From the NCBI GenBank assembly GCA_019448385.1, contig JAGTXO010000004.1, forward strand, positions 124,001 through 188,000: a stretch of 64,000 nucleotides of DNA, in the 5' to 3' direction. The notes beneath the pieces are model-generated. The model was not told the origin of the DNA. It saw only the letters and a list, made by a program, of their open reading frames with translations, and did not search any database. This DNA comes from Diacronema lutheri. Taxonomy: Eukaryota; Haptophyta; Pavlovophyceae; Pavlovales; Pavlovaceae. The translations under genes were made by a program, and so were the position numbers. This document shows positions 1-64,000 of this stretch, piece after piece (the stretch's first letter is position 1; each line of letters begins with the position of its first letter).

Positions 1-1382
1 CGGTGCGGAAGACCGGCCGCAGTCGCAGCCGCGGCCGCCCGCGTGAGCGGCGGCGGTTCGCGCGCGCTGGCGACGGCCGCAATGGCTGCCGGCAGGACAG
101 CAATGGCTGCCGGCAGGACAGCAATGGCTGCCGGCAGGACAGGCCTCAGCGCGTGTCCGTTCACGTAGAGCGAGTGGGGGAGCAGCACGAGCCGCTCGGC
201 GAACGCGGACTGCGCGAGCGCCGGGCTGGGCGCGAGAACAGCCGCCGCATCGAGCAGCATGCTGTCGAGCCAGCGCGCGCCGCTCGTGCCCGGCCAGTCG
301 AGCCAAAGGGCCTGCACGGGCGCGCACCGGCGCGCGAACAGCGCCCGGTCCGCGTCCGCGTCGCCCAGCGCCGACATGAGCACGAGCGCGTGCGGGCGCG
401 ACGGGCCGCGGCAGAGCGGCGCGAAACGGCTCGCAGCCGCTGCACCGACCGGCAGCTGCACCAGCCGTCCATCCTCGTGCAACTCGGCCCACACTTGGGC
501 GGCGCGCGGCGCGAGTGATTCGTTCCCCTGCGGCGGCGGCCACCGCGCTGCCGAACTCCACACGGAGAGCTCGACCTGCGCGCGCTGACCCGCGCGCGCG
601 AGGGTGCGGTGTGCGTAGAGGAGCGCCTCGAGGTGCGGCGCGATTTGAGAGCGCCAGGGCGACGAATGTACGATGGCGACGCGTAGAGCGGCGGCGGCGG
701 GCATACGGCCCAGCGGTTCGGCGCGGACACCGTGTGCGATCGCCTCCGCCGCTGCCGCCGCGATGACACGTGCGTCCGCGGGCGAGTGCGCGCCGGCGTC
801 AAAAGTGGCGCCAAACGGCTGCGCTGACAGCCGCTCGCCGGGCCGGCGCGCGCGCAGCTCGGCGGCGAGGCGCGCGCGCGCGGAGTCGAGCGACTGGGCA
901 AAGTCTCGCCAGTGCATCAACCGACGGTCCGCTGTGGCAAGCGCCTCCGCCGCCTCGCCCCACTCGCCGCCGGTCGCGGCGACGGCGCGCGCGTACGCGT
1001 CGCGCGCTTCGCCCAGGCGCTCGAGCCGCGTGAACGTGTTGCCCCGGTTGAGCTCGCACTGCGCGTGGCGCGGCTGGAGCTGCAAGCATCGCCCGTACGC
1101 GCGCAGCGCCGCCGAGTGGTTGCCAAACGCCTCCCCCTCGAGGTTGCCCAGGTTGAGCCAAGCGACGGCCGCATCAGGCACGTCGCCCGCGAGCGCCGCC
1201 GCCGCGCGGAATGCCACGTGCGCCTCGTCAAGCCGCTGGGCGGCGACGAGCGCGTTTCCCAGATAAAAACGCGCTGCCGGGTCGCGCGGCCGTCGCCGCA
1301 CCGCGTCGAGCAGCTCGTCGACGGTGGGCTCCAGGAGACCAAGGAGACCGACGAGGACGAGACTCGTACAGGCCCCCGCCAT
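1..1382 (-). CDS. TPR / O-GlcNAc transferase (SPINDLY/OGT)-like protein, C-terminus beyond window
   Basis: An open frame runs without a stop from an ATG at 1382 to the left edge, about 460 codons. It opens with a hydrophobic stretch (MAGACTSLVLVGLLGLLEP) that could be a signal peptide or anchor. About three tetratricopeptide repeats follow, with phrases such as RFYLGNALVAAQRLDEAHVAF and WLNLGNLEG. A glycosyltransferase-41 region comes next: LWLDWPGTSGARWLDSMLL followed by LVLLPHSLYVNGH corresponds to the conserved GYPGTSG and 'MPHTFFIGDH' region of OGT and SPY. The family transfers GlcNAc (OGT) or fucose (SPY) to Ser/Thr of nuclear and cytosolic proteins; which sugar is used here cannot be told. 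The visible end includes a three-copy in-frame 21-bp repeat (79-141). The hydrophobic N-terminus is unusual for a nucleocytoplasmic enzyme. The C-terminal catalytic half lies outside the window. Confidence 0.75.
   Translation of the reverse strand, partial: MAGACTSLVLVGLLGLLEPTVDELLDAVRRRPRDPAARFYLGNALVAAQRLDEAHVAFRAAAALAGDVPDAAVAWLNLGNLEGEAFGNHSAALRAYGRCLQLQPRHAQCELNRGNTFTRLERLGEARDAYARAVAATGGEWGEAAEALATADRRLMHWRDFAQSLDSARARLAAELRARRPGERLSAQPFGATFDAGAHSPADARVIAAAAAEAIAHGVRAEPLGRMPAAAALRVAIVHSSPWRSQIAPHLEALLYAHRTLARAGQRAQVELSVWSSAARWPPPQGNESLAPRAAQVWAELHEDGRLVQLPVGAAAASRFAPLCRGPSRPHALVLMSALGDADADRALFARRCAPVQALWLDWPGTSGARWLDSMLLDAAAVLAPSPALAQSAFAERLVLLPHSLYVNGHALRPVLPAAIAVLPAAIAVLPAAIAAVASAREPPPLTRAAAAATAAGLPH
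79..141. repeat. 21-bp tandem repeat, 3 perfect copies
   Basis: Three exact copies of a 21-bp unit beginning gcaatggctgccgg lie at 79-99, 100-120 and 121-141. They are in frame within the OGT-like gene and encode a repeated heptad containing VLPAAIA on the minus strand. Identical copies suggest recent slippage. Confidence 0.9.
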
Positions 1383-1445
1383 CGTGAGGCGGCCGGCTGT
1401 CAGTCGGGAGCATAGGGTTGCCGTCGGACAGCGGGACTGGCCGGT

Positions 1446-1446
<1 letters not shown>

Positions 1447-1479
<33 letters not shown>
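1447..1479. repeat. Poly-C tract (33 C)
   Basis: An uninterrupted run of about 33 cytosines sits 65 bp upstream of the OGT-like start codon and directly at the outer edge of the left inverted repeat of the transposon remnant. Homopolymers of this length are hard to sequence, so the true length is uncertain. Confidence 0.95.
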
Positions 1480-1481
<2 letters not shown>

Positions 1482-2350
1482 CCAAGGATGGGCTGTGACG
1501 CGTCATGACGCGGGTTTTTGGTGTCACGTCATGACGTCACGCGTTATGACGCGTCATGACGCGTCACGCCGTCGTTCACTTTGAGGCAGTGACGTAACGC
1601 GACTGGCTACTACAAAGAAGTGACGTAGCGCGGCCTGTTGTACACAGTTCCGGGTCAATGGCGACTCGCATGGAGCCGTGCTACTTTTGGTCGACGTATG
1701 GCACGAACACGATCTATCTCGACCGCGTCGCGCCCCAGCTCCTCGGAGTGCAGCACGCTGCTGGCGGGAGCGAGCGCAACTGGTCGCTCCAGGGGCGGAT
1801 CAACGGCAGGGACCGCGGGCGGCAGTCGACTGCCGTGCTTGCGCGCATCGAGGCTCGCCTGGAACCAGAATCTTGTCGACCGCAGAAGGCAGCGCGCAGC
1901 TCGCCGCACAGCAGCGATCCAGCGCGTGAATGCGCGCAACGGTGCGCGCGCAGTGCCCGCCCGCCCTGCGCCGAAGCCCTACCCTTTGCAGGACAACGAG
2001 GAGTGGGAATCGTGCGACGAGTCGGAGTCGAGCGGCGACGATGCCGATCGCGTCCACGGGCCGCAGATCGCTGTGCCTGCGCTGCGCGGACGTCAGATCA
2101 TCCGACCGTAGATTCGCTGACCGGCAGATGAGACCGGCATGCACAGACGCGAGCGGTGAGCGCGGCGCGCCGGGAGCCCGGGACGCCTGCATCGCCGGCC
2201 GCCGGTCTGCTGACTCCCCCTGACTGACAGACTGGGCCCGGACGTCACGACGCGCGAGTCCGGACGTCACATGACGCGGACGGCGCGTCACGTCATGACG
2301 TCTACGCGTCACGTCACGTCATGACGCGTACCCCCAAGCCCATCCTTGCC
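1480..2350. mobile_element. Non-autonomous or decayed hAT-type DNA transposon with terminal inverted repeats
   Basis: The left end (1483-1494, caaggatgggct) and right end (2337-2348, agcccatccttg) are exact inverted 12-mers. Inside each is a dense cluster of TGACGT / TGACGCGTCA-type palindromes (about 1495-1640 and 2243-2330), including a shared acgcgtcatgacg next to each terminus. Arrays of short subterminal motifs are typical of hAT transposase binding ends. The roughly 450-bp core carries a broken hAT C-terminal coding remnant on the plus strand. An 8-bp target-site duplication could not be identified, partly because the left flank is a poly-C run. The element lies between the OGT-like promoter and the 3' end of the ODR4 gene. 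Confidence 0.6.
1658..2111 (+). pseudogene. hAT transposase C-terminal remnant (frameshifted)
   Basis: Reading from 1658, one plus-strand frame gives FWSTYGTNTIYLDRVAPQLL followed by GSERNWSLQGRIN. This matches the hAT dimerisation-domain pattern 'W..YG...P.L..+A..+L......S..ERNWS....IH'. After about 1810 the family pattern continues in a different frame (SRLPCLRASRLAWNQNLV, comparable to 'RNRL..ERA..LVYVYSNLRL'), ending in an acidic tail (DNEEWESCDESESSGDD) and a stop at 2111. The frame change within the conserved block, with no good splice sites, indicates a dead copy. The N-terminal zinc finger and the catalytic region with its D-D-E triad are absent. Family assignment rests on motif recall, not a search. 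Confidence 0.55.
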
Positions 2351-2418
2351 CCCAACCCTGGCCCACAGCTGTGAAGACCCGGCGCATCAGAGCACTGAGC
2401 GGCCCTGCCCGCCCGCGC

Positions 2419-3067
2419 TCAGTGCGCGTCGTGCGCGCCGTTCTGCTCGTCGGCATCGCCGTCGGCCGTCACGTCGGTGGCGACGGGCAGCACGTCCTCG
2501 CCGCGCGAGGGGTAGCGGATGACCTTGGCCACACCGGAGCCGTCGATCGGCGGCACGACGCCGCGTGCAGCGCCCCCGCGCCCCGTGGCCGCCGCGGCGA
2601 GCACGGCGACGCCGGCGACGAGGAGCGCGGCGATCGCGGGCAGCCGCGCCGAGCGCGGCTGCGGCTGGGGCTGGGGCTGGCCGCCAGCACGCTCGGCCGG
2701 CGCCGCGCCCGCTGAACCGCGCGACACGCGCGCGCCGACCAAGCCGGCGCCCGCCGGCTCGGCGCCGGCGGTGGGTGCGAGCGCGGCGAGCACGTCCTTG
2801 GCTGGCGCGAAAAGCTCAAGTCGCTCGCTCCGCGCCGCCGCCTGGGGCTGCCCGTCGCGCGAAGCCCCGCTCGCGAGGAGGATCCGATCGAGCGCGTCGC
2901 TCTCCTCGTCATCGGGCAGCGCGACGTCGCTCAGCTGCACGCAGCCGCTCAGCGCGCACTCGTAGAAGCTGCGGCGGCCGAGCGGATGGACGGCTCCGCC
3001 CGAGCGGCGACCGACAAGCGCGCCGTTGCGCACCGCGTCCTTCGCCTCGTCGTCGTCGCCGTTGACT

Positions 3068-3106
<39 letters not shown>

Positions 3107-4110
3107 GCAATGTCCTCGAGCTCGTCGCGCAGCCGCGCCAGCCGGCGGTCGAGCGAGCGCACGGCGTCGGCGCGAAGCGCGTCGAGCGCCATCGCAATGG
3201 TGTCCTTGGCGGAGGCGTACGCGCGCGCGTGCACGGTGCCCTCGCAGCGCGCCTCAAAGAGCTGCGCGTCGCCGTCCACCGCGGACGGCGCGCCTGGCGC
3301 GTCGGCGGCCGATTGCTCGCCCGACGGCGCGGGCGGCGCGCGCGCGTAAAACTTCACTCGCGAGAGGGGCTGGCCGTGAGCGCTCACGATCGCGCTCGGC
3401 AGCTTGCCTACGGCGCTGTCCGCCTCGCCGACGGGATAGCCGTCAATGGTGGCGATCGCCTTCCTCAGCGCGTCGACCGACGGGCGGAGCGCCGCCGACG
3501 CGGCTGCCGAAATGGCTGCAGCGCGCTTGGACGCCGGGTCGGCCGCCGAGAGGCGGAGCGAGAAGCGCGCGTCGACGTGCCAGAGCGCGTCGAAGCGGTG
3601 CAGCGGCGCGATGGCCTTGCCGAGCTTGAGCTCGGCAACGTCCACTTTGCCGCCACCGCCACCGCCGCCACCACCCGCCGGCTGATCCGCCGGCGCGCAC
3701 GCGCGCGCGGAGAGCTTGCGCGAGTCCGTCGGCAGGGCGAGCAGGCACGCGGCCGAGCCGCAGAGCCGCGCGCTGTTCGCCAGCTTGCGCAGCTGGGGCG
3801 CGAGCATGCTCTCCGCGTCGCGCAGCTGCGCGGTTGGCGCGCACACGTAGAATCCGAGCGCGCACACGCCGCCCGGCAGCGCGTGGCCGACCTGCGCCGC
3901 GTGCGCGCCAAGCCAGTCTGCGTCGACCGCCTTGGCGGACGTGGGTGCCGGTCCGCCGTCCGGGTCAGGCGAGCGGACGAGACGCAGAATCGTGTGCCGG
4001 CCTGGCGTGGCCGTGCCAACGACGACGCCGACCTCGAACGGCGCTTTGCGTAGCAGCGTGTCATGGAAGTCGGTGAGGTACTTGTCCTCGGCGGCGACGA
4101 CGAGAGGCAT
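2419..4110 (-). CDS. ODR4: ODR-4 homologue (ER membrane trafficking factor for receptors)
   Basis: This is a single-exon frame of 563 residues. Recognisable ODR4 features are DADWLGAHAAQVGHALPGG followed by VCALGFYVC near residues 85-110 (in the animal protein, 'EEWATEHACQVSRMLPGGL.VLGVF'). The central block FEARCEGTVHARAYASAKD, then IAMALDALRADAVRSLDRRL, also matches the family, as does a single C-terminal transmembrane helix (LPAIAALLVAGVAVLAAAA). ODR-4 is an ER tail-anchored protein that, with UFSP2/ODR-8, promotes folding and export of certain GPCRs. Insertions here include poly-Gly (from GCC repeats) and a run of about twelve Asp encoded by GAC repeats (3066-3105). The start codon overlaps an upstream in-frame ATG of the CMP-sialate synthetase gene, forming a head-to-head pair. 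Confidence 0.75.
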
Positions 4111-4150
4111 GGCTGACTTTCGGGCTGCTGGGAGTCAACGAAGTCCAACG

Positions 4151-4879
4151 ATGTCGTCCGCACCGCCGGAGGGCAAACCGCGCGTCATCGCCGTCGTGCC
4201 AGCGCGCGGCGGCTCGGTGGGGATCCCGCTCAAGAACATCAAGCCGCTGCTCGGCCGCCCGTTGATCGATTGGGCCGTCCGCTCGGCGCTTGACTCGGGG
4301 ATCTTCGCCGAGGTCTGGGTGAGCACGGACCACGACGCGATCGCGGCTGAGGCCGAGCGGAGCGGCGCAAAGGTCTTCCGCCGCTCGGCCGAGACGTCAA
4401 CGTCGGTCGCGTCGACCGAGTCGGCGATGGTCGAGTTCACCACCGCGCACCCCGACTTTGACATCCTGTGCCTCATCCAGGCCACGTCCCCGCTCGTCGT
4501 GCCCGAGGACTTCACGAAGGCGCTCGCAGAGTTCCGCGCGCAGGGCGCCGATTCGCTCGTCACCGCTGTGCGCGCGCACCGCTTCTTGTGGAGGAAAGAC
4601 CCGACCACGGGTGAGGCGAGCGCCGTCAACTACGACCCGCTCAGGCGACCGCGCCGGCAGGACTGGTCGGGCGAGCTCATCGAGAACGGAGCCTTCTACT
4701 TCACCGCAAAGGGCCTCTGGGAGAGCACGCACTGTCGGCTGGGCGGCAGGATGGCGCTCTTCGAGATGGAGGAGCACACGCTCGCCGAGCTCGACTCGCA
4801 AGTCGACTGGGAGATCGTCGCCGGCCTCTGCACCAAGTACGGCCACTTTGGGGGCGCTGGCCGGCCAGCGGCGGCGTAA
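4151..4879 (+). CDS. CMAS: CMP-sialic acid (N-acylneuraminate) cytidylyltransferase
   Basis: A 242-residue nucleotidyltransferase activates a nonulosonic acid with CTP to give CMP-sugar. The N-terminal CTP-binding motif is VVPARGGSVGIPLKNIKPL. Further family blocks are WAVRSALDSGIFAEVWVSTD, CLIQATSPLVVPED, and RRPRRQDWSGELIENGAFYF, the last almost identical to the animal CMAS signature '[20 protein letters not shown]'. The motif set favours the sialate/KDN enzyme over plant-type CMP-Kdo synthetase (KdsB). Length fits the catalytic domain alone; the phosphatase-like C-terminal domain of animal CMAS is missing. ATG 4151 is chosen because it just precedes the conserved core. An in-frame ATG at 4109 would add 14 residues and overlap the ODR4 start. 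Haptophytes such as Prymnesium have a reported Kdn pathway, so the substrate could be Kdn rather than Neu5Ac. Confidence 0.85.
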   Translation: MSSAPPEGKPRVIAVVPARGGSVGIPLKNIKPLLGRPLIDWAVRSALDSGIFAEVWVSTDHDAIAAEAERSGAKVFRRSAETSTSVASTESAMVEFTTAHPDFDILCLIQATSPLVVPEDFTKALAEFRAQGADSLVTAVRAHRFLWRKDPTTGEASAVNYDPLRRPRRQDWSGELIENGAFYFTAKGLWESTHCRLGGRMALFEMEEHTLAELDSQVDWEIVAGLCTKYGHFGGAGRPAAA

Positions 4880-5558
4880 GACCCCATGGCGAGGGCGTGC
4901 AGCGCCGGAACAAGCAGCGCGTGGCGCTTGGCGCGGCACCTGGCGCGGCGCCTGGGCGGGTGACACGTGCACGATGCGCGTGCGCGTGCGCGGCAACAAA
5001 GTCTCGTCCTATATAGGGCGCGATCCGGGCTGGTCCGGCCAGTGTAAGGCTGAGAGTACGACTCGGGTCGTACAATCAAGGGTTAAAAGCCAGGCAATGA
5101 GCGCTCGAGGGGTCGGAGCGAGGCTTAGGACGAGCCTAGGACCGAGACCCCCCTCCTGACCGGCCGATTTTGAGTAGAATTCGGGGTCGAGCGGGCGCGG
5201 CGGACGGAGGGCCCGAGCCGGGCCGACGGAGGGTCCGACCCCGGAATGCGGGCGACCGGAAGGGCTTGGGTGATTGACGCCCAGTAGAATAGAATGGCGG
5301 ATTCCGGGGGGGATCTCAACTGGCATCGCGCAAGCTGAGGCCCTCTGACTGACCGGACCGCGCCGAGTGCGCGTGCACCCCGTGGAGGGCGCGGCCAGTC
5401 GGACACCCTTCGCGACTGAGCTCGCCGCGGCATACCGTGCGCTGCGCCGGCGCGCTACTTGCCGTTGGCCGAGCTGCGGGTGTCGCGCACGGCCGTGCTG
5501 CGCAGCCAGCGCCTCGATGCGCCGGTGGCCGGAACCAGCGCCTCGACAGCATGTTGGC
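4880..5558. other. Convergent intergenic region, no gene recognised
   Basis: This 680-bp spacer lies between two converging 3' ends. It contains a TATA-like atatag at about 5011 and a perfect 7-bp stem/4-nt loop palindrome at 5056-5073. It also has a looser inverted pair (gaattcggggtcg near 5178, cgaccccggaat near 5237) and two agtagaat words. No tRNA or snRNA could be convincingly folded from it by eye. Confidence 0.6.
5056..5073. repeat. Perfect 7-bp inverted repeat with 4-nt loop
   Basis: gtacgac at 5056-5062 and gtcgtac at 5067-5073 flank tcgg. The hairpin lies midway between converging genes. It might mark an RNA 3' end or a small noncoding transcript, but nothing else supports either. 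Confidence 0.6.
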
Positions 5559-7268
5559 TCACTTGGGCTCGGTGCGCGGCTCTGCCGGCGCGGGCGCGTG
5601 CGGGTCGGGATCGAGGCCGCGCACCCACGCGCAGTAGTAGCTGAGCGCGTGGTCGTCGGGCGCAACGTCGTCCCACCGGCCGAGGCAAAAGACGTCGTAC
5701 GCGTCCTGTGCGTACTTGCCCACGCCCGGCAGCTCGGACGGTCGCTGCCACGCGCCGCGCGCAAAGTGCGCAGCAAAGGCGATCAGGCTCTTGGCGCGCC
5801 GCCTGTGCAGCCCGAGTGGCCGAAGCAGCGCAACGAGCTCAGCCTCGTCCGCGCCGGCCATCTTGCGCGCCGAGCCAAAGCGCGCGAGCAGCCGTGGCAA
5901 GACGCGGTCAACCTGCGAGCGCCTTGTCTGATTAAGCAAAATGCAGCAGACGAGCAGCTGAAACGGCTCGTCGGCCATCAGCTCTTCGATGAGGCCGTAC
6001 GGGGACGGCGGCGGCGTGCGGCTGCGTGTGGGGCGGCACGGCGTGCCTGCGCGCGGCCCGTCCCCCCAAATGGGCTGCGCGCCTCCGCCCGCGAGGGTGG
6101 GCTGCTCGCTGCAGGTGCACGACGCGCCTCCGCCCGCGAGGTTGGGCTGCTCGCTGCAGGTGCACGACGCGCCTCCGGCGGCGAAGAGGGCGCGCACACG
6201 CAGGCGCACGGAGGAGGACGGGAGGGCGGCGTGATCGAGCAACGCGGGGGCGCGCTCAGAAAGCGGCGAGGGCGTGGACCGCCCGCGCTTCTTGCCCGCG
6301 CGGTGCAGCGCGCACTGGAAGGCGGGAGGCATCAGCTCGCACGCCACGGACGTGACGGCCGCGGGCGAGGACGCAGCATTGTCCCCGCCCACCTGCGCGC
6401 GGCTGCTGCTCGGGCTCGCGCGCTCAAAATTGCGGTTGCCAAGCCCAAGAGCGCGCAACGCCGCTGCCACGCTCTCGTAGCCGGGCTGCATCGCGCCGTT
6501 CGCGCGTGCGGGCGGGCGGAGGAGGACACGCCATCGTTGCCGGCAGGCTGCCCCGCGACCGAAGGCGCCGCGCGCCGTGGCGCCCTTTGGCGAAGGGCGC
6601 AGTGCGAGCTCGGCGCGCCACTGCCACACGTCCGTAGCGAGCGTTGCGCCGCCTGGCGCCGAGCGGAGCGCCGCGTCCGCAAACTCGCGGCGCATGCGTT
6701 GAGGCGCAAACTCCCTAAAATAGCACAGCTGCTCGCACACGTGGCGAGCGCTGCGTGTGCGCGCGTAGATTGGGCAGCGGCCGCGTAGCTCGGCCATGCT
6801 GCGCGCTGGCGCGAGCGCCGTGTCCGTGTGCGCTGACTCCGGAGTTAGCGAGCGCGGAGCGCCCGCCGCGTGCGCCGACAGGCCAAGCCGCGCCGCAAGC
6901 CGCCGCGCGCGCGCGCGCAGCGTGTTGAGCTCGGCGCGCGCGGCGGCGAGCCGCGCCGCATCGCGCGCGTCGCGCGCGCGCGGCGCGCGTTTCGCAGCGG
7001 AGCCCACGTTCACGAGCACGCGTGCCAACTCGGCGCTGACCGCCTCGACGGCAAACGCGCGGCGCGCCTCGTCCGACGAGCGCTCCGCCGCGTCGAGCAC
7101 AGCCGCCGTTGCCCCAGCCTGCGCCTCATACTCGCCCTTGCGTGCGACGTTGCAAGCGAGCGCCTTAAGCGCGCGCTCGAGCGGTGGCTCGTCAAGCCGC
7201 GCGGCCCTATCCGCGCCGTGCTGGAAGAAGCGCGAGTAGACGTCGCGGTCCCGATCGTCTTCCGACAT
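5559..7268 (-). CDS. MBD4-like HhH-GPD DNA glycosylase with long N-terminal extension
   Basis: A single open frame encodes 569 residues. The last roughly 150 form a helix-hairpin-helix DNA glycosylase of the MBD4 / plant MBD4L type: FQLLVCCILLNQTRRSQVD, then ELVALLRPLGLHRRRAKSL. The hairpin ELPGVGKYAQDAYDVFC and the catalytic segment APDDHALSYYCAW carry the Asp equivalent to the MBD4 catalytic Asp (HPEDHKL). MBD4 enzymes remove T or U from G:T and G:U mismatches arising by deamination of (methyl)cytosine. The first roughly 400 residues are low-complexity and Arg/Ala-rich with some coiled-coil potential. No methyl-CpG-binding domain is visible. A 45-bp in-frame duplication (about 6080-6170) repeats GGASCTCSEQP. 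The start at 7268 borders an AT-rich region shared with the divergent methyltransferase gene. Confidence 0.7.
   Translation of the reverse strand: MSEDDRDRDVYSRFFQHGADRAARLDEPPLERALKALACNVARKGEYEAQAGATAAVLDAAERSSDEARRAFAVEAVSAELARVLVNVGSAAKRAPRARDARDAARLAAARAELNTLRARARRLAARLGLSAHAAGAPRSLTPESAHTDTALAPARSMAELRGRCPIYARTRSARHVCEQLCYFREFAPQRMRREFADAALRSAPGGATLATDVWQWRAELALRPSPKGATARGAFGRGAACRQRWRVLLRPPARANGAMQPGYESVAAALRALGLGNRNFERASPSSSRAQVGGDNAASSPAAVTSVACELMPPAFQCALHRAGKKRGRSTPSPLSERAPALLDHAALPSSSVRLRVRALFAAGGASCTCSEQPNLAGGGASCTCSEQPTLAGGGAQPIWGDGPRAGTPCRPTRSRTPPPSPYGLIEELMADEPFQLLVCCILLNQTRRSQVDRVLPRLLARFGSARKMAGADEAELVALLRPLGLHRRRAKSLIAFAAHFARGAWQRPSELPGVGKYAQDAYDVFCLGRWDDVAPDDHALSYYCAWVRGLDPDPHAPAPAEPRTEPK
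6080..6172. repeat. 45-bp tandem duplication in MBD4-like gene
   Basis: Two nearly identical 45-bp units encode GGASCTCSEQPNLAG and GGASCTCSEQPTLAG on the minus strand. They differ at one or two bases and lie just before the glycosylase domain. Confidence 0.85.
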
Positions 7269-7407
7269 GGCCTGGTTCCAAAACTTTGAATTTTGGTGTG
7301 GATACCCCCATAATTCAGAATTTTATTTCGCCAATCGGCATTTTTTCGGCAGTTTCGGGCACTTCCTCCGTCCGCGCGCAACTCCGGCCGCCTGGAAGTT
7401 CGGCAGC
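7269..7407. promoter_or_regulatory. AT-rich bidirectional promoter region
   Basis: Between the divergent start codons (7268 minus, 7408 plus) base composition drops sharply from the surrounding roughly 70% GC, with words such as aaaactttgaattttgg, aattttatttcg and cattttttcgg. This is the most AT-rich stretch in the area and the expected place for both promoters. Confidence 0.5.
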
Positions 7408-8551
7408 ATGTCGCACCTGCTCGTGGACGCTCTGCTCCGCATTGGAGGTGTGGGGGACATGTCGTTGCCCAAATCGGCCGGCTCGTTCGTCCGCGTTGCG
7501 CTCGGCCTCGTCTTGGTTGCCCTCTCGCTGCCCGTGACGCTTTGCGGCCAGATCGCTCTCTACTTTGCCACGCGCCGCGCGTTCCCCGGGCTCAAGAACA
7601 CCGCCTTCAAGTGCGCCAAGGCCACGCGCCCATATCGCTTTCTCATCGCACTCGCCGCATCCTCACACCGCGCGCGCGCGGACCCCCCCCCCCCCCCCCC
7701 TGGTGCCTGCCTTCCTCTTCATCCCCGCGTTCAGGATCGTCGCCGTACGCGCCGAGCTCAGCCGGATGGGCTTGCGCGCGGACCCGCTCTCCGAAGCGCT
7801 ACTCCGCTCGCTACCATGGGCGTCGCCCCTTGTGTGCCGCGCCGCGTTTGGGTATCTTCAGCTCATCTCCGCGTTCGGCATCCGCTGGCACAAGTACCCG
7901 CTCGCGGGCGCAGACCTCCACAACGTGCCGTGGCGCGACGTGGTCGCTTTGCGCACGCAGCTTATCGACGCGACGCTCCGCGAGTCCGACGCGACGCAAC
8001 TCGTGATTCTCGGCGCAGGCTTCGACACGCGCGCGCTGCTGCCCCTCTCGAGCATGGCTCGTCGCTTCGAGGTCGACTTCCCTCCCACGCAGGCGGCGAA
8101 GCGCGCGGCGGTCGCTGCGGCGGGCATCGACCAGGATGGCGCCGTCACATTCGTGGCTGTCGACTTCAACAAGGACTCGTGGCTGGACAAGCTGGTCGAG
8201 GCTGGCTTCGACCCAAAACAGAAGGCGGTCTTCGTCTGGGAGGGCGTCACATACTACCTGACGCCAGAGGCGGTGAGCAGCACTGTGCGCCTGATCGCGC
8301 AGTGCTGCTCGGGCACGACCGTCGTGCTGGACTACTTCACGCAGGAGCTCGTGCGCGCGGAGCTCTTCCCCTTCATCTCGCGCGCGCTCCGGGCGGCGGG
8401 CGAGCCGCTGCTCTTTGGGTTGGGCGAGGCCGCGGACGACGACGCGCAGCGCGCGTGGACCGAGGAGCATGGCCTCGAGCTGAAAAAGCACTTGCCCGGC
8501 GGTAGCAAGGGCGCGCGCTGGGGCGGCGTCCTCTCCGCAACCGTCGCCTAG
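7408..8551 (+). CDS. SAM-dependent methyltransferase of the LCM / TIGR00027 family, membrane-anchored
   Basis: Two exons, 7408-7610 and 7735-8551, encode 339 residues. The intron 7611-7734 starts GTGCGC, ends TTCAG and contains a C18 run. Joining the exons gives AFK|IVAVRAELSRMG in one frame, matching the conserved start of this family. The SAM site is VILGAGFDTRALLPL, the acidic VDF loop follows, and the EGVTYYL motif (VFVWEGVTYYLTPEAV) is characteristic of leucine carboxyl methyltransferase-like enzymes. Exon 1 supplies a hydrophobic helix (VALGLVLVALSLPVTLCGQIALYF). Substrate is unknown. The family includes PP2A methyltransferases and many bacterial O-methyltransferases of unknown target. 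ATG 7408 is preferred over 7267 because the upstream part lies in the AT-rich promoter and is not family-like. Confidence 0.75.
7683..7700. repeat. Poly-C run inside intron
   Basis: A C18 run lies 34 bp before the 3' splice site of the methyltransferase intron, where a polypyrimidine tract is expected. Confidence 0.85.
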
Positions 8552-8597
8552 CTGCGCCTTGCACAACGCACTGTCTCTCTCCCCCGCACCCAACAAG

Positions 8598-11500
8598 TCA
8601 TGACCCCTTGTTGCGGCCGTTCGCCTTGGCCTTGCCCGTGGGCGGCTTGACGGGCGCCTGTGCGTGCGCCACCTTGGGCTTGGGAGGGCGGTCGGCCCCA
8701 CGGCCGTGCTTCCCGCCGCCGCGCAGCTTCGTCTGGGCGCCCGGCTCCTTGGCCGCACGCACGCGCGCCGCGCGCGCCTCGATCGCGTCTTCGAAGAGGC
8801 GGCCATCGCCCTGCGCCTCTGCCTCGTCGCGCAGATGGCGGAGCACTGCCAGGTTGTACCCGACGACCGCGCGCTCTTTGCGCAGCGCACTGTCGAGCCG
8901 AGCGCTCAGCTGCGCCACGATTGGCGCGAGCGATGGCGACGCGCTCAGCTGGCGGTGGTGCACGCGCGCAGCGAAGAGGGCGACCTTTGCGACAAGCTCA
9001 GTCGAGGTGGGCGCGCACGGCAGCGGCGCAAGGCGCGTGAGCAGTGCGACGACACCGCTGAAGGGGAGGAGGAGTAACGCCTGCGCAGGAGGGAGCGGGG
9101 GGGTGGGTGGGGCGGGCGATGGGGCATAGGAGCGGCTCGGGTGAGGGTCTATCGGAGCGGCCCCGCCCGTCGCGCTTTGACGGCAACGCCCGCCCGCTGC
9201 GGTGCGCAGCTGTCCGGGTAAAGTCTCACCTGCTCGAGGTCAGCTGGCCGGACAGAGCGGAGCGTGTGCAGCAGGTAGTCGTCGGGGCTCTTGCCGAGCA
9301 GCAGCCCGTTCGGCACGAGCACCGGTCGGCGCACGCCCGCCTTGCCACCTGCACGCGCGGCGGGATCGGTGGTTGTGCGCGCACGCGTGAGGCCGGCGCG
9401 GCGGTGCGCGCGGCATGGCCGCCGCCTTCGCACGGCGCGCGCGCGTGCGCGCGCACCGCCATTCTTCTCCCAGAGCGCAATGGCCGCTTCGTACTCTGCG
9501 CGCCGCTCGTCGTCCGCCTTGAGCACGGAGAGCGCTTCGAGCAGCCGTTCGGTGCCGCGCAGCGAGTCAATCGACCGCCTGCCCGCTGCGCCGGACTCGA
9601 CGAGCGCGCCCGAGCCCGAGCCGACGCCGTCGGCTCCGTCGTCGCGCGCGCCGCTGCCCATCAGCGCGCGCTCCGCGGCCGCGTCGACGCCCTCGTCCCG
9701 CTCGCCCTGCAGCTGCGCGCCGACGAAGAGCGCCTCAAGCTGCGCCTCACGCTCCTCCTCCACAAAGAGCTGCTCGTCGGTCCTGCGCCAGAGGCGGACG
9801 CTGCGGTCGCGGCCGGCGCTGGCGATCAGAGCGCCGTCGCGGCTCACGTCGAGCCCCCACACCTCCGCCGTGTGCCCCTGCAGGACGAGGAGCTGCTGGA
9901 AGGTGTCCGCGTCCCAGTAGCGCACCGTCCTGTCCTTGGAGGCGGAGAGAACGTAGTGCGTCTCGCGCACGAAGCGGACGGCCGTGACCGCGTCGGTGTG
10001 GCCGTGCAGCGCGCGCCTGCAGTCGCCAAAGTCGAGCCCCCACAGCCGCACGCTCTTGTCGCCCGAGCCCGACGCGAGAATCGCGCAGTCGGACGCGACA
10101 TCGAGCGTGAGCGCAGGCAGCTTGTGGCCGTAGAGCGACAAATAAAACTTGAGACTGTCCGCGAAAAGCACCTTGACCGTGCCGTCGAGGAGCGCGACAC
10201 AGAGCAGCCGACCATCCGGCGACGGCGCGACGGCGAGCGCCTCGTCAGTCAGCCGGAGCACGCGCTCGGCCGAGAGGCGGAGAGCTGCCACCTTGGACGC
10301 TGGCGCGGCCGGCGCGCCGTCGCCTCCTCCGCCGCCACCCTCTGCCGTCTCGCGCAGCGCCTCGAGCTGCCACGTGCGCAACGCCTTGTCACCGCCCGCG
10401 CTCGCGACGCCGAGCCCGCCCGGCAGCACGGCGAGCGCCCAGACGGGCTTGGCCTCGTGCGCGGGCAGCGTCTGCACGAGCGCAGCCGACGCGATCGCAA
10501 AAAGCTGCAGGTCGCCGCTTTTGGTGCCGACGAGGAGGTGGGTCGCGGCCGCGACGAACGCGCAGCACAGGCCGTACCCACACGGCAGCGCGTGCAGGCA
10601 GCTGCCGCCGTCCGCCGACCACACGCACGCCTGCCCGTCCGACACGGTCGCAGCGAGCCGGCCGTCGCCCGACAGGCAGAGCGCGCGAACCTCCGAACGG
10701 TGCCCGCAAGCATCGACGACGCTCGCCTGCTGCACGCTGCCGCCGCCGCCCGCGCGCGCCGCGTCGGCCGCCTCCGCCTCGTCGCCGCCGCCGCCCGCCA
10801 CGTCGGCCGCGCCCGCGCCCGCGCTTGCCTGCGCGCGCACCGCGTACGCGGCGAGCGCGTTCGAGCGGAGGGCGAGGACGAGCACGGCGTCGGGCGGCGG
10901 CGCGTGCGCGCCGGCGCGGCGCGCGGCCGGCCCACCGTCGGCCGCGCCCACCGTCGCGCCGAGCGCGGCGGCCGCCGCGCGCATCGCGCCGCGCGCGGGC
11001 GCGCCGCCGTCCGCCTGCGCGCCGCCGCGCGCTGCGGGCAGGAAGGCCGCCGAGCTGAGCTTGCCCGACGCGCGCAGCGCGGGCATCGGCGCGAATTCGA
11101 GCGAAGAGTCCGCGGAGGCGTCAAGCGCGCCATCGTCGCCCGCGAAGAGTCCGCCATCGTCGCGCGCGTCGTCCTCGCCGTCGGCCTCGTGCACGGCCTC
11201 GTCGTCGCCGTCGACGAACGTGCCCGCCGCTCGCGCCTCTTTGCGCCGCACCTTGCGCGCCGCGCGCTCGGCCGCGCGAGACGCGCGCCGCTTGGCCGCG
11301 CGCTTCAGCTCGGCGGCGGAGCGGACCGCGAACAGGTCAACGGCGCGATCGAGAGAGGCGATCGCGAGCACACGGCCAGTCGGGTCGAAGCGCACGCTCA
11401 CCGCGCGCGCCTTGCCGCGCCGCGCCAGGCTGCCGGCCGGCACGAGCAACGCGCCGCCGTCCGAGACCGCCGCGCCGGCCTCAGGTAGCCGTACGCGCCA

Positions 11501-12193
11501 CACTCGCGCCGCGTCGTCGGCGCCGGCGGTCACGAGGCGGCTGCCGTCGGGGCTCGCGTCGAGCGCCCACACCTCGCCCGTGTGTCCCGCCGCCGTGTGC
11601 ACGCACGCCTGCTGCTGCAGGTCCCACACCTTGATCAGCGAATCCTTGCCGCACGAGAGGAGGTGCGTGCCCGCGCGCACGTCGGACGGCGCGGCGCGCG
11701 CGCGCGCGCCGTCAAGGAAGCAGAGGTCGGTGACGGCGTCGCGGTGACCGTGCAGCCTGAAGAGCCCGGCCTCCGCCGTCACGTCCCACAGCACCACGTC
11801 GGTATCGGCGCTGCCCGACGCGAGCTGCAGGCCCGAGCGGTCGAATCGGAGCGCGGTGATCGCGCGCCGGTGGCCGTACAGCGCCACGCGCTCAGCGCCG
11901 CTCGCGAGGTCCCATAGGCGGATGCGGCCGTCAAAGTGGCCGACGGCGAGCGTGCCTCCCGCTGCGTCGAGCTCGAGACGCACCACCTCTGCCACCGCCT
12001 CGGCGCCCGGGCCCGAGGCGGCGGCCGCGCGCAGCCGCTGCGCGATTACGCCCGTGCGCGCGCTCCAGCGCAGCACGCTCTCGAGCGCACCGGTGAAGAC
12101 GGTGCCGTCGGGGTGGACGACGGCGTTGCAGTTGGGCGACGCGATCACCCCGAACGCATCATGCTGCGCGTAGCGCAGGTACGCCTTCACCAT
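8598..12193 (-). CDS. WDR3: WDR3 / Utp12 (Dip2) U3 snoRNP WD40 protein
   Basis: Three exons (12193-9457, 9348-9230, 9080-8598) give 1112 residues. WDR3/Utp12 is a tandem WD40 scaffold of the UtpB subcomplex of the small-subunit processome, needed for 18S rRNA maturation in the nucleolus. The start MVKAYLRYAQHDAFGVIAS matches the family N-terminus ('YLRY....FGVI.S'). More than ten WD repeats follow, for example LASGSGDKSVRLWGLDFGD and VLSASKDRTVRYWDADTF. The Utp12 C-terminal domain is rebuilt only after splicing: PDDYLLHTLRSVRPADLEQ joins ALLLLPFSGVVALL, then GYNLAVLRHLRDEAEAQGD. Introns are 9349-9456 (108 bp, stop-free) and 9081-9229 (149 bp, GTGAGA...GCGCAG). Ala/Gly-rich insertions between the two propellers explain the extra length. 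It ends in a basic tail typical of nucleolar proteins. Confidence 0.85.
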
Positions 12194-12284
12194 CGCGCCG
12201 CGGGCCGCTCGGACACGTCGGCCCTCGCTTGCGACGCGGCGCCCTCGCGCCCTTTGCTTCAGACCTGCGACTGTTTCAACAAGT

Positions 12285-13885
12285 TTGACGATGTCGGCGA
12301 CAAAAGGGCGGAGCCCTTGGGGCTCCCCTTTCTCCCGCCGGCTGGGCTCGCCGCGCAGGGCGCGCGACAAAGGCGGCGTTGGCGTGCCCACGCCGCCACA
12401 GCCGCCCTCCCACCGCGCGCCGCCGCAGCACGTGTGCAGCGGCAGTGCGACGGGCGGTGCGCCCTCGGCGCTCGCCGGGCGGAGCACGAGCACGGACGAG
12501 CCCAAGGCGATCGACGCCGAGCTGATTCGGCACATCGTGCCGCGCGACAGGAGCGCCGAGTCGAGCTCGGGCATACTCGGCGTGCACGGCGTATCGGCGT
12601 GCCGCAGCGCTATCAACGAGGGCGGTAGCCTTGCGGACGGAGAGGGTCATCATGAGCAGGCCGCGCTCATTGCCGAGCTCGAGACCGCGCTGATGGAGCA
12701 GATGTTCGAGGTGCGGCGGTTGACGCGCACGCACGCGCGTGGCGGCCCCGCACGCGCGCGCACACACGCGCGTAAGGTCATCATGAGCAGCTCCCCCTTC
12801 TCTTTGCGTGCGGCCGCGTGCAGACATCCACTGCACAGCTCCAGCTCCACCTGCTGCACGGCGAGCTGCGCCGCTCGGAGGCGGAGGGCGACGCGTGGCG
12901 CGAGCATTGCGAGGTGCTCGCCGAAGGCCTACTCCTCGCGACGGGCGATGGCGACCGGCTCGACGAGCAGCTGCTCGTCCCGCGCGCGCATCACGCGAGC
13001 GCGCGCGCGCGCGCGCGCGTGCACGAGGGCGGGCAGGCGCAGAGCGCGCTGAACTCGCTCAGCACCCCGGACTCCTCAGAGGCGTCGCACCGCACGGCAG
13101 TCCGGAAGCGCGCGGCGTCCGCCGGACGGCCGCGCACGAGCGGCGGCGGATGGGCGGACGGCTCGGAGCGCGGTCTGCGCGCCGCCGGCGCCGGCGTCAC
13201 GCCCACGCAGCCCGTGGGCCAGCCCGCGCCGCAGCACCGGCGGGGCCCGGCAGGCGCGAGCGAAATGGGCGTCGGCTCGGGCACGGCCATCGCCATCGTG
13301 CGCACCGCGGCCATGCCGGGCAACGAGGCGCGCCTCGCCCGGTACTGTGCGACGCTGCGCGCGCTGGAGCGGCGCACAACGGCAGCGGACACGCTCGCGC
13401 GCGCGCAGCACGTGCCAGCTGCACTCGGCGGTGAGGGGCACACGGCCTCACGCGCCTTGCCCGACGCAGACCCGTTCGACTCGCCGGTGCGCACACCGGG
13501 CGGCAGGCGGCAGGCGTCGTCCGGCGGAGCAGATTGGTTTGGCCCGTTTTCGGAGGGGGTTGCCGCCGTGCTCGGACTCGGCGAGCGGGCTCACGTGCAG
13601 TCTGGCTGGGGGTCTGCGCCCCCGGTGAACCACTTCGAGCCGCTGGCCGTCGGCGACGGCGTCTACCAGGTGCGGCGCGAGTTGGCATACCTCGCAGCGT
13701 CCGGTGACGCCGAGCTCGAGCTGCACCGGCCGCAGACGCCAAAGGCCGGCGGCTGGGGAGGCCATGGCTACGAAGGCTCGCAAAACGCGCGCGGAGGCGC
13801 TGCCACGCCAGGCTGGACGCCGAGCCCGCAAGCATACGCGCATCGCAGACGCCAGGAGCACGGCGATCATCAGTACGCGGCGTGA
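12285..13885 (+). CDS. Unknown protein with N-terminal coiled coil
   Basis: Two exons (12285-12710 and 12824-13885) joined by a 113-bp intron (GTGCGG...GTGCAG) give about 495 residues. Splicing joins AALIAELETALMEQMFE to TSTAQLQLHLLHGELRRS, producing one continuous amphipathic helix or coiled coil of about 70 residues and so supporting the junction. The rest is low-complexity with a short, more ordered segment near the C-terminus (HFEPLAVGDGVYQVRRELAY). No family is recognised. The start codon is uncertain: ATGs at 12285 and 12291 are equally plausible. It is divergent from WDR3 with about 90 bp between start codons. Confidence 0.45.
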
Positions 13886-13983
13886 AGGCTGCAGCGAGCG
13901 CGGGTCCAGGGTCTGTGCACGCTGCAGTTTGCAGACAAGTACAGTAGACCTCATCCTGGGCGAATTTCCGCGCTGCCCGCCAT

Positions 13984-14871
13984 ATGCCAACGGCAGTGGC
14001 GAAACTCGCGGCGGGCGTGTCCCTCGCCGCCGCGCTTGGCGCGGCCGTCGCGCTGCGGCTGAGCATCCGCCGCCGCGCCAGCCTGCGCCGGCGCATGCGC
14101 GTCGCGTTCATCCACGCGGAGGACGCGCCCAAGTGGAGCGAGCAGCTCGGCCTGTACATGGCCGCCTTCGATCGCTCGGGCGAGTTCCAGTGGCGCGAGT
14201 ACCGCGCGTGGCTCGGCGAGCTTCCGCGGCTCGAGGAGGCGGACGCCGCATTCATCTCGGGTTCGCATCACAACGTCACGGACGCGGCCACCGTCCCGTG
14301 GATGCAGGACCTCTTCGCCTTCGTGCGCGCCGCGGCGCTGTCCGAGCGCGTGCGGCTCGTTGGGATCTGCTTTGGCTGCCAGGCGGTCGCGGCCGCGCTC
14401 GGCGGGACGGTCGGGCCGAATCAGTCGGGCGCCTTTGCGTACGGCGTCGAGCGGCTTTGGCCGGCGCCCGACTTTGCCGGCCATCCGGCGGTCGCCAGCG
14501 CCCGCACGGGCATGCGGTCGGAACCCTCGCTTGCAGGCGGGCAGCCGCACGCGCCCGCGCCGCGCGTGCTCGAGAGCCACGGCCAGTGCGTGCACACGCT
14601 GCCGCCGGGCGCGACGCTGCTCGCCTCCAGCGCAAGTGCTGCGCACGAGCTCTTCGCCGTCGGTCCGCGCGTGCTGTGCATGCAATTCCACCCCGAGATG
14701 TCGGTCGCGCTGCTCGAGGAGAAGATCGCGCCCGCACTCCTCGCGGCGCGGCTGCTCTCGGCTGACGAGCACCGGGAGGCAGTGCGCACGTTTGCTCGGG
14801 AGTACGACGCGGCGTGGGCGAGCGACGCGTCCTTTGCGCGCGCCCTCGTCAGCGCGCACATCAGACTGTGA
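13984..14871 (+). CDS. Class I glutamine amidotransferase-like protein (gamma-glutamyl peptidase-like)
   Basis: A single exon encodes 295 residues. After a hydrophobic N-terminal segment (VSLAAALGAAVAL) the protein has a GATase1 fold: FISGSHHNVTDAATVPWMQD, the nucleophile elbow VGICFGCQAVAAALGG and the His-Glu part of the triad MQFHPEMS. Lack of a synthetase domain and the overall length resemble plant GGP1-like gamma-glutamyl peptidases, which process glutathione conjugates, and GuaA-like stand-alone amidotransferases. The usual ICFGHQ is ICFGCQ here. The substrate cannot be assigned. The leader suggests membrane anchoring or organelle targeting. Confidence 0.65.
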   Translation: MPTAVAKLAAGVSLAAALGAAVALRLSIRRRASLRRRMRVAFIHAEDAPKWSEQLGLYMAAFDRSGEFQWREYRAWLGELPRLEEADAAFISGSHHNVTDAATVPWMQDLFAFVRAAALSERVRLVGICFGCQAVAAALGGTVGPNQSGAFAYGVERLWPAPDFAGHPAVASARTGMRSEPSLAGGQPHAPAPRVLESHGQCVHTLPPGATLLASSASAAHELFAVGPRVLCMQFHPEMSVALLEEKIAPALLAARLLSADEHREAVRTFAREYDAAWASDASFARALVSAHIRL

Positions 14872-14940
14872 CCGTCAGACAACATTGGAATTCGAATGTA
14901 CACTCCGGGCTCGTTCGCCGCAGTGGCCTCGACATGGCCC

Positions 14941-15750
14941 CTACGCCGCAATGGCCGAGCCCTCAAGCACGCGCGAGATGGACGCGAAGACATCCTGCTT
15001 GCCGCGCGTGCCGTCAATCTCGACGGTGACGCTCTGGTACGCGGCGAGGATGGCGCCGAGGTGCTCGTGGAACTGCGAGAGGCGCACCTGCGCCTTCTCC
15101 GCCGTGTCGTCGGAGCGGTGCGTCATGCGCGGCACCACGTCGCTTGGCGGCGGGTCGAAGGTGAGATGGTAGATGCGGCCGGTCTCGGGGTCGAGCCGGC
15201 GGCCGACGACGCGCTCGATCAGCATCGAGTCGGGCACGTTGAGGTAGAGCACGAGGTCGGGCTCGATCTGCGCGGCGCGCAGCGCGGCCGCCTGCACGGC
15301 TGTGCGCGGGAAGCCGTCGAGCAGCCAGCCGTTCGCCTCGCAGTCGGGCTGCGCGAGCCGCTCGCGCACGAGGTCGATGATCACCTCGTCGGGCACGAGC
15401 TTGCCGCCATCCATGTACTCCTTGGCGGCGAGGCCCACCTTGGTACCCGCCTGCACCGCAGCACGCAGCATGTCGCCCGTCGACAGATGCACGAGCCCAA
15501 GCTGGCTCTTGATCAGCTCGCACTGCGTCCCCTTGCCTGATGCGGGCGCGCCAGCGATGATCACTTTGCGCGCGGCGCGCGGCATGGCGCCCCCTCGCGA
15601 CGCCTCCATGCGCGCAAAGGCGCTCGAGCGCGCCGGCGTGCGCGTGTGCGCCGCGTGGCCCTGCTGCACCGCGCCGATCGTCGCCGCGCAGCCGACCGCG
15701 AGCGCGAGCAGCAGCGTTGAGCGGAAGGGCGTGCACGTCGTCATCAGCAT
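14941..15750 (-). CDS. Adenylate kinase, probably plastid-targeted
   Basis: A single exon of about 269 residues from ATG 15750 (or 15744). The enzyme interconverts ATP + AMP and 2 ADP. Diagnostic blocks are the P-loop VIIAGAPASGKGTQCELIK, the AMP-binding STGDMLRAAV, the family signature GWLLDGFPRTAVQAAAL, and a long LID region (VVGRRLDPETGRIYHLTF, VPRMTHRSDDTAEKAQVR). A hydrophobic leader (STLLLALAVGCAATIGA) followed by a basic, Ser-rich stretch suggests signal plus transit peptide for a complex plastid. It is divergent from the ACAD-like gene with about 70 bp between start codons, so a longer start at 15822 is unlikely because it would overlap that gene. Confidence 0.85.
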   Translation of the reverse strand: MLMTTCTPFRSTLLLALAVGCAATIGAVQQGHAAHTRTPARSSAFARMEASRGGAMPRAARKVIIAGAPASGKGTQCELIKSQLGLVHLSTGDMLRAAVQAGTKVGLAAKEYMDGGKLVPDEVIIDLVRERLAQPDCEANGWLLDGFPRTAVQAAALRAAQIEPDLVLYLNVPDSMLIERVVGRRLDPETGRIYHLTFDPPPSDVVPRMTHRSDDTAEKAQVRLSQFHEHLGAILAAYQSVTVEIDGTRGKQDVFASISRVLEGSAIAA

Positions 15751-15821
15751 CCGTGCACACCAAACCTTTTGCGCGCTTCGAGCAGCTTCGACGCCGAAAC
15801 CGAGCCCCCCATTCCATAGCA

Positions 15822-18351
15822 ATGGCCGACACGCGTGAATTGCTCGACGTGGGCGTGCGCGCGCCGATTGACGTGGCGGCGCTGGGCGCGTGGGTGCGCG
15901 CGCACGTGCATCCGTTCGACGGTGCGCTCTCGGCGCGCCAGTTCTCGCATGGCCAGTCCAACCCGACGTACGTGCTCACTTTCGCCGCTGGTGGGCGCGA
16001 GCCGCTCGTACTGCGCAAGCAGCCGGACGGGCCGATCCTGCCGTCGGCGCACGCGGTCGACCGCGAGTACCGCGTGCTCTGCGCGCTGCATGAGCGGTCG
16101 AATGTGCCCGTGCCTCGCCCTGTCGCGCTCTGCCTCGACCCGTCCGTCGTCGGTACGCCCTTCTACCTGATGGCGTTTGTCGAGGGGCGCGTCTTTCTGC
16201 AGCCGCACCTGCCCTCGCTGCAGCCCGCCGAGCGGTACGCCGTGTACCACGCCATGTGCGAGGTGCTCGCGCGGATTCACGCGGTCGACTGGGTTGCCGC
16301 TGGCCTCGCCGATTTTGCGCGCCCCGGCGGCTACGCCGCGCGCCAGGTGAAGCGCTGGCGTGCGCAATCGGCGCTCGCGCAGGCGCCGCTCGACGACGCG
16401 GGCGAGGCGTCGCCACCGGCGCTCGGCGAGCTGGGCGAGTGGCTCGCGGCGCGTGCGGCCGAGATGGACGGCGCCGCCGGTCCGCTCGCCCTCGTCCATG
16501 GCGATTTCCGCCTCGACAACCTCGTCTTCACTCACGCGCCGCAGCTGCGCGTCGCGGCCGTGCTCGATTGGGAGCTCGCGACCGTAGGCGACGCGCGCGC
16601 CGACGTCGGCTACGTGCTCGGCGCGTATGCGGCGCTGGCGGAGGAGCTGGGCGGCGCGCGCGGCGAGGAGGCCGGCTACGCACGCCTCTCCACGCTCGGC
16701 ATCCCGTCCGACGCGCAGTTCGCGGCGGGCTACGCACGCTCGGCGGTAACCGCTCCGTTGCGTGGCGACGACGCCGCCTTCTTCTCGGCGCTCGCGGCGT
16801 TCCGCTTGGCGGCGATCCAGCAGGGCGTGCTCGCGCGCGCGCTGGCGGGCAACGCGTCGAGCGCGCGCGCGCGCGAGGCCGGCGCGCTCTTCCGGCAGAG
16901 CGCCGCGCGCGGGCTTCGGCTCGCGCGACGCGACGTGTGGGCGCGGAGCGCGAGCGCGCGCGTCCACCCGCTCGAGCTGCTGCCGTGCGCCTTCTCGCCG
17001 CGCGTGCGCGCGCTGTACGACCGGCTCGAGGCGTTCATCGAGGCGCGCGTCCTCCCCGCCGAGGCCGAGGCCGCCGCCGAGCTTGAGCGCAACGTGCGGG
17101 CCGGCGTGCGCTGGCGACCGCTCGACGTCCTCGGTCGGCTGCAGGCGGAGGCGCGCGCGGCCGGGCTATGGAACGCGTGGCTTTCGCCCGAGCTAGGCGC
17201 GCTCGCGGCGAGGTGCTGCGACGGCGTCGCGCCCGGCCTCGGTCTGTCCACCGTCGAGTACGCCCCGCTCGCCGAGCTGACGGGGCGGAGCGGCCTCCTC
17301 GCCCCCGAGGCGCTTAACTGCTCCGCGCCAGACACGGGCAACATGGAGCTGCTCGCGCGCTTCGGCTCGGCCGAGCAGCAGGCGCGCTGGCTGCGCCCGC
17401 TGCTCGACGGGCAGATCCGTTCGTGCTACGCGATGACCGAGCCCGACGTCGCCTCGTCTGACGCGTCGGCCCTCGAGCTCGAGGTGACGCGCGCGCCCGG
17501 CCCGCGCGGCGAGGACGGCTACGTGCTCCGCGGTAGCAAGTGGTGGGTGAGCGGCGCGGGCGACCCGCGCTGCCGGCTCGTCCTCGTGCTCGGTCGAATG
17601 GGCGGCGCGCGCGCGTCCGCCGGCCACGGCGCCCACTCTGTACTCCTCGTGCCCGTCGATGCGGCCGGGCTGCGCGTCGTGCGGCCTCTGCGCGTCTTCG
17701 GCTATGACGATGCACCGCACGGGCATTGCGAGCTCTCCTTTGAGAACGTGTGGGTGAGCAAGCGCGACGGGCTGCTGCTCGGCGAGGGTCGTGGCTTCGA
17801 GATGGCGCAGGCCAGGCTCGGCCCGGGGCGCGTGCACCACTGCATGCGAGCGCTCGGCCTCGCGGAGCGTTGCCTCGAGGCGGCATGTCGGCGCGCAAAG
17901 AGCCGCGTGGCTTTTGGCGAGCTGCTCGCGCACAAGGTGCGGCGCGAGCGCGCGTCCTGCGCAGCAGCTGCGCGCGCCGCTCACGCGCGCTCGCGAGCGC
18001 CGCGCGCTGCGCCACGTCGGCGCGCAGTCGTCGGTGCACGACGTCATCGCGCAGAGCCGCGCAGAGCTCGACAGCGCACGCCTCCTCACGCTGAGCGCGG
18101 CGCACTGCATGGATCGCTTCGGCAATCGCACGGCCGCGCAGCAGATCGCGCTGATCAAGCTTGCCGTCCCCGCGGCCGCGTGCGCGACCATTGACCGCGC
18201 CATTCAGCTGTGGGGCGGCGCGGGAGTCTCGCAAGACACGGAGCTCGCGTACGCGTACGCGGCCGCGCGCACGCTGCGCCTCGCCGACGGCCCGGACGCG
18301 GTGCACAGCCGGACGGTCGCGCGCGCCGAGCTGCTCAAGGCCAAGCTCTGA
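15822..18351 (+). CDS. ACAD10/11-like protein: aminoglycoside-phosphotransferase-like kinase domain + acyl-CoA dehydrogenase
   Basis: Exons 15822-17936 and 18028-18351 (intron 91 bp, GTGCGG...GCGCAG) give 812 residues. The N-terminal third is an APH-fold kinase: FSHGQSNPTYVLTF, the Brenner-type catalytic loop LVHGDFRLDNLVF, then VLDWELATVGD. From about residue 390 it is a flavoprotein acyl-CoA dehydrogenase: CYAMTEPDVASSDAS, SKWWVSGAGDPRCRLVLVLG, and, spanning the splice junction, AFGELLAHK|SSVHDVIAQSR. It ends with AIQLWGGAGVSQDTELA and ADGPDAVHSRTVARAEL. Animal ACAD10 and ACAD11 and plant IBR3 share this order. ACAD10/11 were shown to phosphorylate and dehydrate 4-hydroxyacyl-CoAs for beta-oxidation; IBR3 acts in indole-butyrate oxidation. 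Localisation (peroxisome or mitochondrion) is not clear from the termini. Confidence 0.85.
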
Positions 18352-18511
18352 TGAACCTAGATGACAATCTACCCGGTTTGACCCCTTCCCGTGCGGCGTG
18401 TCGAGCGCAGGACGGACAACGCGCCGAAGGTGGCGTGGAGAAGACCGGTGCCGCCGTCGCGCGCTTGGCCGCGCGCGGCGCCCGACCGGCGCAGCGCCTC
18501 CCAGGCACCGC

Positions 18512-18982
18512 TCAGACGTTGGCTTGGATGGCTTCTTCGAGCGCCGCCGCCTTGGCGCCCGAGATCTCGCAAACCTTTGTGTTCCCCTTCCACAACTGGA
18601 AGGTCGGCACTGCGCGGATGCCCTGCTTGGACATGAGCTTGTTCGCGTCGGAGCTGCTATCGCCGATCACCTTGTAAAAGGCAGCCGCGGGGAACTGGTC
18701 GCTAAACTCGGCGAACTTGGGCGCAATGACCTTGCACGGCCCACACCACGACGTCGAGTAGTCGATCACGACCAGCGCGTCGCCCGCCTGCTTCAGCGCC
18801 GCATTGAACTCGCTCTCCGACGTGATGTCTTTCACGACCGCCACATGCCGGCACGTGCGCCGGAGCAGGCGTGATGAGCGGAGCGGCGCGTGCGCGGGCG
18901 CGCGGCCGGCGAGGGCAGCCGCTGTGACCGACGAGCTTGCCACCGCGAGCGACAGCACCACGGCCGAGAAGAGAGCCACCAT
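18512..18982 (-). CDS. Thioredoxin with organellar (plastid-type) leader
   Basis: From ATG 18982 the protein has 156 residues: a hydrophobic leader (MVALFSAVVLSLAVASSSV), a basic transit-like segment, then a complete thioredoxin fold. The active site is IDYSTSWCGPCKVIAPKF and the cis-Pro loop is IRAVPTFQLWKG. It reduces target disulfides, probably in the plastid stroma, downstream of ferredoxin- or NADPH-thioredoxin reductase. A longer in-frame start at 19060 exists but would prepend an Arg-rich stretch before the hydrophobic leader. It is divergent from the plastid L13 gene with a roughly 190-bp, partly AT-rich spacer. Confidence 0.85.
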   Translation of the reverse strand: MVALFSAVVLSLAVASSSVTAAALAGRAPAHAPLRSSRLLRRTCRHVAVVKDITSESEFNAALKQAGDALVVIDYSTSWCGPCKVIAPKFAEFSDQFPAAAFYKVIGDSSSDANKLMSKQGIRAVPTFQLWKGNTKVCEISGAKAAALEEAIQANV

Positions 18983-19176
18983 CGTCCTGCGCCGCTCCGT
19001 TCGACGGCTCGGAACCCGCCTCCTGGGGAGCGCGCGCTGTGCGCAAATTACAAACCGCAAAAGGCCTTTTTTTCATTTTTGCCCAAACCAAACCTTGGGT
19101 CGCGTTTCCAAAAACGGCGGCTCGTCCTCGTTCTTCTCAGGTGTCCAGCGATTACATCAGCGACAGCAGGGAGGAG

Positions 19177-20111
19177 ATGCGCGTCACGGCCGCGCTGCTG
19201 CTCTCGCTGCCCTCTGCGGCGCTCTATTCGCTGCCCGTGGGCAGCAGGAGCGCGCGCTCGCGCACCGCCGCGTCAATGGTAGCCACCGACTCGCCGCTCG
19301 TCAAGTCGGAATGGACGTCGAAGAAGCCCATCCACGTTGACACGTGGGTGCCAAAGGCTGCGGACATGGACAACGCCAACAAGCAATGGTGGGTGATCGA
19401 CGCTGAGGGCATGCGCCTCGGCCGGATGGCGACGGAGATCGCCAAGCGTCTGATGGGGAAGCACAAGGTGCGCCGCGCCGGCCAACGTCGGCGCCCTGCC
19501 GCGCCGCGCTCGCACATGCGCGCGCCGCGGGACCTGTGCAGGCCGGCGGGAAGCGGCTCGCACGCGCGCGCAAGCGCAAGCGCAAGCCGGCAGCATGTTG
19601 TGCGCCATGCCTCGCCGCTCGCAGCTCGCCGCTCGCCGCTTGCCGCTTGCCGCTTGCCGCTCGCTGCCCACGCTCGTTCACCACGCACCTGCACGTGCTC
19701 GCCGCTTCTTGGCTCGCCGCGCAGGTGACCTTTTTCCCGGGGTCGAACATGGGTGACTACGTGATCGTGATCAACGCGGACAAGGTGGTCATCTCCGGCG
19801 CCAAGTTCTACCAGAAGGAGTATTTCCGCCACTCGGGCCGTCCGGGCGGCGTGACGGTCGAGTCGTTTGAGCAGCTGCAGGCGCGCATCCCCGAGCGCAT
19901 TGTGGAGAAGGCGGTTAAGGGCATGCTGCCGAAGGGCCCGCTCGGCCGCGAGCAGTTCCGCCATCTCAAGGTGTTTGCCGGCCCCGAGCATGACCACGCC
20001 GCCCAGGCGCCGATCAAGTACGAGTGGCCTGCGGGCTCGCTCGCGATCACTGCGCCCGGTAAGAAGCAGGCCAAGGAGAAAGCGCCAAGGACGCCTCCGC
20101 AGCTGGATTGA
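19177..20111 (+). CDS. rpl13: Plastid ribosomal protein L13
   Basis: Exons 19177-19467 and 19725-20111 (intron 257 bp, GTGCGC...GCGCAG) encode 225 residues. The mature part is bacterial-type uL13: [39 protein letters not shown] across the splice junction, [21 protein letters not shown] and [20 protein letters not shown]. The leader [20 protein letters not shown] followed by [11 protein letters not shown] is a typical bipartite presequence. The C-terminal extension is longer than in bacteria and Lys-rich. The intron contains a compositionally simple block of ccgcttg/ccgctcg repeats (about 19615-19665). The bacterial-type core plus leader supports a plastid rather than mitochondrial ribosome, though the latter is not excluded. 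Confidence 0.85.
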
Positions 20112-20288
20112 GATTGCGCGTGCTTGGCTCAGCCTGCGCGTCGGCCGGCGCACGCGTGCGCGCAAGTCGCTCGCGTGCGCCTGTGCGACCCCTCTCCGGC
20201 GGCGGGGGAAGCGAGTGGCCTCACTGGCGTTTGCCACATGTCGCCGCTGTTTATACTCGTACCGCTCATACATTTGCAACTCCTGACG

Positions 20289-21847
20289 TCACAAATCAAG
20301 CGAGCCCACCTTTCGCCGATTAGTTGCCTTCCCGGCGCCGACTTTGCGCCGCTTGAACTCAATCGGCACGTCCACCTCCTCCTCCAGCGGAGCGGGCGGG
20401 GCCTCGCCGCAGCTCCGTTCCGCAGCCGCAGGCGGCGGCGCGTGCCCGGACGGCGCGGGCCCGCCGCGCCCGCCGTCCGCCCTGCTCGGAAAATGGCTTT
20501 GCAGGTGCGCGACGAGGTTGTCGCCGAGCAACAGCCCGGCCGAGTCGATCTGCGCCTCGTCGCCGCCCGCGCCACCCTCCTCCTCCATTCGCTCGACGAT
20601 GTGCGCCCACGCCTCGCGCGGCTTTGCGCCGGCCCCCCCTTCGTCCTCGCGCGGCACTTGGCCGGCTGCCGAGCCGTGCGCACGGCCCGCCGCCGCGCGC
20701 ATCCGGCTCTCGGCGCGTGTTTCGGCGTCCTCGCCGCGTGCGTGCTCCTCGCGCTCGCGCTCGTCGTCGCTGCTCTCCGCGTCGCGCTGCCCGTGCCCAC
20801 GCACCTCCTCGACTGTGCGCACCGCGACAGTTGTCCAGACGCCCAGTCCCGAGGACGCGTCCACCTGCGGCTCGTGCGGCTCGTCGGCGATCGGCGCACA
20901 GTCCGCGCCGGCGCACATGGCCGGCGGTGGCGCAGCGTCGAGCGGCGCGTCCGCCGAGCGCACGCTTGCCGCCGCGCTGGGCCCGTCTGCGTTCGCCGCG
21001 CACGGCGTGGGGGCGTCCGAGGGCTCGGGCGGACAAGGCGGCGCCTCGGGCCGGAGCGGAGGCGGCGTCCAGCTCGACTGGCCGGTGTGCGCGTTGGCGT
21101 AGTAAGGCATGCCTTGTGCCGTACGCACGCACACCCAGCCTGTGGGCAGGTTGACGCCTAACTCCACATGCGCGGCGTGCGGCGGCCCGGCGGCGGCCCA
21201 TGGGCCGCAGCCGGCGCAGCCGGCGCACTCGGCGCGCGCGGCTGCGGAGGGAAGGTGTGCGCGCCCAGCGCAAGCAAGGTGCGCGGGGAGCTGCGAGCAG
21301 CACGAGCCTGTCGCGCTGTCCGCATGGCGCGCGCCGGGCGCGCTCCAGTTGGGGAGCATGCCTGGCCCGCCAGCAAAGGCGCGCGCCTGGAGGGCCTGGC
21401 CCGGCATGGCGCTGCCACCTGCGCTCGCCGTGCGGGCTGGCGCGTCCACTTGATTGTACTGTTCGAGTGCCGCCTTCTCGATCGCCGCCAGCTGGCTCTG
21501 CAGCTCGTCCGCCTCCTGCACGCGAGCGCGAGGCAGGCGCCGAAGTACGTGCAGCATCGGCGCGCCGATGCGAGGCGCGGCGGTGAAGCGCGAATCAGCG
21601 GCGGCGCCGCTCGCTGCGCGCGCAGAGAGGCGCACGGGCGGCGCCACGGAGCGCGCGCGCGCCCGCCGTACGCGCTTGCCTTGCGCTCCGCGCGGGAGGC
21701 TTTGCGCGTCTCCTTCAGGTGCTCGGCCTCAGCCTCCTTGTGCTTCTTTCCCTGCTCGTGGTTGAAGATGGACTGCTTGTCTGGCTGGATCCATAGCTTG
21801 CAGATCTTGCACCAGTGCTTGCCTTGCGAGACCCAGTAGGTCGTCAT
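20289..21847 (-). CDS. WBP4: WBP4/FBP21-like spliceosomal protein (matrin zinc finger + WW domain)
   Basis: Exons 21847-21680 and 21515-20289 encode about 464 residues. Exon 1 carries the N-terminal U1C/matrin-type zinc finger: MTTYWVSQGKHWCKICKLWI, with the C-x2-C pair and then the H-x5-H pair in FNHEQGKKHKE. Exon 2 supplies a coiled segment (EADELQSQLAAIEKAALEQY) and one WW domain, LPTGWVCVRTAQGMPYYANAHTGQSSW, before Pro/Ala- and acid-rich sequence. In animals WBP4/FBP21 is a B-complex spliceosome component whose WW domains bind Pro-rich SmB and SF3B4. The intron 21516-21679 appears to use a GC donor (AAG|GCAAGC) and GTGCAG acceptor, the only phase-consistent choice that removes the non-conserved linker. 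The reference protein has two WW domains; only one is clear here. Confidence 0.75.
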
Positions 21848-21912
21848 GGCGCGGCTTGAGCGGCCGCACGCGCGTGAGCGGCCGCGCGCGCGATGGCGGC
21901 CAATAACCTTTG

Positions 21913-21915
<3 letters not shown>

Positions 21916-21954
<39 letters not shown>
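21916..21954. repeat. Poly-G tract (39 G)
   Basis: A homopolymeric G run in the roughly 145-bp divergent spacer between WBP4 (start 21847, minus) and the membrane-protein gene (start 21994, plus). It occupies a quarter of the shared promoter. Confidence 0.95.
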
Positions 21955-21993
21955 CGGAAAGGCAAAACGCTGTGACATTTCCCTTCCTAGACG

Positions 21994-22659
21994 ATGCTGC
22001 GCGCCGACCGGGAGACCCTGCGAAAGTCGGACGCGCCGAAGTCGGACGCACCGGCGTACAGCGAGCCGACGTACGCGGCTGACGGCACGCGCCGGCCGAG
22101 CTTCACGCCGCGCGCGACGGACTCGTTCCGCCGCGTGAGCCAGTCGGTCGACGCGGCGCAGCGCGAGGCGCAGTCCTTCCTCGAGGTCGTGCGCCAGTCG
22201 AGCGAGGAAGCGCTGCGCTTCTACCTGGGCACGGGCTACCTCGTCAACTGCGTGCTCATCGCGGCCTCATCCGTGATGGTCTTCTTTGAGGAAATGCTTT
22301 CGCTGCGCGGCGTGCTCGTCGGCAGCGTCACGTCGGTCGTGCTTGTCATCTCGCTGTTGATGATCGCACACGAGCGCGGCATCCAAGCCTATGGGCTGGC
22401 AGCGCTGGCCGAGAAGTACTGCCTGCTGCTCGCGACTGCACCAGGCCGCGCCGCGCTCGTCGTCGTGCTCGGCATGCTCGTCGTCTCGTGCAACTGGCTC
22501 GGCTGGCTCGCGTTCTGGGCGTCGCTGATCGACGGCGCGTGCCTCGTCTACGTCTGGCAGACGCACCGGTGGTTCGTCGAGAACGCGGCCAACCCGCTGC
22601 TCTTCGCCACGCGGCAGCTGGAGGAGTCGGCCGCCACGTCGCGCGAGGTTGCCGACTGA
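21994..22659 (+). CDS. Small multi-pass membrane protein, family uncertain
   Basis: A single exon of 221 residues. After a polar 70-residue N-terminus there are four hydrophobic helices: FYLGTGYLVNCVLIAASSVM, GVLVGSVTSVVLVISLLM, AALVVVLGMLVVSC and LAFWASLIDGACLVYVW. The spacing and the GRAALVVVLGMLV phrase loosely recall COPI-associated/TVP15-type Golgi proteins, but the resemblance is weak, so no function is assigned. The gene is convergent with the MFS gene downstream. Confidence 0.55.
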   Translation: MLRADRETLRKSDAPKSDAPAYSEPTYAADGTRRPSFTPRATDSFRRVSQSVDAAQREAQSFLEVVRQSSEEALRFYLGTGYLVNCVLIAASSVMVFFEEMLSLRGVLVGSVTSVVLVISLLMIAHERGIQAYGLAALAEKYCLLLATAPGRAALVVVLGMLVVSCNWLGWLAFWASLIDGACLVYVWQTHRWFVENAANPLLFATRQLEESAATSREVAD

Positions 22660-22761
22660 CGGGGGGGGAGGGCGCTCATTGGCAAGCGGGACGGGGAGGA
22701 AGTAGTCTCCAACCGAACCCCTCCAGAGTGCATAGTCCCCTTCGTCAGTCGCGCACATACA

Positions 22762-24637
22762 CTACGCCGAGGCGTGCGTGCGCCGACGCCCGTCGTGCGC
22801 ATGGTCGAGCTCCACCTCGTCCCACGTCGCGACCGCCGCCGCCGCGGCGAGCGGCAACGTGCCGCCGCGGAGGCGGCGCGCCAGCGCGCCGCGCGCGGGC
22901 TTGTCCTCACCACCGTCGCTGCTCTGAAGCGCGCGCGGCGCGTCGTCGTCGCGGCTGGCGGGCGGTGGCACGGCCGGGAGCGGCGCATCAGCACCGTGGG
23001 CAGCAGCCTCACGCCTGCGGTCGAGCGAAGGGGGCGAGCAGCTCGTGAGCGCGGCGCTCAGCAGGCAGAGCAGCGCGGCGAAGACAAAGACGCAGTAGTG
23101 GCCGACGCGCGCCCACAGCGCGGAGCCCGCGCCGTGCCGCTCCTCGATCGACCAGTCGAAGAGCGGCCCGCCAACCGCCGGGCCAAGCGCCTTCGCGATT
23201 GCACTCACCACCGTGCCCACCCCGTTGGCCACGCCGCGGTGCGCCTGGACGACGGCGTTGTTCGTCAGGATGAAGAGGGTGGTGAAGCCCGCCGACTGGA
23301 TGCACGTCTTGCTCACCAGCCCGAAGACGAGCAGCGCCCAGCGCGCGCCACCGCGCAGCTCGGCAGAGAGCGGGATCGCCAGCGCGACGGGTGCAACGAC
23401 GCACCCGGCCGCGATCAGCGCGCGGCGCGCGCCGAGCCGGCGCACAACGGTCGGAAAGACGAAGAGCTGGAAGGCGATGAGCGGCAGCCCGGAGAAAGCC
23501 GACGCCGAGCCGATCTCCACCGCCGAGAAGCCGAGCGTTGCGAGGGCAAAGAGCGCGACCACCTCGTCGAGCATCAACGACGCAAACGACCACGCGGCGT
23601 ACACGCACATTGACGCGACGAATGGGCGCTCACAGTACCATGCGCGCGCGCGGCGCGGCGTCGTCGACAGCACGTCAGCATCGCGCAGCGCGGCCGGTAG
23701 CTGTGCGCTTTCCACGGCGGGGGCGCGCTCCGCGTCGTCGGGCAGCGCTCGCTCGAGCTGCGCGTATCGGCTGCGGCCACTGGCGCCGCAAGTACCACTC
23801 GCGCGCGGCCAGTCCGCCGCGCCGCGCGCGCCGCGGTCGCGCGCCCCCCAGCCGCGCGAGTCACCGCCGGCCTTTGCGTCGACTAGACGCTTGGGCAGCG
23901 ACTCGGGCACACAGAGCTGCGTGATGAGCGCACTGCACGCTGAGAGCGCGGAGAGTGCGATGCACGGAAGTGCATACGGGAAGTCACGCAGGAGCTCGGA
24001 CGAGCCGAGCGGGCCGGGCAGTCGGCCGTACGGGCGCGTGAGCCAGCCGCCGAGCACGGGGCCGAGCAAGATGCCGACGCCCCACGTCGCGCCGAGCATG
24101 CCCATTGCGCGCGGCTGGTGCGCCTCGGGGAAGAGCTCGCCGACGCACACCTTGGCCGTACCGACGAGCCCGCCGCTGATCAGGCCCATGAGCGCGCGCG
24201 CGCCGATCGCCGCCGAGAGCGACGTGCTGAAGCCGAAGAGCAGCGCGGTGATGCTGATCCCCGCGTTGCCCACGACCATCACTGGCACGCGCCCCGCGCG
24301 GTCCGAAACCCAGCCCCACGGCACCGCCGAGACGGCGCGGCCGATCATGATGGACGACGCGAGCCAGCCGGCGTAGTACCCCGCCTCGCACAATTCGTCA
24401 AGTCGATGACCATAAAGCCCATGAATGGGAAGACGAGCCTGCGCTCGCCGCGACGGAGCGGGCCGGTGGCGCCGCGCGGCGCGTCGGCCGCGCGTCGCGT
24501 CGCGCCGCGCGCTTCGCGCGCGCATGCGCGCACGTAAACGACGCCGCATTTGCAAGCAGGTCGACCGCGACTACGAGCGACAGGCGGACGTCGAACGGCG
24601 CCTCGACGCCGCCCTCGCCGGCCGCATCGCCATGCAT
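22762..24637 (-). CDS. Major facilitator superfamily transporter (ZIFL-like), with apparent frameshift after TM1
   Basis: Exon 1 (24637-24534) and exon 2 (24438-22762) are separated by a 95-bp intron (GTGCGC...GCGCAG). Splicing gives TM1 as VAVDLLANAASFT|LVFPF then MGFMVIDL. The MFS signature then continues, but in another frame: EAGYYAGWLASSIMIGRAVS, then WGWVSDRAGRVPVMVVGN. The switch occurs at about 24380-24400 with no room for an intron, so one base appears missing. Downstream there are about eleven helices and a long Arg/Asp-rich central loop. The sequence resembles plant ZIFL and fungal/algal tetracycline-resistance-like MFS proteins that export organic anions or zinc ligands; the substrate is unknown. 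It may be a pseudogene, a recoding event or an assembly error. The first ATG lies inside one arm of a 39-bp inverted repeat. Confidence 0.65.
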
Positions 24638-24734
24638 CGACTCGATTGTCCAAGATTCGTCACCGACACGGACAGCGCCACTTGGACACACGAACTCGAG
24701 TCGATGCATGGCGATGCGGCCGGCGAGGTCGGCG
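24607..24734. repeat. 39-bp inverted repeat overlapping the MFS start codon
   Basis: Arms 24607-24645 and 24696-24734 are reverse complements with a single mismatch. The 50-bp spacer contains a further nested pair, tgtccaag (24647) and cttggaca (24681). The left arm includes the proposed MFS initiation codon and its first codons; the right arm is an inverted copy of the same sequence in the promoter. Confidence 0.9.
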
Positions 24735-25202
24735 TTGGAAGGTGCAACGCGAGCATCGCCTAGCGCATCAGCGCCCGCGTTGCCGATGTCGACTTCAAGA
24801 ATCAAGGCTACGCGCGGCAAGCGAACCGCACACACGCGGCCCACCACCCTTCAAGTGGGGAAGGGCTGTGTTTCGCCATGCGCGTCGATCAGCGCGCGTG
24901 AGTGCAAAGCGCATCCGTGGCTGTGGGTCGGTCGGCCGTGTGCTGCGCCACCGCCGCCAAAGCCGCCGCTCCGACTGCGCTGCAGCTCGCGAGCGCAGCA
25001 AGGACGCAAAGGCGCCGCCGTGCTCGCCGGCATGCAGGCCCGGCTCCTTGAGGCGCCGCAGCGCGTGTCGCCTGCTTGCGCGCAGCGTGCCGGCGGCCTA
25101 GTCAACGCGCCCACGCACCGCGTCCGCCCAACTGCCAGGGGCGTAGCCAGCAGCTGGCGCAGTGCCAAGCAGCCGATTGCCCGAGCCGATGCCCGCATTG
25201 CA
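24735..25202. other. Intergenic region, no gene recognised
   Basis: About 470 bp between the MFS 5' end and the PNGase 3' end. It should hold the MFS promoter and the PNGase 3' UTR. No conserved reading frame or RNA structure was seen. Confidence 0.5.
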
Positions 25203-27517
25203 TTACCCCGCGCCGCGTGCCATCCGCCGGATCGTTTCGGCCGCGGCGCCGCTCGGGTCGTCGCGCCAGCGCGCCTCCTCCGAGATGGCCGCGAACAGCC
25301 GCTCGAAGAGCGCGCGCCGCGTGGTGGGCTCGACCGCGCGCGGCTCAGCCGCCGAACTGCCGCTGCCGCCCGCCGCATCGCCGCCGCCGCCGCCGCGCGC
25401 GTTGGGCACAACGCTTGCGGCCGGGGCGCACGCCGCGCCGCCGGCCGCAGCTGGCGCCGCCGCCTCCTCTGCCGCATCGCGCGCAAGGTTGAGGCGCAAA
25501 TCAAGATGGAAGACGTGCAGTTGCGTCCTACTCTGCCGAAACAGCTGCGCTGACTGCCACGTGCCGCCGCCCAGCTCAGCGCGCAGCCGGAGCGTCCGGC
25601 AGCCGTCGCGCGGCTCGGCGTGCGAGCGCGCGCCGCGCGCGTCGGCCGCGGCAAGGGCGCGCGTGAGGTCGACGGCCGCGTCGCGCGGTGCGCCAAGCGT
25701 CCGCCAGCTCACGCCGTCGTCGCGCGAGAGCCGCCAGCGCACGGCCGCGCCCTCCGCGTGGAGCGAGTGCGCGAGCAGCGCGCTGCCGCCGACGATGCGC
25801 GCGCCGCGCTCGGCGACCACGCGCCATTCGACCGCGCCGCGCGTCGCGCCGGTCGCGTCGTCATCGCGCGCCAAGTAGACCATGTTCCAGTCGTTCTCGA
25901 CCGCTCGCCGCACGTTGTCCGCCGACGCTGCGCCCGCGCGCCAGCCGCGAAGCGTCGGCGGTGCGGAGGCGAGCGGGGGACCCTCTGGCCCGCCCTCCAC
26001 GTAGGCGTCACGCGCCGCGCTGTACCGCAGCCGCCATTCGCCCGCGCGCCCGGCCGGCAGGCGAGCGAGCCACTCGTGCGATGGCCCAACCGTCGGCACG
26101 GCGCACGGCTCGCCGCCGTCGCCGCTGCCCGCGCCCGCCGCCGCCCCGCCATCGCCCAGCTCGCCGCGCGCGGCACGCCACTCGACTGAGCCCGTCTGCC
26201 TGCCGCGGCCCTCGACGGCGGTCGGAGCGGCGCGCACGGCGGGCGCCGCGAGCTCGCGCGCGTCGGGCGTGCGCCGAGCGTCGCGTGCGCGCCGCTCGGC
26301 GGCCGGCAGCGCTGCGCGCCGCTCCGTGTCGAGCAGCGCCAGCCTCGCCGCGAGGTAGGCCTCCGTCACGGTGGCACGCCTCCGCGCGAGTGCTGCCGCG
26401 CCGCCGTCCGCCGTGACATAGCGGTTCGTCACGTCGACGGCCTGTGTCGCGCGCGGCGCCGAGCGGGTGGACGCCGGCGCAGGCGTGCGCATGCGCGGCA
26501 GTCGGCGCGAGGCGCGGGCGCTCGGCACGGCCGCCGATGACTCCGGAGGGGCTCGATAGCGCGGGCGCCGCGGGCGCTGCATCGGGTCACCCTCGTCGCG
26601 CACCGCGCCGCTGGCGCCGCGCCACACCCAGCGTGTTCCAGCGGCACACACGCGCCGCGCGAAGCGCGCGTCGCTTGCGCCGCCGCGGCCGCTGACGGCT
26701 CGCGCGCCACGCGGCGGCGGCGCATCGCCTCGCGCGCACGGACGGACGCGCCGCGCATCCGAACGCGCACCTCGCCGGGCGCGAAGGCGAGCACGTGCGA
26801 GAGTTGCTTCCGCCACCCAACAGAGTAAAGAAGCGGGCCATCGAGGACGTTCTCGCACGGGTCGGCGTGTAGCCATCGATTGCGCCGCGCGCTCCATACC
26901 TCTGTCCACACGTGGTCTGTCACGTCGTGCACGTAGCGCGCACACACTCCGAGTGCGCGGCAGAGCAGCGTGAACGCGTTGGCCCACTCGCCGCACCGCC
27001 CCCTGCGCGTGACGAGCAGCCGGCGCGCTGAATTGTAGCGCGGGAAGCGGACGTGCGACCCGCAGCGCGTGCATGCGTAGAGTTCGACACGGTGCGCGCC
27101 GCCGGCGAGGTCGTCGGCCGTGGGTGGCGCTGAGCCCACGGACCTTGTCGCGCCGCCGCATGCGTCGCACGGCGGCTGGTTGACCCACCTGCGCGCGGCC
27201 GCGCAGCAGCGCGGGCCGTCGTGGCGCGCGTGAGGCGGATCGCGGCGCGTGGCGCGCGCAGGTGGGTCAACCACCGTCGCGCGGCACCTGAAGAATTCGA
27301 ACTTGAACCATGCGAGCAACTGACGCACAAGGCCGTCGTGCTCGTCGTCACCGTCGTGCGGGACAGCAGCGTGGCGCTCGCGCAGCGTAGCGACGGGCAC
27401 GACCGCCCGAGCCTCGGCTCGCAGAGCCGCGTCGTCCATGCGGTCGGACGTTTGGCAGCCCGAGCGCAGCCAGCCCTCGAGTTTCAGCGCCCCTTCCACC
27501 CCGAGTGGTTTCGACAT
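25203..27517 (-). CDS. NGLY1: Peptide:N-glycanase (cytosolic deglycosylating amidase)
   Basis: Three exons (27517-27288, 27188-26771, 26441-25203) encode 628 residues. The enzyme removes N-glycans from misfolded glycoproteins exported from the ER (ERAD). Splicing exon 1 to exon 2 restores LLAWFKFEFFR|WVNQPPCDACGG, the family signature with the zinc-binding CxxC; the second CxxC is YACTRCGSHVRFPRYN. The transglutaminase-like triad is complete: GRCGEWANAF (Cys), HDVTDHVWTEVWS (His) and WLHADPCENVLDGPLLY (Asp). The second junction gives VLAFAPGE|AVDVTNRYV. The C-terminal PAW glycan-binding domain follows (ENDWNMVYLARDDDATGA, AVEWRVVAERGARI) with added Ala/Pro-rich sequence. No PUB domain is present, as in yeast and plant enzymes. 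Introns are 99 and 329 bp; the 99-bp intron contains a hairpin that pairs with its own 3' splice site. Confidence 0.9.
27178..27272. repeat. 19-bp perfect inverted repeat spanning the PNGase intron-1 acceptor
   Basis: ggttgacccacctgcgcgc (27178-27196) and its exact reverse complement at 27254-27272 flank a 57-nt loop. On the transcript the 3' copy contains the acceptor AG (27190-27189) and the first bases of exon 2; the 5' copy lies 15 nt after the donor. Confidence 0.9.
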
Positions 27518-27641
27518 GCTGCCTGTGCGGCTGTGCCCGCGAGTGTGTGTGTGTGACTTGACAGGCTGTGTGTGTGTGCAGTGTGCCCTGGCGGGTTGTG
27601 CAGTCAATGTTTTGAAACGACGGCGCCGATCAGACCGCGCG

Positions 27642-30398
27642 TCACCGGCGGGGCGGCTGCGCGTAACGGCTCCGTTGACCGGGCGCGAACCGCCGCTCGG
27701 CGCCGCCGTGCGCGCCGTCCCGCCGCTCCGCCGGCCGCTCCCAGCCCCAGCGGCACGCGGGCGGCGCGTCGCGCGCGCCATCGCGCGGTGTCGGGGGCCC
27801 CTGGGTGCCGGGCAACCCGAGAGCCCGCGGTGTCGGGGGCCCCTGGGTGCCGGGCAACCCGAGAGCCCAGCCCGGCTGCTCGGCCGAGTCAGTCCGACGG
27901 TTGCGCGGTGGTGAGCCGGACCGGCCACGACTGGGCGAGCGCAACGCCTGCCGCGCCTCTCGGCCATGCGACGGAGAGTGCGCGCCTCCCGCCCACAAAT
28001 CCTCCTCGCGCCCCCTGCGCCGTGCTCGCGCCGCGCCAGACGCGCAACTGCCGCTGCCATCATCGCCGCTGCGACCGCCGCTGCTGCCGCCGCCGCCGCC
28101 TCGCGCACTCGCACCGCCGCCGCCATGCTGATCTCCTGCGCCGCTCACCAATCGGACATACTCGGTGAGCATCATCGTTGGGTGGCGCGACGGCTCGACG
28201 TCGGCTCCCTCGCCGCAGCGCATACGCACGAGCGCGCGCCATTCGCGCTCCAACGCTCCGCCCGAGTTGGCCATCTGCATGACGTGCGCGATCAGCTCGG
28301 CGCGCGAGAAGAAGCTCCCCGGGCTTGGCGCGGGCCGCGAGTGCGGCGCTGCGTGCTGCGACGAGCCGCCGGACGGCGCGCCGGGAGGCAGCGCCCCGGA
28401 CGGCGCGTCTCGCCCGGTGGCGGGCGGCGCGCGCGCGAGCGGCGCGTGCGCCGGGGTTGGCCTGCTCGGCGGCAAGTGGCTGGGTGGCGGCTGCGGGGAT
28501 GGCGGGTGGGCCGGAGGCGGGTGGCCGGACTGCGCGTAGCCGGACGCGGAGGGCGTCGGTTGCGACACGCGGGTCGGCTGCGCAAAGTGGTGATCGTGAC
28601 CGTTACAGCGCACGCATGGCTGCCCGTGGCTGCGGCTGCGGCTGTGACTGTCCTCGTGACTGTGCGCGCCTGGCACGGGACGGGCGCCGCAGCACGAGCG
28701 CGCGCCCGCCCCGCCCTCTCCCAGCGCGCGCGCCGCCTGCGCGCACGCCCCGCCGACGGCGTGGCCCACCCGCCCGCTGCTCGCGTGCTCCTCCTCGTGC
28801 GCAGCGTACGCCGCCTCGGCCTTCGCGCCCTTCGCGTCGAGCGTAACAGAGAGCGGCACGCTGCCGCTGTACGCGCTCGCATGGCGCGCGACCTTGAGCA
28901 GTCCGGCGGCTGACAGCCGGACGGCCACGGCCGCTGCGCTCGCATCCGCCATCCGTGCACTGCCCACGCGCAGCGATTGGCCGTTGGCCGGGTGAGTAAG
29001 TATTTGCGCGGAAAGGACGAGGCCGCACGGCGCGAGCGCGGCCGTGAGCTCCGCGCTCGTCGTCTCGTCGAGCAGGCCCGTCACGAAGACGCGCGCCTCC
29101 TCGGCGCCGTGCGGCGCGGCGCGGCCGCCGTCCTGATCGCCGCTCGACGCGACCGCCGCACCGCCGTGTGGTGCTGAGCTTGACCGCCCGCCGGCATGCC
29201 CGTTGGTGCGGCCGTGCACATTGGCCGCCACCGCACGCTCGTCCGCGCTCGCGTCCGCGCCCGCCGCGCGCCTCGCGGCGAGCGCCCTCGCTGCAGCCGA
29301 GAGAGAAAAGCAGCGTGCCCGCGCGTTGGTTGCCGCCTGTAGCGCCGACGAGGCGCGCGCGGCGGCGTTGAGCGCCTCGGTGGTGAATGTGCCCGCTTCC
29401 TCGTCGAGCGTCGCCGCGAGCTCCGGCGCGCGCGCCCCGCCCAGCGCGAGCCGGCCGGACGCGACGTCCGCGAGCACGGCCGCGGCTGCGAGCGGCGACT
29501 CGAGAAGCGCGGTCGCGATGCGAAGAGAGAGGCGCCCTCCGTCGGTGCCGCGTGCGGAGGGCGAATGGAAGGCCTCGCACGACTCGATGCGCCCGTACGC
29601 GCTCACCGCCTGCGCGAGCGCGCCGTTCGGCAGGTCGAGCGGCAGTCCGGCAAAGAAGACGCGCCGGAATGACGCCGTAGATGTTGGATCGATGAGCTGA
29701 GCCCTCGCGCGCACGTGCATGTGCGTGTGCAGCTGCTGCAGCTCAGCGTAGAGCTTGGTGCAGAGCGCGTCGAGCTTCTTTGCGTCGTTCGCCGCGCGCG
29801 CCGCCTCGCTCACCAGCGCCTGCACGTCGCTGCCCTCCACACCCGGCCACGCGGGCGCATCGCGCGGCGTCGGCGAAGGTGTCGCGCGCTGCGCGTCGGC
29901 GGCACCGTCAGCGGTGGCGACGCTCGCAGCGCGAGCGGGCGGCGGTGGTGCGGAGGACGCGCAGACGGCAAAGTTGTCTCCCGTCGCCGCCGCGCGCGGG
30001 CTCGACGCCGCGCGCAGCTCGCTGTCCACAAGCCGCGCAAAGTGCGTAGAGCACGAGGCGGTGTCAGCTGCGAACCGCTCTCGCTCGGCGGGCGCGGCGC
30101 ACGGAGCGCACGCGCCGCCGCGACGCTGGTCGCGGCAGACCAGAAGCTTGCACGCGGCGAGTGAGGAGCGCGGCTCGCCCACGCTCGTCGCGGCGCGGAG
30201 CATCAGGCGCATGAGCTGCGCCTCGAGCTCGGCCTCGACGGCGAGCGCCTCCTGCGCGTCGTGCGCCGCGTGAGCCCCGTCGACGCACTGGTCGCTGCCG
30301 TCGGTCTTGATTCGCGGATCGAGCATCGTCCGGCGCTTCCACGGCGCGCCCGTCGACGCACCGTCGTCCGCGTCCGGCCGCTTCACCTCCATGCGCAC
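27642..30398 (-). CDS. RNA-binding protein with two RRM domains
   Basis: A single open frame of 918 residues. RRM1 starts FRRVFFAGLPLDLPNGALAQ and continues SAYGRIESCEAF (around residue 250). RRM2 has ARVFVTGLLDETTSAELTAA (around residue 440). Both keep the RNP2-like strand but have degenerate RNP1 motifs. A helical region follows a Pro-rich linker (FFSRAELIAHVMQMANSGGA), and the C-terminus is Ser/Arg/Gly-rich with a duplicated ALGLPGTQGPPTPR. An N-terminal Cys cluster (ACKLLVCRDQRRGGACAPC) might bind metal. The composition suggests an mRNA-processing or hnRNP-like factor; no orthologue is recognised. Unspliced introns inside this frame cannot be excluded because stop codons are rare at this GC content. 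The gene stops about 125 bp upstream of the PNGase start on the same strand. Confidence 0.6.
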   Translation of the reverse strand: MRMEVKRPDADDGASTGAPWKRRTMLDPRIKTDGSDQCVDGAHAAHDAQEALAVEAELEAQLMRLMLRAATSVGEPRSSLAACKLLVCRDQRRGGACAPCAAPAERERFAADTASCSTHFARLVDSELRAASSPRAAATGDNFAVCASSAPPPPARAASVATADGAADAQRATPSPTPRDAPAWPGVEGSDVQALVSEAARAANDAKKLDALCTKLYAELQQLHTHMHVRARAQLIDPTSTASFRRVFFAGLPLDLPNGALAQAVSAYGRIESCEAFHSPSARGTDGGRLSLRIATALLESPLAAAAVLADVASGRLALGGARAPELAATLDEEAGTFTTEALNAAARASSALQAATNARARCFSLSAAARALAARRAAGADASADERAVAANVHGRTNGHAGGRSSSAPHGGAAVASSGDQDGGRAAPHGAEEARVFVTGLLDETTSAELTAALAPCGLVLSAQILTHPANGQSLRVGSARMADASAAAVAVRLSAAGLLKVARHASAYSGSVPLSVTLDAKGAKAEAAYAAHEEEHASSGRVGHAVGGACAQAARALGEGGAGARSCCGARPVPGAHSHEDSHSRSRSHGQPCVRCNGHDHHFAQPTRVSQPTPSASGYAQSGHPPPAHPPSPQPPPSHLPPSRPTPAHAPLARAPPATGRDAPSGALPPGAPSGGSSQHAAPHSRPAPSPGSFFSRAELIAHVMQMANSGGALEREWRALVRMRCGEGADVEPSRHPTMMLTEYVRLVSGAGDQHGGGGASARGGGGGSSGGRSGDDGSGSCASGAARARRRGREEDLWAGGAHSPSHGREARQALRSPSRGRSGSPPRNRRTDSAEQPGWALGLPGTQGPPTPRALGLPGTQGPPTPRDGARDAPPACRWGWERPAERRDGAHGGAERRFAPGQRSRYAQPPRR
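27784..27867. repeat. 42-bp tandem duplication in RRM gene
   Basis: Two identical 42-bp units (27784-27825 and 27826-27867) beginning cgcggtgtcggggg encode ALGLPGTQGPPTPR twice on the minus strand. Confidence 0.9.
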
Positions 30399-30494
30399 GA
30401 GTGATCATCAGGCGCTACACCCATTTTTTCACGAGGCCGGCGCCATCGAAGGGTGGACGATGGGGACAGAAACGACCAAACCTTGAAGAGGTAG

Positions 30495-31500
30495 ATGGAC
30501 ATCGTGCCCGTCAAGTTCAACATCTCCGAGCAGGAGTACGCGCAGTCGAAAGGGACGGTGCGCGACATGCTCCACGAGAAAGGCTTTCGCCCGAGCGCCG
30601 AGCAGCAGTTCCGCTCCCGCTCGCGCAAGCACGAGCCACGCGTCTACCGCCTCGAGGAGGTGAGGCGCGCGCTGTGTTGGGGCCCCAGGGTGTTGCACGC
30701 CGCTCGGCATGGACAGCGGCTGAGTGCGTTCGTGTGCCCGCGCACCCATCCGCGCGCAGCGTTTGGGCGAGCGGCACGTCGTGCAGATGCCGCTCTCGGG
30801 CGAGTCGCGCGCGCGCAGCAGGACGACGGCAGAGGAGGAGGCGGACGCCATCCGGCAGCGCGTCGCGGACAAGGTGGAGGTCATCGCGCGCGAGACGCGA
30901 GCGCTCTACCAGCAGCGCCTCGACAAGTCCGCGCGCTCCGCTGCGCCGCGTCGCGCGCGCCGCGCGCGCGCGCGCCCCCGCCGACCCAGCTCCGCCGGCC
31001 GTCGTTGCGCGTGCCTGCTTCGCTCAGAGTGCTGGTCAACGGCATCTTCGACGAGAAGACCAACTACACGCGCATGCAGAGCATGTACAAGTCTGCTCTC
31101 CTCGAGAGAATCAACTGGCAGCAGCTCGAGCGCGAGGCCACCAGTGAGATCCGCGCCGGCCGGCCGCTTCAGGTCCGCCGCACGCGCTGCTCGTATTGCC
31201 GCGCGCCACGCGGTGCACGCACGGCCCGGGCGCGCGCTGCGCCGCTCGACGCGCCGTCGCTGAGCTCCGTTTCCCCCATCGTCGGCCCAACGTGCGCGCG
31301 ATTCCCACCAACAGGGCGTTGCGAGCATGACGCCGGTGGGCAACCTGGGTGCCAAGCTCGACCGCCTTCTGCAGAACAAGGCGGCGCATGGCCTCGAGCC
31401 GCCCACCCAACAGCGCATCATCAAGCGGCAGAGCTTCGCGCAGGTCGACCGTCTCGAGAGGGAAGGGGAAAGAAAAGGGGAGGATGCACGAGTCGACTGA
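30495..31500 (+). CDS. Unknown protein, four exons, helical
   Basis: Exons 30495-30659, 30760-30926, 31028-31172 and 31315-31500 give a continuous 220-residue frame. Introns are 100, 101 and 142 bp, all GT...CAG and phase-consistent. The protein starts MDIVPVKFNISEQEYAQSKG and has two strongly helical stretches: TTAEEEADAIRQRVADKVEV, and YTRMQSMYKSALLERINWQQ followed by LEREATSEI. The C-terminus is charged (DRLEREGERKGEDARVD). No signal peptide or membrane segment is seen and no family is recognised. The regular exon lengths and the ordered, charged sequence on both sides of each junction argue that it is a real gene. It is divergent from the RRM gene by about 100 bp. Confidence 0.55.
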
Positions 31501-31552
31501 CTCTACAGGACAGCCGTCATGAGCAGCAGCACGGCAGCGGCCTTAGCGCCGC

Positions 31553-32305
31553 TCAGCCCCAGATGTCCGCGTCATCGTCGCCCCAAATCTTGTCCGCCTG
31601 CTCGGCATCGTCGAGGGCGTAGCTAAAATCCTCGTCGTCGTCGCTCGGTTCGCTCAGGCCCTCGGGGCTTACCACGTGCTCGAGGGAAAGGTTCTGCCCG
31701 TTCTTCCACAGCTTCTCGAGCTCGTAATATTTCTGCACCTCGGGCGTGAACACGTGCACGATCGCATCGCCATAGTCGAGCACGACCCAACCTGAGGCGG
31801 GATCGCCCTGCGGCACGGCCTCACGGTCAAACTGCCGTTTGATCTCGTCGCGCACGTTGGTGCCGATGGCCGACACTTGCGTCTTGGTCTTGCCGGTCAT
31901 TGTCACGAAGAACGTGGTCACAGTCGTCAGCGCCGACACGCGGATCGCCTTGATCGCGCGCGCCTTGCGGTCGTCGCCCGCGAGCGCAATCGCGGACACA
32001 AGCGGCGCGCTCGGGTCATCCGCGGCAAGGGGCGGGAAGAAGGTGCCCTTGGGCTGCGGCAGCATCATGCCGCGCACGAGCCCTTCGCGCCGGTTGTACT
32101 GGTTGCCGCTGTCACGCTTGATCGTCGAGGACCGGTCCCACGGCGCGCCGCCCTGTGGTGAGCGCGGCCCCATCTGCGCGCTCGCGCGGCGCGCGCCTGC
32201 GCGCGCAGCACCAGCCACGGGTGTGCTGGTGCGCCCGCACGGTGCGGCGACGGCTGTAGCAGCTGCGAGCACGGCGGCAAGCGCCAATCGTCGGCACATG
32301 GCCAT
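31553..32305 (-). CDS. Ribosomal silencing factor RsfS/Iojap, plastid-targeted
   Basis: From ATG 32305 the protein has 250 residues. The leader MAMCRRLALAAVLAAATAVA and the basic segment after it fit a bipartite plastid presequence. The core is the Iojap/RsfS domain: KAIRVSALTTVTTFFVTMTG, VRDEIKRQFDREAVPQGD, SGWVVLDYGDAIVHVFTPEV and QKYYELEKLWKNG (the family 'R.YY.LE.LW'). RsfS binds uL14 of the large subunit and blocks subunit joining when nutrients are scarce; in plants Iojap is required for plastid ribosomes. A highly acidic C-terminal tail (SDDDEDFSYALDD, GDDDADIWG) extends beyond the usual domain. It is convergent with the upstream unknown gene (52 bp). Confidence 0.85.
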   Translation of the reverse strand: MAMCRRLALAAVLAAATAVAAPCGRTSTPVAGAARAGARRASAQMGPRSPQGGAPWDRSSTIKRDSGNQYNRREGLVRGMMLPQPKGTFFPPLAADDPSAPLVSAIALAGDDRKARAIKAIRVSALTTVTTFFVTMTGKTKTQVSAIGTNVRDEIKRQFDREAVPQGDPASGWVVLDYGDAIVHVFTPEVQKYYELEKLWKNGQNLSLEHVVSPEGLSEPSDDDEDFSYALDDAEQADKIWGDDDADIWG

Positions 32306-32486
32306 CCGACACGCGCCCGGAGGCACAACGACCGGTGCTTGCCGCCCACGAGCCCTTGTCTTTCGGCGACCTTCTCACCAGTGAACAGGCAAATCGACAA
32401 GTCACAGACAGACTGGCCTCGGGCTGACACTCAGGCTGAGCCGTCAGCGCCGCGCGGCCCGCGCCCGCGAGACGTAGTGCACGGTG

Positions 32487-35400
32487 TCAGCACCACGGCA
32501 TCCACCAGATGTACATGTCCTTGAGCTTGTCGATCGACGTCGCGTCGCGAATGAGCTGCTGCATCTGACTGGGAACGCTCGCCGCTGCGCGCTCGCCGGG
32601 CATCACGCCGTCAAGCCGGTCGCGGATGCGCGCCATCGCTCGCTCGGCGAGCGCGCTCCCGCCACCCGCGCGCGCGTCCGTCCACTCGACGAGCGGGTCG
32701 TGCACGAACGCATCGAGCACGTTGAGCAACGCGGCGGAGTTGGCGCGCGCGCTGCCCAGCGCGACCTCGGCTGCGCGCCGGTAGACGCCGTCGGCGCCGG
32801 CGACGCCGAAGCCGTCTATCACGTTCTGCGTCAGCCGAAACGGCACCTTCTCGGGCGTCTGCAGCGTGAGCCCCTTGTCGAAGAGGCACGAGAAGTCGAC
32901 ATGCACGAGCGCGCCCGTCCGCTCGCACACGAGAAGGTTCTCACCATGGCGGTCACCCAGCCCGACGAGGTAGCCGACGACGGACGTGACGGCGGCGGTG
33001 CGCGCGAAGCGCAGGCGCGCGGCGAACCACTCGGACGGATCGGCGAACGCCTCCGCGAACCAGCGGTGCAGCACGGGCGGGTGCAACTCGAGCATGCGCC
33101 GCAGCCATGGCGCGCGGTTGGCGTGCGCAGCGTCGTGCTGCGCCTTGATCTCGGCGGAAGAGGGCGTCGAGAAGTGGCGCCACTGCGAGAGCACGAGCTG
33201 GCGCAGGGGCAGCAGCCCGTGCACCCACTCGATCACGCCGCAGTCCTCCGAGAGTGGCACGACCGCATACGTCTGCACGCGCAGCTCGCGCCGGCGCGCG
33301 TCCGGTGCCCTGCCGAGCAGCACGTTGACGACGGCGGAGAACTCCATCATGCGCGCGTCCTTGCGCAGGTCGTCCTTGGGCTTGCACAAGAAGGTGTGGC
33401 ATCGCCCATCCGAGCCGAGCATGCCCATCTTCTTGGGCCTCTGCAGCGAGACCATCGTCTCAATCTCGCGCTCCCACCCGACGATTGTGGGTGCGTCGTC
33501 GTCCGGCGGGCCAAAGTCGTCGACGCACGCGGCGGCGTCGACGCCAGTATCGCGCGCCTGCGGTCGCACCGGCGGCACGCGCTCGGTGGGCGCCGCCTGC
33601 GCGTGCCACGCCGAGAGCGACGATTGGAGGGGCACGAGCACAGCCGACGGGCGCAGCCGCCAGAGGAGCGGCAGCTCGCGCTCCATCGAGAAGCGGCGCT
33701 GCGCGTCGGGCAGCGGCAGGTTGGTCAGCTCGCTCAGCCGCGTGCACAGCTCGCGGCTCTGGTCGAGCAGCAGCCGCCCCGCCGAGCCGGGCGCGGCGCA
33801 CGCGGAGGAGGCGCGGTACGTCGCGATGATCTGCGATGCGGCGGTGCGGCGCTGCTTCGAGCGCGACTGGAGGAGCGGACAGAGCGTCCACACGGCCTGC
33901 TGCGCGTGCCGCTCGAGCAGCCGGCCGAGCGCGCGGTGCACGAGCACGCGGCACGGCGCGTGCTCATGCGCGATCCGCGACGAGAGTTGGCCGAGCGCGA
34001 CCAGCCAAAAGTGCGATGGCAGATTGTCGATCAACCCGCCGAGCTCGGCGTCGAGCTCCTTCTCGAGCGGGCGGAGCGCGGCCTGGCGCGCGCCCGTGCG
34101 CAGCCGCGCATCGGCGAAGCGCTGCCACAGCGCGATCAGCCTGGGCAGAGCGCGCAGCAAGTACTTGGACGACTTCCCCAGCGCGCAGCCGTACGCGCGC
34201 ACCGCGCGCAGCAGGTGCATCTCGCGCCCGCCGTACGCGCGCTCGATCTCGGCGGGCTCGTCCGACGCGGCGGCGAGGCGCGCGGAGAGCTGCGCGTCGT
34301 GGAAGCGGCCGAGCTCAAAGTGCACCTTGCCCCAGCCGGGCGCCCACTCCACGGCGGTTTCGAGCTCCGCGCCCAGCTCGGCCGCGGAGAGGTCGCCCGC
34401 GCTGCCGCCGTACCTGCACAGGAGCAGACGAAGACGCGCGTCGTTCACGTCGTCGGGCCGCACGCGCGGCCCGTTCGCCACGCTGCCGCCGCCACTCAGC
34501 GCGTTCAGCGCGTGCCGCACGGCGACGAGCGCCTCGTCCGTGCGCCCGCTCTCGGCGAGGAGCTTGGAGCAGAGCGCCGCGGCCACCGGGCACTGCGGGC
34601 GGAGCGCGCGCGCGAGCGCGACGGCGTTGGCGGCGGTGTGCGCGCACTGCTCCGCGCGCGCGAGCTTTGCGAACCGCAGCCATTCGCCGCTCAGCTCCGC
34701 CTCGATGAAGAGCAGCGCCGTGCGCGCGCCGCCGTCGGACGCGACGCCGAGCTGCGCGGGCAGAGCGCGCGGCCTGCGGGAGGCGGGCTGCGCTGGCACC
34801 GGCAGCTGCAGCAGCACCATCGGCGGCAGCTGCTCGATCGTCTCGGCGAGCAGCCTGAGCACGGCGCAGCGCGCGGAGACGATGGGCTCGCGCGAGGCGA
34901 GGGAAGGCACCGTACCAACTTGTCGGCGTCGCCACTCGCGCACGAGCGCCCACACCGGCGTGGCGATCGGCGCGTGGCCCGCCTCCTCGGCACGCGGCTC
35001 GAGCGGCGCCGACGCGCGCGCGTGCAGCGAGTCTGCCGCCGCGCGCACCCGCGCGATCGCGCGCGCGCCCGCCTCCACCTCGCACAGCACGTGTGCGCGC
35101 ACGAGGAGGGGGTGTGCCCGCTCTGCCGACTCCATCGCCGCTGCGGCGAAGGGCGGGAGGAGCTCCGACCACGCCGAGCCGAGCGCGGCGGAGAAGCCGC
35201 TGCTCAGCTCGGCGTCGTTGCAGCCCGCGGTTGCGTCGCGCGCGGCCGAGCCGACGGCGGCATGGGCGGGCGCGGCGTGGAGCTCGAGGAGCAACGTGGC
35301 GAGGGAGGTCTCGAAGGAGGCCTCTGCTTGCTCGTCCTCGCTTAGCAGGCCGGCGGGCGGCGGCGGCATCAAGGCGGCGGCGCGGCGCGCGGCGAGCGCA

Positions 35401-38400
35401 TCGCGTAGCAGCTGTGCCGCGTCGTCCCACCGGCCGAGCCGCCATGCGGCCTGCAGCGCGCACTGCGAGAGCGCGGCGCGCGCGGCAGGCTCGGCCGCGC
35501 TTGCCGCGCAAACGGATGCGTGCGAGAGCGCGCTGTGCAGCAGCAGCTGCCTACGCAGGCAGCGCAGCACGCCCAGCTGCGCGCTCACGCCGCAGCCCTC
35601 GTCCGCGCCGCCACTCGAGCCGCCCACAACCGCCACGTGCAGGAGCTGCTCGTAACGGCCAAGGGCAGCCTCCCATTCGCCCGCCGCCTCCTTGGCACGA
35701 GCCTCCTCCGCCAGGCCGGCCGTTCGCCGCAGCCGCGCGATGCCGAGCAGACCGTCCGGCTCGGCCGTGCGCGCGTACGCGACGTGCAGCGCCTGCGCCG
35801 TGCGCTCGCCGTGCCGCCCATTCCGCTGCCTCGCGTCGCGCAGCTGGAGCTCGGCGTATTTGACCGCGCGCGCGGGCGCGCCGCAGCCGAGCGCGGCGTT
35901 GAGGAGGAGCTCGAGCGGGATGTGGTCGAGGAGATGCGCGCACAGCGCGCGCCCCACCTCGGAGAGCGCGCCCGCGCCGCTCGCCGTGCCGAGCGTGCGC
36001 TGCGCCGCGCGCTGCGCAGACGGGCGGTCTGCCTTTGCGCGCTGGTCCTTGCGCACAAGCTGCGCGTCCGCGCGCTGCTTCCACGAGGCGAGCCGCTCGA
36101 CGAGCGCGAAGACGGCCTGCGCGCACTGCGCAAGCTCGGATGCATGGCCCGAGTCGGCGCGCGCGCGCGCGCCGTCGGCCGGTGCGCCGCCGCTCTGCGC
36201 ACCGCCATGCGCACCGTGCGCCGGCGCGCTGCGTATGCGCACGGGTGCGCGGCTCGCGGCAGTCGCGCGCTCGTTGAGCGGCTCGGCAGAGGTGGGGGCC
36301 ACAGCGTTGCCAACACCACCGCCCGCGCCGTCTGGGTCCGCGCACGCGCCGCCCGCCGGCGCGGTGAGCGACGGCACATTCGCCGCCGAGTCGCCTCCCG
36401 CGACGCACACGGCACGCAAGACCGCGGTCACCTCCGCCTCGAGGAGCGCGGTTGCGGCGGCGAAGTCGGGCTCGGCGTCAGCGCGCGTGAGGACGAAGAG
36501 CGCGGCGTGCGGGAGCAGCGAGAGCGCCAGCTCAGCGTCCTTCCTCGCCACGAGCCAGCAGCCGCCCAAAATGCGATCGAGCGCGCCGACATCTCGCGCG
36601 GGAAAGGCCGCGGCGCCGCCGGCCGCGCCAGCGCCGGCACCGCACGCGCGCGAGGAGGCGGCGGCAAACTTGCGCGCGGCGGCAGATTGCTCGATGGTCG
36701 AGAGGAGACGCGACGTTGCGTGCGTCACCCAATGCGTGAACGTGCAGCCGTGCGTGTAGACGAGGCGACCAGCTGCATCCGCCGCACCGCCAGTCGCCGG
36801 CTGCTGCGGCCCGGAGCTGATGGAAGTGGTCGCGCTGACGAGCGTTGGCGTGAGCGTGATTGTCACCTCGATGTACGGCAGCAGCCACTCGCGCAGCGCG
36901 GGCGAGAGCGCCGCCCAAAAGGCGCGCGCCGCGGCGTGGCGCGCGGCCTCGGCGGCGGTCGACGCGCCGGCCGCCGCCGGCCGCTCGCGCAGCACGACGC
37001 TCGCCTCGCAGCCGATCGCGAGGAGCAGCTGCTGCACCGCCGCGCTCGCCGCCTCCACCGCCTCGCGCCGCCCCGCGCCGTGCAGCAGCGGCAAGAGATG
37101 CTCCTCGAGCAGCGCGAGCGCGAAGGCGCACTCGCTCGCCGACGGCGCCGACGGCTCGGCGCGCCCGCCGCCGCCGGCGGCGTTGGCGGCGGCGGCGGGC
37201 GCGGGTGGAGGTGGCGGGAGCAGGTCGACGGCCGCATCGAGACGCGCCTCCGCGCGCCGCCGCCGCGTGCCGAGTTGCGCCGCGCCGTCCGCGTGCGCCG
37301 GCGGCGGCGCATCGGCGCCGATCGCGAGCTGCGTCACGTCGATCGCGCCGAGGGCGCCGAGGCAGCGGAGCGCGAGCAGGCGCGTCTGGCGCGCGCCGGT
37401 GCGCGTCGCCTCGAGCAGCGCGCCGCTCAGCTCGGCGGCGAGCGCGCGCAGGCGCTGGCGGCGGCGGTGCGAGCACGGCCGGGTTCCGCTCGACGTGGCG
37501 GCAGCCGACAGCCAGAAACCGCGCGCCTCGCCGTTGTCGGCAAGCTGCTCGCACAACTCGCTGAGCGCGTTGGCGCGCACCGCGTCGACCGGGTGGCGCG
37601 CGCCCATCAACAAGAAGCGCACACGCTCGGGCACGGAGCGCACGGCGGTGAGCGCGCCGAGCAGCCGGCGCGCGCGCGACACGGTCGGGTCGACGTTGCG
37701 GAACGGGATCGACACCCACGCGAGCGCGCACGACTCGGCGTACGCCTCGCCCCCGTCGGCGGCGCCGTCGACGCCGTCGGCGCCGTCGCTGGCGGGGTGC
37801 GGCTCGGCGTCGTGCGCGCACCCCTCCTCGTCGTTGCCCTGCGCGTCCGCCCACGCGGCCGACGGGGGCGGCGCGGCCGCGCCCGCGCCGCGCGCGGCCT
37901 CGGCCGCCCTCTCCGCCCTGTCCTCGGCGCGCACGGCCGCGGCGGCGCGCCCGCCGCACGCGAGCGCATACGCGCGCACGGCGGCGTCGATCACGCGGCC
38001 CGCCGTGACGGGGTGGCGGTGGAGGTGAGAGAGGGAGCACGCGAGGAGCGGCGGAAGGGCGGCGGAGAGCGCGCCCGTGGAGAGCGCGCCAATCAGCGCG
38101 GGGAAGACGCCGAGCGCCTCGTCGCACAGCTGCGGGCACGTCGCCGCCTCGTTGAGCGTGGCAAAGATCTGGCCCCAGCTCACCTGCCCCCATTTCGCGG
38201 TTGCCGAGCCGCCAACGACCTGCAGGATCTCACACAGCGCGCGCAGAGCGCCGCGCCGCGCCTCGAGCCCCGCGCGCGCCGCGGGGCGCGCCTCGACCGT
38301 GCCAGCGCCCGCCGCACCCACCGCGTCGAACAGAACCCGGTTGAGCGCGACGAGCACGGCAAGCAATTCGCCGAGCAGAAAGCTCGCGAGCGCGCGGTCG

Positions 38401-41400
38401 CACTCGGCGCGCAACGCCTCCGTTCCGCCCGCGCCGGCGCCGGTGAGCGTGCCAGCGGCGGCGGCGGCGGCGGCGGCGCACGTGCTGGGGCGCAGGCTGC
38501 CGCCGTCGCCGTCGCCGTCGCCGTGCCCGTCCGCGCCGGCGCCGTTGTCAAGCGACGCGCCGGACGGGAGGCCAAGTCGCACCATCAGCGCGAGCGCGCT
38601 GAGCGCAGCCGCGCGTCGCTCCTTGCGCGGGTGGCCCATTGCGTGGACGAGCTGCAGGAGGAGGAGCCTCCGTTCCGTGTTCGCGACGAGGAGCAGGTCG
38701 AGGATCCCAAACTGCCGCTCACGCCCCTGGCCCGTGCGGTGCGCGCGCAGCACGTCGCATGCGAAGGCACACGCCCACGAGAGGATCGCCTCACGCCGCT
38801 GCTGCAGCGCGAGCATGAAGAGATCGGAGAGCGCGCGCGCGAGGTGCGCCTCGAGCAGCGCGCAGCCGTCGAGGAGCCCCAGCCGCGCAGCGATCGCCTC
38901 GAGCGTCGCACGCGCAGACACGCACCCATCCCCGTCCCCATCCCCATCCCCGTCTGCATCCGCGTCCGCTCCACCGCACGTGCCGGCCGCTGGCGCGCGC
39001 TCGAGCCGGCGCCTCTTGCGCGCGTCGTGCGCGCGCCCCTGTTCGCCGCCGCGCAGCAGCAGCGGCGCCAGCGCAGCCGGCGCGCACGCGCGCAACGCGA
39101 CGGAGACGCCGCCGACGCCGATCGCGCCGCCAAGCTCGTCAAGCACGCTCTCGTCCGCTGGCAGGCTGCCGAGCACGAGCGGGCCAACATGCTCGTCCGT
39201 GCTCGTGACCAGCCGCGCGACGCACCCCGATGCGTGCGTGAGCGCGAGCGCGCGCACGTGCTCGCGCGCGGCGGCGCGAGCCTCGTCGGGCGCGCGCGGG
39301 TCCGCGCCCTCGCGCAGCAGGGCGCACAGCGCGCAGCCGACGGGCGCCGCCTCAAACGGGCGCGCCTGCGCCGCGCGCAGGACGGCGAGCTGGCGCGCGA
39401 GCCGCAGCTCGAGCAGCGCCGCCGCGTCCGCCGAGCTCGCGCCAGCCGGCGGCGGCGGCGACTGCGGCGGCGTGCCGTCGGCATGCGCGTGCGCGCTCGC
39501 CTCGCGGCGCAACAACAAGAGCTCGGTCGCGTGCTGCACGAGCTCGAGCCAGCCAGCGGAGAGTGTCTCCCTCTCCACCATGCGCCGGCGCTCGTCGCAC
39601 TCGGCGCGCGAGATGTTGCCGCCACCGCCCTCGTCGTCGCCACCGCCGCCACCGCCGCCACCGCCACCGCCGCCACCGCCACCGCCGCCGCCGCCCTCGC
39701 GCGCGCCTCCAAGCAGCGCGCAGATGGGCGGCCCGTCACCGCCGAGCAGGGCGGGCAGAATCTCGGCAACGGCGCGCACGGTTGGCGCGTCGCGCGAGGC
39801 AAGCAGCGCGATCAGCATGCCCACCTGCTCCGCGCCGCTGCCGCCAAGCGCGCGGCGCGAGGTGGCCTCCGCCTCCGCCGCGTCCAAGTCGCCCGCCGAG
39901 CTGCGCGCCGCGTCAGCCGCGCCGCTGTCGGCGCCGCCGTCGCTCGCATCCGCGCGCGGCTCGCTCGGCTTCCGCGGCGGCGGCGGCCCGCGCGAGCGGA
40001 GCAATGGCGGCGTTGAGAGAACAAAGGCCACGCGCACGCACGATGGCTGCTCCGGGCCGAGCAGCGCCCAGAGCGGCAGCAGCTCGCTGAAGGAGGCCAG
40101 ACCGCTCGCCGCGAGCGGGCCGGCCGCGGCCGCAACCGCCTCGCGGACCGCTGCTGAGCGCGCGCGCGTCAGCCGACCGAGCTCGGCGGCGAGCGCGCCG
40201 AGGCCAAAGCGGCGGCGCGCGCCGTCGTCAGCGCGCGCGCCGCCTGTGGGCGCCGCGCGGCACAGCCGCGCGCCGAATGTGGCGAGCGCCTCGACGGCAG
40301 CGAGCGCGAGCGTGTCCCCCTCGGTGCCGTCGCCCTCCGCGTCGTCCACCTCGCGCTCGCGCCCGTCGTCGCCTTCGCACCCATCGTCCACCTCACGCTC
40401 GCGCTCGAGCGTGCCGCGCCCATCGTCGAGCTCGGCAGAGCGCATCGCGGCGAGCAGCAGCTGCGCCCGCCTGCCGCGCGCGTGCGCCGAGTCGGGCAGC
40501 GCAACGGCCAACCGCACGCACTGGCAGGCGAGGGCGAGCGGGATGGGCGCGAGAGGCATGGCAGGTCTGGCACGCAGCTCGAGGGGCAGAAGGAGGAGGG
40601 CGAGCGTGCCGCGCACGAGCGTGTCGCACGCATCGGCGGAAGCCGCCGCGTCGACCGATTTGTCCGCATCCTCCGCCTCCGCGCGAGCTGCTGCCGCCTC
40701 GGCTCCGCGCGGCGCGCCGTCGGCGCGCGCGCAGTCGCCCGAGAGCAGCCCAATGGCCGTTTCGCCGAGGCGCGTGGCGACCGCTTGCCGCACGGCACGC
40801 GCCGACGGGCTGTGCGGGGCTGCGCGCAGCGCGCCCTGCAGCGCGCACGCGCCCACCGCCGCACGGCAAGCCGACGCGAGGGCAGACAGGGCCTGCGCGT
40901 ACGTGCCGCGCTCGACACGCTCGGCCTCCGGCTCCAGCGGGCACGCGCCACGCTCAACGGTAGCCCCATCGCTCTGAGCGCCCGCGTCGCTCGGCGCGTC
41001 GCGCGTGGGCGGCGCGAGAAGCGCATGGAGGCGCTCGGGCGGCAACTCCACCGCCTCGTCGGCAACACGCTGCGCCCACGCCGCGAGCGCGCACGCGAGC
41101 CGCACGGAGCAGCGGCGTGCGGCGCGCACGATGGCGTCGGGTTCGGTGCGCGCGCTCTCCGCTGCGCTGCCGCCATCGCACGCGCTGCCGCTGCGCCTGC
41201 TCGCTCGCTCATCGAGCGGCGCGGCTGCCGCGGGCGCGCCCTCGCGCCGCGCTGCGCCGTCGAACGCGCCCGCCCGCGCGAGCACAAGCCGCGCCGCATC
41301 CTCCTCAACCGCCCCGCGCCCACAGTCCGTCGCAAAGCCGTCGCTGCCCGCGTCGTCGCCGTCGCCATCGGATTCGTCCGTGTCCGATGAGGACGACGGC

Positions 41401-43228
41401 GACGGCCAGTCGTCGGTGAGCTCCGTGCGCGGCGCGGCGCGCGCGCTCGACGCGCTGCGCGCCTGCGCGCCGGCGGCGCTTCGCGCGCACGCTGCCTCGA
41501 TGAGCGCCAGCAGGCGGAGCGCGCCGTGCACGGCCACGAGCGGGCGCAGCACGCGCGCATCGCCGCCGTCACCGGAATGCAGCCATGCAGCGAGCGGTGG
41601 TACAACGGCGGGTGCGCGCGGCGAAGCGTCGTACTCGCGCGCATCTGCGCGCCCAAACTCGTCCTCCGAGTCAGAGCCCCGCTCAGCCGCCGCCTCGCAC
41701 GCGAGCGCGGGACGTGCGCAAGTGCCGGCCAGCGCGTCGTGCTCACGCTCGCCGTGCGCGGCCGGGGCGCAGAGCGGCGCTGCGAGCGAGGCGAGGCGCT
41801 CGACCAGCGCGGCGCAGAGGTGGCCGGGCAGCGCGCCGGCCGCATGGCATCCGTGCCCGCCCCACGGCGCCGCGCGCCTGTGCCGCGCGCTGCCGTCAAG
41901 CAGCGCGCGCCACGCGGCGAGGGCTGCGCGCTGCACGCACGCGCTACCGAGCGCTCGCAGGAGGCGGCTGAGCACAAGCGCGCCGTCGGGCCCATCGAGC
42001 GGCGGCGCGCAGCCGCAGCGCGCGAGTGCGCGGACGAGCGCGCACGCCGCCGTGCGCAGCGCGACGCTGCGCGAGCCGCCGAGCGCGCGCGCGCAGCTGA
42101 GAGCCAGCAGATGGGCGGAACCGCACGCCGCGACGCGTAACAAGCGCGCGGGCGCCGCGCGCAGCAGCGCCATCAAGAGGCTCGCGAGGTCGTTGTCGTA
42201 CGCGGGCGCGAGGCGAGCGGAGGCGCCATCGTTGCGCCGCCTCGCGAGCACAATCGCCATGCTCTCGACGAGCGCGGCGACCGGCGCCGCGCCGGACGCA
42301 CCCAGCTCGCCGCCCGCAACGAGCCACGCGCTCAGCGCGCGCGCCGTCGTGGCGGCGAGCGCCGGGTCGGCGGCGGAGAGCTGGATGCACAGCGCGCGCC
42401 AGAGGGGTAGTCCACCATAGGCCTCGTCCGCGCGCGCGTCCAAGCCCGCGACTTGCGCGAGCAGCGGCGCCGACGCCTCGAGGAGCCGCGCCGCGACCGG
42501 GCGGAGCGCACGCCTCGAACGCGCGCTCAGCAGGTTGAGCAGAGGCCGCGCGCCGAGTTCAGCAGTTGAGCCGTCGGCGTCGGCAGGGGCGAGTGGGTGG
42601 GCGTGCGCATGCGCGACGAGCTCGGGAAAGTCGAAGGCGCCCGCCGCCTCGCGTGCGAGCGTCGACGGCGTCGACGCGAGCGCTGCAGCGCAGGCCGGCG
42701 GCACGCGAGCGGTGGGGCGCGAGCGGAGCGTGAGCGCCGCTGCGGACGGGCGAACGGAGCGCGGCGCGCGCGCGCGCGTGATGCAGCCAATTCATACCAC
42801 TCGCTAGGTTGAGCAGGTCGCTCGCAAAGCGCGCGGCGGCCGTCACATCGGCGAGCGCGAGCGCGCGCGCGGCGAGTGCGAGCGCGACCGAGAGCTCGCG
42901 TTGAGTATCCTCGTCGTCGAGCGTGAGGAGGGCGAGAAAGCGCAGGACGAGCTGGACAACGATCTCGGGCGCGGCCGCAAAAAACTCGATGTATCTTTCC
43001 AACACCTGGTGCGCCATCCGCAGGGCGTTCGCCGCCTTGTCCGCGCGCGCGCTCGCTGCGCGGCGCGGACGCGACGGTGGGTACGCGCACGCGCTCGGGG
43101 AGGCGCCGAGGGCGTAAAGCGGAAGGGCCGCGCGGCCGTGGCGCACGGGCGTGCGCACCACTTCTCGGGTGCAAATGCTTGACCGCCAGCTTGAGCACTG
43201 CCGCCGGCAGGTTGTGCGCGTCGCCCAT
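32487..43228 (-). CDS. ATR: ATR checkpoint kinase (PIKK family)
   Basis: Three exons are inferred: 43228-43162, 43055-42798 and a single 10,253-bp exon 42739-32487, total about 3525 residues. Introns are 106 and 58 bp. ATR senses RPA-coated single-stranded DNA with ATRIP and phosphorylates SQ/TQ sites in CHK1 and other targets. The C-terminus is diagnostic: METMVSLQRPKKMGMLGSDG-like segment (here IETMVSLQRPKKMGMLGSDG), CKPKDDLRKDARMMEFSAVV, RRRELRVQTYAVVPLSEDCG, the catalytic loop VGLGDRHGENLLV, activation start HVDFSCLFDKGLTL and a C-terminal FATC block (LIRDATSIDKLKDMYIWWMP). The region before it is HEAT-repeat and FAT helical solenoid. The protein is about 900 residues longer than animal ATR because of Ala/Gly/Asp-rich insertions, including a poly-Gly run from GCC repeats near 39640-39700. 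Stop-free introns inside the long exon cannot be excluded. Confidence 0.85.
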
Positions 43229-43303
43229 GATGCCGCGCCGGCCAGGGCGATGCACTTGGGCGCGGGAGCGCGCCTTCGCCCCGTTCAAGTACAAGAGACC
43301 AGC

Positions 43304-44200
43304 ATGGCGATCGTCGGCCGGGCGGCGCTCGGGCTGCTGTGTGTCGCACCGCAGCTCTGCCGCGCCGCCTCGTCGGGCGGGACGCGCACGGTGTACATCG
43401 TCCGCCACGCCGAGTCGCGCTGGAACGCCGCGTGGAAGCGGCTCAACGTGGCGGCGATGATGGCGGAGCGCGACCACGGACTCACGGTCGTCGGCGTCGA
43501 CCAGTCGGCCTCGCTCGCGGGCGTGCTGGTTGGGCTACCGATCTCGCTTGGCGCGCCGGGCGCGATCCTTGCGGCTTCGCCGCTCTGCCGCGCGCTACAA
43601 ACCGCGGCGATCGCCCTGTGCGCCGCGGGCGTGCACTCACCGTCGAGCATCCTCGTGCTCCCCGACGCGCGCGAGAGCGGAGGCCGGCTCGGCTTTGGCC
43701 GCGATTCGGCGGGCACGCCGGTCGATGAGCTCGTCGACAACCTCGTCGCCGAGCTGCGCGGCTCGGGCGCCCGCGTCGCCGCTTCCCAGCTGCGCCGTGG
43801 CGAGCTCGCGCTCGACCTGCGCCGGCTGCGCGCGCTGCAATGCACCGGCCGGAGCTGGTGGCTGCCGCTTGAGTCCGCCGCCGACAAGCGCGCGCGGCTG
43901 CGCCGGCTACTCGCCGAACTTTTCCAGCTCGCTAGCGGCGGCGAGGACGGGGTGCAACCGCGTGTCGTCCTCGTGAGCCACTCGTACGTGCTGCGCGACC
44001 TCCTGCTCGAGCACGTCGACGAGTCCGCGCCGTTCGCGCGGAGCGAGGCGCGCTTGGCCCTCGTGCGCAGGTCGGTGCCAAACTGCGCCGTGCTCGCTCT
44101 CGACCTCGCCGTAGACGTGGGCGGAGAGGCGTCAGGCGTGACCGCGCGCACGCGCATTGTAGGTGCGCAGGTCCTCGCATCTGGGGCGGCCGCTTCATGA
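43304..44200 (+). CDS. Histidine phosphatase (phosphoglycerate mutase-like) family protein
   Basis: A single exon of 298 residues. The RHG motif is VYIVRHAESRWNAAWKRL, the second catalytic His lies in VVLVSHSYVLRDLLLEH, and an acidic residue occurs in LPDARESGGRLGFG. ASPLCRALQTA is the conserved phosphate-pocket Arg segment. The family covers PGM, fructose-2,6-bisphosphatase and broad phosphatases; plant and algal members of this size are usually uncharacterised. A short hydrophobic N-terminus (GRAALGLLCVAPQLCRA) may target it to the secretory route or plastid. It is divergent from ATR, 75 bp between start codons. Confidence 0.75.
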   Translation: MAIVGRAALGLLCVAPQLCRAASSGGTRTVYIVRHAESRWNAAWKRLNVAAMMAERDHGLTVVGVDQSASLAGVLVGLPISLGAPGAILAASPLCRALQTAAIALCAAGVHSPSSILVLPDARESGGRLGFGRDSAGTPVDELVDNLVAELRGSGARVAASQLRRGELALDLRRLRALQCTGRSWWLPLESAADKRARLRRLLAELFQLASGGEDGVQPRVVLVSHSYVLRDLLLEHVDESAPFARSEARLALVRRSVPNCAVLALDLAVDVGGEASGVTARTRIVGAQVLASGAAAS

Positions 44201-44258
44201 TTCTCGGCCTCAAAAGTGATCACATTGTTGCACGCTTCCCTCTTCTCGTCGCCCCCCT

Positions 44259-44284
44259 CCCCCCCCCCCCCCCCCCCCCCCCCC
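44259..44284. repeat. Poly-C tract (26 C)
   Basis: A C run in the 244-bp convergent spacer between the phosphatase and apyrase genes. Confidence 0.9.
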
Positions 44285-44444
44285 ACCCACCGACCCCTGA
44301 AGTCAAGGACGCGCTGTTCTGGCAGCATGGGGGGGCGCCGTCTCCCTATTTAACATACGCCGGCGCGCGCGCGCGGCGCTCGCTGCGCTCGCTAGCGCAG
44401 CGGCGGGGCGCACACCGGCGAGCGAACACCGGCGATGCGCCGGG

Positions 44445-47024
44445 TCAGTCGCGCACCGCCGCGATGCGCTGGTGCGCGGGCAGCAAGTGCTCGTACGGCC
44501 TGCGCTGCGCGCGCTCGGGCTCGACGCGCAGCAGCGGCGTGTCGCGCGCAGCCTCGCCCCCCTCGTCGTCGTCACTGGCAGCGGCTCCACACTGACCGCG
44601 CGCGCGCAGCCGCGCAACGCCGGCGAAGACGGCGGCGAGGACGAGGGCGAACGCGGAGCTCACGCCGAGCAGCATGCCGCCGAGCACAACCGCGTCCTCC
44701 TGCAGGTCGTACACGCCGTCTCGCCCGCCGCGCGGGCCGTCGAGCGCGTCCGCGGCGTCGACGCGCTGTGCGCCGACCGCCGAGCGCGCGGTCGCGTGCG
44801 CGCCCTGCGCGTCCGCGGCGGGCGCGGTTGAAGTCGCAACGCCTGAAGTAGCAACGCCTGACTGGCCGACTGTGATGGGCGGGTGGGGCGTGAGCTGCAC
44901 GCCACCAGCCGCGGGCGCGCCGGTCGGCGAATTGGCGTCCGGCTTGTATGACCACGGCAACGAGTTGATCTCGAAGAGGATTGCACCGAGGGTCCAGCCC
45001 GCCTTGAGCTTGTTGCCCGCCTTGGTCTCAATCACGTCCGTCGCCTGCAGCGGCCTGTCCATGTGCACACCGAAGCCATTGTTCAGCATGGCGACGGTGA
45101 GCGCCGCCTTGAAGCAGATCTCGCGCGCGCTCTTCTCATCGGACGACTCCTCCGCCGCCTCCAGCATCGCCTCCTGCAGCTCGTGGCTCACAGCGCGCAG
45201 CCCGTGGCCACTCTGTGCGTCGCCGACCGCATCGAGCCCCGCGGCCGCGGCCGCGCGCGCGTCCGCGCCCTCGTCGGGGCCGGCTGCGTCGTCCACGTCG
45301 TCCGGCAGATCAAAGTCCGGCACGAATCCGTCGTCCGACATGGAGTAATCGGACGCGCTCGCGTGCTTGTGCACAAACTTGACGAGGTGGTGCATGTGCA
45401 GCCCGCACGCGGCCGTCGCGACGCGCGTCAGGTTCGTCAGGCTCGCGCGCTGCGGCACGCCGAGCGACTGGAAGGTCTCGACAAGCGACGAGCCGAGCAA
45501 GTGGAAGTTGCCGAAGACGTCGGTCGCGTCGGGCAGGAGGGGGAGGTACACGTCGGCCATCGCGCACTGCCCGTGATGCGCCCTGCGACGACCCGCCAAC
45601 GCGCGCGCGCCGAGGTCGCGTGCGGCACGCGCGTGAGCGCGCGCGGCTCGGCGTACGCTCTGCTGCCGCGCGCCTCTCGCGCAAACCACAACCAACCCCC
45701 CCCCCCCCCCCCCCCCTGCGGCGCCTCACCAGTCACACCACTCGTTGAAGCGGCGGCGGGTCGCGCCCTCCACGTAGCCGGCGAAGGGGAACTTGTCGTT
45801 GCCCTGCAGCCCGAGCGAGCTGCCCTTGGCGACGAGCTGCTCGTAGCACCGCTCGAAGCGGGGCACGCCCGGCGCGTCGGGTGCGGGCACGAGAATGGCG
45901 GCGCGGAGCGGGCCAAACGTGGATGGCGGCACGACGCCCGATTGGTTCGTCACGGTGGGCGGCAGCGGCATTGGCGGCATGCCGACGGGCACGCACGGGT
46001 CGTGCAGCACGCACGGCATGGAGAAGTCGGCGTCCATGTCGAAGCAGCGCTGTTCCATCGCGAGCTCGTTCCAGACGCGCTGCATTGCAGAATAGGCGCC
46101 GTAATGCAAAAAGGAGCGCGCATAGATGTTCCAGTGCTTCAGGCCACCCACCTGCACCTTGAAGAGGTTCTCGATAATGTCGTGGCCCGGGTTAATGAAC
46201 GACAACTGCGACGACGCGCCGCCCATCTCGACGATCCCCACCGCCCGCGTCGGCCGCGCTGTGCCCGAGCCTGTGCCGTCTTCGAGCAAGTGGCCTGAAG
46301 CGGGAGGGGGGGGCGGGGGGGGGGGGGGAGGGCAGGGGCGGCACGCGCACGGCTGAGCGCGGCGCGGCGCAGCGCGGCGCGGCGCAGCGCGCGTACCGAG
46401 GGCAAAGTTGATGCCCGTCCATGCGTAACCCGCCTCCTCCTCTCCCGAGATGACGCGCGCCGCGTCCGCCTCGACAAAGTGGAACGGGTTCTTGTCCGAG
46501 AGGAGCAGCGCGCGCACCTCCTCGATGATGGCGCGGCGCGGCGTGTGCGCGAGGACGCGCATGCCGGCGGTCGCCTTCACCCAGATGGGGAAGCGGTGCC
46601 AGTCCTTCTGGTAGTGCCGGAGCAGCACCTTTGCGTGCTCGATAAGCGGGAGCAGCGTCTCGGCAGCGGCCTTTGGGTCGTCGGCCAGCGAGGAGATGCC
46701 GGGGGCGCGCCGCTTGGTCCACAGCTCCGAGGTGAGCGGGTGAGTGATTGGTGGCGGCAGCGTCGAGAAGACGCGCTTGGGCCACTCGTACACGTGCAGC
46801 CGCGAGCCCGTCGAGCCCGCGTCGATCAGCAGCCCAAACTCGGCGTCGTTGCTCACGGGCTGCGGGCCAAAGGCGACGAGCGGGTGCTCGCCCGGCTCGG
46901 CAGACTTGTCAACGCGCGGCTTGGGCGACGGAGGCGAGGCGGGCGGCGCTGATGCCGCCCGTCTCTTCTGCGCCGCCGCGCCGAGGAGCACGAGCAGCAG
47001 CGCAGAGACCTGCACGCGGCCCAT
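44445..47024 (-). CDS. GDA1/CD39 nucleoside di-/triphosphatase (apyrase), membrane-bound
   Basis: Exons 47024-46397, 46294-45730 and 45582-44445 give 776 residues. Apyrase conserved regions are all present in order: ACR1 LLIDAGSTGSRLHVYEW, ACR2 IWVKATAGMRVLA, ACR3 ISGEEEAGYAWTGINFALG, ACR4 VGIVEMGGASSQLSF, and ACR5-like KLKAGWTLGAILFEINSLPW. Introns 46295-46396 (102 bp, stop-free, C-rich before TTCAG) and 45583-45729 (147 bp, containing a C21/G21 run) were placed where the family sequence is interrupted; splicing gives NFALG|HLLEDG and NEWCDW|AHHGQCAMADVY. There is a signal peptide (VSALLLVLLGAAA) and a C-terminal transmembrane helix (GGMLLGVSSAFALVLAAVF). It likely hydrolyses NDPs in the Golgi lumen or extracellular nucleotides. 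A short SGVATSGVATS repeat lies before the C-terminal helix. Confidence 0.85.
45696..45716. repeat. Poly-C run inside apyrase intron
   Basis: A C21 run on the plus strand (G21 in the transcript), 13 nt after the donor of the second apyrase intron. Confidence 0.9.
46302..46329. repeat. G-rich run (C-rich in the transcript) before the apyrase intron acceptor
   Basis: A nearly pure G tract, C-rich in the transcript, located immediately upstream of the TTCAG acceptor of the first apyrase intron, in the position of the polypyrimidine tract. Confidence 0.9.
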
Positions 47025-47193
47025 CGCCCTTTCGCGTTTAAAAAGCTGCGAACCCCTCGTACTTACTACTTAGTCAATTATAATATTGCCGGCCCGGTCG
47101 GCGCTTTGAAAAAAGGCGGAGATCTCGTCCCCCGCGAGCGACGCGACCGCAAAGCGGCGCGCGCGGGCGGGTCGCGTGGGAAAACTAGGTGTA

Positions 47194-50100
47194 CTACCTC
47201 TCCTGCTGCGGCGCAATGTACACAAAGACGACGTGCTGGTACGCGGTCGCGACGCTGATGATGACGATGAGCAGCGGGAAGCCGTACCGCAAAAAGTGCG
47301 TCCCACGGATCGGGTTGGACGGCGAGTAGCGCTCCGACACGCCGACGCACGCCAAGTTTGCGCTCGAGCCCTTCAGCGAGCCGATACCGCCGACGCATGC
47401 GCCGACGCTGAGCGCCCAGACGAGCGGGAGCACATGTACGCTCAGCGCCTCCTCCTGCAGCAGCCCGTGCAGCACGTACCCGATCGCCATCGCGAACGGC
47501 AGCGACTCGAGGAAGGCGGAGCCGAGCGCGGACAGCCACAGCACGAGCACGAGCGCAACGCCCTGAGACGCGCGCGCGGCGTGGCGGGCGCGCGACGCGA
47601 CGGGCACGGGGTGGTGTGGCGGCCTTGACGTCGGCGCGCGCGCGGTGTGGTAGGAGGGGGAAGTGGGGGCGGCAGTGGGAGGGGGACGTGGGGGCGGCAG
47701 TGGGAGGGGGAAGTGGGGGCGGCAGTGGGAGGGGGAAGTGGGGGCGGCGGTGGGAGGGGGACGTGGGGGCGGCAGTGGGAGGGGGAAGTGGGGGCGGCAG
47801 TGGGAGGGGGACGTGGGGGCGGCAGTGGGAGGGGGACGTGGGGGCGGCAGTGGGAGGGGGACGTGGGGGCGGCAGTGGGAGGGGGAAGTGGGGGCGGCAG
47901 TGGGAGGGGGAAGTGGGGGCGGCAGTGGGAGGGGGAAGTGGGGGCGGCAGTGGGAGGGGGACGTGGGGGCGGCAGTGGGAGGGGGGACGTGGGGGCGGCA
48001 GTGGGAGGGGGGACGTGGGGGCGGCAGTGGGAGGGGGAAGTGGGGGCGGCAGTGGGAGGGGGACGTGGGGGCGGCAGTGGGAGGGGGACGTGGGGGCGGC
48101 AGTGGGAGGGGGAAGTGGGGGCGGCAGTGGGAGGGGGAAGTGGGGGCGGCAGTGGGAGGGGGAAGTGGGGGCGGCAGTGGGAGGGGAAAGTGGGGGCGGC
48201 AGTGGGAGGGGGAAGTGGGGGCGGCAGTGGGAGGGGGACGTGGGGGCGGCAGTGGGAGGGGGACGTGGGGGCGGCAGTGGGAGGGGGAAGTGGGGGCGGC
48301 AGTGGGAGGGGGACGTGGGGGCGGCAGTGGGAGGGGGACGTGGGGGCGGCAGTGGGAGGGGGAAGTGGGGGCGGCAGTGGGAGGGGGACGTGGGGGCGGC
48401 AGTGGGAGGGGGACGTGGGGGCGGCGGTGGGAGGGGGAAGTGGGGGCGGCAGTGGGAGGGGGACGTGGGGGCGGCAGTGGGAGGGGGAAGTGGGGGCGGC
48501 AGTGGGAGGGGGACGTGGGGGCGGCAGTGGGAGGGGGAAGTGGGGGCGGCAGTGGGAGGGGGACGTGGGGGCGGCAGTGGGAGGGGGGAAGTGGGGGCGG
48601 CAGTGGGAGGGGGACGTGGGGGCGGCAGTGGGAGGGGGAAGTGGGGGCGGCCCCCAAAACCCAGTCAGCCGCTTGCGATCGCGACGCGCGTGCACGCACC
48701 AGCCTCGACTCCTCGGGCAGCGAGTTGATAAAGGCGGCAAAGCCAAGGCCCGTCGCGCGGATCAGCCCTGCGATCCGCGCCCCGCATCGACCGAGCGATG
48801 GCGCGTGAGCGCCGGCTGCGCGCCGCCGCGGCCCGCCGCGCGCGCGCACGCGGCGCGCGCACGCGGCGCGCGCACGCGGCGCGCGCACGCGGCGCGCGCG
48901 TCTCTCACCGAGCTCCTCAAGCGCGCCTGTGAGCACGAAGAGGCCACAGAAGAAGAGGAGACCGTCCCACTCGACCGCTCCAATCGCGTGCCGCACGTCG
49001 TGGCGCGACGTGATGATGGCCGCGCCGAGCATGCCGAGCATGCAGAACCACGCGGGCTCATACCCGTGGGACGAGCCGAGGAGGAGGGAGAGCAGAATGG
49101 CGCCAAAGATGATGCCGAGCACAACGAGGCCGCGCTCGTCGTGAATGCGCAGCTCCGAGCGGATGCGCGCCACGTCGATCGGCACGCGCTCCGGCCCGAG
49201 GGCGTGACGCATTCGCCAAAACTGCACGGCGGTGGCGAGGGGCATCGCCACGGCCATCAGCGGGCCGTTGTACGTGAGGAAGGCGGCGAAGGGCAGGTCG
49301 AGCTTGTTGCCGATGAGCACGTTGAGCGGGTCGCCGAGCAGCGTGGTCGTGCCGCCGATCGTCGCGCTGAGGGTCTGCGTGAGGTAGAGCGGAAGCGGAT
49401 TGACGCCGAGCTGCTCGCAAAGCTTGATCGAGATCGGCCCGAGCAGCAGCACGCACGTCACGTTGTCGACGAGCAGCGAGAGAAGGCCCGACATGTTTGT
49501 GATCAGGAAGAAGAGGCGACGCACCGACCCGCCGCTGAACACGACCATGGCGCCCGTCGCCCACTCGAAGAAGCCGGTGAGCGCAAGGAGGTGCGTGTTT
49601 ACGCTCATCGCGAAGGAGAGCATGATCGTCGAGCCGTCGATGAAGCCGACGACGGTGCCGAGCGAGGGCACGGCGGAGGTGAGCGCGAGGAGCGCGAGGG
49701 CAAGGAGCGAGCAGATGAACGCCGTGTACACGCGGTGCATCATCTCGACGTGGAAGAGCGCGAACGCGAGGGCAAAGAGCGTTGCACCGAGCGGCAGGCG
49801 GTGCCTTCCCATCCGGCCCATCTGCACCGCCTGCGCGAGGAGCGGCACGGCCGCCGAGCCGTCGGCGCGCACCTCGAGGCGGAGCGGCTCGCCGCGCAGC
49901 ACGGCCGGTGCACACGGCGCCGCGTGCAGGTCGACCGTCGCCCACATCTCCGCCTGCTCGTCCGCGCGCAGCGGCAGGCGCTGCGACGCGCACAGCGCCG
50001 CGCCCGCCCACACCGCCCACTCGACGTGCGACGGAGCGCCGTCGACGGGCGCGGCGTCGGCGGGCGCGGGCAGAGTGGGCGTACGCCGTTGCACGCCGCG

Positions 50101-52625
50101 CGCCCGCCGCTCGCCGATGCGGCTCGTGCACTCGTCGCCCGCGCACGCGGCGAGCAGTTTGATGTCGACGACGTGCCGCGGCTGCTCGGCGAGCTCGAGG
50201 CGGAGCGGGCTGGCGGCGGACGGCGAGTAAAGCGGCGAGACGATCGACGTCTGCAGGCGGTACAGGCGCGTGCGCACCACGTCCTCGCGCTCGCGCGCGG
50301 GCGCCCACCAGACGAGCACGAGCGCGCAGAAGAGCGAGGCGACGAGCACGAGCAACGACGGGAGCGCGTCCGCGCGCCGCAGCTTGCGCACATGCGTCGG
50401 GCGCGCGAACTGCTTCACCTCGTACACGGACGAGTTGGCGGGCATCGTCGACACGTTCACCTCGACGATCGTCACCGCCGAGTAGTTGCCGCGCTTGCCG
50501 CCGAGCGCGGGCGAGATCCCATCCATCGAGATGGTGAATGCGTCGTACCGGTGCCGATTCAGCCATCCGCAGCATCCCCACGCGTCGTCGTCGTCGTCGC
50601 GCGCGCGCTCGCGCATCGCGTCGATGTTGTGCGCGAACGTGAGGTTGGTCTGGTCGATCGAGCCGTCGATCGTCTGCGCAGCGCGGCGCGGCGGCGCGCG
50701 GCGGCGCGCGGCGGCGCGCGGCGGCGGCGTGCGGCGACGGCAGCGGCGCGCAGCGGCGGCGGCGTGGCGGCGGCGCGCAACGCGGGGTGTGCATGAGCCG
50801 CACGCGGGGGCTCGGTGCGTGCGCCGCTGCGTAACGGCGGGTGCGCGCGGCGCGAGGCGCCGCGCCGCGCCGCGCCGCGGTGCGCGCGCACCTCGAGCAG
50901 GTCGTCCTTCGACGCGAGCACCTGTGCCTTTGAGGCGAAATCGCGGTTGGACATCATGCAGGCGATCGCGTGTCCGACATGCTGATTGTCGCGTTCCGCC
51001 TCAGGGGGCCCGAGGACGAGGAAGACGAAGCGGACGGGCGGCGGCTTGACGCCGTCCTGCTGCTCGGTGATCTGGCCCAGGTCCACCGCGCGCTTCAGCC
51101 GGACAAAGACCGCCGCCTGCTCCTCGAGGAAGGAGACCGTCCCGGCCAGCACGTCGCACGCCTCGTCCGACGCCTCGCGCAGCTCGGGCTGCGCGGCGTG
51201 CCGCTCGCGGCTCACGACGCGCGCGAGCGCGGCCGGGCCGAGCGACGAGGCGGTGGCGAGGTGCGCGCGCGCGGGCGCGGGCGCGAGCGTGACCGCCACG
51301 CTCTGCGCGCCGGCGCCGCCGCTGCCGTCGTCGGCACCATCAGCGGAGGGCACAGCGTGACCGTGCGCCGGCGCGTTCGAGCGGCCGCTGTCGGACGGCA
51401 GCGGCGCCTCGTTCGCGCCTGTGTGCGACGAGCTGAGCGAGAGCTCGCGCGCGCTCGGCAGCGCGCCCTCGCCCGCCACGACGCCATCGACCGATGCGCC
51501 CTCCTGCTTGCCCGCCGAGCCGGCGTCGTGGCGGTCGCGCGCCACGGGCTCGGCGCGCGCACGGCCGTCGACGAGCTTGCGCTTGCGCCGCTCGGTGGCG
51601 TGGTAGTGCTGGGCCTGGATCACCTGCATCGCCTCGTCGCGGTTCTCGTCCGCGAGCGCGCCCGACGCGATCATGTCGTTGACGATCGCGCTCGCGATGT
51701 AGTTCAGCGCCGCGCCGGATGAGAGCGGTCGGTCGGCGGCCGTCGGCACGTCGAGGTCGATCATGACGGTGCCGCGCGTGATGAGCTTGCGCAGGAGGAG
51801 GAAGTCGTGGAACTTGACCGTCGACAGGTGCGCGCGTCCGAACTGCATCTCGCCGTGCTTGCCCTCGGCGACGCTCTGCTCGAGCCCATCCTTCCAGTGC
51901 GCCACCTCGCGCCACTCGACCTTGTCGTCCTCGCGCACCTTGCGCAGCGTGTCCATCTCGACGAAGATGGGCTTGACCGGCTGGCCGATGTGCGCCGTCG
52001 TGCCGATGTCCGAGATCGAGATCGACGTGTGTGGCGCGCTCGGCTGCGCCGCCGCCGACGAGCGGTACGTCTTTGCGGTCTGCCACTCGAGGAAGTCGGC
52101 GTGGAACGCGTGGCCGGGGAAGAGCGTCGCGGTGCAGTCGCGGCCCGTGTGGCTCGCGCGCATGATGAGCATGGCGGGAAGCGTGTTCCCCGCCGCGGAG
52201 TGCAGCTCCATCGCGCTCTTCCGCGTCTCGACCATCTCGCCGATCCCGAAGAGCAGCCGGCAACTGTCGACCGTCCGCTCCGCGCGGAACTTTGCGTCGA
52301 GGATGCACTCGACCGGCTTGCCGATCGACACGTCGGGCCCGAGCACGCGGTAGACTTCCTTATTCATGTACGTGATCGTGGCGTCGTCGCGCGAGTAGCA
52401 GATGATCATCATCGGCGCGTCGTCCGCGGCCGCCATCATCTGCTGCAGCGCGCGCTGCCGCGCGCCGGCCGAGCCGCGCCGCTCGTCGGGCCCGCCGGCA
52501 TCCGACGAGCGGCGGCGGTGACGCGGGCTCACGCGCGTCGACTGGCTCCGCCCGCGCTCGACCGAGGGCGCAGCCGGCTCCTTCTCCGCCGGCCCGTCGG
52601 AGAGCCGGCGCGCGCGCGCCCGCAT
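47194..52625 (-). CDS. PAS-like + SLC4 (band 3) cytoplasmic domain + OCA2/CitM-type permease fusion
   Basis: Four exons (52625-50892, 50673-48909, 48767-48700, 47562-47194) give about 1311 residues. Residues 70-160 look like a PAS domain (MMIICYSRDDATITYMNKEV). Residues 236-350 match the SLC4 bicarbonate-transporter N-terminal domain: VEWREVAHWKDGLEQSVAEG, LRKLITRGTVMIDLD, IVNDMIASGAL, then AQHYHATERRKRK. At 540-578 comes its second half, VRFVFLVLGPPEAERDNQHV followed by GHAIACMMSNRDFASKAQVL. The membrane part is not SLC4: after TM1 (LPSLLVLVASLFCALVLVWW) and a large loop it is a P-protein/CitMHS permease, with LVDNVTCVLLLGPISIKLCE and IGGTTTLLGDPLNVLIGN. Junctions restore family sequence: DDLLE|TIDGSID, LEELG|LIRATGLG and ESRL|GVALVLVLWLSAL. 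Animal OCA2 controls melanosome anion flux and pH. Here the role could be pH- or bicarbonate-gated anion transport in an internal compartment (inference). Confidence 0.75.
47653..48650. repeat. 25-bp G-rich minisatellite, about 40 copies, in an intron
   Basis: The plus-strand unit is gtgggggcggcagtggga followed by gggggaa or gggggac, 25 bp. Units occur in two main versions (AAGT or ACGT at the end), with rare variants of one extra or missing G or cggcggt. Because 25 is not a multiple of 3, all frames cycle through one 75-bp/25-residue period and stay open on both strands, giving long spurious reading frames. It lies wholly inside the 1137-bp intron 47563-48699 of the permease fusion gene. Confidence 0.95.
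48841..48900. repeat. 13-bp tandem repeat near an intron donor
   Basis: Four or more copies of cggcgcgcgcacg lie within the 141-bp intron 48768-48908 of the permease fusion gene, ending just before its GTGAGA donor. Confidence 0.8.
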
Positions 52626-52706
52626 TGCTGCCCAAAAGGGTGCGTCGCAGCTGGGAAGGTTGCCGACCAAAACCCGCCGCCGTTGGCGCGGACGATTTCC
52701 GATTCG

Positions 52707-53578
52707 ATGGAAGACGCGCCGCCGGCCGATGTGATACGCGTCGCGAAGCGGGCGCTCGGCATCGCCGCCCACTACTTCGTGTACAAGCTCGGCGTGCGGC
52801 TGGCGTTTGGCTGTGCCGAGGACGAGCGCGGCTGGGGCAAGCCCGAAACGTGCGCGCGACGCGCGCGCGTCGGCGGACGCGAGCCGGCGCGCGACGGCGC
52901 CGTGCGCGCTTCGCCGCCGCCTCATCCGCCGCGCACTTCGCCGCACCGTCGACCCGCAGCTACGTGTGCGCGTTCGTGCATCAGGTGGTCGTCGCTTCGC
53001 TCGGCTTCGCCGCGCTCGCGCGCCAGGGCGAGCCGGCCGAGGTCGAGCGCTGGCTGGTGCAGGGCTGGCCAGTCGGCTCGCGCGCCGACTCGGCGGAGAT
53101 GGTGATCATGTTGGCCAATCTTTCCGAGATGATGACAGATTGGCTGCTGTACGCTAGGTATCGCGGATTCCAGACCGGCTACCACATGCACCACCTGCTT
53201 ACCGCGGTCGCGACGTGCGCGTTCATCTGGTGTGACAGCGCACCGGTCGGCTTTGCCGTCGCCTACTCGTCCGTGATGGAGGCGGGCGGCGCGTGCCTCA
53301 ACCTGTCGGGGCTTTTCCCGTGCCGGTTCACGTACACGTTGCGCCTGTGGGGCTACGTGCTCTCGCGCGTTGCGGCGACCGCGCTCCTTGTCGCGTGCAC
53401 CGCGTACGCGGCGCGCGGCCGGGTGGGCGTGCCGCTCGCCGCGCTCGCGCCCGTCTGGGCGCTCGCGCTGCTCAACTTGCGCTGGGCGGCCGACCTGCTC
53501 TTCGCCGCGCTGCGGCGCGGGCAGCGTGACCCGTGGGCGGCGGCTGCCGTGCCGGCGGTGAAGCGTGCAGATGGATGA
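52707..53578 (+). CDS. TLC-domain membrane protein
   Basis: Exons 52707-52849 and 52960-53578 (intron 110 bp, GTGCGC...CGCAG) give 253 residues. Splicing gives GWGKPET|YVCAFVHQVVVASLG. Several hydrophobic helices follow, with the TLC hallmark FQTGYHMHHLLTAVATCAFI (the conserved His pair) and SSVMEAGGACLNLSGLF ('E.S.P..N' region). The family (TRAM-LAG1-CLN8, TLCD-type) includes ceramide synthases and regulators of membrane lipid composition. The ceramide-synthase Lag motif (HDxxD) is not seen, so a TLCD-like role is more likely. It starts 81 bp from the divergent permease fusion gene. Confidence 0.7.
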
Positions 53579-53862
53579 GAAAGGGACAGCGGTGTGCGTC
53601 AGTCCGGGCCCTGCAGTGTCACTGTCGCCTTTCAATCCCTCCGATCATGTCCGGCATGCTGCGCCGTCGCCCGTCGGACATGTCTGACACATGCCACAGC
53701 TGTCACAATGGCCGGTGCTTGGCCCTCGCCATCGGCGCGAGCCAGCGCGGGAGCAGATGCACGCCGCGCATGCCCGCGGTCGACGGTGCGCCACGCGTGC
53801 GGACTGTGTTTGCGCGCGAGCGCGCGCCGTGCGGGCGCACGGCGCGGCAGCCGCACGCGTGC

Positions 53863-54642
53863 TCACGAGGCCTTTGCCTGGTTCTGCACCGTGATGGCCG
53901 CCTTGGTCGGCGGCTTGCTCGCCTCGAGCGCGTCGTGCGGTACGGTCACAACGAGCCGGTTGCCGTCCTCCACTTTGGCGACGATCTCGTCCGCCTTGGC
54001 AACGTTGCGCGGCAGCGCGAACGCACGGAAGAAGTCGACGGTGCCGCCCTTCGCCTTGCACGTGACGTGCAACTTGCGCCCGTCCACCTCGACGCGCGGG
54101 CTCGACGGCTCGACGCCGTGCACCTTGATGCAGTAGCCGACGTCGTCGTCGCTCACCTCGAACTCGGGCGGGCTCATGTCCGCGGCGGGGCGGAGCGAGA
54201 CCTTGAGCTGCTTGGACTTGTCCGTCCCGGTGCGCTCGCGCGGCTTCTGCGAACCATCGGGGATCGTGACGACGACGCGCGAGCCGATGTGTTCGGCGGT
54301 GATCTTGTCCGTGTTCTGTACGGCGCATGGCAGCGTGATCACGCGCGACGCGCGCGCGCAACCGTCGGCGGCCTCAGCCTTGACCGTCACGACGTTCGTC
54401 CTGTCGTCGATGGACACGTCGACGTTCTCAAAACCGCCGAGGTCGTCGAAGACGACGCGCAGCGCCTTGTTGTCGCCCGCCTCGACGCGCGCGACACTCC
54501 GCATGTCGGGAAAGTCGAGCGTGCGGCCGAGCGCGGGCAGCAGCGAGAAGGGGCTCGCCATGTCGGCGAAGGGATCGGTCCACAGCGGCGGCGCCGACGT
54601 GACGGGGAAGGCCGTGTACGGTGAGAGGAGTGATGACATCAT
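53863..54642 (-). CDS. Protein with two HSP20/alpha-crystallin-like domains
   Basis: A single exon of 259 residues from the ATG pair at 54642/54639. Two tandem beta-sandwich repeats are visible. The first contains NVDVSIDDRTNVVTVKAEAA and ends SRVVVTIPDG. The second contains YCIKVHGVEPSSPRVEVDGR, KLHVTCKAKGG and FFRAFALPRNVAKADEIVAK, ending NRLVVTVPHDALE. The FFRAFALP...A.I.A..E.G.L.VTVP pattern is the core of small heat-shock proteins ('F.R.F.LP..V....I.A....GVL.VT.P'). The first copy is more diverged (SRVITLPCAVQNTDKITAEH). The N-terminus (TDPFADMASPFSLLPALGR) resembles sHSP N-termini. It is probably a holdase chaperone; tandem-domain sHSPs occur in some plants and algae. The promoter holds a 22-bp palindrome. 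Confidence 0.7.
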   Translation of the reverse strand: MMSSLLSPYTAFPVTSAPPLWTDPFADMASPFSLLPALGRTLDFPDMRSVARVEAGDNKALRVVFDDLGGFENVDVSIDDRTNVVTVKAEAADGCARASRVITLPCAVQNTDKITAEHIGSRVVVTIPDGSQKPRERTGTDKSKQLKVSLRPAADMSPPEFEVSDDDVGYCIKVHGVEPSSPRVEVDGRKLHVTCKAKGGTVDFFRAFALPRNVAKADEIVAKVEDGNRLVVTVPHDALEASKPPTKAAITVQNQAKAS

Positions 54643-54712
54643 CGTGGACGGAGTTGGACGGGTCTGGACGGCAACTCGTGCCCTTTTTAAAAGAAGAAGA
54701 CGAGAAGGTGAC

Positions 54713-54734
54713 TGACGTCGCTTTAGCGACGTCA
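54713..54734. promoter_or_regulatory. CRE-like palindrome upstream of the double-HSP20 gene
   Basis: tgacgtcgct (54713-54722) and agcgacgtca (54725-54734) are perfect inverted copies with a TT spacer, each containing a full TGACGTC/GACGTCA core as bound by bZIP factors. It lies 71-92 bp upstream of the start codon. A TATA-like tttttaaaag and GAA-rich sequence, possibly heat-shock-element-like, lie between. Confidence 0.5.
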
Positions 54735-54849
54735 CCGCTCTCACCCGCAGTCACCGCTCCCAGTTTCCTGGCCCGGCCGCGCGCTTTTCCGCAAGCCATC
54801 CACACCCGCAGCGCCACCGCTCTCACCTCAGCGCCGCCTGGCCGGCCGC

Positions 54850-56840
54850 TCATCTGCCGTCGACGCCCTTTTGGAAGAGGCTCTTGAAGCCCATGCCCGA
54901 GAAAGAGCCGTCGACGACGTTCCACTCGCGGCTCTTGCGCGCGTACAGCTTCATCAGCGTCGTCGCGCGCTCAATCTCGTCGGCGCTCGGCGCGAGGTCG
55001 GGCACAAAGGCGCCGTGCAGCCCGTGCGGCAGGTACGTGTCCAGCTCGACGCGCGCAATCGGGCCGGCGGCGATGTCGTCAGCCCGGAGCACGCACACCG
55101 TCGCACGCCCGCCGCGCGCGCCGTCGATGAGCGGCAGCAGCACGTACCCGTCGTCCTCCGCGGCCGAGTCGCTCGCGCCCGCCCGCGGCGCAAAGGCCGG
55201 CTCACCCGCAAACTGCGCGCCGTGCGGGGCGAGCCAGACCTCGTGCTGGGCGGCGTCGCTCATGTCGATCTTGGCGACGCCCTTGAATGGCGATGCGATC
55301 CCGCCGCTCTCGCCGCCCGTCGCCGCGTAGATCCAGCGATGGCGCTGTGCGGACGTGCGCGGATGCGTCGACGGGAAATCGACATACCTGCGGAAGACCT
55401 CGCGCGCGGACGAGGCGCCGCTTGCAGGGTCGAGCGTGTACCGCCAGAGCGTAGCAGAGGGCAGCGTGTTGTACTCGACCGTCTCCCACAGCGGCGGTGC
55501 GTCGGGCGTGCCGGACGGCGAGCCGAGCTCAAGGCGCGGCGTGCTCGCCGAGTCGAGGACGACGCGGCCGTGTTCGTCCTCGTACGCGTTGGCGTGGTGG
55601 AAGGAGAAGTGGGTGGAGACGGGGAAGGAGATGGGCGCGCCGCCATTACGCGGGATCAGCCAGAGCAGCGTCGGCTTGCTCTCGTCGAAAACGATGCTCT
55701 CGCCTGCGCGCATTCCGCCGAGCGCACAGTGCGCACGACATGCGGCCAGCACGCGCGGCAACGTCAGCGTGCGGCGGGCGACGCGCGGCGCCGCGACGTC
55801 GGCGCGCGGCGCGGCGCACCGAGGCTCTTCTTGCCGAGCAGCGTGTCGAGCGGGTTTGCGCCAAATGAGGTGGGCGCCTGCGTGACAACGTAGTAGTTTG
55901 CGGTGAGCGCAAAGTCGTGCACGAGACAGAAGCCAGGCACGGACGCGAGCAGGCGCGGGCGCTCCTTGTTGATCGGGCGGAAGTCAGGGCCAAACTCGTA
56001 AAAGGTGAGCTGCGTCTTGCCGCTCAGCGGGTTTGGCATGTAGGCAAAGTTGACCAATCGGTTGTTGGCCACGTCGCGGCGCGGGTGCGCCGAAAAGGTG
56101 TCGCCCGGCTTGAGCAGCCCGGCAAGATCGGACTCGCGCGACGTGGCGAGGGAGAGCGAGTCCATCAGGTGCGGCCGCCCGCCTTCCCAAAGCGCGAGCA
56201 GCCTCCCGCCCCACCAGAGCACGTTCGTGTTGGCCACGTTCTTGGGCTGCGCGCCGCCGCCGGCCGCGAGGCGCGTGAGCAGCGGCCGAGCCGCGAGGAG
56301 CATCGTGGCGGCGGCACGCGCTGGCGGCAGCGCGGCAAGACGCGACGCGCGGCGCGCGGCGCGCACCTCGAGACCGCCCGCCCAGATTGGCCGCGGGTTG
56401 CTGAATTGCCCCGGATAAAGCATCTTGCCCGCTTGCGTCTCGCGCACGTAGCCCTTGGTGCGCACGAACCGGTTGCGGAAGTGCACCTGCCCCGCGCCGT
56501 CAAAGGTGAGCGCGACGAGCATGCCGTCGGCGTCGAAGGGGTGCTTGATGCGCTGCTCGCCCACTTCAAACTTGGCGGGCACGTTGCGAAAGAAGGTGCC
56601 CACCAGGTCGGCCGGCAGCTCGTCGCACCGCACCGAGTACGAATCCTCCGACGGCGCCGTCCTGTACCCGGCGACCCAGCCGTCGCGGTCCCACGGCACG
56701 CTCGCCTGCTCGGCGCTTGTCGCAACGGGCTTGCTCGCCGTGCTCATGCGCGGCGCCGCGCGCGCGCGCACCCGCGGTACCCCGCCCTCGGCCGGCGAGA
56801 GGAGCGCGAGCGCCATCACGACGGACCATCCGACGGCCAT
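54850..56840 (-). CDS. Carotenoid cleavage oxygenase (RPE65/CCD family), plastid-type leader
   Basis: Exons 56840-56367, 56246-55820 and 55703-54850 give 584 residues. The non-heme iron ligands are all recognisable: TFSAHPRRDVAN (His1), CLVHDFALTANYYVVTQAP (His2), FSFHHANAYED (His3) and LPHGLHGAFVPD (His4). Entry motifs GTFFRNVPAKFEVGEQRIKH, PFDADGMLVALTF and KNVANTNVLWWGGRLLALWE fit the family. Introns 56247-56366 (120 bp, stop-free) and 55704-55819 (116 bp) were placed at GGLE|PKNVAN and KKSL|G|ESIVFDESKP. The N-terminus (MAVGWSVVMALALLSPAEG plus basic stretch) suggests plastid import. It cleaves carotenoids to apocarotenoids; the cleavage position is not predictable. It is divergent from the small plastid-type gene by about 80 bp. 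Confidence 0.85.
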
Positions 56841-56920
56841 GTTCGCGAAATCTCGTGAAGCTCAGATTCTTGTGGGAACTGGGAACGGCGATGGTGGCCA
56901 ATGGGGCGGCAAGAGCGCCA

Positions 56921-57505
56921 ATGAAAATGCCACGCTTCTGCCTCGCGGCGGCTGTGCTGCTGCTTGCGATGCGCGAGGCCGCGGGCCACGCGCTGCGGCC
57001 GCCGCAGCGCAAGTGGGCGCGCGCGCGCCGAGCGCCACAGTTGCCTGGCGCGCGCACGGTGGGCATGACCGCCGAGCAGGCGGGCGGTGCGGGCGGCGCG
57101 GCAAACGGCACCGAACTCGCGCGGATGCTACAGCGCGAGCTGGCCAAGCGGCCGAGGCTGTGGGGGCTGCGGCACAAGGCCGATAAGGCCGAGGGCGAGC
57201 GTTCGGGCCACGCGGACGGCCGCGACGAGCTGCCGTACAGGCTCACGTCGATCGGGCCGCCCGAGAAGCGGCTCGGCACGTTCCGTCTCGACCCGCTCAC
57301 GCACTGCGGCGACACGCTCTGCGTCGGCGACCGAAAATTTGTCGTGAAGCGTGTGACGTTCTGCTACAAGCTGAGTGGCGGCAAGTACCGCATGGTGCGC
57401 AAGGCAGCCGCATGCAAAGAGCAGGCGCGCATCTCGGCCGAGGTCGCTCTGCAGCGCATGTACGACGCAGATTCGGTCTCGGGCATCGATGACCTCGACG
57501 ACTGA
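56921..57505 (+). CDS. Small protein of unknown function with plastid-type leader
   Basis: A single exon. ATG 56921 (194 residues) is preferred, with 56927 and 56891 as alternatives. The leader MPRFCLAAAVLLLAMREAAG is hydrophobic and followed by a basic segment, as for plastid import. The C-terminal half is ordered and conserved-looking: YRLTSIGPPEKRLGTFRLDP, then GDTLCVGDRKFVVKRVTFCY, KLSGGKYRMVRKAAACKEQA and RISAEVALQRMYD. It resembles an uncharacterised protein class common in complex-plastid algae, but I cannot name it. Several Cys residues could be redox-active. It ends in an acidic tail. Confidence 0.6.
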   Translation: MKMPRFCLAAAVLLLAMREAAGHALRPPQRKWARARRAPQLPGARTVGMTAEQAGGAGGAANGTELARMLQRELAKRPRLWGLRHKADKAEGERSGHADGRDELPYRLTSIGPPEKRLGTFRLDPLTHCGDTLCVGDRKFVVKRVTFCYKLSGGKYRMVRKAAACKEQARISAEVALQRMYDADSVSGIDDLDD

Positions 57506-57556
57506 TCTCAGACCGCAGTCGCGGACCCGCTGTACAATGTGTGCGCGTTAAATGCG

Positions 57557-60052
57557 TCAGCTCGTGAAGGAGAGGAGCCGGAGCTGTGCGCACAGCCCGT
57601 GCAAAACGCTCATGTAGTGCGCCGACGCCGATGCGAGGTCGACGATGAGCTGTGGCTGCCGCTCCTTGAGGCAGCTGACCGCGCTGCCGTGCGCGACCTC
57701 GCCGCGCGCCAGCTCCTCCATCCCATGCACGTCGAGCGCGATCGCGCTGTCCGCCTCGCCCGACTGGATGAGCGCTGCGTAGCGGTGCGCGTAGAGTAAC
57801 GTTGCCCACCCCTCGTCCGCCAGCCCGGCGAAGTGGTCGACCGGCTTGGGATCGCTCGAGGGGATGAGCTCGTCGTCATCCTCCTGCACAGCGGCAGCAC
57901 GCGCGCGGAGCGCGCCGCGCGCGCCGGCCGCTCAGCGCGCGCGGGCGCGCGGCCGCGCGAAGCGCGCGCGGGGCCGCTCGCAGCACCTTTGCCAGGTTGA
58001 CACCGACGCGCACGCAAACCTTGTCGCGCGCGCGCGAGGCGTTCCACTTCGAATGTGCGAGCCGAAACGTGGGCGCGAGGCGGAGCAGCTCGCGCAGCGC
58101 CTCCTCCTCGAGCTCGGCGTCCTTCGGCGTAACGGCGTGCAGCGGCGCCGCATCTCGGTCCGTTGGGAGCAGGTTGACGCCCGCCTGCCGGAGCAGGCCG
58201 AGCAGCACGGGCGAAGGCATCCGCACGTCGAGCAGCGCGTGCAGCTCGGGCAGGCGCGGATCGAGCAGCATCACGCCGTCGGCCGAGACGTCGAGCACGA
58301 CGAGGTGATGCGCTGTCTGCACGGCGAGCACCTGCGCCGCGCCGCGCGTCGACCGCACGTCGCGGGGACGGCGCGCGGTTCGCGCTCAGTGGGGCACGCG
58401 GCGCAGCATGCGCGCGCGCTCGCGGCGCGCGCACTGCGGTGCGGTGCGGCGCGCACCGACTTGGAGCGCGCGGTCGGATTGAGGCTCCAGCGCGTGTACG
58501 GCAGCTGGGCGTGCGTCGGCTGCAGTACGGCGAGCGCGCAGAGGTGCGTAGTGAGGAAGGAAAGTCGACGGCTCGGCTGGTCGTACCGGATTTCCGAGAT
58601 GCCGTCGAGCGACCACTGCTTGGCCTCGTCGTCCCACCAGCCGACCTTCACCATCTTGTCGGAGAGGAGCACGTCGGCTGCAAGCTGCACGCTCAGCCGG
58701 AGCGGCGCGGCCGCGCCCGCCGACGGCGCGGACTCGCCGCCAATCTGCGGGAGCGGGTAGGCCATGCGCGTGACGCCGTGCGCGGCCGGCCCGACCTGGC
58801 GCAGCGTCCAACCCTTGACGCGCTTGGGCATGGGGGGCAGCGCGAGCAGGTCGAGGATCGCCACGCCGCCGAGCGGCTGGAAGGACGACGGCACGCCGAA
58901 CGACGGCGCCGCGTGCTCGGTGCGGAGCTGCACGAGCCTGATCGCGACGGATGCGAGGGCGAGCGCCTTGGGCAGTTCGATCGAGACGCCAATCTCGGGG
59001 AGGTCGACGGCCTTGACGCGCGGGTTGCGCGCGAGGTTGACCCACAGCCCGAGCTTGAGCGCGTCCGTCTGCGCGCTGAGCTGCAGCTCGTTGCGGCTGC
59101 TCGCGCGCTCGTCGGCATTCGCGAGGATCTCCGACGTGAGCGCATCCAGTTTGGAGATGGTCATGCGGCTGAGGGTGGCGAGGGCGGTGGGGTACCAGAG
59201 CGAGCCCGGCTCGGCGCGCGGCCTGCGCAGCGCGAGCGCGTGCGCCTGGCCGAGCTGCACGAGCAGCGCCGCCGTTCGCTCGCATTCGGCGAGGCAGCCG
59301 TGGAGCGGCTGCGGGGGCGCCTCGCCCCACTCCGTCACGTACGTGTTGACGGCGGACTCGGACTGCATGTCCGGGAGCACGTGGCAGGCGATGTAGCGCT
59401 CCCACTGCGCAGCCGCCATACGGCCGTGCGCGCGAGCGCGCGCCGCGCGGCGCAAGGCGTAAGATGCGCGCGCGCGCGCGCGCGCGCGTGCACGGCGCGG
59501 CGCGGCGCGGCGCTCGCGCGATGCGCACCTCGCTCGCGTACTCGCGCTTGCGTTGTTCGTCGGCCAGACGCTCATTCAGCTCGAGCAACAGAGGCGCATT
59601 TTCCTTGTCCTCCACCACACGCCGCTCCGCCAGCTCCGCTGCCACCTTGGCCGCGAGCTCGGCCGCAACGCGAGCCTCCTCGGCGAGGCGCTGGCGCTCC
59701 TTCTCGAGCCGCTCGGCCTCGGCGGCCTCGGCGAGGCGCTGCTCCTCGGCAAGGCGCTCTGGTGTGCACGCGCGTGCATAAAGAACAAAGGCGCGCACGG
59801 GCCCGCCGGCGGCGACGGCACAGCTCAGCCGCAGGGCGCGCGAGGCGCGACGCTGCACGGCGTGGCGCGGCGCGCTGGCGGCGCACCGAGCTCAGCCTTC
59901 TTGAGCGCCTCCTTCTCCTTCTTTGTAAGCTTCTTTTTGCCCTCTTTGGGCGGCTGCGAGCGGCGCGCGCGATCGGGCGGGGCACGCGGACGCGTGCGCG
60001 CGTCAGGCGTGTCGAGGAGGACAGGGAACGCGAGCGGAGCGCCACCAACCAT
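57557..60052 (-). CDS. DNAI7: Axonemal dynein intermediate chain 7 (DNAI7/CASC1/IC97)
   Basis: Five exons (60052-59887, 59758-59529, 59404-58457, 58331-57987, 57883-57557) give 671 residues, close to animal CASC1. The N-terminus is Lys-rich then an Arg/Glu coiled coil (KKLTKKEKEALKKAELE, ERLAEEQRLAEAAEAERLEK), as in the family. The core matches CASC1 block by block: QWERYIACHVLPDMQSESAV-like start, LGLWVNLARNPRVKAVDLPE, IGVSIELPKALALASVAIRL, GGVAILDLLALPPMPKRVKG, DDEAKQWSLDGISEIRYD and LPYTRWSLNP. The last exon ends MSVLHGLCAQLRLLSFTS, like the vertebrate '..VCHMLLSTRLLSYS'. IC97 belongs to the inner-arm I1/f dynein in Chlamydomonas, tying this organism to motile flagella. All four introns (103-128 bp) have GTGCG/GTGCT donors and CAG acceptors with consistent phase. 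Confidence 0.85.
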
Positions 60053-60119
60053 CGTGGCCAAGTTGTAAGTTGTAACGTGCAAGGCGATTTTGGAATTTTC
60101 AAAAAGAAAATTCCGGCAC

Positions 60120-61985
60120 CTACCCGTCGGCCTCCCAGCACGTCCCGTGCGCCGCAGCACCATCGCCGTCCGCCGCCAGCCCCTCGCACGGCGTCCTACT
60201 CGTCGCGTCCTTCGCGGGCCCCACCGAGGCGCGCACGCTGCCCGCGCGCACGCACACGCGCCCAAGGACAGCTGGCGCGGCCGCACGCGTGGAAGCCTCG
60301 AGCGCGCCGCTCGACGCTGCACGCGCTGCATTGTTAACGTCCGAGTCGGGCGGTGCGACCAGCTCGACGCGCATCGGAGGCATCGCGAGCAACCCATCCG
60401 TCAACGCGACAAGTCGCACCGTGCAGTGCGCGGTGCCGCCAGGTGGCATGACACCCAGCGGCACGCTCACACTCAGGCAGAGCGCGGCGGGCGCGCCGCC
60501 GTTGGCCGAGCCGCCGCCGCAGGGCCGCGCGCCGTCCTCGCTCGGAGGCAGCGGCGCGCAGAAGGTGGCGGCGAGCGGTCGCGTCTCGCGGCTGAAGACC
60601 TGAACCGTCGCGCAGAACGGCACGCCCACATGCACGGTGTGCGGCGCACGCAGCGACGCGCCCACGCACAGCGCCGTCTCGAGCGCCGACGAGCTCGCGT
60701 CGAGCTCGGTCGCCGTCACCGCCGCGTCCGCCGCCTCCGCCTCCGCCTCGGCCGCCGCCCCGCGCGCGTCGGTCGCGCCGCCACGCGCCGCGCCGCCATC
60801 GCCGCGCGCGGCGGTCGCGGGCGCAGCACCGCACGCGAGCCGCAGCGGCCGCGAGAAGCGGCTGCGCGACACGTGCGGCTCGCCGCGCACGCTTGGCGTG
60901 AGAGGGTGCGTCCAGCGCACCTCGAGCGACAGGTGAGCGCCGAGATGCGCGCCTGCGCGCGCTGCCGACGCCGACGCCGCGCCGCCTTCGTCGCGCGCGC
61001 CACGGCCTACGTGCTCTCCGCCGTCGTCGTCGTGCGCAGCGTGCGCCGCCGGCAGCGCGTCGAGCGCAGCTGCGAAGGTCAGGCAGAGCCCATCCGACGG
61101 CAGCGGCGGCAGCGCGCACGGCAGCAACGGACGCGGCTCAGCCTGACCAGCAGAGCGCGGTGAAGGGTCGGCGAGGGGGCTGGCGCCGGCGCCAATGGGC
61201 CGCAGCAGCACCGCGGGAAAGCCCGCGCGCATGAGCAGCGCGTGCACCGCGCACACGCTCGGCGAGAGCTCGCGCGCCGCGTGCGCACTCAGCCGCAGCT
61301 GCAGCAGCAGCCGCGACGCACCCACCGCAACGGCCGCGCCCACTTCGACCTCGAGCGGCGGTACGACGCGCACGGGCGTGCTCAGCAGCAGCGGCGCCGC
61401 GCGCAGCTCGGCGCTCTGTGCACCGACGACGGCCTCGAGATCTGCCGCGCGCCCATCCGCGTCGGCCGCCGCGCCGCTCGACCCAGCCGCGCCCAGCGCG
61501 GCCACCCATCCCGCGCGTGGCGCGCGATCCGGCAGGTACGGCGTGGCGCTGCCCGCACCGCCGCTTCCGCTCGCTCCGTGCTTGGGGATGACGCTCAGCG
61601 TGAGGAGCGCCTCTCCGCCCACGAAAGCCGCGCGCACGACAACCGGCATCCACTCCCACGCGATAACGTCCGCAGGCAGCGCGCCGCCGTCCACCGCAGC
61701 TGAGTCAGAAGGCCATCCCGCCATTGCAGCGTACGCGTCGAGCAGCGCGGCGGAGTCGACCAACGACGACGCGCCGTGCGCGTCGCTCGCGGCGGCCACG
61801 GCGCCCGCGTCCGCGCGCCGCACGATATCCCACTCGAGCAGCGCGCCGCGCAGCGCCTCGCGCCACAGCGGCACGGCGCGCGAGTCAGCGCACGCCACGC
61901 CCACGCGCACGAGCTCGCCCTGCAGGAGCAGCGCGCGCGACGACACTCCGTTGCCCACGCGCAGCTCCAGCGCTTGGCCGGCCAT
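60120..61985 (-). CDS. TRAPPC13/14-like beta-sandwich trafficking protein
   Basis: A single exon of 621 residues from ATG 61985. It appears all-beta, with Ala-rich insertions. Family-like segments include a short N-terminal strand block (SSRALLLQGELVRVGVAC) and SLEVRWTHPLTPSVRGEPHV. Further blocks are LCVGASLRAPHTVHVGVPFC, ATVQVFSRETRPLAATFCAP and LGVMPPGGTAHCTVRLVALT followed by DGLLAMPPMRVELVAP. The order (W-T-P strand, 'tau-like' Ig fold, then 'L.PG....+.L.....GL..+..+.L') resembles the C-terminal domains of TRAPPC13 and TRAPPC14/C7orf43, accessory subunits of the metazoan TRAPP complexes. Similarity is weak and only by eye. Its start codon is 19 bp from that of the divergent DUF2306-like gene. 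Confidence 0.4.
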   Translation of the reverse strand: MAGQALELRVGNGVSSRALLLQGELVRVGVACADSRAVPLWREALRGALLEWDIVRRADAGAVAAASDAHGASSLVDSAALLDAYAAMAGWPSDSAAVDGGALPADVIAWEWMPVVVRAAFVGGEALLTLSVIPKHGASGSGGAGSATPYLPDRAPRAGWVAALGAAGSSGAAADADGRAADLEAVVGAQSAELRAAPLLLSTPVRVVPPLEVEVGAAVAVGASRLLLQLRLSAHAARELSPSVCAVHALLMRAGFPAVLLRPIGAGASPLADPSPRSAGQAEPRPLLPCALPPLPSDGLCLTFAAALDALPAAHAAHDDDGGEHVGRGARDEGGAASASAARAGAHLGAHLSLEVRWTHPLTPSVRGEPHVSRSRFSRPLRLACGAAPATAARGDGGAARGGATDARGAAAEAEAEAADAAVTATELDASSSALETALCVGASLRAPHTVHVGVPFCATVQVFSRETRPLAATFCAPLPPSEDGARPCGGGSANGGAPAALCLSVSVPLGVMPPGGTAHCTVRLVALTDGLLAMPPMRVELVAPPDSDVNNAARAASSGALEASTRAAAPAVLGRVCVRAGSVRASVGPAKDATSRTPCEGLAADGDGAAAHGTCWEADG

Positions 61986-62004
61986 TTTGTCTCCCCCGGC
62001 AAGC

Positions 62005-63051
62005 ATGGGTGCGCTCACGCGTGCCGGGTTTGCCGTCGCCTATGTGGCCTGCCTCGTGATCGCGAGCCCCTTCTTGTGGCGCATGTTGACCGCGTACATC
62101 TTCTCGCCATGGCGCTCCGACGCGTGGGTCGAGTTGCTGCCCCGCCTCAATGCGCCGGGCCTCCCGTCGGCGGGGATGTACGTGCACTGGTGCGCCGGGT
62201 TTGCCGTCATGGTCCTCGGCTTCATTCAGCCGCTCACGCCTGTGCGCAAGCGCTGGCCGGCGGTGCACCGCGCGAGCGGGCACGCGTACTGCCTCGCCGC
62301 GCTCCTCACATCGTGCGGCGGCCTCGTCTTCATCTGGACGTCGCCCAAGCTGTGCGTGGGCGGGTGGAACATGAACGTTGCCTTCTCCGCGTACGGGCTG
62401 CTCCTGGCCATGCTCGCGGTAGGCACGTGGGTGCACGGACGCGCCCGGCGGTTTGAGCGGCACCGCAATTGGGCGATCCGCCTGTGGGGCCAAGGCATGG
62501 CTTCGTTGCTCTACCGGTACGCGCGGAGAGCCAAACACGTCGCGCGCACCCGCCGCCTACTCCGCTTGGCTTGGCGTTGCCCCTCCCGCCCCTGTAGGCT
62601 GTACTACATCGGGCTTGCTGCCGGCGGCTACGCGCTGAGCAGCGAAAAGGACTTCCACCGCCCCCTTGACTCTGCGCTCGACTGGTGAGAAGCTGTGCGC
62701 TGGCAAGCTTGGCTCGGGCCATGCCGCTGCGCCGCGCTCTGAATCCTGCTTCCCCCTCCTCACTTTTGCCCCAGGTGGTTCTTCCTGCCAAATCTGCTCG
62801 TGGCGGAGGGCGTGATCGTGCTTCTCGGCCCGCACAGGCCCGCACTGGCCGCCAAGGACGGCGCTCTGGCTCTGCTCGACGACTCTGCGGCCGAGTCGGA
62901 CGGCCGCGATCAACGGCAGCCCGAGGCAAGCGCGCGCGTGGACGCAGATGTCGAGGGCGACGCTGAGCGCGAGGAAGTTGAGGGCAGCGCTCGCACGCTC
63001 GGTGCAGGACGCGTGGCACTCACGGCCACGCACACGCTGACCGCAGTCTGA
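62005..63051 (+). CDS. DUF2306-type multi-pass membrane protein
   Basis: Exons 62005-62516, 62598-62684 and 62775-63051 encode 291 residues. Introns are 81 bp (GTACGC...TGTAG) and 90 bp (GTGAGA...CCCAG). Helices include AGFAVAYVACLVIASPFLW, WCAGFAVMVLGFIQPL, CLAALLTSCGGLVFIW and FSAYGLLLAMLAVGTWV. The phrases GMYVHWCAGFAVMVLGFIQP, RWPAVHRASGHAY (family 'H+..G..Y') and FERHRNWAIRLWGQGMASLL with two His match DUF2306-type and related four-helix proteins that may bind heme. The splice DW|WFFLPNLLVAEGVIVL keeps the final helix in frame. Function is unknown. The C-terminal tail is acidic and variable. Confidence 0.65.
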
Positions 63052-63092
63052 CTCGAGTCATTAGGACTCAGGAGTCAGGCGGACCTTGCACG

Positions 63093-64000
63093 ATGGCGGC
63101 GGTCGTGCTCGCGCGCACCCTGCTCGCGAACGCACACTCGACGCTGTCGACGAGCGCGTCCTTTCGCACGGTGATCAACGTGCCGCCCGCGCCCTTTTCG
63201 CTCGGCCCGGACAGCCGCGCGCTCTTCCTCGGCTCGTGCTTCGCCGAGAACATTGGCGAGCGGCTGCGTCGCGCGTCGCTCGCGGCGCTCGTCAACCCGT
63301 CACATGGGATCGTGTACAACCCGCTCTCGCTCGCGGCGGCACTCGAGAGGATCGCGAGCGCCGCGCCGTACGGACCCGCCGATCTGCAGCCATGCGCGCA
63401 CGACCCATCGCGCCTCGTCAGCTTTGCGCACCACTCGCGCTTCGGCGGCCGCGCGGGCGTGGACACCGAGCTGGCCCGCATGAACCGCGCGCTCGAGCAC
63501 GCGCATGCGCACCTGCGCACGTCCGACGTGCTGTTTCTCACACTGGGCACGTCGTGGGCGTTTGCGCGCGATGGAGCCGTCGTGGCCAACTGCCACAAGC
63601 AGCCCGCCGCCGCGTTCGAGCGGGTGTTTATCGGCGCCGACAACGCAGCCGCTGCACTTGCGCGCGCCGTCGCCGCGGCGCGCAGCGTGTCGCCGCGGCT
63701 GCGCGTGGTGGTCACTGTCTCGCCCGTGCGGCATTGGAAGGATGGCGCCGTCGACAACTCGCTCTCGAAAGCGACGCTCCTCGTCGCCGCCCACCAGCTC
63801 GTGCGTACGCTGGGAAAGGAAGCGGCGAGCTACTTTCCGGCGTACGAGCTGCTCATGGATGACCTGCGCGACTATCGCTTTTACGCGAACGACATGCTGC
63901 ACCCGTCCGGCCCCGCGATCGATTATATTTGGCGCGCTTTCACCGCCGCGTACCTTGCGCTGGATGCGGCCGAGCGTATCGCAGCGGTCGAGGCCGTGCG
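63093..64000 (+). CDS. GSCFA-domain protein, C-terminus beyond window
   Basis: An open frame runs from ATG 63093 to the right edge (about 302 codons, no stop). The namesake motif appears at residues 45-56: ALFLGSCFAENIGERLRR. It continues with NPSHGIVYNPLSLAAALERI, DVLFLTLGTSWAF, CHKQPAAAFERVF, VVVTVSPVRHWKDGAVDNSL and DDLRDYRFYANDMLHPSGPA. GSCFA proteins are SGNH-hydrolase-like; the Gly-Ser-Cys block replaces the GDS nucleophile region and DMLHPS carries the expected His. The family is best known from bacteria and its substrate is unknown. Introns further right cannot be judged. Confidence 0.8.
   Translation, partial: MAAVVLARTLLANAHSTLSTSASFRTVINVPPAPFSLGPDSRALFLGSCFAENIGERLRRASLAALVNPSHGIVYNPLSLAAALERIASAAPYGPADLQPCAHDPSRLVSFAHHSRFGGRAGVDTELARMNRALEHAHAHLRTSDVLFLTLGTSWAFARDGAVVANCHKQPAAAFERVFIGADNAAAALARAVAAARSVSPRLRVVVTVSPVRHWKDGAVDNSLSKATLLVAAHQLVRTLGKEAASYFPAYELLMDDLRDYRFYANDMLHPSGPAIDYIWRAFTAAYLALDAAERIAAVEAV

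Follow-up and report, generated by a model that had tools for sequence, protein, structure and literature searches.

In the 64,000-nucleotide stretch of Diacronema lutheri DNA analysed here (the window), the minus strand carries a gene at 47194..52625 that encodes a product of 1311 residues and has four colinear homologues (P0001–P0004). Its coding sequence is divided among exon 1 (50892..52625, residues 1–578), exon 2 (48909..50673, residues 579–1166 plus one base), exon 3 (48700..48767, from the remainder of residue 1167 through 1189) and exon 4 (47194..47562, residues 1190–1311 and the stop codon). The introns all have GT-AG borders and measure 218 bp (intron 1, 50674..50891, phase 0), 141 bp (intron 2, 48768..48908) and 1137 bp (intron 3, 47563..48699). 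The bulk of intron 3 is a G-rich minisatellite (47653–48651), with 39.8 copies of a 25-bp unit and 96% matches. Judged from the sequence, the start codon is at 52625; since the reading frame stays open upstream to 53105, this is the likeliest start rather than a proven one. The start, the stop at 47194, the four exons with their phases and the position of intron 1 are as given in a preliminary description of the locus, and the seven motifs quoted there all occur in the translated product. The downstream neighbor on the same strand (45726–47069) matches the GDA1/CD39 nucleoside phosphatases (E 2.3e-43), and a minus-strand open reading frame at 53863–54750 has a weak HSP20 match (E 9.8e-6).

A Pfam-A scan of the product established that a single polypeptide combines an SLC4-type cytosolic domain with a CitMHS permease that follows it, as far as homology of sequence defines these domains. 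Band_3_cyto (PF07565) was found with E 1.4e-40 and 140.3 bits against a cut-off of 34.3. Its first block (51549..51968, minus strand) comprises residues 220–359 and profile positions 3–126; the second (50892..51167, minus strand) comprises residues 487–578, continues to residue 587 in exon 2 (50647–50673) and covers profile positions 189–284, the match stopping at position 284 of 294. CitMHS (PF03600) reached E 4.2e-52 and 177.7 bits against a cut-off of 31.9, and its core (47401..49761, minus strand, residues 883–1243) contains introns 2 and 3. The preliminary description had staked its reading on PF07565 and had also named PF03600; both matches were obtained, and since both scores lie far above their cut-offs, a chance resemblance of motifs is excluded. 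The HCO3_cotransp membrane domain (PF00955) is absent from the product in the same scan up to E 1. The PDB gave 16 sequence matches at E ≤ 1, of which 12 belong to SLC4 chains and four to NadC-family transporters.

The same architecture is found elsewhere. A search with residues 200–600, in which the 7997 candidates sharing most words were scored, returned 13 proteins at E ≤ 1e-3; four of them combine PF07565 with PF03600, and the other nine combine it with PF00955. The four, P0001 to P0004, are 1253–1341 residues long, have the same domain order and are colinear with the model from end to end at 66, 66, 57 and 56% identity, respectively. P0003 and P0004 come from JGI, and P0001 and P0002 are MMETSP open reading frames named 'type:complete'. 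P0001 differs from P0002 by an in-frame gap of 41 residues in the permease core and may represent an alternative transcript. As the two are otherwise identical they were counted as one lineage, so that the four homologues represent three lineages. Both Band_3_cyto and CitMHS were also detected in P0002, P0003 and P0004. A profile built from the five fusion sequences added no new member, the four proteins at E ≤ 1e-6 all being known already (7995 candidates scored). These protein searches took in the candidates sharing most words, and their negative results apply to that set.

The homologues bear directly on whether two neighboring genes have been misjoined or the assembly is chimeric. Sequence of the homologues runs unbroken through the intron 1 junction, where the preliminary description had placed a possible break between two genes: DDLLE|TIDGSID is shared with P0001–P0003 and replaced by DEVLE|TIDGSID in P0004, the sequence across the junction being DDLLETIDGSID in the three and DEVLETIDGSID in P0004. 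It is true that the case for a single gene is made with homologues from other lineages. Nevertheless, the same order recurs in four proteins of 1253–1341 residues from three lineages, two of them named as complete transcript reading frames, and the exons, consistent in phase, all lie within 5.4 kb. We therefore rejected adjacent genes and an assembly chimera, which we regard as extremely improbable.

In front of the SLC4-type domain, at about residues 69–173 (52107..52421, minus strand), lies a region whose predicted structure matches PAS structures in the PDB. All 50 PDB entries among the listed structure matches of the N-terminal half model refer to this part. No Pfam PAS model reaches its gathering score (PAS_8, 17.8 vs 21.8 bits; PAS_9, 11.9 vs 27). 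The 'PAS-like segment' of the preliminary description may thus be described more firmly as a predicted PAS fold, despite the Pfam scores below cut-off. A PAS fold usually acts as a sensor or a signal relay. Using the position of the LOV motif for comparison, we saw by eye no conserved LOV-type flavin-binding cysteine in the alignment of the fusion proteins; the cysteine nearest to that place, C107, is replaced by Thr in P0003 and by Met in P0004. Outside the PAS part, the model of the N-terminal half is poor (mean pLDDT 40.5), and the assignment of an SLC4-type fold is therefore one of sequence. Structure prediction of each half, as the preliminary description had suggested, yielded folds for the PAS and permease parts and a poor model for the remainder of the N-terminal half, and this poor prediction neither favors nor disfavors an SLC4 fold.

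The C-terminal half begins with a first transmembrane helix, TM1 (50311..50367, minus strand, residues 681–699, hydropathy 2.68), which is helical in the predicted model. Between TM1 and the core lies a predicted beta-sandwich (49819..50277, minus strand, residues 711–863). It is possibly GOLD-like, although the likeness to GOLD is weak and similar scores are reached by non-GOLD sandwiches. The permease core itself is predicted to adopt the elevator-type ArsB/DASS fold, from a model of the exon 2 part, up to residue 1166. For P0003, the best NCBIfam permease model is MamN (E 7e-40), at 137.1 bits and thus far under its cut-off of 500. Overall, the predicted arrangement is a PAS fold at the front and, behind the SLC4-type domain, TM1, the beta-sandwich and an ArsB/DASS-fold permease core. 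Two cysteines of the linker, C612 and C613, are invariant in all five fusion sequences.

The substrate motifs differ within the fusion family. The model, P0001 and P0002 have GDPLN and GSLKGSSAN, and P0003 and P0004 have GDPPN and GSIMGSSAN. Position 1028 is Leu in the former three and Pro in all 19 other rows of the alignment, and position 1253 is Lys in these three, with Met in 18 and Leu in one of the 19 other rows. The members therefore may not share a substrate; the motifs suggest that the substrate may have changed in one branch of the family. An anion, either chloride, a carboxylate or an oxyanion, is the most likely substrate.

We propose, with somewhat more confidence than doubt, that this single gene encodes a regulated secondary transporter or anion channel in which sensing by the N-terminal half sets the rate of the permease. 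The protein would be a dimer, by analogy with DASS-type permeases and with the N-domains of SLC4 proteins. Its PAS and SLC4-type domains would respond to a signal in the cytosol (pH, a metabolite or an anion) and would thereby set the rate of an elevator-type permease. The beta-sandwich would face the lumen or the outside and may aid trafficking, as has been proposed for OCA2. From the interpretation in the preliminary description, the domain order and the attachment of a bicarbonate-transporter module to a permease of another fold both stand, given the Pfam and PDB sequence matches, the predicted PAS and permease folds and four homologues in three lineages; its further suggestion, pH or inorganic-carbon sensing in an algal compartment, is plausible.

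Alternatively, the SLC4-type domain might be no sensor and serve instead as a platform for dimerisation, scaffolding or sorting, comparable to band 3 with ankyrin and protein 4.2, with the PAS fold adding dimer contacts. We consider this unlikely. The predicted PAS fold at the front is of a kind generally used for sensing or relay, and the N-terminal half shows strong conservation, with 63% identity to P0002 over residues 200–600. SLC4 N-domains are described as dimeric and as regulating transport, and NBCe1 is nearly inactive once its N-domain is removed (PMC4664831). Conversely, the AE1 N-domain has cytoskeletal partners, and AE1 transport persists after its removal (PMC4664831). A further point for a platform concerns Arg298 of NBCe1-A, which aligns with His552 of the fusion protein (codon 50970..50972, minus strand), as counted along the PDB alignment. 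All five fusion sequences have this His, P0001 and P0002 being one lineage. Arg298 and Glu91 are reported to be conserved across all SLC4 bicarbonate transporters, and the activity of NBCe1-A falls when either is mutated, while in AE1 the change matching the NBCe1-A mutation is without effect (PMC4664831). An NBCe1-like action of the domain is therefore not to be assumed, and its function may have shifted. Regulation of the permease by its N-terminal half nevertheless remains our preferred reading.

Several known systems share parts of this architecture. Both conserved blocks of Band_3_cyto, separated by a variable insert, are likewise present in the SLC4 transporters (AE1–3, NBCe1, NBCn1); the fusion protein, in contrast, lacks HCO3_cotransp, has a predicted PAS fold in front and carries His at the Arg298 place. 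OCA2 (the P protein), taken here by its published description, has a succession of TM1, beta-sandwich and CitMHS core like the one predicted here, whereas a disordered cytosolic tail of ~171 residues occupies the place of the PAS and SLC4-type domains (PMC10372470). The same source links OCA2 to a chloride conductance and describes a GOLD-like luminal domain, dimeric homologues and a predicted elevator mechanism, DASS permeases being known to operate as elevators (PMC10372470). No protein named OCA2 appeared among the matches of our N-terminal half, profile and permease searches. The ArsB/DASS transporters (VcINDY, NaCT, NaS1, Pho90) differ in their front-end domains, and the identity is 12–20% in the ArsB and DASS structure matches. 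The SPX-permeases (Pho90/Pho91 type) likewise place a cytosolic regulatory domain before a permease of the same superfamily, with SPX where the fusion has the PAS and SLC4-type domains. A paralogue with SPX in front is present on contig C82 (L021:1959-4433; CitMHS 5.4e-27, SPX 1.7e-17), so that a parallel for a regulator fronting such a permease exists in the same genome.

The origin of the SLC4-type domain was approached through the genome, of which 43,492,796 bases on 103 contigs were searched. In a PF07565 profile search, Band_3_cyto occurs at this locus only and in none of 14 control genomes, and the N-terminal half without the insert matches this locus only at E ≤ 1. HCO3_cotransp pieces were found at six sites, three of them on contig C4 and one each on C86, C37 and C89. 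The one SLC4 reading frame scanned contains HCO3_cotransp but lacks any Band_3_cyto match up to E 10. The three match sets on C4 fall within ~42 kb (C4:1353525-1395720), perhaps a local gene multiplication. In Emiliania huxleyi, an SLC4 homologue is reported as specific to the diploid stage (PMC2784329).

One account of the origin derives the domain, by capture, from a complete SLC4 gene, later lost or acquired by transfer, rather than from a stand-alone module; we judge this an evenly balanced proposition, and it is compatible with the regulatory function preferred above. With PF07565 at a single locus and the scanned SLC4 frame holding HCO3_cotransp alone, no donor is in sight. On the other hand, outside the four fusion proteins the domain always accompanies HCO3_cotransp (9 of the 13, a thin sampling from the 7997 best word-sharing candidates). 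Scans of viral and prokaryotic contigs, each with two short peptide patterns, likewise confirmed no relative among 112 pattern matches for the whole-protein alignment and 76 for the N-domain in the viral contigs, and 79 in the prokaryote genome contigs. The large N-domain is described as missing from the SLC4-like proteins found in bacteria, fungi and plants; it seems derived from a separate gene, although as of 2015 no genome then available contained an identifiable isolated homologue (PMC4664831). A more tentative view, which we regard as less likely than not, is that the SLC4 N-domain is a free-standing regulatory module that eukaryotes have combined with two or more unrelated membrane folds. 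Here it would form, with PAS, a two-sensor cassette on an OCA2/ArsB-type elevator permease, the Arg-to-His change making it a pH or metabolite sensor.

The domains themselves are known; for their combination we could not find a description. The open-licence PubMed Central literature, judged mostly by titles, yielded none for a fusion of Band_3_cyto with a CitMHS permease, consistent with the preliminary description, which knew of no protein with this order. As an SLC4-type domain here sits on an OCA2/ArsB-type permease, the SLC4 regulatory module also occurs outside the SLC4 family. The fusion family gives the N-domain such a home in an organism whose SLC4 membrane domains seem to be without it. 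It also opens the question of the domain's own role, namely, whether regulation travels with the domain when it is added to, or removed from, another permease. The predicted PAS fold, moreover, is placed on an OCA2-type permease, a class that in animals is connected with the chloride and pH of organelles (PMC10372470).

Searching with the permease part of P0002 returned 21 proteins, the query among them; four carry Band_3_cyto and 17 do not. The latter, the unfused eukaryotic relatives P0014–P0030, all have permease cores 40–49% identical, and nine of the 17 match TM1 and the loop of the model at E ≤ 0.01. The fusion proteins group as a single clade, with support 100/99, in a tree built from 22 permease rows. 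P0029, an unfused relative, has B-box zinc-finger domains, another front end seen in one member. In the genome, the permease half matches solely its own gene at E ≤ 0.01, and CitMHS is found at four other loci. At one place on contig C43 (L019:3173-5752), a CitMHS permease reading frame contains an internal TrkA_C domain (E 6e-13).
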